Source: Neelides folsomi (taxonomy: Eukaryota; Arthropoda; Collembola; Neelipleona; Neelidae). Taken from it: 64,000 nucleotides of DNA. The notes under the pieces were generated by a model, which ran no database searches, was not told where the DNA came from, and was given only the letters and a program-made list of their open reading frames with translations. A program made the position numbers and the translations under genes. The stretch covers positions 1 to 64,000 of the forward strand of contig JAQGBZ010000026.1 in assembly GCA_034687125.1 (NCBI GenBank). Direction: 5' to 3'. Positions 1 through 64,000 of this stretch are shown piece by piece. Position 1 is the first letter of the stretch. Every line of letters starts with the position of its first letter.

Positions 1-3000
1 CTGACATGGGATCAGGAACATTTCGACTTACCTTGAGCCAAACACTTGTTCATGATACAACAAATCTCCAGAGGTTCATTAATAATTTGAAAGGCGTAGA
101 ATTGGATCGAGTTGCATTGGCTGATTTAGAACAAATTGACAAGGTTTATGCGACTCTGTTGAAAAATATGGTTCGACCTGGAAATCCTGACAGCCCACAA
201 GACAACAATATTTATTTAACTGTTGGGAGATCTGCTTTGATTCCAATTCCAAGAGAAGATCAAACGGGTGAAAGACTCGGAGGTGGATTGGTCACATGGG
301 TTGGACCAAATGTCATTTTCAACATGGGATGGAAGCCTTACATCAATGTTGACAGTAATAAGAAAATTTTTTTAATTGAATTAGCTAAATTCAAAGAACA
401 CGATATACGACATGCAAGGGATTTTAACATACATTTTATATTTCAGTTGCAAATTGTGCGATGATTCTTGGGAAAATGGTCAGTGAAGTTTTGGCCGAAA
501 TCTTTACTGATTGGCGTGGAAATTGTTCTTTGGATGTCAATAACGTTTCTAGATGGAACGTACGAGACTTTAAACAAGTGAAGGCGTTGCTTAAAAGTAA
601 GACTTAAAATCTAATTAATTTCACACTGATATTTTTAAAATGTTTAAATAAATTATTATGTATTTAAATTATAGCTTGCAAGGTGTCTTACAACTTACCT
701 GGTGGTAAGGTTCTTGGAGGTCCAATCACAGACATCATCGAACTTTCAGTTTCTCAAGAGACTTTTATGTGGAAAAACAATGGACGAGAGGAGAAAATAT
801 CTATTTTCGAATATTTTCGAAAGCAATATAATATTAACCTGAGGAATCCAAACGGTCTTGTTTTACAAATTAGGAACAAATCGATGGTTCCAGCTGAGGT
901 ACTTAATATTTATTAACATAAAACCAAGTTTATCAATATACATATACATATAATGATAATTAACTAATATTTAAATGTATGGGTTTATTAATTATTATGA
1001 ATAAGTAAAACTTATACTTTGTTGATTTGTCAGCTTTGCAAGATAAAGAGGGGACAAAGTTACAACAGAAAATTGGATGGAGATCAGACAACTAAAATGC
1101 TTGGAGTGGCTAAAAGAGATCCAGCAGATTTGCAAAAGAAAATATATGACGAGGTAAATTCTTAATTTGATGTTAAAAGTTTTGATCAATCCTAATGTTT
1201 TGAACCAAATTCACTATTTTAAAATTGACATTATAATCTAGATTGGGAAACTTCAAATGGCGAATAATCCGTTCCTTAGTGACTTTGGAATGAAAGTTGG
1301 AGGAAAAATGTTGGAACTTGATGTCAAAGTTTTAGACCCACCAACTCTCACATATGGCCAAGTAAACTTTTAACTTTTAGTTTTTTTAATAATTTTCTTA
1401 AAATAATTAATTAAGCACTAATTTACATATATATTATTTATAGTATTAATATTATTTAAAGGGGGTACAGTCGAATGCTGGAAAGGGAAGAGCTGAAATG
1501 ACCCCTAATAATGGAGAATGGGATATTTGGTAAAAGAAATTAATTAATAAAATATTCTTAAGAATTGTAAACTTAAACCTTAATAACTATTGTTAAATTA
1601 AAATAATCTTGTAATTTTAGGACTCATGACTTCAATTTCTTTGAACCTTACAAAGGAGAAATCAAATGGGGCATCATCAATTTTGATCGTGGAGAAGTCA
1701 TGTAAGAATTTCATTTGGAATTCGTATCGTACTTCGTGAAATAATAAGTTATTTCCTTACATTCAATTTTTTGATCTTTGGATTTTTTCGGTTTAGGCGT
1801 GATACCTGGCAAACTTTTGTGAACAAAATGAAAAGCAAAGGGTTGAAGTTTGAAAGAGAAGAACCACTAATTCAGAATATGGATGCACGTGATGATCGTC
1901 GTATCCAAGATCCAATTGAAAGACATAAGGATCTTGTTAAAAAAATTTCCCAAACGATGGATTACATGAACAAATCCAAGTTGACTTTCATTCTTGTGAT
2001 TCTTCAAGCCAAAGGATCTCCCTTGTATAATCAAGTGAAACAAGCTGCTGAGCTTCAATGTGGAGTTCTCACTCAATGTGTCGTCGGGAAGAATCTGAAC
2101 GACCAAAGAAGATCTGCCTCAGTGATGGAGAATATAATTCTGAAATTGAATAGCAAATTGAACGGACGGAACTATGTGGTTATAATGCCGGAGAAGTTTC
2201 AAAGCATTCAATTGCTTAAAGTTCCAACTCTCATTATTGGTGCAGATGTGACACATCATCCTGCTCCATTTGGATCTAGAGTGAGTTTTAATTTTGTTAA
2301 ATGTTCAATTTTTACCTTTTAGATTAATTACAATATTGACTTTTTTTGAACTTAATAATGCTAACCTAAATGTTTTAACTAGGGAGCTGGGAAATATGGA
2401 GCGAGTTATGCAGCAGTGACTGGCAGCATTGACCGAACTGGAATGCCTTACATGATGCATGTCCAAGCACAAATGAAAGCTGAAAAGGGTGCAGCTGAAG
2501 TCATTCAGAACTTTGAAGGAATAATGGGAGCAATGCTCAAAAAATTCCGTGTAACGAATCTAAATGTTCCTCCAGCGAGAATCATTTATTTCCGGGATGG
2601 TGTTGGTGATGGCCAATTCAAAGAGGTGAGATATTTTATTTAGGATAAATATTATTTAAAACAGTAAAGTTTGGTAAAATTAGTATTGTGATTTCATTAG
2701 GTATCATCCGTATAATACTATACTATATTATTAAATGATATGTTATTAGATCCTACATGTTGAGATGCGAGCGATTCGAAATGCGTGTTTGAAAATGCAC
2801 GCGAACTACCAACCAAAAATCACTTTGATTACTGTTCAGAAACGACACAAAACTCGGTTTTTCTGTTTGTCACCAAATAGAGTAAGAGCGCATCCCTTAA
2901 CATGTCATTTTAATTCTCTTTTTAATGATGTGTTTTTAATTAATTTTTTTTACAAAATAGGTTGAAAATGCTCCACCAGGAACTGTTGTCGATTCTGAAA

Positions 3001-3815
3001 TTGGTAAAATAAATATTTTAATTATAACAATGAGATTTTTTGACGTTTCCTCTATGTTTCCATCTACCACCATCATGTTTACTATATGATGGTGGTAGAT
3101 GGTAAATTCATATCAGTTTTACCTTTATTTCAGTTCATCCAACGGAAACGGATTTTTATCTAATGAGTCATAGAGGAGCTTTGGTATTTAATTCCCAATT
3201 CTTGTTCTTTTAATTTTTATCGAAATTAAAAATTAGTGATCAAACAAATTTTTGATCACTGAAGGGCACGAGCAGACCCACGCGATATCATCTTTTGTGG
3301 GATGACAGTGATTTTGAAATGGAAAACATTCAAGCCCTCTCTTACTACCTTTGCTACATGGTACGACTTTGTCATTTATTCTAAAATACCCATTTAAATA
3401 TACGTAGTTTCAATTATTTAACGGATTTTCTTATGTGTTTTGAATCTCGAATTTATTTTATGAATTATTAAATAGTACGTGAAATGCAACAAAGCTGTGA
3501 AAATCCCATCTTGCACTTACTACGCTCATTGGGCCGCGCTTCGAGCAAAATCTCTTGTTCAAGATTGGTAATTTCTAATATAAAAACTCATTTGCATCAA
3601 AATTTCCTATATTAGATTCCTAAAACACTTCTTTTGACGCTTGAGAATTATGAAAATTAATGTGTCAAATTTTCATTTGAATTATTTGTAGTTTTGATGG
3701 AGAGAATTTGCCTGATACGCCAGAAGGAATTGCCATGTACATCGGTATGCTGGATAGACAACTGAGTTCACGAAAGGCCGAAGTGATCGACAATTTTCCG
3801 ATGCATTTCATTTGA
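1..3815 (+). CDS. Argonaute protein, 3' part (PAZ-MID-PIWI), slicer-type
   Basis: Argonautes bind small RNAs and silence or cleave matching transcripts. The window opens inside the gene, so the N-terminus is missing. Fifteen in-phase exons encode 789 residues: 3-354, 447-596, 675-898, 1034-1153, 1242-1361, 1471-1529, 1621-1701, 1797-2280, 2383-2625, 2750-2881, 2961-3003, 3134-3183, 3265-3360, 3476-3567, 3692-3815. Order: linker, PAZ (ends near VLQIRNKSMVPAE and KIKRGQSYNRKL), MID (GVLTQCVVGKN), PIWI. All four catalytic positions of the DEDH tetrad are visible: D in GADVTHH, the glutamate finger in GAAEVIQ, D in YFRDGVGDGQF and H in YYAHWAALRA. The C-terminus MHFI resembles the usual MYFA/MYFV ending of the family. 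This is the Ago rather than the Piwi subfamily by motif style; whether it is the miRNA or siRNA paralogue I cannot decide. The weakest boundary is the acceptor at 1470. Confidence 0.95.
3060..3102 (+). repeat. Perfect 17-bp intronic hairpin in the Argonaute gene
   Basis: Positions 3060-3076 are the exact reverse complement of 3086-3102, with a 9-nt loop. The hairpin lies inside the 130-nt intron 3004-3133 and ends 31 nt before the acceptor AG, so it would be present in the pre-mRNA of the Argonaute gene. Confidence 0.9.
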
Positions 3816-5092
3816 TTTCACTTTTACTTTCTACTACTATGTATAAAGTCATTTAAATATAAATTTATTATAACATTTCCAATTAAATTCCAATATTACT
3901 CATTACCATTACATATATTGATATAAAAGATATTACGGAGATCCCAATGAAAAGTAAATGAAATTCCCATTTTTTCGATTCTTGCCTTTAAGTATTCCTG
4001 CCATATTTACTATACATATACCTACTTATAATAAATTATTGGAATTTAAAACATCTTACTATTTGGGTTATATAAATTAGTACTAAACTTTTTTGCGAAT
4101 CCAATGAACGTAATATCTGTAGAACCTCTATCAGTTTCCCGTTTTTTACTCATCTGTAATAAATTGAAAATATGAATAAAATTCATAAACTTCACATTGT
4201 GTAATATTTTAAAATCATAACATTAATGTGACATCAAGATCATGGGAAGAAAAGCTTAAGATTTTGATATATGACATAAGTACGGATCTAATGTATCGTA
4301 CATATATTATGTATTTAAGGGCAAACTAACTAACATTAAGAACCTTTCAATACAAAACAAGATTCATACATTGAAACACTATGAGTAAGTCTTAAAATAA
4401 TATGAACATTATGAAAATTCCATTTGAAAACTAAAAGTGTTTTCAATTGGCCGTTATTCGGATGAATAGAAAGAAATGAGGAAACAATTGATATTTTAGA
4501 ACGGCTTGAAGGGAACATGTCCCTTTTAAGTGGAGCGTACTTATGTTAATGATGCGAATAATGAAATATTCTACAAAGGAAAGGAACATTATATTATGTG
4601 TATGAGGCATATGGATCATGGATGAGTGTGTAATTGTCTCCCTCATTAGAATAAGGAACACCTGTGCGAGCTTCATTATTGCCCTCATTCATCTTCATCC
4701 CTTTACATTATGAACCCCGGCACACCGTCCCACACGGGAATTAAATGTTTTAATCCCCCTTTCTCATCTCCCCACAACTTCTTTCGTCATTATTATGTTT
4801 GGGTTAACACAGCCATTTTAAATGCTCTTCTTTATCCATAAGTTCACCCTACTCGTTTCTTCTTCATCAGCAGCTCAATTTCCTCGATTTTGTACTTTAA
4901 TTAATAGCCCTATTTATTAACAAGCTTTAACTCATTGAACATTTCTAGTCGATTTTTGTCAATATTTTCAATATAATTAATCTAGTCAAAACAGTTTTAA
5001 TATCAATTAAATATTTATCAACTATTTTTGAGGGTACAATATAGAAAAGCTAACTTTTATTCAATATTATTTTAAATCAATAAATAAAAGTA
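3816..5092. other. Intergenic region between Argonaute and bHLH genes
   Basis: AT-rich DNA holding the Argonaute 3' UTR and the promoter and 5' UTR of the bHLH gene. I see no coding exon or obvious repeat in it. The two antisense open frames around 4336-4688 have no family resemblance and look like chance. Confidence 0.6.
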
Positions 5093-6177
5093 ATGGATAA
5101 CGTTAAACGCGATCAAGAAATCAACGTGGACGAGATGAAGTTTAAAGTTGAAGTTGAAGAAAGTGATGGAAGTGGAATGGACAATGTCCAGCTGGCTCCT
5201 TTACGTCCTGTCCTACTTGACAAAGTTGAGGAAACGGCTGAAGAAGGAAACGAAGATCCACCGCGACTCGTTTTGGTCAATATTGAAAGTCCCTCTGTGA
5301 CTTCTGATCTTCTCCGTCACTCAATCTCACTTGTTAATTACAATGGTGAGTTGATGAGCGTTGAAGATTCAATTGGACAAGAGGGAATGGTTGAGAATTC
5401 TTCTAAATATCGTTCTCACCACCAACAACAACATCAGCAGCAGCAACACCAACACCAACAACAAATTTCTGTCATTCGAGCCCCTCCGGAAGAATTTCTT
5501 TATCCGCAAATGCCTCCTGTGCATTCTCACATCCATGCTGGATTTTTGGGAGATGAAATGAATTATTCGCCTGTGGCTATTGAGAAAATGCCAAATCCTC
5601 ACCGCCACTGGAGAATTGCAACTCAAACTGAAAAAGGTGACTACATTAAAATTCATATAACAATTTGTGTATAATTATGGATTAAAGAGATTAATGTCAT
5701 CTAATTGGATTCAAAGTTCTTTTTTCAGATTACAAAAAGAGTGCCTGTGACCGTGAGCGGACTCGAATGCGTGACATGAACAGAGCATTTGAACTTCTCC
5801 GCCAGCGTCTTCCATATGCAAAGCCACCGGGAAAGAAATTGTCCAAGATTGAATCTCTTCGGTTGGCAATTAAATACATTAAGCATTTGCAATATTTGCT
5901 GGACGTCTCGTCTCCGGTCGTTGGGCCACCACCGAATTATTACCACCCGGCAGAACCACACTTTTTCCCAGGGTTTAATGGAAGTCAAAGTATTTTCTGT
6001 CCTCCCCCATATCCTTCGCAGTCTCTGCATCAACTTCCGCATATGGTTGACCAAGGGCCAGAATTTGCTCATCAGCAGATCTCCAATGAATTCCCGGTCA
6101 TTCATGGACCATTTCCATCTCATTCAGCTATGCCTTTATCTGAACATCACGAATATTTCCAAAATTCTTCCAACTAA
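5093..6177 (+). CDS. bHLH transcription factor, Sage/Mesp-like
   Basis: A DNA-binding transcription factor expected to act in the nucleus as a dimer on E-boxes. Exons 5093-5636 and 5729-6177 join in phase to give 330 residues. The start ATG opens the only long frame here. The N-terminal half is acidic and carries a His/Gln-rich run near residues 105-125. The bHLH domain begins just after the intron: basic region [19 protein letters not shown], loop containing PPGKKLSK, helix 2 [15 protein letters not shown]. The C-terminal part is rich in Pro, His and Ser. As I remember it, the basic region and helix 2 are closest to arthropod Sage and to Mesp proteins; the exact orthology is an inference. 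An AATAAA polyadenylation signal lies at 6448-6453. Confidence 0.85.
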
Positions 6178-7345
6178 TTGCAAATTCAACTGCCATCATT
6201 TGAATACACGTTACTTCTTTATGCTTTTTATTATATTCATTTTACAATTAGTTTTACAATATTTTGGTTTTTGCTTATAAATTTTTGAAAATGAACCTTA
6301 AAATTAAGAATGATTTTATATACATACGGTGATTGTTTGTAAAAATTTTTTGACTATTGGTATACAGATATACCTGTACTCTAATACATATACAATCTAG
6401 TCAAATCTTAATTGTACATTTTCTTAAATGTAAAAAAATATTCAAACAATAAATAGTCATTTTATTCATTTATAATTTCTTAAAGATTTAGTTTTCTAGT
6501 CCAAACTTCTACAATGATATAATTAAATGTTATTAACGTTATATGGTAATGTAGTATACTATAGATTTGAGATTTTGCGAGATTTTTCTGAAAGATTCAA
6601 ATTAGATATACCTACACATAAGTATAATATCTTTCAACTTTCAAATATACCATATTTGTACATAGGTTTTTACATATAAATGAACTGGTATAATAATACA
6701 TAAATTATTCTTATATTCAAATACAAGTAGTTAAATAACATGTACCTATTTAATGATATTTAACATAATGTAGATTACTTATGTTGTAGTATAGAGTATC
6801 AAATGTTATTTGCTATTTAAGAAAATAAGAACGATCCACTTTTCTATTTCTTTTGTGCAAATATAATAAAAAAAAGTTTCTACATAATCATATATTGATT
6901 AAAGTAGCAAAAAATTCAATGAATAAAATAGTGTCAAGAAACCCGATTGAGAGCTCATTCAATATTGAATTTACCTTAAAATTTCTTTTCATTCTGACTA
7001 TTTTTAACATCATGGTAAAAAATCCTATTAGGTAAATTGTTTACTCTTTGTATTATTAATGATCAGTATGAAAAGAATATTCAATTTGGATTTTGGATCA
7101 CATGCATGGTTTGTATTCTCCTCAGGGAATTGATTATATTTTAGGCAATGGAAATTTTACTCTCGTTCCTTCTGACATTTATCAAACTTGGAGAATCTTA
7201 ATGTTAGTTGATATAAATATACAAACTGTTCTGATCATTATTCGAGTATAATCAAGAATTCACTTTAAAACAGGCGTTTTTTAAACTTTTTTAAATTCAT
7301 AAATATAGTAGAATTTTGTGAAGTAATAAATTTTTGCTCTTATAA
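6178..7345. other. Intergenic, AT-rich
   Basis: Contains the 3' UTR of the bHLH gene, including AATAAA at 6448-6453, and the upstream region of the scramblase-like gene. A short open stretch after a possible acceptor near 7125 reads for about 40 codons but resembles nothing I know. I see no other feature. Confidence 0.55.
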
Positions 7346-8354
7346 ATGATTGGCAAAAATTTGATCAACGTTAAACGAGTTAACGTCAAGTTAGGAGTTT
7401 CTTCATCTCCAATCACAAAGACAGGTGAAGCTAAATTTATTTATATGGTGGTCTTATATATTGATTTATGAAATATGTGGAGAGCCTTATATGGATTATT
7501 TAAATTGCTTATAAATTTTAAATATGATTTAAAGAGGAAGAAAAAGTATTAGGAGATTCAGCAGCCTCTCATCCAAAATATTTCATACGAGAAGACGAGA
7601 AAGAAGATCATCTCTTTGTCGCTGAAAGATATGGAGATGGAAAGTTTGAAATTTGTTTAGTATTGAAGGACATCAAAGGGAAAGTTCATCTCCAAATTGC
7701 ATACACGCTCCACGATAAAGTGAAAAAGGTTGTTCATTTTGTTTGTTCTTGGAATAATTCATTTAATGACATATCCAATATTTAATATTACTGATATGTG
7801 ATATTTGGTATGATTAGTTAATAATATAATTGCCATTTTTAGAAAATTTTTCTCTACACTCACAAAGGAGTCTTAATTGGTGAATGTGGAATAAAGTCAA
7901 ATTGTGCATTTTGCTTTAAAATTAAAATCCATTATACTTTTTCTGACTGCAGAGGGGAGGAAATTATTACATTTTCTGGGAGCATCAGTTGGAAGAAACC
8001 GAATGTTCAAGTGAGTTATTAAAAAGAACAATGAACAATCCTAAATGCTCTTAAACGGTTAAGTATGAAATGTTAGGATTCTTAAGCAAATCCTATGCTA
8101 TAAATGCTATAATGAACGCCCCATGAATCTCGAGATTTTCTTTGTGTGTTTATTTATATTAGTTGAATTTCAAATCTGTGTCGAGTGGAAGTGTTCTTGG
8201 CTCGATGAATTTTCGAGACTCTTCTTCCTGCACACTTCAATTTAACGACGAAATTGATAAGGAGCGAGGACCCGATGAAATGAAATTACTTCTATTTGGA
8301 ATCGCAGTTGGTCTTGTACATATTGTAGAAATAAAAATATTCAAAATTCTATAA
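7346..8354 (+). CDS. Scramblase-like (tubby-fold) small protein
   Basis: Four exons, 7346-7424, 7535-7728, 7843-8010 and 8163-8354, join in phase to give 210 residues. The second half resembles phospholipid scramblases: a GVLIGECG segment like the family's ...VIGYV strand, then a GSVLGSM strand, DSSSCTLQF matching the position of DADNFGIQF, and a terminal hydrophobic segment (MKLLLFGIAVGLVHIVEIK) where scramblases carry their C-terminal membrane helix. Scramblases move lipids between bilayer leaflets. Unlike typical members (about 300 residues) this one lacks the proline-rich N-terminus and the clustered palmitoylated cysteines, so activity is doubtful. It could instead be a divergent LURP-one/tubby-like protein. 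Gene structure is better supported than function. The acceptor at 7534 (ends in AAG) is weaker than the others. Confidence 0.5.
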
Positions 8355-10225
8355 TTTGCAAATGTAAAACATAGAGAAATGTCTATAAAATCAAAATTAC
8401 TTTAGGTGGATTATTTTAAAAATGAACATGGCTCTGAAAGTCGGAAGTGAAGTCTTATCACAAAGTACGAGTTCGCCTTCCTAATCCAAATTCCAAATTT
8501 TGCTATGAGTGGTATTGGTACATAATAAAACATTTGTCATTGTATTATACTAATTTATAAACTATAAATATGAGCCCATACTCTATTATAATGCATGCAT
8601 TTTTATATTATTAGGCTGATAGTTATATTGTACCTCTATCATTTTACTGTATAAAAATATGTATGGATCTTTGATATAAAATGCGCATCAGTGTATGAGT
8701 TCAAGCAAAGAACATTATCTTTAAATAAATAATTCTTTAACAACTTGAACTTATCTTTATTCTCTTGAAATGACTCATATATATTTGATTTACTTATACA
8801 TAATATACAATAATGTAAATCGTGTTATTAGTTTAGTGATAATAATTATAATTTATTACTTATATCATTATAAATCATTAAATCATTATATGCCATATAA
8901 ATCATATTAAACTATAGGTATAGTATGTGTATGTAGTAAATTAAAGTAATGTAATGTTAAAGTTGAATAATGCATAGTTGTGTATAATATACCAATTATA
9001 TTTAATGCTTTTTATACAAATAGTTTATTCTGTTTATTAGAGGTGTAATTTGTAAAAAATATAATAGTAGGATTACAACTTTAATATAAATCAGTTAAAT
9101 ATTACAAATCGGCTATGTATAATCCAATATGATAAATTGTCTATCCTTATCCTTATCATAAACGCCTAGCATTATTGAGGGAATAACGATAATTTATAAT
9201 GATCATGTTAAATAATGATTTTTTCCATTTATATTTTTAAATAGTCAAGCCGCAGCATCGGCAGAGTCTTGATAAAATCATTTATTTGTGAGTCTCAATG
9301 TCAGGAGTCATAAACTCATAACGTCATAATATATTAAACCTTCATAAAAGTAAAAATTAAACCAAAGCACATTTTTATTAAATCATCATTAGCTATTTGC
9401 AATCGTAAGAAAATTTTCATTACAACAAAGTTGATAACAAAGAACAAAGGAACGAAATTCGTTGAAGCGTCTCTTCATCTAGCACAAAGCCTCACAAAGG
9501 TAATTTTATATAAACTTTTTCTTTAATTCCATTTAACAATGACTTGACAGGTTGAGATATTGTTTCAGCAATCATACAAAATATACCCACGTTTATTAAA
9601 GTCAATGTCAGTTGGTTTGAGTAACCTTACGTGCCTGCACGTGAGAGAGTTAAGAACATAGCTAATATACTTATATTTAAATGGTTACAAGTTTAAGCTT
9701 TATGGTTAAAGACATTAAAGTAGAGTTTAAGCCAATGATATAAAATGCTACATTTTACATTTTACTGTTCCCCCGTCACGTGGATTGCAGGATGAGTAAT
9801 ATTTGGCAATTGGGCTATGCCTTCACCATACAAATATACACAGGCTGCATATCTCCTCATAGGCCCAGACGGTTCAAAGACCAGCAGAGCAAATCAATGG
9901 TTTGGGTATAGGCCAACCCTTGTGGATAAAAACGGTATGGTTAGATCCGTTAGTGCGAGCCACAAGAGGGACCTTCTTATGGGACAAATGGAGGAGAGTC
10001 GTATCTGAGCCAGGAACTCAAAACTCCGTACATTTCTCTAACTTTTTGTTGACATCCGGACCAAGCCCAGGATCCACCTCCGATGGACATCGACCTCCGT
10101 GGCCTTTGACACAAGAATCTTGTCAAGAAGAGTCCTTTGGGCGGGGTGGTGAACCTCGAGGAGGACAAATCTGCCTGACCAACTTTTCCCTTCACACCTG
10201 ACGGTCATCAGGGACGGGTGAAGAC
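8355..10225. other. Intergenic, probable promoter and 5' leader of the Misshapen-like kinase
   Basis: 8355-9400 is very AT-rich 3' UTR or spacer with nothing recognisable. A candidate 5' UTR exon lies around 9420-9499, ending at a good GTAATT donor after 9499. Two CACGTG E-boxes are at 9638-9643 and 9777-9782. From about 9770 to 10225 the DNA is clearly richer in G+C than its surroundings and runs straight into the kinase start codon; this looks like the leader exon. It contains upstream open frames (for example an ATG frame at 9817-10008) that match no family I know. Confidence 0.45.
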
Positions 10226-17451
<7,226 letters not shown>

Positions 17452-19188
17452 ACTCTCTCATTACAAAACACATTTTCTCATCGTCATTTTTTTCAAGGTC
17501 CCAAGTTTTCGTATGAATATAAGTATTATTTAAGAGCATTTCAAATCCTTCAGCATAAGTAATTCATAAGTATGGTTAAACCTTTAATTTGACAGGATCG
17601 TTTTATTAAAATATTAATTATTTTTTATTAAGTCACGAATGTTGAGCTTTAGCCCAATATTGCAAAACTACACTTAAGATTTGTCATTTAAGTTTTATTA
17701 ATATTGAAATAAATTGATGGATTTGACTTGAGGATCAAACTATGCTTAAAGGTGATCAAAATGTGAAAATTATTATTTAATTCGTATCGATGTGTTGAAT
17801 TCCTTTTTATACAAAATGACGATTCTAGGATTTATTAAATAATAATTAATTTTATTGTTATGAATTAACAAACTTTTACCGGGTGTTTGTACAAAAGAAA
17901 AAATCAATTCTTTGCACTTTTGTGACTATTTATAAAAGTAACTTAACAAAAAGGGTTTAAACTCTTGGGCATATTTATACCGTGTGTAGTTTGAAGAGCA
18001 AGATAAACTGTTAAGAAGTTTTTCGATACATTTGTAAAATACACAATTAACTGTGTCCCGTCAAGTATTCTTTTGAACCAATCTTTTGCACATATTTTAT
18101 AGGTAAAAATAATAGCACATTTAATGTATGGCAGTAATCTCTCATATAATACAATAACTATAATAGTTATAATTTTATTATTATTATTATAAACTTGCAT
18201 TAAAGCAAGTTGCTTATATAAATATATAAACCCTTAACAATTTTCATTAATTTTTACATTAATTTTTTACATTAATCACTGTTCGTTTATAAGTATTAGA
18301 AATACCGTGTTTTTAATGTTAATAATAATTAAGGAATTTTATCTTAAGTCGTCCCAATATCATCAAATCTGATGATGTCAATTTAACGCCTGTGTATCTA
18401 TACAATTGTTAATGAATGTACAGCAGAAGTTTGTAGAATATTTGTAATTATTATATAATAAAAGTTAAATCGATTCGATCGAGATGCATTAAATGTAATA
18501 AGTGGCTTCTTAACCCTAGAACAAGATAAATAATATTTATATTATTCATTCGTGGTGTGCACGATGAGTTGAACTTGTAATGCAAGATAGAGTCCAATAA
18601 GATTATATTTAAATGTTCTCCTTTAGTTTGCCTATCGGTCACAATGAAGTGAAATAAATTCCTTCATGGTTGAATATGAGATGATGATGAGTATACCTAT
18701 TATGCAAGATTGATGTGTATTCGTGATGAGACAGTTTTTTGCAATATGAATAAAGATTAGTATGAGAAATGAAAAGTCTTGGGATTTCGCTGTTGTCAAG
18801 TTCTAGGAATCTATTTCTTTTATCAGTCTTTTTACAATACAACATACATAGGTAATGGGTACGCTTTTCTTAAATATTTAATCCGCAAAGTTTGAGACTC
18901 GAATGACATATAAAGTATTAATATACTTCGTAAAATAGACTAGAATGACTAGAAATTGAATATTAATGACAAAAATTTCACAATCATAAAGATCCCTAGG
19001 CTAATAATTGAACGGAATTGAACGTGATTCGCTAATTTGGATTTGATATTATGAGCGGAGTCATTTTTAGACAAAATACACTTTTTTCGAGTTTTAAAGA
19101 TATCAAGAGGGACTGGGGGCTATTTCTTTTTTTGTACTTTTAAGGTAAAACTGTTTTCAGAGAAAATAAAGAGCTTGATGTAGAGTAT
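17452..19188. other. Intergenic between convergent genes
   Basis: Very AT-rich DNA between the stop of the kinase gene on the plus strand and the stop of the HMG-box gene on the minus strand. It should hold both 3' UTRs. The antisense open frames at 17943-18200 and 18451-18845 are AT-driven and match no family. Confidence 0.6.
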
Positions 19189-19931
19189 TTAGTTGAACTG
19201 ATAATCGGGGTTTCCACCTCCTTGGCCTCCTTGACCTTGTCCTCCTTGTCGGCAGGCTCGGCTAACTTGCACACGGGAGCAGTAAATGCGCCGGAACTTG
19301 TTCTTCTCCTGAGGGGGTAAAGCCCTCCATGCACGGGAAGCGTCCTTCGCAACATCAGCCACTCGTCGTCCGCGGTTGCATCGACCCTGTTAATAAAATT
19401 AATTCGTTGAGATTTTGAGCATTAGGGAACATACGGGTATATGATGTATTGGTAAGTTGTTAATTATTAGGTTAATTGTTAGTTTCTCTTACTCTGAGCA
19501 TCTTCACAAAGAAGAGGATGAAAGCCGTGGCTGGTCGTCCGAACTGTGGCGGTGGACGCCTTCGTCCTCGACGAATACTACCACCTTCTCCTCCGCTTGG
19601 GCATTGTGGTGGTCTTCGTAGCGGTCCACAAAGGTGGGATGGACCAAATGAAAAACGACTTGGTGGCGGTCGATTAATTGGAATGGCGAAGGAAAATGCA
19701 GAAGGTGGGGCGCCGAAAATGCCTCCGTGCATTTCTTGCCGAACTGGACCTTCATCTGCTGCTTGGACCGATTGCGGTTCCTCCTCTTCTGCAATATGGA
19801 TCAAGAGTTTGCTCATAAGATAATATACATATTATGTATCATTGGAATTTAAGAACAACGGGAAATTTTAAGGTTGGCTTATTAGATTAATTACCCATAA
19901 GGGGAGATTCCAAATTGTTGTGGTCTGACAT
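19189..19931 (-). CDS. Protamine-like HMG-box protein (MST-HMG-box type)
   Basis: Three exons on the minus strand, 19931-19895, 19788-19493 and 19386-19189, join in phase to give 176 residues. The N-terminus is acidic, followed by a Pro/Gly/Arg-rich stretch with RRGRRRPPP. The HMG-like box spans the last intron: an aromatic helix (TAFILFFVKMLR), then VADVAKDASRAWRALP and PQEKNKFRRIY. This pattern (F-x-x-F-x-x-x-x-R, then A-x-x-A-x-x-W-x-x-L/M-x-x-x-E-K-x-x-F/Y) is that of arthropod protamine-like male-specific HMG-box proteins, which bind sperm chromatin. The C-terminus is Cys-, Gln- and Gly-rich (repeats of GGQ) and ends in NPDYQFN. Other frames in exons 2 and 3 are also open over long stretches, but only this one keeps phase across both introns. 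A sperm role is an inference from the family. Confidence 0.7.
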
Positions 19932-20420
19932 TATCTGCAATTAATCTGCAAAGAAAAAAATTAATAAATGAAAGTGAAAACGAAGGTGAAAACGAGTTTC
20001 TCATTTTCACCGTTTTCTTAAAATGACATTGACCTTTAAACGTATTTGTTAAGCGATATATGGGGTTAATGAGTTAATCATGCCGGTTAAAGCGTCATTT
20101 TACCTTTATTTTCTATTTCAGTTTACTTAATTTCTTTAAAAATGGATGATTTTGAGTACTTGGAGTGAAAATTGTGAAAATTTGAGGACGACGAGGAAAT
20201 GACCTCCGCTCTCTTCTTCTCTCTGGCAAAATGATTATTTATTCACCGTTTATTTCTATGGATTTTTTATACTAATTATGAATTATTTTATAAGTTAGCA
20301 TCATGTTGATTTTGAGGATTGATGGTTATAATGATTAAACATAGCAATGAGGACTTTTAATGAATTAATGCATGGAATGAACAAAGATAAACGGCAGTCT
20401 AAGAACGATGAGTTTATATC
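19932..20420. promoter_or_regulatory. Shared divergent promoter region
   Basis: 489 bp between the start codons of the HMG-box gene (minus) and the UPF0598 gene (plus). Between 19974 and 20018 there are two direct copies of GTGAAAACG followed by an inverted GAAAACGGTGAAAA copy, and 19985-19992 forms an 8-bp inverted repeat with 20004-20011. These are plausible factor-binding sites. A tiny open frame of 8 codons begins at 20142. Confidence 0.4.
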
Positions 20421-21433
20421 ATGAACCAAAGGTTGAATTTTAAAGCGGCAATGTTGGGAAACAAAACCAAAAGTTTTCTTTTATTAACAAAATTTCATTT
20501 TAATATTAACAACAGGTCATGTCAGTCATACGTTCAAGGTCAAGTATCACAGGACAAGAAGAGGGAGTATTTTTATTACATCGATCACAATGGAATGGTT
20601 TGTTTTTTTATATAATATTTCTATATAATATTTCAATACTCGAACACGATTAATGAATACAAGAATTTTTATAAACCATTTCTCTCTTTTCAGCTTTTCC
20701 TCGATGACTCAAAAATGAAAAATTTCACATCCTGTTTTAAAGGTATAGTCATTTTTAATATAACAATGTTATAATATAATCTTAATAGGTATATTATTTT
20801 TTTCTTATTTTGTTAATTCAAGATTCATTTTTGTTCTTGTTTGCAGATAAAAAATTCCTATCATTTTTCCTCAATCTTCTCCGATTAAACCAAACGGGTC
20901 ACTACGAAGAAAATTTCCCTTATGTTTCTCCATGTGGACGAAGAGAGAATAATTATCTTCGCTGTGATGATCTTCCGATTGTTTTCACTCATCTTTTCCA
21001 AAGAAGTGATCAATATGTTCTTAGCTGGGGTTATGCAGGGGATTCTTTGATCGTACCCTTTGAACCTTCTAAAGTAAGTTTTTCTATTTTGTGTCATTAT
21101 AAATGCCATACTATTTATATGAGTTCCTTATACATCAAATATATAGTTAACATAATATCATATAATTATTCAGTAATAATAATAATTACATGTTGATATC
21201 AGATATTCATGACCAAAGACGGACGATTGTATCATCCTGGGCCTGATAAACTTCTTGGTGTTGGGCTCATTCGTTCAAAACTAGCTATTGAATTGAGTCA
21301 GAATTTCCTCTATGAAGATAATAATGAAATGATGTCTCCCTCAAAGTTTAATTGGAAAGGAACGCTTCATGAACTCGACAATGAAGTTGAAAAAATGTTG
21401 GTTGGAAGAAAACGTCATCAATTATCGCCATAA
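20421..21433 (+). CDS. UPF0598 family protein (C8orf82 homologue)
   Basis: Four exons, 20421-20597, 20694-20742, 20847-21073 and 21203-21433, join in phase to give 227 residues. The family signature is plain: SYVQGQ, REYFYYIDHNGM, LFLDDSKMKNFTSCFK, FPYVSPCGRRENNYLRCDD, VPFEPSK, DGRLYHPGPDK and a C-terminal L-T/N-W-x-G strand. Members are conserved from insects to man (about 215-225 residues, as here) and have no established biochemical function. The first 35 residues are basic with hydrophobic and hydroxylated residues, as in a mitochondrial presequence; that location is an inference. The stop codon overlaps an AATAAA signal (21432-21437). Confidence 0.93.
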
Positions 21434-21437
21434 TAAA
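21432..21437 (+). terminator. AATAAA overlapping the stop codon of the UPF0598 gene
   Basis: The last two bases of the TAA stop are the first two of AATAAA. If used, the 3' UTR would be only about 15-30 nt long. Confidence 0.4.
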
Positions 21438-21678
21438 AGTCAAGTAATGCTTTATTTATTAATTTATTTATCACAAAGTTCAACTATTTGGCTACATATT
21501 TCCTTTAAAAGTATATTTTTAATTGTTATACTTTGAATATATTACATTATTTATTATAAGACAGAAAAGATAGATAGAAAAGTGATAATTTCTATCATAT
21601 GGGTCTATTCTATCGCTGTATATTAGTGAAGTTTGTGTTAAGTTTTATCATATTGAAATAATGAACAAACGGGCATTC

Positions 21679-22228
21679 CTATCCAAGTAAAAGTGTAATA
21701 AGGGGTATAAACGTAAAGGCACTAGTGTTTGTGGGAGCACCGGCCAATGCTGCCGTTAAATCTAAAAAAGTCATTTAAAGATTAGTGAAATATAAATTTT
21801 AAATATGTTTTTATTAATTATTAAAAGAAAGAGAGGTAGAGAAATGCTTACTAAAGAGATTTGCGAAAATGTTCCCGGACGAGGACGAGGACGAGTCTAA
21901 GGTAGTTGAAGATTATTAAAATATAATTCATTGTTTAAATAGTATTAACGGGAAGTGAGGTTAAGAAATAAAAATTACTGAAGAGCGATGGAAATAACCT
22001 AGAGCTCTCTAGATTTGGAAACGCGATTTCAGCATCATCATCAATTAGCTCTTGAAGAATTTCCTCGGCATCTAAGTCTCTGTTTTGAATTTTCATCGAC
22101 TAAACAAGTGGGGATTTGTAACATTATTTAATTACCAGTATTTAAAACTTATATAATCAACTCACCCATCCTTGATGCATCAAAACTATGGCAAATACGA
22201 TTAAGACTGAAACGGTTAGAGCGTTCAT
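21679..22228 (-). CDS. Small secreted protein with hydrophobic C-terminus, family unknown
   Basis: Four minus-strand exons, 22228-22166, 22099-21979, 21896-21852 and 21761-21679, all with good GT-AG sites and matching phase, encode 103 residues. It begins with a clear signal peptide (MNALTVSVLIVFAIVLMHQG), then an acidic segment (DLDAEEILQELIDDDAE), a run of six serines, and ends in a small-residue stretch (LAGAPTNTS) followed by a hydrophobic tail FTFIPLITLLLG at the very C-terminus. Signal peptide, small-residue site and terminal hydrophobic tail together are the layout of a GPI-anchored precursor, although the tail is short. There are no cysteines in the mature part. I do not recognise a family. 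All exons are too short for routine ORF scans. Confidence 0.6.
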
Positions 22229-23714
22229 TCTTTACTTTGTTTATAATAATTTTTATTTTCAATTCAGTGAGAAATTATCTTTAATAATATTCCCGTTTTG
22301 ATACTTGTTATTCTTTCTTGAATTAATTCTCGCTTATATACATTTTAATTACCTTGTGCTAATAATCCCGTGGCATCGTTCCTTGATCTCAAAATGTCAT
22401 TGAATGAGAACAATGTAAGAATGGTGAAGTATCATTTCCCAGTCTTCCAAAATCCCATATTTGTATCTATTTCATTCAACCTTAAATATTTACATTTTAC
22501 AATCCTTTCAATTAACCATAAAACATTAAGGTCTAGTAAAAACAAAAGTATTTCTTTCTATTGATTCAACAGTACGAATTTGTTCAAGTGTGGTTTAGCG
22601 TACAAGATACAAAACTTAACTTTATATCAAATTAATTTAATTTAATTTGGCTAACTACTCACTTTCAGTTGTTTTCTCTATTTGAACGCGATTGATACTC
22701 CAATATTTACTCTACCTGTAAAATGCATGCAAATATACCATAAGCATACAATAATACGGTCAACATAATATCGTCGAGTACAGTAAAGTGGAATATGCTT
22801 TAACTAATTATATTAACTTAATAGGATCGTGGATTCATCCTAAATCTTAAGTATCATTATTTCATTAATAATTGAGTTAAATCAAATAACGGAACATTTA
22901 ATGTATAATTAAAATGCCCACTAACGATAAGTACAAATTGTAAGTAACAGCACTCAGCAAAGTTTCGCATACATGAATGTATTTATCAGAGAGCCGTTCC
23001 TTTTATTGCGAGAAATCATTTAAAGACTTGAGTATTTTATGCGCATTTAGACCTGTAATTAATTATCTTTTTATTAATTTGTTTGACCCTTGCGGGTCTC
23101 CAAAAATTGCCGTAGTCGGAGGTATTTCACTCCAACTAGGCGGGGTATTGGGTAAAGTTTTCAACTAGCAATAATCGCACCTCGGTATAACCTCACTGGT
23201 TACGATATTGCCACTGCGCAAAGCTTAATTCACAACACACACCCCTTGCCTTATCCATCCCGACTTCCTCTTAGCATACCTGGCCCCCACTTCTCTTTAA
23301 ATACACACTCTCAAATAATTAACTAATGTACTTTAGATGAAGCTTATTAAATAAAATGATATTTTTACTATTAGAATTTGCATTCATGGAATGGTTAATG
23401 ATTATAGTTAATGCATAATTAATATTTTATTACAATTTAAAGAGCAGGGTTTAAGATAGTGCATGGTATAAGTTTAGCTTTGCCCCTCTTTCTTTCGCTA
23501 ACTCTCCGATCCCAATACCCTTCCGATACAATGAAGTTGAATTAAGTCAATGAACATTGGGAAATTTTCAATATTTAATATCAAGAAAAATTTTGCATTA
23601 TAATGACGACGATCAATTGTTTTATTAATGATATTATAAGAGTAATAAATGACTAAATGTAAATAAATTAAACATTAATTTGGATTTGGAGATAATTATA
23701 AAATACATTTAATT
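22229..23714. other. Intergenic region, upstream of the small secreted gene
   Basis: Mostly AT-rich. A segment at about 23085-23290 is richer in G+C and contains a GACCC/GGGTC hairpin (23087-23100) and a second imperfect hairpin around 23114-23137. It may be regulatory. I see no coding exon. Confidence 0.4.
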
Positions 23715-25489
23715 TTATTTTTTACTTCCAAACATTCTTGTGAAAATTTTCTTATTCAGAACTTGTTCCTTGGGTGGTTCCAGTGCGGATGGTTTTGGGC
23801 CTGAAGGAGGATTTTCAGAAGGAAGCGGATCAAATACGGACATGGAAGAAGCTTTCATTGAAGATGCATTAGAATTGGAATACATGGCACTTTCAGGGTC
23901 AAAAGTTGAAGTCCCCACTGAACCCGTTCCTTGGGCATTTGTATCATCAATATCATCTCCACCTTCGTCGCCGTCGTTGTTGTCATCTTTATCTCCACTT
24001 TCATTCTTCTGGCCCTTTCGGAGAAGTGAAGAGCAGAACATTGAGGTTAGGAGGACATGAGATAATCCAGCAAATATTGACAATGCTATGAAAATAGCTC
24101 TCAAACAAGTATATGATTTTTTATTCTCTTTTGCCAATCCTTCGAAGCAACCTTTTGTCTGCATTATAATAATAATTACAATTGTCATTATATTGTTACA
24201 TTATTTTAAATATTCCTCCCTGTTTTTTAATATTTATTATATTATTTTTTATTCAAGATCGACTCACCTTTACGATGTTATCTGGAATATATGGATAATG
24301 AAGATCATCTAAATCAGTTGGGCAGGAAGGAGGAGTTTCGCCATCTCGACTCTCCAATGCTGGCAAACAACAAGATGCAGGTGTAGTGGCTTTATCCCAT
24401 GCTTCTTCATAGTCAGTATAATTTAATATGCCACAGCAAGTGCTCTTAAATTAAATAAATTCATAATTAGGTTAACTTAATTCAGTGTAATGGCATTAGT
24501 ATTTTGTAATATTGAAACTATACAGTATTGTGTTTTAGAATTGCTCTCACTTTCAATTGAAACTTTTCAAGCCAGCTTGGAACATACTTAGGGATTTTGT
24601 TGTTATTTTTCATTTCCGTGTGAAAAATCTTTTTTGCTTCATCAGGGCTCAAATCTGAATCTTTGCTTAGCAAGATAAGATCAATGAGAAATACAAGGGA
24701 TCCAAAGAGGACTAATATTTGAAGCACTGTAGCCTTTTGGATTCATAATCATTAATCATTGATAAATATTAACATTTTCATTAAATAGTATTTTTTATTT
24801 GTATGGTTTACCGTAATAACAACCAATCGACTTCTTCTCAACATTAAAGAGCCAATTTCTCCTATTGTCACAAGAAAGAGTAAAATTGCGAAAGGAATTG
24901 TCCGAATACAAAATGAATTTAAATTTTCTATGCTCTCCGTTGGGACTTTCAACTTCTGAGAATCTAATTCATACAGGGAGATCCAAACAATAGCAATTGC
25001 CAATAGCTAAAATGCAATTAAATATAATGAGAATATTATAAACACATAATCTTTAACTTTATTTAGAAAAGTTATATAATATAATATAATTTAAACTTAC
25101 AAGTATGATAATGAGAGCAAAAATAGAGAAAATTTTCAAAAGCTTATTGCTCGGCTTGACTTTCTTAATTTTGTTTTCAAACTGAAGAGTAAAACTTTGA
25201 ATATTTGCCAATGGGCTTGACATCGATGCTGTTTTCTAAATAATAATTGACAAGAATGTTGATTCAATATGATTAAAAATACATACTAAGTATTTATGAT
25301 ATAAGTATGAATATATACGGGCAATTTGGGCTCTATTGAAATTTTTTCCTGGTAGCATTTTTTGCATTCAGGTCTACCAGAACAGGGAAGAACTTGGTCC
25401 ACCCCAGGTTTAATGACATATTTCCCACTTTGAGAATTATCGTAATTTTGTAAAGGGCCTTGTGAAACTTCAACTTCAATTCTTTGCAT
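23715..25489 (-). CDS. Tetraspanin with extended acidic C-terminal tail
   Basis: Six minus-strand exons, 25489-25319, 25235-25101, 25006-24812, 24733-24524, 24444-24268 and 24158-23715, each a multiple of three, give 443 residues. Four membrane spans are visible: one crossing exons 2-3 (IFSIFALIIIL then LLAIAIVWISLY), one in exon 3 (IPFAILLFLVTIGEIGSLML), one in exon 4 (VLQILVLFGSLVFLIDLILL) and one in exon 6 (AIFIALSIFAGLSHVLL). The large extracellular loop has the tetraspanin cysteines: CCG, then PASCC, a single Cys (PPSC) and KGC just before the last span. Tetraspanins organise membrane protein complexes. Typical members have 220-300 residues and short tails. This one has an 85-residue N-terminal tail containing a Cys-rich patch (PCSGRPECKKC) and a C-terminal tail of about 100 residues with a Gly/Asp/Asn-rich acidic tract and a Pro/Ser-rich part. 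No specific orthologue is recognised. Confidence 0.9.
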
Positions 25490-26170
25490 TATTCAACTGG
25501 TTAAACAAACATCAATTTATATACAATAATTAGGTATGTTGATACATTTTTATTAAGACTTACAAAGTGGTGCCGAATATTAGAACTAACCTTAATAAAT
25601 AATAATTTTAATCCGAATCAAATACAAACTTTTATTTCTAATTTTAATTTTAAAACATTGTATTTTGTATGGAACTTAAAAAATATGTTGTCAGAGTATA
25701 AATATTACCAAAAATCTCTTTGGCTTAATTCCGATACATAATTGCAGGCGTATATTTGATATATTGATATACCATTTGCATAATATATTATATTCATATA
25801 CTTTTGGGTATTTTATATATACCATATACAGACATATGACTTTCAAACATTCACATGTAGATAAAAATATCAATATATGTTGAGCCAGACTTTGTAACGT
25901 TGCGTTGCTTCAAGAAGCCTTCAGATTATGAAGACATTTGAGTCTTTGCACGCTAGTTCGCGAGTGTTCTTTGAGGGAAAATCGATCTTATTAATGTGTT
26001 TAACACATCGAGTCGAGTCACCGGTCACCGACACCGATTTAACACCAGACTCCACGTGCAAAATAGATTAAGAGTTTAGACGACGGTTAAGTTAAAAACT
26101 ATTTGATTATGGTCTACTCATAAATAATTATTTTAATTAAATTATCTTTTGAAATTTTATTTTATCCAAA
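25490..26170. promoter_or_regulatory. Divergent promoter region of tetraspanin and RPC1 genes
   Basis: 681 bp between the two start codons. The right half is less AT-rich and includes repeated GAGTC and CACCG motifs near 26010-26035 and a CACGTG E-box at 26053-26058. I see no coding exon. Confidence 0.4.
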
Positions 26171-32027
<5,857 letters not shown>

Positions 32028-35000
32028 TGATAAGCTATTAAATTAATTAACTATTTGTTATATTGTTAATATGTAATGTTTAAATATATTAAATGAAAAT
32101 TTTATATAAGAATAAAATGAAAAGAATTTTTAATTAATTATATAGGTAAATAAATGTAAAAGCTTTTATGATGAAAAATAAATGAAATAAGTTCTTGGAT
32201 CTGGCATTTTATTTATTTTCATGAAACACATTAAATTTTTCGAAAATCGTTTACAAGTATTTCATATTTTCCACACACGTCATCCTACATTAAATTTAAC
32301 TGCGATAGTTCACATTTAATCTTGGTCTCGGAATCCAACTTAATCTCACGTTTTAAGTACCAATTGGTTGTCCCGCGATCATCCAATCTTCAATTAAATT
32401 ATGTAAGTGACAATTTATTTAACCAAATTCAAGTTTCACAATCGTATTTAATAAGTACACTTTTCTTAAATTAACTTAATTAAGGCACGATAAGCTTCCT
32501 TCTTTGTAAATTAAGGCATCTTTAGATTTAAACTTTATCTCAAATTAAACTATAAATTCTGACACATTCACAAAGGTCTAAATTAAATATTTAACACCTT
32601 CAAGGACTATCAAATAAATTCTCAGTTTCTAAAAAAATCTTACAACTAATGATAAATAGATCTATAAAGGTGTAATAATAATAATAATAATAAAGAGTAT
32701 TTCCTATTGAATTTCTTACTCCCTAATTAAATCTCGTTTTAACAAATTAATTATATTTTTTAAGACGCTTCTCCCTTTTCTCATTTTCCTTTCTCTTAAA
32801 ATCATACGTACACACACGACAATTGATCAGATTCAATTTCAGATTCATTGTGATAATAATACCCTTTCTGTATTTGTTATTATTATTGTAGTTTAAATCC
32901 ATTTATTAGTATTCATTATTTACCTTAAGTTTATTTGAAGTCTTTTTAGTATCCGACATTCATTTAGGTATTTAGTTGCATTGAATAATAATCATTATTA
33001 TTGTAAATTGAAACAAAAAAGTTTTAAATCCTTTACAATTTACACATTATTAAATTAAATAAATTCACATCGGAAGAAAACACAGGGCTCGATATAAAAA
33101 CCGTTTTTTTGTAAATTCATCAAATCGATTCATAAAATCTTTAACTAACATTAAGAATAATATACATTAAACTAAATAATTCAAGAAATGGACTTGAAGG
33201 TAAAATCTAAGAAGAAATGAAGTCAAATGGGGAGTCGTTTGAATAAATTCTAAACTTCCCCGCAACACTGGCACGTTGAACATGGCAGACGTGAAATGAT
33301 CAAGAGACAATTAAAATAATTATCTATCCTACAATTAATTATAGTAATTAATTTCCTATATATTCTTCCAATTCTCCTTTGTGATTCAAGAAATTAAAAT
33401 TAACAATTGTCACTCTTTTAATACAACACAATTCCTAAATATATAATTTAAGTAAATACAACCTGTTCCAGAAAACTTTCCAACTATATTAAAATATTAA
33501 GGTAAAGAGTATTGTAGTTTATTGTTTAATTGGAAGCAATTCATTTACCTAATTAATATTTAGGACAAATAGGAAAAAGGTAATTGATATTGTGAAATGA
33601 GAAATTCTTTTTTACACATTTCTCCTAAAGTTTTTTCTCTAAAAAATAGGAAAGGTTGCTCTTTATGTATAATATTATTACATAAAAGTATTTATATACA
33701 GGACTCCTATTAATTTAATTAACGTAAATAGTTTAAATTGTTAAGTTGGCATCAAATGACTATTAAAGTAAATTGCATATTATTAAAATTGCATTTAGTT
33801 TCATTAAACACGTATTAACTTGTTGAAATAAAAGTGATTAATTATTTTACTTGCGTATATTTATAACGTGCAAAAATGCTTCTCTAATTGCACATTTTTT
33901 GTAACTAACTTGGTCATTAAATTAACAAATGTAATTTAATATTCCACAATTAATTATTGTTCAAGACATCTCTTGTTTGATCATTTTGAAGGTCAATTCC
34001 CTCCATTTATCGCCTCTTAAAAACCACATCCTTGATCCTACGAGTCGCTTTTATTGTAACAAGGTACCTTACAAATATTGTATTTATTAATTTATTCCGT
34101 ATTTATCAACTTGTAGAATAGAGAAACAGTCAACATTTTAAAAACTTCATTTTTTAGGAAAGAATAATTGTTGAGTTTAAGGCACTCGCATTTTTTATAT
34201 TTCGACTTTATCAATATCAATTATTATTCTAAAACTAGACCTGAGGCACTTTCACCTTTAGTTCAATTTAAGTACTTTTTTTAAAAAGGTGTTTTTTCAC
34301 TTTTTTTTATCATGTGTCGGTTTAGCACCTTGGATGGATCCTGAAGTTTTATTACAAACAGTTCAAAGTTCCAAAAAGGAAACCATTTAACTCTTTCCAA
34401 TTATCGTCCTAATTTTAAAACTCCCCTCGTTCCAGCATTTCCAATTATTGTAATTTAATTAAGCCTGAATTGGATTCCCAATTGATCACATTTATAACTT
34501 ATAAGAATCCCTTGTTGAAGAAAGTGAATGGCGTCGAGAGCGAAAGAGGGATTTTGAATTAACAAAGTTAGCTATTAATTAGTAAATTGCAATTAAAATA
34601 CGTATTACATAAAAGGCCAACTTATCTCTACAAGTACAGCTTCATAAATATTTGTCTTCAGAAGGGATTGAACAAATATTACAGTTAGTTGTTATACAAT
34701 ATACAATTTTTATACACAAAGAGAATTAATAATATGAACGTTTAATTAAATATTAATTAATAAAGAGAAATTCTACGAGATTTGTTAAATTTTACAAAGA
34801 CATTTTTTAAATAAATTGATATTACATTTAAAAGTATTTAGTAATTAATTATAATTTAAACGGCAAAGAGAGTATTTCACTACATTTTAATCCGCACTTC
34901 AAGAAATGAGATTAATGTACTTTTTATAAAGAGATTCTTCAACGAGTTCATAAATTATGATAACAAGGCGCATAACAATTACTAAAATGTTGATAGTAAT

Positions 35001-35439
35001 AGAGTATACAATTAATACATTATTATTTATTTATTACAACGCCTATCATAAAAAAGAGTTTCTTTTATGACACTCAGAGAAAACTACATGAACCTTTTTT
35101 GACAAATTGATTTTTGGAATAAAGAAAATCATTGGTTAAATTTCAAATAAGAAATGAAAATTTTCTTCCTTCTAAAATCAATTTAATCAAAAAGGGTTTA
35201 AGATAAATTAATGAGTTAAAGTTAAATTCATTATTGCAACTAACAATACATATTATTATAATAAATAAAGTATATTTAGAGGCGTGTCAAATATTAATAA
35301 AGAGAAGAAGTGAGTTCGTATTGTTTTGGCATTGGGCATTGACATTGCACGGCGGTCCGGGTTTGGGAACGAGATTGTTAACAACACCTTGCGTTTGATT
35401 GTTTTTTTGACTCTGATTGCATTGCGTTTTTTGAGAGAG
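32028..35439. other. POLR3A 3' UTR and region downstream of the how gene
   Basis: Very AT-rich DNA between two convergent genes. It holds the POLR3A 3' UTR at its left edge and probably part of the 3' UTR of the longest how transcript at its right edge. An (AAT)n microsatellite lies at about 32673-32694. No coding exon is recognised. Confidence 0.5.
32673..32694. repeat. (AAT)n microsatellite
   Basis: Seven consecutive TAA units. Confidence 0.9.
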
Positions 35440-35480
35440 TTATTTTAGAGTTCCAAAATTTGCGCTTGCCATCCTCCCAC
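35440..35480 (-). CDS. how: Candidate third alternative last exon of the how gene
   Basis: On the minus strand a strong acceptor (pyrimidine-rich TTTTGTCTTTTCTG before CACTTTAG, AG at 35482-35481) opens a 41-nt exon. Joined to the donor after 38563 it keeps phase and adds GGRMASANFGTLK before a TAA stop. ACTAAC, an ideal branch site and the core of a Quaking-binding site, lies 37-42 nt upstream (35522-35517). I do not recognise the peptide, but Quaking genes are known to make three alternative tails. Support comes from splice signals and phase only; the predicted protein would be 376 residues. Confidence 0.4.
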
Positions 35481-36292
35481 CTAAAGTGTTACAGAAAAGA
35501 CAAAACCACATAATTTGTTAGTTTTTAAATATTATGCAATTGAGTAAATAATGTAAATACTTAAAAAGAGTATTTCCGTAATTTAACAATTGAGTGCGGG
35601 GTTAGTCTACAGGAGAGAGTTTAAACTGATTTTTGGTACAAATGAATACAAAAATGACAAAAAGGGACTAATAAAAATTTAACCAATAAAATGATTTTGA
35701 AATAATAATAATTGTTGAAAGCCATTCAATTACAAATACATTTATAATATAAAATTATAAATTTTCAAACTTTGTTTATAAAAACGATAATATTGAATGA
35801 AATAAAGTGTAATAAATAAAATAATTGACATTGTCACAAACTTCATTGAAAAAGTTTTTTTTTAAAAAAAACTATACAAATTAAATTGTATTGAAAAATA
35901 TTCATGCCAAAAAATGAAAAATTCTCTCACTGTATCTAAAAAATACTAAAAAAAATATAAGTGTGTAAAAAATAACAAATACGACAACAAACAACGTAAA
36001 ATGTAAATAAAAAGCAGTACGAACATAAAAGCAAAAAAGCTCTGTAAATTTTAAATTGAAAATATACAAATTGAATAACAAAATATAATTGGATTAAACA
36101 ACTGTACGAACAAAACAAAACAAGTTAATTAAATAAATAAAAGGGGGGAGAGAGTACTTCAAGCAGAAACTGATAAATTTGGTATTAATGAAAAAGAAAT
36201 GTGTAAGTAACTTATTAATTTCGTTTATTTCGAGAGAGTTTCACCTGGCTAGAGTAGTAGTAGAAGGTCTTGTTGGTTTTTTTGGTTAGCGT

Positions 36293-36384
36293 TTAGTGGA
36301 GGAGGGAAGCAGAAGGATCCGATTTAGGAAGGTAGGGATGGTCCCTCAGCCCCGCCAATCTCCGCACGCCACTCATCTTACCAA
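36293..36384 (-). CDS. how: Quaking-5/How(L)-like alternative last exon
   Basis: A 92-nt exon encodes VGKMSGVRRLAGLRDHPYL and ten further residues before TAA. The core V-G-x-x-x-x-x-R-R-L-A-x-x-R-D/E-H-P-Y is what I remember of the nuclear long tail of insect How (RRLATNREHPYQR) and of QKI-5 (VRRHDMRVHPYQR), which carries the nuclear localisation signal. It joins in phase to the donor after 38563, giving a 393-residue isoform. The acceptor (TTTATTTGTGAAG) has a poor pyrimidine tract, as expected of a regulated exon. Confidence 0.75.
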
Positions 36385-38542
36385 CTTCACAAATAAACCC
36401 AATTAATAAAATGATTAATCTCTCTCTCCCCAACATTCACTTATCCTCCAACTAATGGTATTAATGGTATTAGGGCCCAGTCGGTTAAATACGGATTAAA
36501 TTTAGTAAATAGTAATTAAAGTAATTATTGTTCCTCAAACTCCCCAAACTTTCTTCCCCATATTCATTCACATTCTTTTTGACCAATTCTTTTCATGAGC
36601 TTAATTAAATCCCAATCGTATAATTTTAAATGTAATTTCATTTTCGATTATAATTAATTAAACTTCATTTAAACTTCATAATAACATCAATGTTGAATCT
36701 TATAAATTGTAATGATTACACCAATAAATAGAAATTTAAACTAATCAAAATTGAGCTTTTCAAAAGTGTGTGTGTGTATACGTACGAGTTTAAACTTCTA
36801 AGAAATTTTATAAAATTAACTTAAATTTTAAATCAGAAGCATATTTATGTAAAAGTATAATTATAGCTAAACTTACTTTATGTACAATTTATAAACACTA
36901 GCAATTTAAGAATTGAGAACGCGGAGTTCATTTTTAAAGCTCTGCCAATCACTCGAGAAATATTTTTTAAAAAATCTCGCAACTGTTCACTTCAATTTGT
37001 ATTTAAAGCACCTATTAAGAATACATTCACTCCAAGTGAAATGCACTTTTTATAAAGTTCAACAGTACATTTAACTCCATTATATAGTAAAAAAATGCGA
37101 GGTCAAATGAGGGCATATGGGGTGAGGGGAAGGTCAACTTTTTCCATTCGACCTCCAAACCCTCTCATTTTTGCCTTACTGCTTCAATACACATTTCCTT
37201 TTTGGAAAAATCCTACATTAAATTAATGTTTATAGAGTATACATTCGCTACAAAAAAATGATTCTAAAACTGTAATATTTTTATATAAAATATGAGAAGT
37301 AAAAATAAGGAAGAGGAAACTTTTAACTTTTAAATTCTTACAAGCTATTTATCTTTAAAAAGCTTCCTTATTAAATTTATAATTTATTTTCTAGTTTATA
37401 ATAATAAAACTCTTAAAAATATATTTAAATCTATTGAAGAGAGAATAAATATAAATGTTCCTTAATTAATTTTAAAGTGAGCCTAAATAGGAAGAATTCA
37501 TAGAATTCGTGGAGTAATTAAGTAGACATTTCATATAATTACATATGTATTTATATTTAAATAGAAATACATTTAAATCTTCAAGGAGTAGAGTTGTACC
37601 AAATCATCCCCACTCTTTCTGAAATTTTCATAGTATTTTGATTAAAAGTACAAATTAAAAATATGGAAGAAGAGTTCTTGTAATGTTCAAAAAGAATGTC
37701 TGTAGAATTGTAATAAATGAAGAATCTTTCTTTTTTATATCTTAATATGAGAGAAATATAGAAAAGTAAAACTGCATTTGAGAAATTTTGTAAATATATC
37801 AAAGATTTGATAAAAAGAATCTCAAGCAACTTTGGCTCCAACTTGGATTGGAAGGTCATTTGAACTTCTTTTCAAAAATAAAAATAAAAAACGGGAATAA
37901 TGAATAATTGAAAAGACATTACATGTAATAAATAATTCAAGAGACTTTCACTTAAATCAGAGAGATTCTCAAGACATATTTAATAATAAAAAGAATTGAA
38001 TAAATATTGAAATTGGGCTCCAAAGTCTTCTCTTTAATTTAAAAGTTGAAATAAACAAGTCAACTCATATTGAATTTCCTAATATTTAACCCATAGTACT
38101 AAATATTGCAAAAAACTAAAAAGTCAGGATTTTTAAAGCTCTTTGTTCCTCTCCAAAAAATCTTCTCCAAAGAGTGAATGTTTGACTCTCAATGTAAACT
38201 GTGAGTAAAATATTGAGTTTCCTATACTTTTTTGTTCTTCAACTTGTGACCCAGGAAGTTGGTAATAAAAATCAGTCGAAAAATAATTGTTGTGTGTAAT
38301 AATTCTCCAGCAAATCGGTTCAAGTAACAAAGTAAGTGTACAACCGAGCAGTGTAACTAATTATCCTACCTCCTTACATAAACATACTCTCTACATCTCT
38401 ACAATTATAATAATAAAATCCAAATTAAATTATGAGCTCTTCCTACTGAATTCCTTCAGAGGGAGGTCTTGGGAGGAAATTGAATAGTTTCTAAATTGTG
38501 GGACAATCAAGTTGGTCAGAGGCCGGTTGGTAACGAGTAAAT
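36385..38542 (-). other. Alternative intron / 3' UTR of the short how isoform
   Basis: AT-rich DNA between the read-through stop (38543) and the Quaking-5-like exon. It is an intron for the long isoform and probably 3' UTR for the short one. A (GT)6 run lies at 36766-36777. No further exon is recognised. Confidence 0.5.
36766..36777. repeat. (GT)6 microsatellite
   Basis: Short dinucleotide run in the how 3' region. Confidence 0.8.
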
Positions 38543-41500
38543 CTATCTGGCGAATAACCCACCATGTTCAGGGGGATATTCTGCGAGGGAGAGGTACGTG
38601 GCGTAGTCGGCCGTGGTGTACGGAGATGCAGCGTAGAGGAGGCTGTCCGTCGATGACGTGAGGAGCGGCGGTGGACCTCCGGCCGCTGCAGCTGCGGCCG
38701 CCGCTGCTGCTGAGTGATTCAACCCGTTGCTCAACCGGTGCGGGGAAATAATGAGAGGAGCACCTGTATTCAAAAGACTCAAGTCAACCGTAAACCTCAA
38801 GGAAGAATTTAAGCTCATGGGACTTTTAAGGCGTAAGAAATGGGAAAAAAGTATATTTGAGTAAAACCGTAGAAACCTAGTGGTGTGGCGGCTCTGAGGG
38901 CCGTAAGTGGCATTTGTGGTGAGACCAACTGAGCAGCGGCAGCGTTCACAGCGGCATTATTCCTCGACTCCTTTGAGTCTCTATATGTCCCATTAATTAT
39001 GGCCAATTCCATAAGCTGACGTTTCTTCAGCTCATCTTCACCCTCAGCCTGGAAATCATAGAAAAAAAGAAATAATAAAAAATTGATCAAAAATTGAGCA
39101 AATAAACAAATCCTTAATTGTAATAAAATTAAATTATAATACTAAATATGCAAGTATAAAATAATACAAAGTTCATTCTTCTATAGGATTCATAAGATTC
39201 AAATCTTCTAATCTCAAGTGAGGTTGAGTCTATAAAAGAGCTGAAGGAGCATGTTTAAGAGGATCAATAGGGATGTCACGGCCTTTGAATAAATTAGACA
39301 AATTCACCAAGACTGAATTGTGAACTCATCCAATGAAGAGTCTCTTATTATGGAAAACTCCTTTGGAAGATTATTATGGAGAAAAAGATTCCCCTTTTCG
39401 AGGGTTGAGAAGGGAGGTTGCCTTTTACGGGCATCTCCCATGTAGGCGAGTCTTCTACCTGATTCATAAACTCGTTCTCCAATTCCCTCATGTGTACATT
39501 TCTACATGACTCGGATGGTATTGGCCAAATAGCTAACCATATGCTGCAGAGTAAGAAGACACTTTTGGGTCTTTCTCCACAATAATTAACTTATAGATCT
39601 CTGCACAATGGGCGACAAACAAGTTTGAAATAATGAGTTTTGCCCTTCTCAATTCCTCTCTTTTATCATAACATGAGACGACGCGACGAAGTGGAGACTT
39701 TGGAAAAAAACAAACCTTCCAACTCCACTTTGGAACCTTAAAAGTTAATGGAATTGGCAATGATATACAGATTCCCATATATATTTATAATAATAATCCG
39801 CCCTTTTTTCTCCATCTCCGCTTTGGATCAGTTTTATAAAAGAGTCGAGTGCCAAAATCAGATCCTGCAGAATCTCTTCCCTCTAATCAATTTTAATATA
39901 TGAAACTGTACAGACATAGGGAGAAGAATCCAAGAGACGATGTTGAAACATAATAAACTTGAATCACTTCTACCATAAATAAATCTGATGCGTCTTTCAC
40001 TTTTCCCTTCAAATCCCTCGCATAATTACCAATTAAAACTTAAATTGTAGTAAATAAAAACTTTATAAAAACATCAATGTTTTAAAACTTTAAACTAAAA
40101 CTGAAACTTACTCAAATAAACAAAAGATAAAGTATGAATAGAATGTTGATAGCTATTTGTTATATGGTAGGTATATGGAATATGGAATAAAGTAAGAAGG
40201 ATATAAAACTTCATCCCATTGTGCAAAATTTCTAAATCCACTCAATTTTGAATCCATGAAACGAATCAAATTGAAATATTGAATATTATAGAGAATATGA
40301 AAATCATATTCTCTATAATATAGATCATATTCTGTATAATAGTGCTTAAATTCAATTTACCGGTACGAGAAGTTTTTTCACTTCTTCCACGGCCCTTTGA
40401 AGTTTCATCTTTCCTCTGTTCTCCGTATCTTCTGCTGTGATTAACACATGGAGCTCATCATTCAAATGCTCCCAATTCGGTTTTCCCCGATTCTGCTCCT
40501 CCTACATGGACAATAAATCAAATTAAATATGAAACTCATGTGAAAATGGTCATTTCAAGCTTTTCAGAATACAATATATGATATATGAGTAAGAAGACAC
40601 AAGTCGAATTCAGCCCATCCAATCCACTTATATCGACCATTTAAATTTTAAAAATTGAAATTCATAAAGAAGGAAGCGGCAGCAAAACTTCTATTTATGT
40701 AAATATTGAATTTTTAATTGTAAAATTAATATAATAAAGACTCATTGGCATCATATTTTGAAGAATTAAATTGAATCATTATAAGCTGTTATTTAGACAT
40801 TCTAATTAATATTCCGTAATAAACATTAACAATAAATTAGGGTTATATTCCGATGAATGAATGTAGATTGGAAAAGGAGCCCTTTATGGAGTGTCGTGTG
40901 AAGTCGGATAATGGGAAGGTGGAAAGGAAACATAAATTTGTTCCCAATGTCCTCGACTTCCTCCTTCAATTCCCCATATATTTGCATTTGCAGTTAAGTA
41001 AGAAGAGGACGCGTGGAAGGTTGGAGGAGGAGGCGGAATGCCTATATTCGGTTCGGACGAAAATAACTCCCGCCCCGAACCTCCGGCTCTCTTCTCCCAA
41101 CAACATGGGAAAGACACCACACACACTCCCGTAAATTTCCTAAACTCCTTCGGCTCCTTATTTAATATCCCCCATTTCCTTAGAATAACCCAGACTAAAC
41201 CTGCAGAATCCAATCCTCATTCATCCCTCTCAATTTTTTACCAAACAGCTCCGGTTCCCACTCCAGAGGAATCACATCATTCCCCACATTCAATCTTAAA
41301 GACTCCTTTCGAACCTCCCTCATTTCCCTTAATAAACTCCCATAACTCAATCGTCTACTCTTTAATTAAAAGACATTAAACTAGATTAAACCTTAAAAAG
41401 TTTTTTTTATGAAATTCTCATCAGCTTTTCATCATCTTATAACATTTTTGAACTACAATACAAAATGATTCAGATATTTTATATCTAATCAATGCATCGT

Positions 41501-44500
41501 AAAAAAAGATACATCTCTCTTCCTCCTTCTCCCTAATAAGAGCTTATAAAAACGGGGTTCGATAATAAGGGCAAATGTCGAACTTCAGGAACTGCTTAAA
41601 GACATTTTCAAAGATTTTTTTCAATAAGAAGTCAAGAAATGTCAAATAGGGGAGAATAATGATGGGAATAAAAAGGAAGAACGTGTAAAAGGATTTTAAG
41701 AGAGAAAATGCCTTAAAAATAGAATTTTGTTTTCCTTCCACCCGCCTGCCGTAAGGCGAGTCAAAACAAGGGAGGGGAGCCAAAAAGGAAGATTCTCCTT
41801 CAACAAACTTTAAAAACCTCCCCGAGTGAGGGGGGAAGGTGACTACAGGTTTATTCCCCCCACCCCTCCTTCACTTGACTCCCACTGAAAGATGATGGAG
41901 GCAAGTGCTATGACCTACGGGGTAAAAATAGAGCCACACATCCAAACTCCCCTAACAGATTCGCACATCATCTCATTGGGTGACGGAGGGGCCTTTGAAT
42001 ATTTTTAAAAACCCTTTTCTCATATCTTTCAAATGACGCTAATCCTTGATTAATTAAGTTTCCCAATGAAGCAATTCATATTAAATGTATCCCAAAAATC
42101 TCACATTAAGAGCCATTTAAATTAATTCCCTCAGTTGACATTATTATTCTTTCCTATCGTAAATTCCTCAAAGTAGTAATAATAGGACAAAAAATAAAAA
42201 ATGGTCATTAATGGCTCAGACTTCAATTTAAAGTAGTTGAAATATTCCTTCCCATGTGCTCTCCCGAGTGAGCACATTTGTAAAACTGAGAAAAAAATGG
42301 GATCTTGAATAAATGGAGAGAAGTAGGCGTTGGGATTCGACTTCCTCTACTCGCACTTAAACGAAAAACAAATGGTTATGTCTGTTTATTTATCTCCCTC
42401 CAACTTTACCTTCTTCTTGTCCCGCATGGAGCCTTTGCCTCTCACCATGATCTTACAGCCAGTCTCTTGTTCCAACTGCTTCGCCGTCATTCCCCGCGGC
42501 CCAAGAATCCGCCCGACAAAATTAAACTATAAAAAATCATACTCATTTTTAAAAATCATTCACAGGCTTCAATCATGTCAGGGAGAAATGTCCCCGGAAA
42601 TGAATAATTTATAACTAATGGGCATAAGCGGTTGAGGGTGACACTTACATCTGGGTGTTCTTTAACTGGTACGTAGACTTTCTCTGAGAGGGTGACAACT
42701 GGACCGCATGGCTCGGGAAGTTCTAATGGTTCCGTCTTCACTCCTGACAGATGAAATAAGTTGCTCCGAACACGTGAGATTTCTGCAATTGAAAAACAAA
42801 TTGATCAAGACTAAGTAAAATGACAGCCATTCATTCATCACTATAAATAATATAAAGTTTTGCCCAATCCGCACTTCAAAACCATTCGAAATTCCATCCA
42901 CTTTCATATAAGAAATACCTCGTATAAAATAAACAATATTTTTCCTTTTATCAAACGAACGCATGACATTGTAGGAAATTAAACGCATAAAATAGAAAAC
43001 CAAATGGCCGTCCACGATCTCAGTCGAAAATCATTTCAAATACGGTTTATTTAAGGGAAAAGTCATTTAATAATTTAATGTCTCTATGTACAGGAGAACG
43101 CCGAGCTGGTGAAATAAAGGGAGATTCTCATAAATTGAGGATGATATGAGAGCATGAGTTGGCCAGTGGTTAGAAGGAGTGATGAATGGATTAAAAGAGT
43201 TTTTGAATGTAGGACAAATGCTCACAACTTCCAAACTGCATATTTCCCTACACATACGGTCATATGTACGTGTAGTAAAAGGAAATATTAAATGATAATG
43301 TGAATCTCTGTTCTATTATTCCATCCATCCCTCCCATATGGAGGAAGGTTATCAGGGTGAAAGCGAACAGATTTCACTTTCCATCAAATCTCCCATATGA
43401 CTCCGTCCACAACCAAAAGGGTAAACTAATAAAGAACTCATTTATAATTCCGCATGGGAAGATGTAAAAAACATTCGCTTATCACAAATTGTTTTTCCCA
43501 TCTCCTCAATTACCGCTCAACATGAGGAAAAGTAATTAGGGCGCTCAATTTATAAAACTTGACTTTCATTTCCATTCAAGACGTTGACTACCCTCCTTAA
43601 TTTAAATGATACACACTAGTTAAATAATCAAATCAACCCACTTGAACTCTTAATTAAGAATTAAGAAAAATACTCGAAAATTAACATATAAGTCATTTAA
43701 TACAAAATATAATCAAACTTTCAAAGTAGGAAGTAAGTAGGAAAAGTATATCTGCACTTTCTTTACTATAAAAATAATTCAATTAAATCTCAACCGGCAT
43801 TCCACAATCTCATAAAGAATAGCCGCTAGGAAAATCATTAGACCGACTTAATAAGAACTGTTAAAACCCTAATAAGAATCTGTCAAAAACGATTTTCCAC
43901 CGGCTGAGTGGCTCTTTTCACTCCACCGCCGAACAGGATAGAAATTAGGTAAAATGGCTGGAGGAAATTGGAAGACGTTTGTAATGAGAAACTCGGTCAA
44001 ATCTCATCTTCACATTTATGAAAATGATCTCCCAAATGAGGAAGATGCTAATAAAGATTTAATCGAAAGCCGGAACATTCTTCGAGACCACTATAATTAA
44101 TAAAATGAGTTTAAGCCACAATTCCCCGTTCCCCATCACCCTCCGAGGAAAGAATAGAGAGTGGGCGTTTAATTTTATAAGATCAAATCTCATTCCTTCA
44201 AAATCTTCCTCCAACTAAATGAAGGAAAAAAGAAGACTTGCAGAATAATTAATGTCCAAATAACCAATTCCCTAATAAACCCCCACATACGAGATGAGAG
44301 AAACGGATGAATTATGCTTCATGTAAGTTTGGTCTCCAGCCCCTTGAACCTCATTCGAATATTAATCATTCCACCCTATTTGTATTTCTCCTATGTGTCT
44401 CAATTCCTCTTTCGGCGCTCCCATTCATTAGCTCTATCTCCCCATAGATTCATTTCCAAATCCAAACACTCCCTACTTACATATATTTTAATATGTAAAA

Positions 44501-47500
44501 ATAGTCATAGATCATAACAAGAGCAAACCTATAAATAATTTAATAGCTCTTAGAACTCCCAAACTCCCAATACTATAAACATATCAAATAATGATGTTAT
44601 GAAAATCAAAAGTTCATTACAACATTACTAATAAAATATCAGTTGTAATTACGATCATTTATGAAGAGAAATATTGTTGCAAATGATACAAGCTCATTGT
44701 AAAAAGAGGAGATAAGGACCATATGTGAAGAAATGTATGTGGTATTCAGTATTAAATTAGCACATGCAATATAATTGAAATATAATCTACATAGACCATA
44801 TGAGGATCATTATGCGTTCTCAAATGTATTTTAATGGTACTTGAGATCATTTCTTTGAATAGGAGTTGTCCAAGTGGGGAGGATATATTGGTAAATGGAA
44901 AGATTTAAACTTTAGTTTTTTAATCTCTTTCAACCTCGTGGTAATAAAGAGGTTAAAGGGAGCAGGGTAAGATCTACATTTAGTAAATAATAATTGCAGT
45001 ATGGATCATGGGCAGAAGGAGGGGTCTTAATTGCACCTCATGTGTAGGAGGAAGAATGTGGGCGGGTTGGCAGGAGATGAGGAATTGGATCTCTTCTGTC
45101 ACTCACCCTCTCTCCCATCACGCACTTTCTAACTTTTTAAAGACCCCATCTTGGAATACATCTTGGATCGTACATTTTGAAATACTAAGCAAACCTCTTA
45201 GAAATTCCAACCAATGCCACAACGTCTTCGCACCCATGTCACATCGCTTTCACCCAGCATTTGACAAATTACCCTCAACTGCACTAAATTCCTTCTTCTA
45301 CAGATCACATACATACAAACATGTCTTCCCCAAGATCCTCATTTTCACTACTTTACAACCAAAATATAAAAGAGGAAATATAAAATTAAAATGTTTCAAA
45401 AACCACGAGTTGAATCTAATAAATTCATTTACAATTCCATAAAATTTATACAAAAGATAAAAGTTAATTTATGTTAAGCTTTATTTATTTAAAAGATACA
45501 ATTTACAACTTTACGTGTGAGGGAGTCAATGGCCATAAGTTTATCAAATTAGACCGTCGGTGGTTAAAAGAAGAGTTCACAGCCCAGAGATCTCTGTTTT
45601 AAATTGAACAAGTGGAAATACAAAGTGAAGAAACTCATAAAAGGAGTTTCGAAACAAACTTCTCTTCCTTATTAGCGGCCTGGTAATTGCCATTAAAAGC
45701 CATTAAGCCAAGCTCTCTCGAATACATCTGATAACTTTTAGGCAAATATTTGAAAACGAGATTTTTTAAAAGCTTGGGAGGATTCTTAATAGAAAATCTT
45801 AATAGAAATTGTCCTTCTGAGTCCTTCCACTTTGAAATCCATCTTCAGAAGTCTCGCCCATTGTCAGAACCCCCCAAATGCACATATTGCCAATTTTGAT
45901 ATATACCTACACACAACCCATGAAATTTAATTACGCTAAAGAGATTCGTAGAAATGGGCATTAAGGATTCTGTTCACTTAAACCTCAGCCGAACAAATAA
46001 TATTCATAAAATACGCCCTACGTGGAAGAATAAAAAGAACCACGGACGAAGATCTCTATCTTTCCCAAAGGTCTGTAAAAGGCAATAGGGAATTACACAT
46101 GTGTGAGGAGCAATTTGTACACTTCTTTTCATCTGTCAAATCCAGGCCCCATCATTTCGAATTTAAAAAAGCATAATTAAACTCACATGAGATGACTCAC
46201 ACCACGTAAATCATCCCTTGTTCATTTTAACGACCCAAGGACCGTATTTGGGTAAAAGTGGCGAATTAACCTTTCTTTTAAATTTCATGATTTTGCCAGA
46301 TTGGATTTAAAAAGGCCCTTTGACCAATCCTAATAAACTAATAACGAACCATAATGACTTAAACACAGACATTTTGTTATCGGCCCAATCTGTATTCATT
46401 CATAAATCCTTAACATTCATAGTAATTTCCAATTTCCCCTATAATAAATCCTTTCTAAAATCTTAATTAAATAATAAAATTGACAATACGAAATTATCAG
46501 GATTAAATTAATTGAGCGTGATGAAACACATGGTAGTAAATCCAAAGCTAGACTTTTTTTACCCATATAAATACAAAAGGTCCATTTAATGAACATTGAC
46601 AAAAATAGTTAAATTGAAAAGAACTGGTTACCAATTTGCAGAGCGGCGGCGAAGTGAGATCAAAGGAAATCGTATGGAAGGAGCTTAAATACAACAACAT
46701 TATTTATTTACGACCAACTGCCGCATCTACCCGATCATAAAGTGTGTCATCTTTTTTTCTCATCCCACTAATTCGCAAATTGTTACCTTTCCCCTTTCTT
46801 CGCCCATTAATAGGAGGAAAAGGCACAATTGAAAACTCCTCGTTATCCCACGTCCAATCACCATTCAAATCTCTTAATTCCTCCCGACTCGCAATGAGGA
46901 TTACTTTAATGCGCCCATACTACTCATTCATATATCGGTAAATACAAACTCATAAGAGAAATGCATAGGTACTTGTCAAAGTTAAAGTTAAATAGGAATG
47001 AGTAGTAGATGCATTTTTCAGGTCGAGCCATGACATTCAGCAAATACACCAAAGGCTCCGCAAATAATACTTCATTCACATCATATAAATTTCCCTTCTT
47101 CTTAACTTCATCTTTTCAACATCATAAGAATTTTTAGAAATACAAACATAGGGCGATCACCCTCCACCTTAGTTCAACATTTTATGAGCCAAACTTCCGC
47201 CATTTCACAAATTGCTTAAAAATAGCAAGACAAAAAACTTAAAATTATTGCCAAGTAGAGAGTTCAAATAGGCCATTTCAAATCCCATTTAATATTAAAC
47301 ATCATCAACAAGAGGTTTTTAAAATCGCTAATTATCAATTATAAAAGAAACCCATTATTCCATTAACACAAAAAAATCATTTTTTATGTCAACTCCACCA
47401 ATCTCTGATCTATGATAATGAAGTGTGAAAAAGGGAGTTTAAGAAATGTAAAAGGAGAGAAAATGACCCGGAGTGCATTTAAGTCAACCCAGATGAGCAT

Positions 47501-50500
47501 CTCTTAAATGAATGCTCGAATTAATGAGAGGTTAAAGGTCGTTGGGAGTCGTCCCAAGCTTGGGCTGTAGGAGGGAAAGATGAAGATTATGCATGTTCGA
47601 GACTTATATGGTCAAAAGGTTGACCACCAGAATCTTCCAAATCCCATGTAATGAGGAGTGACGAGGCGGAGAGAGAGGAGGCTTCAGGTGAGGAGATTCT
47701 CGACAAATACGGTCTTAAAATCTTTCCCTCCTACCTCCGCTCCGGCCCAATAACTCACTCCACAAATTACATCCAAAAGCCCTTAAATGGTCCAAGTGAC
47801 CATTAAATGAAGACTACAATGATTTATCCATTCTTTAGCCACTATTTGGATTACACCTTTTTTAATCTCCCTCCGGCTCCCTCATCGCATTCTCTCTTAA
47901 ATTAAACTTTTAAACTCTATTAACTTCTTCCAACTCCATTTATATCACAATTCCATTTAAAATACCGCTTCATCTCCGTCGTCATTATTATAGCTTATAG
48001 CTTTAATAAAGGTTTTTGCCAATTTGAAATCTCAAAATAAAATTGATAAATATGCCAGAGGTTGAAAATGAGAAATAGATTTGAATCCATCATTGAGTTC
48101 GCTATCAACTCACGATCCTCTCTCTACTTACTCATTCATTCATCACTCCTATTTACAGAGTCATAAATCACATAATGAGCCTCACCTCCATTCTCAACCA
48201 TAAGGATTCTTTCACCTGAGACGCCAAGGAATGAGAATTGTTGTAGGAAATGAAAAAGAGAAAAGGAACTGTTAACAAATCAAATGAACCAGAACGGATA
48301 CCAGCATATGTAGAATCATCATTCCTTCCCTACACCCTTTTCCACACCCACACACGACCATTTTTTTACATCGGCGGCTCCATTGTAAAGAAATTCAGTC
48401 CAGAACCAACTGCATACATTTGAATTTAAGACAAATGAGTTCCTATTTGGAATATCCCTAAATATTATTATTATTTATAAGTTTGCATTCTAAAGATTGA
48501 TTCAGAGATGCATCAAGGAAGAATTTCTTCCAACATTTGGCCTTAAGTATTCTGTGGGCCTCTTCACCTCGAGGAGACACTCCGTGTGGGAAGGAGTGCT
48601 ATTTTCCTATCATTCCAATGATTTCATCGTCATGCCATAGTGAAGTTGGTAATATGTTTTAAACCCATTGCCCAACATGTTCTCGGGCCCACACCTTTGA
48701 GCGAGAGACGGAGTGTGGCTGCAGTCTACCTGAATAAAACTATTCAATCCCATTAAACCTCCCAAGCAGCAGTGTGGAGGGAAAATAGGTCCGCCTGAGT
48801 CCTAAGACTATATTAACCAAACCGCAACTTGACCTCGCCCTCGTTTGAGGGGTAAATGACTAATTGGGTAATTCTTAAAGTTCGGAATACCCGGGTAAGA
48901 GCGGAAGGGCGGGTGGAGGTTCGCAGATGTTGGCGGATCGCGTAGGCTGACTCGTTCCATGGGGATAACTTTGCCGTGGTACGCCCATCCATCCCCACAT
49001 TCCCTATTCCTTCCTTCTCTCACATGGTGAAGGAACAACACCCTGACGATGATGAGGAGACCAAAAAACTCGCCTTCTCTCCCATACATCCATATTATTA
49101 CATATATCTTGTACATATACCATACCATTCGTCCATGGAAGTATGGGAGATGCATTTCCATCCACCCAACCTCGTTCACCATATTTTCCCTATGAATGCC
49201 AGGAAACGAAAGGGAACAAATCTCCCAACGCCCTGGATCACATATGAAAAAAAAAACAAGCTGGGCTAAGCAAAGCTCAAGGAACGACATCCAACCTTAT
49301 TTGAACCAATGGGAAATTAAATTATTATGCATACAAGTTCTGCACAAGATATTATACAAATATATTTCTCGTAAATTAAATCTGCAAGCAAAATACTCAG
49401 TCCGTCAGAAAATGTTTTATATCTCATGATACTCATGAATGTTATGGCTTTCTAAAACGACCATTTTGCAACAAATTGCTTACAAGAAATTTCATCAGCT
49501 CAAAAATACAGAAACGGCCCTCCATATAAAACCAGTCTTTAAAAATTATTAATAAATATAAAATACTAGATTGTAATGCTAAACTCATTTTTAGCTTGAT
49601 GAACAAATATGAAATAAATCTTTACTTTCATTAAAGGTTTCAAAAGTGTGGAGGAAGCTGAATAAATATATTATTCTTATAAGTATATTGGAAAATCAAT
49701 ACAAGTCAGACATTCTCTCCTGCATGAAAAACGGTAACGCTCCATCGTCATCTTTTTTTAAAACCATTTTCCCAACTACCCCGATTGAATTCCCATCAAC
49801 TCTCCTCTGTCGAAGTATGAGGTTGAAGAGATTCAGAGCTCGTTGGGTGCATAAATGAAGGGAAATCATAATAATCAATGGTGGGCCGTGCGAGAGCATG
49901 AATATCCATTACCGTCTCTTTACCACTCTCACCAACTCTCAAAAAAATAAAAGGTGGAGGAGGAATAGAAAAATTCTCAACGTGTTGATTCAAAGAAGGA
50001 CTCTTATTTTATACACTCTCTTTACAACTAATATTAACTTCATAAATACTACATATCTGTACATACACTCTTCAAAATACTCTCCGACATCTCCGATCTT
50101 TATACTCCGTCTCAAGACAAAAAAATTCCCAAGACTCTGTTCATTATACGTTCAAAGAGAAAGACATTTTGGGTATTTAAGAAGAAGGGAACCCCTTTGA
50201 GTCATTTATTATTTTAAATCCCTTCATCCCTTCTCCATGATCTCATTTCCTCCCTCACCGTCTTACTTAATATTCTTTTACAAACAAGATTATTCACTAT
50301 TCACATCCTCACATTGAGAAATCTCAACTTCCTTCTCTCCTTCAAGCTAAACATTATGGACCGAGGGGATTCATTTTCTTTAATTTATTCTCAGCTTCAT
50401 AATTTCCACTTCGATTCTTAAACCCTCAACTCAACGAGCATTAATTTGAAAAACATTTTTAAAACATTTTCTCTCTAAACAATGTTTAAAAGACTACAAT

Positions 50501-53500
50501 AAACAAATGAATGGTGAATTTATTAACAATAACTAAAGGGCTAATGTGTTAAATAGAGTATTCTAAAAGCTTGAATATAATATTTAGTATCAGTTAGGTA
50601 TAATATATCAACATAAGGAAATATTTGATATTTGTGTTTTAAAAAGTGATGCATGGATTTTAGCCCGAAGTTTTTAAGCACGGAATCCCAATTGCATGCG
50701 GAGCAGAAGTTTGAAATTTACAATAGCGAAAGAGGGAAAGAGCCTAGAGGAAAAATGTGAGCTCGTGTATGAAAATAGGAAATAAATCTCTGATTAACGA
50801 ACAGATATAAATAACGGCTCAATCAATAGGAAAGTGTCAAATCCAGCTAGCCGCTGGTGCTCCACAATGAATCTTTTCCTATTATTCCCCTTTCCCCTTT
50901 CTTCATCTCATCCTTGCCATTTCTCATTCAACTTTAGAACCAATGCCGAAACAAAAGGAAATTCAAATCATTATTAAACATACGCAATTTGTAATTAAAA
51001 CCATTAAATTCTTAAAAGCGTCTTGCACTTTCTCCAATTTTTCCTTAATTACAATCATCAAAACTCGTTTGAAAAATATTTAATTTCGATTCAAATCTTC
51101 CATAATGCCACATGGCAATTGTAATACCAAGAGTTTCAAGATGGTTCACTAATTCATCATAGCGAATATCAACGTCCGTAATTTGAGTTGTAATTGTAAA
51201 TGGAGGGATCTAATTGAATTGACTCCGTCGTAAGCCTTAATGGAATCTCGGCAATGAGGAATTTGAAGGCTTATGCCCAGCCCCACATGATTATGATTAC
51301 AAAGATTCCTACTCATGAAGGGAATTTGAAACGGGAAGGAACCCACGAGGAACTCATGACTTCATGAGGAATTGACACGAAATGTCAATGCACCGCAGTG
51401 AGATGACTCACAAAGGTCTTCGTTTACGGCTCCACAACCCCACGATTCCTTTTGCTTATAATTTTCCATCTCTACCTTCATCAAAGACCCAAGGAACTCC
51501 TAATGAAAACCAAATGGAAACCCAATGCAAACTCAACACAAATCCCAAATGCATCAAATCCATTCGACTCAATAAGTCAAATAAATCAAATAGGTAAGTC
51601 TGTTGAAAATTAAGGAAGTGAAGAAATTTTCTTCGTCCAATCATATGCATAAGATAAATCATCATGTTTGGAAAAATTGGAAAATAAATTAAATCTTTTC
51701 AATTTATATTCTTAAACCCTTCCATCCAAATTCCTCTCATTTGCTCATCCCTTCAAATCAACAAAGTTAGAACTTTAGATGTAAAAATTTGAGTAAACAC
51801 ACAAATTGGTAAATCAAACGATGAGCCAAATCTTAATGTGCAAATCATGAAATTGTGAATAAATACATAATGCCCATAAAGCACATGAAGTATAAAGGAA
51901 TAAAATATCTCACACATGATATGAAGGATTGAAAAGGTCCATTGAAAAATTGAAATCATATCGTAGGCGTTGGGATTTATTAATACAAATGAGTAATTTG
52001 GAAGTGATGAAGCAAAAAGGTGGCAGTATTGGGCCATGAAACATCCAAGTGACCACCTACACGCCCTAATAACTCTCTTACTCACTCACATCAACTCTCT
52101 CTCCGATGTAGTCCTTTCAACGTGGGTGGATTCCTCGAGGACAAATTATTGGTCAAACGATCAGTTGATCCATCAACCCCTTCCAGAAGTCCTTTCGAAT
52201 TTCAACAAAGAATGACATCTCACTCGGAACATGTCGTAAGACACGAGTTATGTCAATACTTAAAAAACTAAACTTTCCTATTCATATTAACTTATCAACT
52301 CCTAACTATACATATAATAAAATGGCCCCTCCAGATGCAATCAATAATGTCACAATAAAGACCATACATTAATTTAATGACTCCTAAATAAATTTCCCAA
52401 ATTAAATTTTGAGTCTCATTCCAGGAAAACTTGAAACGGAACTTTGTAAACTATTTAGGCTAATAAAATGCCCCTAACGAGACCTACATGCCTACATTGA
52501 TCCGGGAGTCATAAATAAATTAAAAATCCTGGGTTAAAGTCTTAAAAGATGAAGTCATTAAAAACTCAGGCGCCTTCTCGTCCTCCTTCAAGAACCTTCA
52601 GAAAAATAAATACCCCAGACTCAAGCGACGTGTAATTCGAGATTTATGGAAGGAGATGTTAATTTGCTAGGTAAATAGTCCCTTATATTATTTCTGGAAT
52701 TATAATGGGGGCTCATAAATTCTGCTTTTGCCATTTCATCTCTCCGAATCAGGGGCTGGGCCAGGGCCAAAAATTTCATATGGACTTTCCCCTATAAATG
52801 TGCAACATGAGGAACAGGAACAAAGTAATTCGGAAAGTTTCGAAGAGGAGATTCGGTTTCGGCCTCATCGCAAACCTCAAAAACCTACTAGGACCCACAC
52901 CACCCCACACACAAACTCACACACACACACCCAAAGATAAAAGTCCATAAGATGTGAACGCATCTGTCGTAGAAGCTGAGCTAAGTTTTAAAAAAAAATT
53001 CACTTCCTATATTTCCACTCCTGAAATTCCACCAGGCCCATTTCGTTACAGTTCAATATTTAAAATTAACAGACTCTGACTCAAATCCCTGCCTCTTTGG
53101 CTCCAAACTCCAATCTTGCATATACAAAATCCGACAGCCGTATAATGCATATACGGATATATATATATATATCTACGAGACCAAGAAGAGATCTTAATAC
53201 TCCCATTTTGTGTACTCAACTTTTGACTTGAGAGATGGGGAAAAAATTCGTGTGCGTAATTCTGCAGCCTTCATCGTCTCGAACAGTTCCAGAGGTTTTG
53301 AAACTCCCATTACATCTTTACATGTTTCGAGACGACGGAGAAATTAAGACATTTATTTCCGTCTCAAGATGATGATCTGGTGTTTACACTCCACTCGTAA
53401 AACTATTCTGTGGGATTCCATTCTTAACAAGTCATGCTCACCTGGACTCATGTCATGGGAAGGCGAAAAATGATCTCATACACTTCTCCTATCTCTCTCA

Positions 53501-56500
53501 ATCTTCTCATCACTCCTTCTCTCATCATTTAATAAAAACAACAACTCTATCTACTCTTAAACCAACCTAAATAACTCACCTATTAACTTACAAAAATTAA
53601 TATTAATTAAAAATCATTAATAAAAAATCATTATAAATAATTAATGATTGTCTTCGTTTATTAAACTCATACAGGTGTGATATGAAGAATTAAACCAATA
53701 TCAATAAAATTAAAAAAATCTCATCAAGGGTAATTAAATAAACCATGGGCATTAGAAGTCAAGAATGCATAACATTTAATGGACAACCACAATGAGAAAT
53801 TATATCTCGAGTAAAGTTATGATAAGTTGATGTCCAACAGCTGTAGTTCTCCTTCCAGTGTGTGGAGAAAAAGAAGTGGAAGTAACGGTGATTGTTCTTA
53901 GAAAACATAACCTGCTTTACTCTCTTCACTCCCAGACACCAGACCAATACCGTAGCCCTTTCTTAAATACCAACTTCACCAACCCCATGAACCGTAGACG
54001 ATTGAAGGAGCACATCTTCATTCCAAATGGAAAATGAGCCATGAACTCATCTCCATTCGGAAAGACCAGCCAGATTTGCCAATTAGTAATTACCCACCTT
54101 CACCCCTCAATTAATATTCGTGTCTATAAAGAAGATGAATGGAGCCCCCAACGTCGATGAAAGAAAAAAATTCCTGTTCCTTCCATACAACCCTCATACT
54201 AAATTCTTTTTAATTTTTAAATCCTAGTATGTGGAAAATAAAAAATTCTTTCCCATAATCATACTCAAGAAACTCATAATACTCAAAAAATCTAGTCAGG
54301 AAGAAGATGAATGAAATCTTCATTATTCTTTTCACATAAATGAACAATATGAAGTTTTAAAATGTGCCAAAATGTTTCAGTAATATTACCAACATACAAT
54401 ACATACCTACTTGCACTTAAACCTAGTAGTATTAGTAAATCACTTCATGTCCAAGAGCTTTTATCATATATACCAAAACTTCCCAATTTATATATTCATA
54501 TATAAAATGATATTAAATTATCATTATCGCAAAATAAAGTTGCAAGATAAACTTATACAGCTAACTAATGATACAAATGAAATTAAAGGAATGGGACGAG
54601 AATATTTAATGAATGAGACAAGGCGTCTCAATACACCCAAGTTATTAAAATAACAATAATCTCTATACGTGGTTCAATTGGGGTATACATACAAATAAAG
54701 ATGAAATTAGCATAACTTACAGAAAGCTCTCTTCCATTTCCTTCTTCAAGCGGAGAGTACCGCATTGAGGTCATTAAGGAAAGAACTAAACATATTCCGC
54801 TAATCTCATCATGATGGTAATCTAGACCGATTCATTTATTCCTAAATGACCACCGTTCAAGTTGAGGGAAAGTTGGTCAAAATGAATTCTTCACCTTAAT
54901 TACTCTCACAATAATGAGAATCTCTTAAATAACAATAACAAGCTAAGGTAGGGACTCATAATTCACCTTCAATTTCCATTCTTACCACCCATCAACGGTA
55001 GAATAAATCACTAGGAATTCTTTTCAATATGAAATCTTAGCTCTTTTAACATTATTCGCCCTATTCATTCCAACACGTCTAAACCATAAAATTAAATATG
55101 ATTTGCAGTATCAATAAACTCACTCGACGTTCCTTAATTCACTAAATTCACATGATGAAATTACCTCTTCATGTCTCCATACATTAATACAATCCTAGAT
55201 ACCAAGCTATATTTATATAAACGTACTTTAATTGAATAACATTCAGCCAATTACCCATTATAGGATAATAAACCTTTGCCATTTATAGAAAGTGTTTAAT
55301 CGATAGTAAAATAATACTTATACAAAGTAGAAAATATATTGTAACTTATTGGGAAATATAAGAGGGAAAAAGTAAAAGATTGATATGTCAAAAGTGTCCT
55401 CGTGCCTTGTCAGCGTAAACCTTCTAAATGTCACTCTCAATATCTCCTCAGTTCAGGATGGATTTAAAAAGAAGTTGGTTCGGGTGCCATTTTTTCCTCC
55501 TTGTATGAGTCCTATGCAGGGAAAGATGAAATGAGTAAGGTTGCTTACGTCGTGATTTAAAATAAATTCACTCTTTCGTTCATTCCATCGGCCCCCGTCA
55601 GGTTTTGGCAGGCGAAGGAGGATCTTCTTATTTATGTGTACAGTGAGCAAGGAGCCTCACTCCCCTCACATAAACCCATATAGAACGGAGCATAATTGAA
55701 ATTCTACGGTCTCCTCCTTTAGCTCCTCATTATCAATCAGGAGATCTCGGTTAATTAATCAGAAGGTGGAAAAAGTATAATAATACTTACTCCTCCCTCC
55801 ATTCAGTCATAATGGAAATGGAAGGCCCACACAGGCCTTTAATTCATTCTGAGAATTGGAGAAGGAATATAAATATTCACCCATTTGTGACTGTCATTCC
55901 GATCCAATCTTATATAATAAAACATATCCTTTTCCCATATCCAATCATTGTTTTCAATAAGTAGTAAATCACAGAGGTACAAATGTGATGGAGCGTTGTG
56001 AATTCTTATAAGATTCTTATATTGTACTTACATTGTATAAGATGTATAAGATCGTATATAAAAATGTAATCCTGTATCAACCCTTAACAAACCTACCAAT
56101 CCTAAATACAATTTATGACTTATGTTCAGTTATACAATAAAGCTCACACCCGTTCAAATACTCACATTGTCCTTTGATAAGGAGATTCAACTGGGCTTGT
56201 TAAAACCGAATCTTATTGTTAGAATGAAAAGGTCGAATGAAAAAAAAGAAATGTTTACCAAAATCAAAATATGCCCATACAAGTAGTTATAAAATGAGTC
56301 AGATTACAAATTACAAGGTAAACATGTCCAATAATTCAACAAGAATCAAAATAAAGGGTAAGTTAAGGATGTCAATCTTGTGATTCAAAAGGTGAATGTT
56401 CAAGATTTGTGTTGATTATCTCCATCCACCTTATTCCCGGTTTGGCTATTACAGAAAAAGGCTCCTATTACGCTACGACTTCTGTGCATCAATTCATGAA

Positions 56501-58657
56501 TGCTATTGAAGGGAATAAAAGAATCCACCTGTCCATTTGTCCTCTTCTCCTATTCAATCGGTCCCTTAAAGTCTGTACGTCTCTTCACCTGTCGAAGTGG
56601 CTGGGGCTTGCCCATGTTTAGACAACCTTCCACCCCAAAGGACCAAAAGAGGAATAGACCATAACCACTCCTCAACACACACACAATCGGATCACAAATC
56701 AAAAAAAGTGTAACCATAAAACCCCCTTCCTTTTCTGCCTCTCTTGAAGACCAAATAAGAATAGCCATCATCTCAAACATGCGGCATTCCTCTTCATTCC
56801 TCCTTATCTAATTCAACTTCCAAACTCCATAAATTTAATATTTCTTTCTAATGCGAGGCAAATAAAAAAAACTTTTCCCCGCCTCTTGTGCCGATCTTGG
56901 CTCAAATGCCTCATTTTAATTCTTTCCCTACGAACAATAATAAATCTTTGTCCTCGTATATTGATTTTATGGAGAATCCTTTTAAAACCTTTTAACAACT
57001 CGCCCAAGTGTTTCTCCATTTGAAGATCCGCTTTCCAAACATTGGGAAAAAATGATAAGATAGTCAAACAATTGAAATTGTAAAAATATCATTGGAGAAA
57101 ATTTTCTAATAATGCTACTAAAAATCTAAATATTTAATTCTAAACAATAAATCATGATAGAGAGGAACTTGACAGATCCCACGCATTCCTTTTAAATTCC
57201 TCAATCACTATTATTATTGAACGCTTTCCTCGCTTGCCCTACCGTTGATTGAACTTTGATTTATTATCAAATAGGAAAAGGGTTGATTGTCCCATTCGTT
57301 AAATTCGCCATTTGACTTTTAGCATACAGTGTATGTACAGGTACTCTAAGTACATGTATTAAAATAACGCTTACAAATGAAAGAGACTTTAACCCAAGAC
57401 GGGACTAATGAAAATAAATAGCAATTGTTTAATTCTTCACCTGAGCATTCACTTCAAGTTCTAAGCATTGTACTCGTAGTAAAAAGAGACAAATAAAGTT
57501 CTTATAGCATGTTTGTTATTCGGCCGACAAATAATCGCAAAACATGTATAGACAAATACTCATTGATTCTTTCGATGACTTAAGGAGTGAATAATGGAGT
57601 AAAAAGAGGTAAAAAATGTGTGTAAAGTGGCATCAACTGCGGTTTGAGGTCCCATTGTGATATTGTGTGAGCTTAGCGGTTCTCCCCTCCATTGTCCTTC
57701 CGGGGCTCTTGTTGTATTGGAGAGATTTGGGAATGTTGTGAAGATGAGCCCTTCTGCAACAACTCTTCCTCTCCTCCTTTCCTTCGACCATCTCTCTCTT
57801 GTCCTACACCCTTGAGCCGAAACCCAATTCTTTTGTCCAAGGTTCCACTGGCTGGCTCATTTTTTGTAGCGGAGAAAATTGAATCAAATCTACCATACCC
57901 TTTCCCCACTAAACTCTTACGGAGGAATCCTCCAGGAAGTAAAAAGTCTCAACAACTATTGTACTACAACTTGACATACAAAAAAGTACAATTTCCAACA
58001 AATGCCAAATTAATTGTTTGAATGTGTAAAAATGCTCAACAACTGTCCGACTTTTCCACAATTTATTGTTAAGTTAAATTGAGTCATTTCATTCCCTGAT
58101 GCGTTTTTTCACCCCAAATCCCATCATTCTCCTAACAAGTCAATTTTAATAAATAAGCCTGGATAAATATTTGGCCGACGTCAAAACAAAATGTCAAATT
58201 TGCAAAAATGATTTGTTCAAAAATGAAGCCAGAAGGAGGAATTTCCAGAGTGGCGGCGGAGATTGGGCAAATCTCATCATGTGTTGTGTATGTACATAAG
58301 TATAAATAAAGGATCAAAGTAGGCCACGTTACCTTCATCGAGGATCCGCTCGACGTGGAGAAACAAATTAGGGAAGATGGCAAGCTGCTTCTTATCTTTG
58401 ATGAGCTGGGCGAGGTAATCGGCCATATTCTGCGTATTGTTGGCGGTCGAGGAGTTGCTGCTGTTGCTGCTCCCGTGATGGTTGGCACTCGAGTTGATGA
58501 GCATGAGCTGGGACGCCCCGGACCCGCCGTGATGGTTATTCGTGAGAGAGTTGAGGGCGAGGCCGCAGTTTCCCACCAGACTATTCATCGTCGTTGCAAT
58601 GGAGGGAGATGTGACAAGAGCTACTGAGGTCACTCCGAGTCCGTCACTCATTTTCAT
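38543..58657 (-). CDS. how: Held out wings/Quaking STAR-family RNA-binding protein
   Basis: A KH-domain protein that binds ACUAAY-type sites and controls splicing, stability and translation of target mRNAs, for example in muscle and glia. Minus-strand coding exons: 58657-58333, 42782-42649, 42526-42410, 40501-40361, 39048-38877, 38763-38543; phases agree and the read-through form has 369 residues. After a Ser/Asn/His-rich N-terminus, QUA1 is [15 protein letters not shown]...[15 protein letters not shown]. The KH domain follows ([29 protein letters not shown] with its GPRG loop, [16 protein letters not shown]), then [18 protein letters not shown], and QUA2 ([25 protein letters not shown]). The tail has a ten-alanine run, then [14 protein letters not shown]. 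This version ends GGLFAR-stop by reading through the donor after 38563. The start ATG is the first in the exon. Alternative ends are listed separately. Confidence 0.95.
38561..38566 (-). promoter_or_regulatory. Alternative 5' splice site choosing how C-termini
   Basis: The sequence CATG then GTGGGT puts a GT donor at 38562-38561. Used, it splits the glycine codon and joins to 36384 or 35480; ignored, translation reads on for GGLFAR and stops at 38543. Confidence 0.65.
39049..40360 (-). other. how intron between the two exons carrying the KH end and QUA2
   Basis: 1.3-kb intron with a normal GTAAAT donor and TTTCCAG acceptor. Apart from the hairpin near the donor, I see no feature. The open frame at 39533-39778 has no family resemblance. 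Confidence 0.7.
40284..40340 (-). repeat. Intronic hairpin with a competing third arm in the how gene
   Basis: 40284-40300 is the exact reverse complement of 40304-40320 (17 bp, 3-nt loop). The right arm is repeated at 40324-40340 with one base changed, so the left arm could pair with either. The structure sits about 20-77 nt downstream of the donor of the exon 40501-40361. Confidence 0.85.
40502..42409 (-). other. how intron following the KH exon
   Basis: 1.9-kb intron. The region 40850-41280 is richer in G+C and contains overlapping open frames on both strands (40853-41134 plus, 40884-41213 minus) that resemble nothing known and are probably chance. No repeat or RNA gene is recognised. Confidence 0.6.
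52918..52931. repeat. (CA)n microsatellite
   Basis: Short CA run inside the large how intron, preceded by interrupted CA repeats from about 52895. Confidence 0.8.
53157..53172. repeat. (AT)8 microsatellite
   Basis: Eight AT units inside the large how intron. Confidence 0.9.
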
Positions 58658-58999
58658 CTTTTTGGCACATATAACCGGGATCCCGAATCCTTCTTCTTCG
58701 TCTGTAAGCTCCAGCTCTCTTTTTCAATACTTACAATACTCACGTCAACTCAAAATTTCCTCTCTTCTACCTTCCACTAACGTGCTTTCGACTTTAATAC
58801 TAAGAATTTTAAAAAAATCATCATTAGTTAGTCATGTGGAACATCACGAGCACATATGTACTTATATAAAAAAAACATATGTAAATATATTTTATAATAC
58901 TTTGTGCTAAATAACTTTTCCTATTATAAGAATGTAAAAAATACTTAAGTAAAGTATCAATTATTATTCCTTTTGGGTTAAGGGAGGGGAGAGGCTTAC
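58658..58999 (-). other. 5' UTR or intron just upstream of the how start codon
   Basis: A possible acceptor (GGAGCTTACAG) lies about 50 nt upstream of the ATG; sequence from there to the ATG would be 5' UTR and has a stop in frame. The rest is likely intron. No coding sequence is seen. Confidence 0.45.
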
Positions 59000-59260
59000 G
59001 GAGTTATGTCTGGAGTCGGGTTGAAATCTCATAAGGGGCTGCGAGGTCTGGACGGAGTGTGATGAGAAAGATGACCCGGTAGAGTCTGAGCCTAAGGAGC
59101 GACTGGCGAAGGGAAGACGTAGAGTGGAGCTGCCAGAGTGGAAGAGACGAATCTTCTACATCTCCTCGTCGTCTTTTCGATGTTGCCAAGATCTAATGAG
59201 TTCCCTTTTCAAGACGAGGGGTTTCACTGGGAAGTCTCAACGGTCCTCCTCATCTCTCTC
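59000..59260 (-). other. Candidate non-coding 5' exon of the how gene
   Basis: On the minus strand a strong acceptor (TTTTTGACTTCTTGCAG, AG at 59262-59261) and a good donor (CTCC then GTAAGCC, GT at 58999-58998) enclose 261 nt of higher G+C content. All three frames contain stops from the start, so it would be untranslated. It contains a short upstream open frame of ten codons. Confidence 0.45.
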
Positions 59261-62200
59261 CTGCAAGAAGTCAAAAAGGGATGATCAAGACCCCCGTGTC
59301 TCTTGAGGAGACTCTCCAAAGACCCCACGGGCCAATTCCTACTTACGATCCAAACATCCCAAACCTCCTTCCCAGATATACCAAATGAACCCACACGGTG
59401 AGCATATGATCAACCTTATTATTCCTCAACAAATCTCGCACTCACACCCAGCAAAGCCCCTCAAAGCCCAATATTAAATTATTAAATACTTGACAAATAA
59501 TTGAATCAATGGTCTGAATAACCACATGGAAATGAGTGGAGGAAATGAATAAGGAAATGAGTGACGTTCGATTTAATAATATTTGATAATTGCGTTAATT
59601 CCTTAAAAGCATCCTTCCTCTTTTGTCTTTTCACTCCTTCCGTTGGGGGAAATTGCGTTAAAAGCTCTTCCTCATTGTGAATATCCAAGGGATAGGCCAT
59701 GGCACTTCTCCTTCGGCCTCGAGTCAAAAGTGACAACTTTTTAAAAACTCTCTCTTTTACCCTCCCCAACACATTCCTTCTTGAAGTTTGGAAGACTACA
59801 GCTTATGTGCCCCTCATACATATTACGCTGTTAAAGGTTTCCAATTTGGAAAGTGGAGATGAAATAATAACAATAAATATTAACCATCTAAACTTTTAAG
59901 ATTTAACTCAAGACTCAAGACCATATAGTAATAACTTACTTATAGTGATACATATTACAAAGACTAATGGTCGCTATAAGTTATAACCAGTGTTTAAAAC
60001 TTGTATTTAAACAAACGCAAAGTAATGAAACGTTAATCGTAATAACTCAATTACAATTCAATTAGCCTACATATAAGTATTTAGGCCTTTAAAATTTACC
60101 ATATTGGATGGAGAAACTTATTGGATGATTCAATTAAAAAGTTATTGCTTCAAGTCTAAAAGCTATTTATTTTGACGCAATTCCATTGAAGCCCTTTAAA
60201 GCTCCAGCAAATGGGGAATGACAATGCCAAGAGTAAAATCAAAACTGAGAACTTCCAGATAATTCATTTGTTCTGCTCTAAGCGTGGGCCATTTAATGGT
60301 TTGTGATTGTAATTTGAGATTAGCATAGATTATTTATATAAAAAATTTTTCATTTAACTTACTATAAATGCAAGTTATAGTGGAATAATTTAGTTCCTAT
60401 GCTTTGGGATATCATGATGTCACGTTTAAATTTAAGTATTAAGATACTATACAAATATACATACAAAACCATAAGGTCGTGGATTTACTATTATACGTTA
60501 ATGTCGTTAAATAAAGTATAATTTGAGATATATATTTAATACTAATATATATAATAACGTAGCCCTCCTTATCTTTACAAATCATGTCCATGTCCAACTT
60601 TGTCCCGCATTAACCGTAACTTTATCTTGTTCCATTAGCTTACAGTAGGAGGATAAAAATTAGGTTCAACTACTATTTACGGATATGTCATGTTAAGTTA
60701 AACAAATAATAAATTGTACTGTTTTAATACACCGAGATAATGTGTAACCCAAATCACATACAAAGGACAAATCCCTCGACATGGGATTTATCTTTACCCG
60801 ACTTAAACACTGATTAAAAAACAAATAAAACTTTTGTGTAATTCCTTTTTAGTCTTAATAAAATATGTTTGCATTGGAAATGCATATTACTTTTATATAA
60901 AAAATAATTTAACATTTTAATCGAATATCGAAAATTTAGTTCAGATTGAAGGATTGATTCAATGCAAGCCAATGTAGAAGATGCAACAATCAAAAAAGAA
61001 GATTTTTATCTCAAAGTTGACTGACATTTAATAGCCAGCAAATGAAAGAATTAGAGTTATATAGTAGGATTTAATCTTATAAGAAAATCCTTCGCACCGC
61101 CGCACCTGAGAGTAAAATAGTTAATAACGGTGGGATAAGGATCTGCTCCAATTACAAACCAATTCTTTCATTTCCATTTCCAGCAATCAACCCCAAGCAT
61201 AAACTTGAATAAATCTCATTTGCCTATATAAATGCAATCTTAATCGATTAAGTTCTCATACACAATGAGACCCTGCCGATTAAAAATGTTGGAAACGAAA
61301 ACTCGCCCATCAGCATGCAAAAGTAAAACAAAACATTCTTCCATTTTTTTATAATTCTTTTCACTCTCTAGAGAAAAAGTTTTTAAACTTTTTATTATAA
61401 AACCTTTAAACCCTTCAAATTAAGTTGCAATAATTGAAATTCTTTTTCTCATTTGATGTAAAATTTCTTTTAAGCTCTCAATTTACACCGTTCCTGAGTT
61501 TAAAGACACGTAACAAAGGTTTGGAAAAACTTTCCCAATTATACTCTGCGTACTTTTTCAAGTTAAGAAAAACGACCGGGACTTAACTGGCTAAACGTGC
61601 TATAAAAGAAAAAAATGCGAAGTTAAAAGGAAATATTTTTAGAAAGGTGGAGAAACCTGCATTACATAAACCCATTGTGTTTGATGGAGGAACATGTGTG
61701 GAGGAAGTCTATGCATTTTACCTATCTACTAGGCAAAATGGGTAAAAGCGAAGGGAATTTCATGAGGAAAACTTGGAAATCTCGGACATTTGGAGGAAAT
61801 GAGAAGGCGCAAGATTAGGGGCCGTATTATTAGAAATCGATCATTTATTATAGTAAACCTGACTCCTCACCATAAACAAACATGGAGGGTTTGTCCATAT
61901 TTTATGCCTAATTATCCTCTTCATTGTAAACAGACATACAAACTCAAATTACGGCATTAGTTTAGAACTACAATAAAAGTACAAAATATATTGTTGGGAA
62001 AGTATCAAATATACAGGTAAATAGAGTAATAGTACGAGATATGTCACTACAATATCAAGTTTCCAAGTTAGGAGAAAATAAGGGGAGATAAGAGCAAAAA
62101 GCTTTTACCATCCAATTAGGATTGTGAAGGTGAAAACTCGAAAGTAAAAGCACTTGCTAATAGACATTAATCTACCGAGAATTAATTTATACTGTGATCC

Positions 62201-62951
62201 ATAGAATCCGTAAATGTAACCCATACATTATAACATAATAATAAATTGTTAAATGTAACTTACATCAAAAAGTGTCTTTAATTTAGTTGTTAGTCCACCG
62301 GCAGTCACAGAAGTCAGATAATCAGAAACTCAAAACGTCAAAATACAAAGGCAGAAAATCTGGAAATAATATCAAAACGAAATTAATAAATGAATGAGCC
62401 ATAATTTATCTTTAGTGGATATATAGAACGAATCAATTATTAGTAAAAACGTAAAATACATTAAAAATACAACATTACAATTTATGTAATGTTGGAACCA
62501 AAATGATAGATATAAATATGCGATATCGCAATATAAAAATTTTTAATATTATTGCATGAATTAAAAATTGAGTATGAACTTATATTTAGGTACATGTAAT
62601 TTATCTATATAATTAACATGTATTTAAATGTTAATGACATTTAACCAAATTAGCAAATCTATGGTCAAAATATTTCAATTAACCACTTCCTGTTTCCTAA
62701 TCCAATTATTACGAAATGAATAAAAATACCAATTACATAATGAGTCTTATAATAACAATAATGTTTGTTGTAAAAATACAATCAATTGTCCTATTGTTAA
62801 AAAAAATGGTATAGACAATTAACTCGCACTCATTTAATAGAAGAGGAAAAAATTTTAATTGTCCATCGAGGAGAAGAGGACAAGAAATAATCTGAATAAA
62901 TTGAGAGCGTAAAGGAGGAAAAGAGCTGAAGGAGGAGAATGAAAGATTTAC
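59261..62951 (-). other. Probable 5' intron of the how gene, or spacer
   Basis: AT-rich DNA without recognisable coding potential, repeats or RNA genes. It is assigned to the how transcription unit only because candidate 5' exons flank it. Confidence 0.4.
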
Positions 62952-63264
62952 CGCTGGCGCAAAGCCGCAATGAAGGGAAATTCAAAGTGTGCCGTTGCAG
63001 CAGCGGAGTCGGTGGACGCAACGTGTGAATGTGAGCAATTAAATGTTGAAGTACGTCGATATGTCCCAAGATCCCCGATTTCCCTTTTAACGGGGCTTTA
63101 GGCAAATCGTTTTCGAAGACGACATGGGTGGTCCGGTCCGGCGAGGAGTTGAGCTTTGAATGAGCAAATGAAGATGCAGAGAACCAACCCGCACGACATG
63201 GAAATGAACCAAGGAAATGAACATCTCCCCCCCAAACTCCTCACACCTCCTCCGTGGTCAAAAT
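62952..63264 (-). other. Candidate 5' exon or first exon of the how gene
   Basis: G+C-richer segment on the minus strand that ends in a good donor (CAGCG then GTAAATC, GT at 62951-62950). A possible acceptor (GGTATTTTCGCAG) precedes 63264, but transcription could equally start inside. One frame stays open without an ATG from about 63245 to the donor; another contains a 12-codon ATG frame starting with MSSSKTICLKPR. I cannot tell UTR from coding here. Confidence 0.3.
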
Positions 63265-64000
63265 CTGCGAAAATACCCCGACCCGGAGGTCAAATCCCAA
63301 CACAATGTGTTGTCCAATCATCCAGCTATACGTCCATCTACTTTATACCTCATGTCATTCGATGGTTGGGGAGTTAATTGGGGTTTTGGGGGGCGAAGGA
63401 AGCCGGTGCGGAAGAAGGTTCCTTTTGCCGCCCAACTCGGGGCCCCAACTCCGCCGGAGAGATCAATAGAAGGAGAGAGGAATGCGCCAAAATACTCAGG
63501 GGTCGTAAATGAGAATGCGGAGGATCCACGGAGAATACAGTAGGGGAAAAGGGGCCTTTTGCGGAACCCGACAGTTTTATTGATTCGGTTCGCTACCAGC
63601 AGCAGTCCTCCCTCCGCCACACTTCAAATCCCTACTTTTTATCCTACCATCAACATCCAAGGAATCACACCTTCAACATTAAAAGTGATTCCCTTTACCT
63701 TTTGTATCATTAATCATTACCATTAAGTTTCTAATGTAATTTACATACAGTCAAGAGTCCCCGTACTCGACAATAATAAAATTTATAAAAATTCAATCCT
63801 ACCGAATATCGACAATAATTAAAATTAAGGCGACTTCCAATTGCGAACATAATCCTTTTTCTCTTGTACGAAAATTATATTTAAAATTTAACAAACAATT
63901 CACAATTTACATTCAAGGATAAATTATATAATTAAAATTTTATAAACATAAACAATAAAACTTATACAAATATCAATTTTAGTTAAATTTATTGAAAATT
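63265..64000. other. Upstream region at the window end
   Basis: 63265-63620 is G+C-rich with overlapping open frames on both strands and may be the how promoter region. The last 350 bp are AT-rich with nothing recognisable. Confidence 0.35.

Follow-up and report, generated by a model that had tools for sequence, protein, structure and literature searches.

The question raised by this locus is how many C-termini a single how/Quaking gene can give to its STAR protein, and which splice sites would choose between them. The window analysed is a 64,000-nucleotide stretch of the genome of Neelides folsomi, in which the minus strand carries the how/Quaking orthologue (and all features described below), and six coding exons between 58657 and 38563 encode the QUA1, KH and QUA2 regions. 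Exon A (58333..58657) carries the N-terminal region and the start of QUA1, with the Pfam STAR_dimer match at 58334-58438; its beginning is a chosen ATG, and the reading frame stays open further 5′. Exon B (42649..42782) completes QUA1 and starts the KH domain, which continues through exons C (42410..42526) and D (40361..40501), and is followed by QUA2 and a linker in exon E (38877..39048) and by the final common coding exon F (38563..38763).

The identity of the gene is firm, as the preliminary description had it. The QUA1 dimer region was matched by STAR_dimer at 3.6e-23 (residues 74-124), the single KH domain, with QUA2, by KH-I_KHDC4-BBP at 2.9e-20, and the nearest PDB match was the STAR domain of Quaking itself (4jvh, 1.1e-85); GLD-1 reached 1.7e-80, and the remaining STAR relatives in the PDB comparison stood below these two at 2e-31 or weaker. 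A second STAR gene was rejected, the STAR_dimer match being the sole one in the assembly. Elsewhere in the assembly, a contig of 15,157 bases carries COX1 with 11 TGA codons and a tRNA-Leu(taa) between cox1 and cox2, the ancestral arrangement for insects and crustaceans; apart from COX1, the genes on this contig were named by eye.

Alternative C-termini are well documented for this family, and the parallel drawn earlier to QKI-5/-6/-7 and to How(L)/How(S) was apt (PMC12868882, PMC3315481, PMC10881146). In Drosophila, HOW(L) is nuclear and HOW(S) cytoplasmic, i.e., one gene provides a STAR protein with alternative C-termini, with and without a C-terminal nuclear signal, which is the layout proposed here; a tail of the 35480 type does not appear in the passages describing the fly gene (PMC12868882, PMC3315481). 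In vertebrate QKI the common part likewise ends in a short EYP stretch, which in the sections seen reads ...SILEYPIEPSGVL to residue 311 in the mouse versus ...SLAEYPPEH here (PMC10881146, PMC4873024, PMC8139980). Alignment of the common C-terminal part to mouse QKI was not significant (shuffle P 0.15). We consider that the locus is probably the 3′ end of an arthropod how/Quaking gene in which alternative last exons exchange the C-terminus of one STAR protein; what can be read from the DNA is one STAR gene, a good donor at 38563, an open read-through, a putative exon with a QKI-5-like tail starting at 36384 and, farther on, a strong candidate acceptor at 35480.

Exon F ends with ...SLAEYPPEH and the first base of a Gly/Val codon, and its last base, 38563, is followed by GTGGGT. 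This donor (ATG|GTGGGT) ranks second among the 266 GT sites between 38700 and 33000, with the caveat that this and all other donor and acceptor ranks rest on splice-site matrices that were not trained on the Neelides folsomi genome. The three readings that had been proposed from this point were found where they had been placed: read-through past 38563 gives GGLFAR and a stop, joining to 36384 gives a 30-residue tail, VGKMSGVRRLAGLRDHPYLPKSDPSASLLH, and joining to 35480 gives a 13-residue tail, GGRMASANFGTLK, each of the latter two also closed by a stop. That all three keep phase had been offered in their support, but this carries no weight, because a terminal exon is followed by no further exon whose frame would have to fit. 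Every acceptor yields some tail, and those read from donor 38563 into 854 AGs between 38520 and 20000 had a median length of 11 residues, 44% of them reaching at least 13; phase was accordingly rejected as support. Nor do all three come from one donor, since the read-through arises when donor 38563 is not used. The read-through end (38543..38562, GGLFAR then TAG) is a candidate for the short form, and non-use of the donor would then give a cytoplasmic, How(S)-like protein; the coding score of GGLFAR is slightly negative. Short C-terminal tails such as these are expected to be disordered.

The tail at 36384 (36293..36384, stop included) would, if joined to exon F, provide the nuclear, How(L)-like form. 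It keeps the VRR and R-x-HPY elements that are also seen in the printed QKI-5 peptide, GAVATKVRRHDMRVHPYQR... (PMC10881146, PMC4873024, PMC8139980), whereas the residues after HPY are lost, being LPKSDPSASLLH here and QRIVTADRAATGN in the QKI-5 peptide as printed. The overall match is modest (SW score 28, shuffle P 0.015), and chance peptides from all six frames of the window reach 36. Among the 854 AGs the tail ranks third by this score, with an unrelated site at 31726 scoring 29 and the in-frame site 36423 tying with 36384; among AGs between 38520 and 33000 it is first-equal. It is the sole open frame of its three, with a coding score of 4.5 bits that was matched by 30 of 869 control tails, and the exon forms a GC island of 0.53-0.57 in surroundings of 0.2-0.35. 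Its acceptor (GTGAAG|TT) is weak, ranking 86th of 241, with a combined score of 1.5 versus 3.9 to 14.3 for the five inferred constitutive acceptors. The Pfam model Quaking_NLS (PF16551) matched neither the full L protein nor the L tail alone, even with E values as high as 10 allowed. When the whole assembly was searched in six frames for another exon of the Quaking_NLS type, 0 candidates were returned, and the result is uninformative, because the control matched nowhere either.

These observations bear on the possibility that the 36384 tail resembles QKI-5 by chance, the true nuclear tail, if any, lying elsewhere or having been lost. The weak acceptor, the silent Pfam model and the chance peptides that outscore the tail within the window (36 vs 28) all speak for it, but the tail is in the right place and on the right strand, of the three frames across its GC island its own is the one that stays open, and the AGs from 38520 to 33000 offer no better candidate. 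We regard chance resemblance as unlikely. The QKI-5-like exon of the preliminary description is likely an L-type tail, though a diverged one.

Two sites just beyond this exon had been overlooked in the earlier list. From the L stop, 48 nucleotides (36245..36292) lead to a donor-like CAG|GTGAAA, fifth among the 266 donors, the score of which (7.7) compares with 7.2-7.8 for the constitutive donors A-D; this interval contains GCTAAC, and ACTAA overlaps the L stop codon immediately before it. The same CAG can equally be read as a strong acceptor at 36244, second of 241, from which exon F would be extended by GETLSK and a stop (36227..36244), and the role of the site is therefore ambiguous. A short form made through 36244, either replacing the read-through or 35480 or alongside them, would draw on that rank and on a CTAAC 42 nt upstream; however, the branch site is separated from the acceptor by an AG at 36248, GC declines past the site (0.51 to 0.28), opposite to the coding exons, and the sequence reads equally well as a donor. 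This form is improbable. The next-ranked acceptors (34655, 36248, 36101, 38467 and others) give tails such as DKYL, AR, VV and DLPLKEFSRKSS; they were set aside because nothing more spoke for them, which is short of a rejection.

A good donor after the L stop also means that the exon at 35480 could be a shared 3′UTR exon. In its strict form this explanation makes the L exon (36384-36245) internal, with CAG|GTGAAA joined to 35480, and the tail GGRMASANFGTLK would never be made. The donor is on par with the constitutive donors A-D, and GC drops sharply right after 36245. Nonsense-mediated decay usually sets in when a stop lies more than 50-55 nt before a downstream junction, and the 48 nt found here fall inside that limit. 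On the other hand, an AATAAA at 36229, just past the donor, could instead end the L transcript, the CAG doubles as acceptor 36244, and skipping of the L exon would still produce a third tail. A purely untranslated role for the 35480 exon is tenable, if rather short of an even chance; it would also fit the composition of the exon, described below.

The exon itself begins at the best acceptor of the region: 35480 ranks first of 241 by tract and branch point, although comparing branch sites by a score that itself rewards CTAAC is in part circular. Of 869 control AGs, 4 scored as high, and none did so when its GC step was also required. Joined to exon F, the candidate exon (35440..35480) would contribute GT, GGRMASANFGTLK and a stop; joined from 36245, it would be 3′UTR. 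Raised GC extends over about 180 nt from 35480, on to about 35300 and well beyond the stop of this tail, and the tail's coding score is no better than chance, since 203 of 869 control tails score at least as high, both of which favor the untranslated role. A repeat origin was rejected for the L exon and for this one, because a DNA search, which skips very common words, located each of them once in the assembly and so gave no sign of a dispersed repeat.

Set against this is the reading in which some tissue splices 38563 straight to 35480, with GGRMASANFGTLK serving as a functional, probably non-nuclear C-terminus. It is favored by the first-ranked acceptor with its CTAAC branch site at 38 nt, by the good donor at 38563 and by the three tails of QKI itself, and opposed by the control tails just cited and by the literature text searched, in which two fragments of GGRMASANFGTLK had no printed match; none of the four tail fragments looked for in all occurred there. 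We hold this third coding form to be a serious possibility, though somewhat below even. The lineage-specific third form had been advanced without the 3′UTR option; its strong acceptor stands, its tail looks like non-coding DNA, and the form is as yet unproven. The distal exon as such may well be real, whether as a 3′UTR exon after L (through donor 36245), as a last exon coding GGRMASANFGTLK when L is skipped, or as both.

How the choice would be made is suggested by two ACTAAC elements in front of this exon. One, at 35517..35522, is a candidate branch site with its branch A 38 nt before the exon; the second, a motif of the HOW/QKI and branch-site type at 35601..35606, lies 84 nt upstream of the first. 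Strong enrichment was rejected, the 3 observed copies comparing with 1.65 expected (P 0.23), while the spacing was slightly unusual (P 0.04 for two copies lying within 90 nt of each other, P 0.037 for all three falling within 920 nt). QKI is known to regulate its own splicing (PMC10881146), and in mammalian cells it competes with SF1 at dual ACUAA branch sites of RAI14 exon 11 (PMC13004596). That system shares with the present locus two ACUAAC upstream of an alternative acceptor, one of them positioned as a branch site, but there the competition was shown in mammalian cells, whereas at the how locus it is the motifs, slightly enriched, that are seen. The pair suggests self-regulation, in which HOW itself might set the choice through competition with SF1, a weaker part of the proposed mechanism. 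The full scheme, a three-way switch (perhaps four-way with 36244) with the new tail GGRMASANFGTLK, an exon gated by HOW-SF1 competition at the ACUAAC pair, and the dose of nuclear HOW setting the tail, is unlikely.

As it stands, the locus is an ordinary orthologue with an extra end that is unproven. The choice of the C-terminus nevertheless determines whether a Quaking protein acts in the nucleus or in the cytoplasm, and an arthropod gene laid out in this way, its strong acceptor relying on an ACUAAC branch site, would make it possible to ask whether autoregulation of the switch through competition with SF1 is older than the divergence of insects and vertebrates.

The locus is an ordinary how/Quaking orthologue which, judging from its sequence, has a likely L-type (QKI-5-like) tail and a likely distal exon. 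Its common part is encoded on the minus strand by exons A to F (58657-58333, 42782-42649, 42526-42410, 40501-40361, 39048-38877 and 38763-38563), all with GT/AG borders and in-frame joining. The product carries a STAR_dimer domain (Pfam, 3.6e-23), found at one place in the whole 75.1-Mb assembly, and a KH domain (2.9e-20), and PDB matches of the STAR region were to Quaking (1.1e-85) and GLD-1 (1.7e-80). As printed in an excerpt of PMC4873024, the common part of mouse QKI ends with ...SILEYPIEPSGVL at residue 311; by eye, it shares EYP-x-E with ...SLAEYPPEH at the end of the common part here, but a full alignment of the common C-terminal part with mouse QKI was not significant (P 0.15).

The three C-terminal ends of the preliminary description do sit where it placed them, i.e., read-through of the exon F donor at 38563 (GGLFAR and a stop), a 30-residue tail from acceptor 36384 and a 13-residue tail from acceptor 35480. 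That all keep phase, as stated there, carries no weight, since no further reading frame follows a last exon and any acceptor would do so: tails from 38563 over all 854 AGs between 38520 and 20000 have a median of 11 residues, and 44% reach at least 13. The tails have to be assessed on likeness, coding character and splice signals. The read-through form has its nearest AATAAA at 37388 and its nearest ATTAAA at 38038, so that its 3'UTR would be at least 0.5 kb. A small island (37101-37190, minus strand; GC up to 0.50) interrupts the AT-rich DNA that separates the read-through end from the L exon.

The QKI-5-like exon at 36384 is favored by its tail, its frame and its surroundings. Compared with the QKI-5 tail as printed in PMC8139980, the L tail scores 28 (shuffle P 0.015), with VRR and R-x-HPY aligned, which ranks third among the 854 AGs (31726 scores 29, and 36423, in the same frame, ties) and first-equal among those of 38520-33000. 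The exon has the sole open frame of its three and sits within a GC island; of 869 control tails read from the 15-kb intron of this gene, 30 attain its tail's coding score (4.5 bits). Against it, chance peptides from all six frames of the window (n=4498) score up to 36 with the same query, Pfam Quaking_NLS gave no match in the L form at E up to 10, and the acceptor is weak: with tract and branch point combined it scores 1.5, which places it 86th of 241 and under all five inferred constitutive acceptors (3.9-14.3). Such weakness could be compatible with a regulated exon, and an L-type tail at 36384 is likely.

At 35480, the acceptor itself is strong: with splice-site matrices untrained on this genome, it is second of 241 by tract and first once the branch point is added. 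Its score was reached by 4 of 869 control-intron AGs and its GC step by 59, the two together by none; GC stays raised to about 35300, well past the 13-codon tail, and the stretch is single-copy in the assembly by the DNA search made. The tail, however, is chance-like in coding character (0.4 bits, equalled by 203 of 869 control tails). Of the new exon proposed earlier, the boundary is thus likely and the coding tail only a candidate; a third coding form, with 38563 joined directly to 35480, is tentatively put at a little under an even chance. The preliminary description had overlooked a CAG/GTGAAA donor at 36245, 48 nt past the L stop (36295-36293), which is fifth of 266 and resembles the constitutive donors A-D; its CAG doubles as the second-best acceptor (36244; tail GETLSK). 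With so good a donor there, the L exon may be an internal one, joined to a 3'UTR exon at 35480, a reading put slightly below the third coding form. An AATAAA at 36229 could end the L transcript there instead. The third coding form and the 3'UTR reading do not exclude each other; if L were internal, the third tail would arise solely upon L skipping.

The plus strand at 26309-32027 holds exons for the largest subunit of an RNA polymerase, by eye Pol III, with Rpb1 domains 1, 3, 4 and 5; this gene is convergent with how, which therefore has at most about 3.3 kb below 35300 in which to end. The window also holds a full-length U4 spliceosomal RNA (23086-23225, minus strand, 124.4 bits) and, on the plus strand, Piwi, bHLH, protein kinase, PHD finger (below its cut-off) and CNH pieces (1687-2319, 5695-6174, 11309-11770, 13395-15335 and 16157-16486), of which the kinase and CNH pieces may be one gene. 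Elsewhere in the assembly, a 15157-base contig (C742) is mitochondrial: its COX1 has 11 TGA codons, and tRNA-Leu(taa) is flanked by cox1 and cox2 (cox2 named by eye), an insect/crustacean order.

According to excerpts of PMC12868882 and PMC3315481, HOW(L) is nuclear and HOW(S), without the C-terminal nuclear signal, mostly cytoplasmic; 3'UTRs bound by HOW(S) are described as enriched in (A/G/U)CUAAC, and an excerpt of PMC13004596 has QKI and SF1 contesting ACUAA branch sites, with dual sites in RAI14. PMC10881146 supplies a precedent for QKI self-splicing. Here, ACTAAC occurs at 35522, placing a branch A 38 nt ahead of the 35480 exon, and at 35606, and GCTAAC and ACTAA are located at the L stop; for the five inferred constitutive acceptors, the top branch candidates read TTGAT, CTGAC, TTAAT, TTGAT and TTGAC. 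The enrichment is slight: ACTAAC occurs three times where 1.65 would be expected (P 0.23), and finding two of them no more than 90 nt apart has P 0.041 (1000 shuffles). Given this placement and the HOW and QKI precedents, it is a fair idea that HOW may regulate the splicing of its own transcript via ACUAAC sites.
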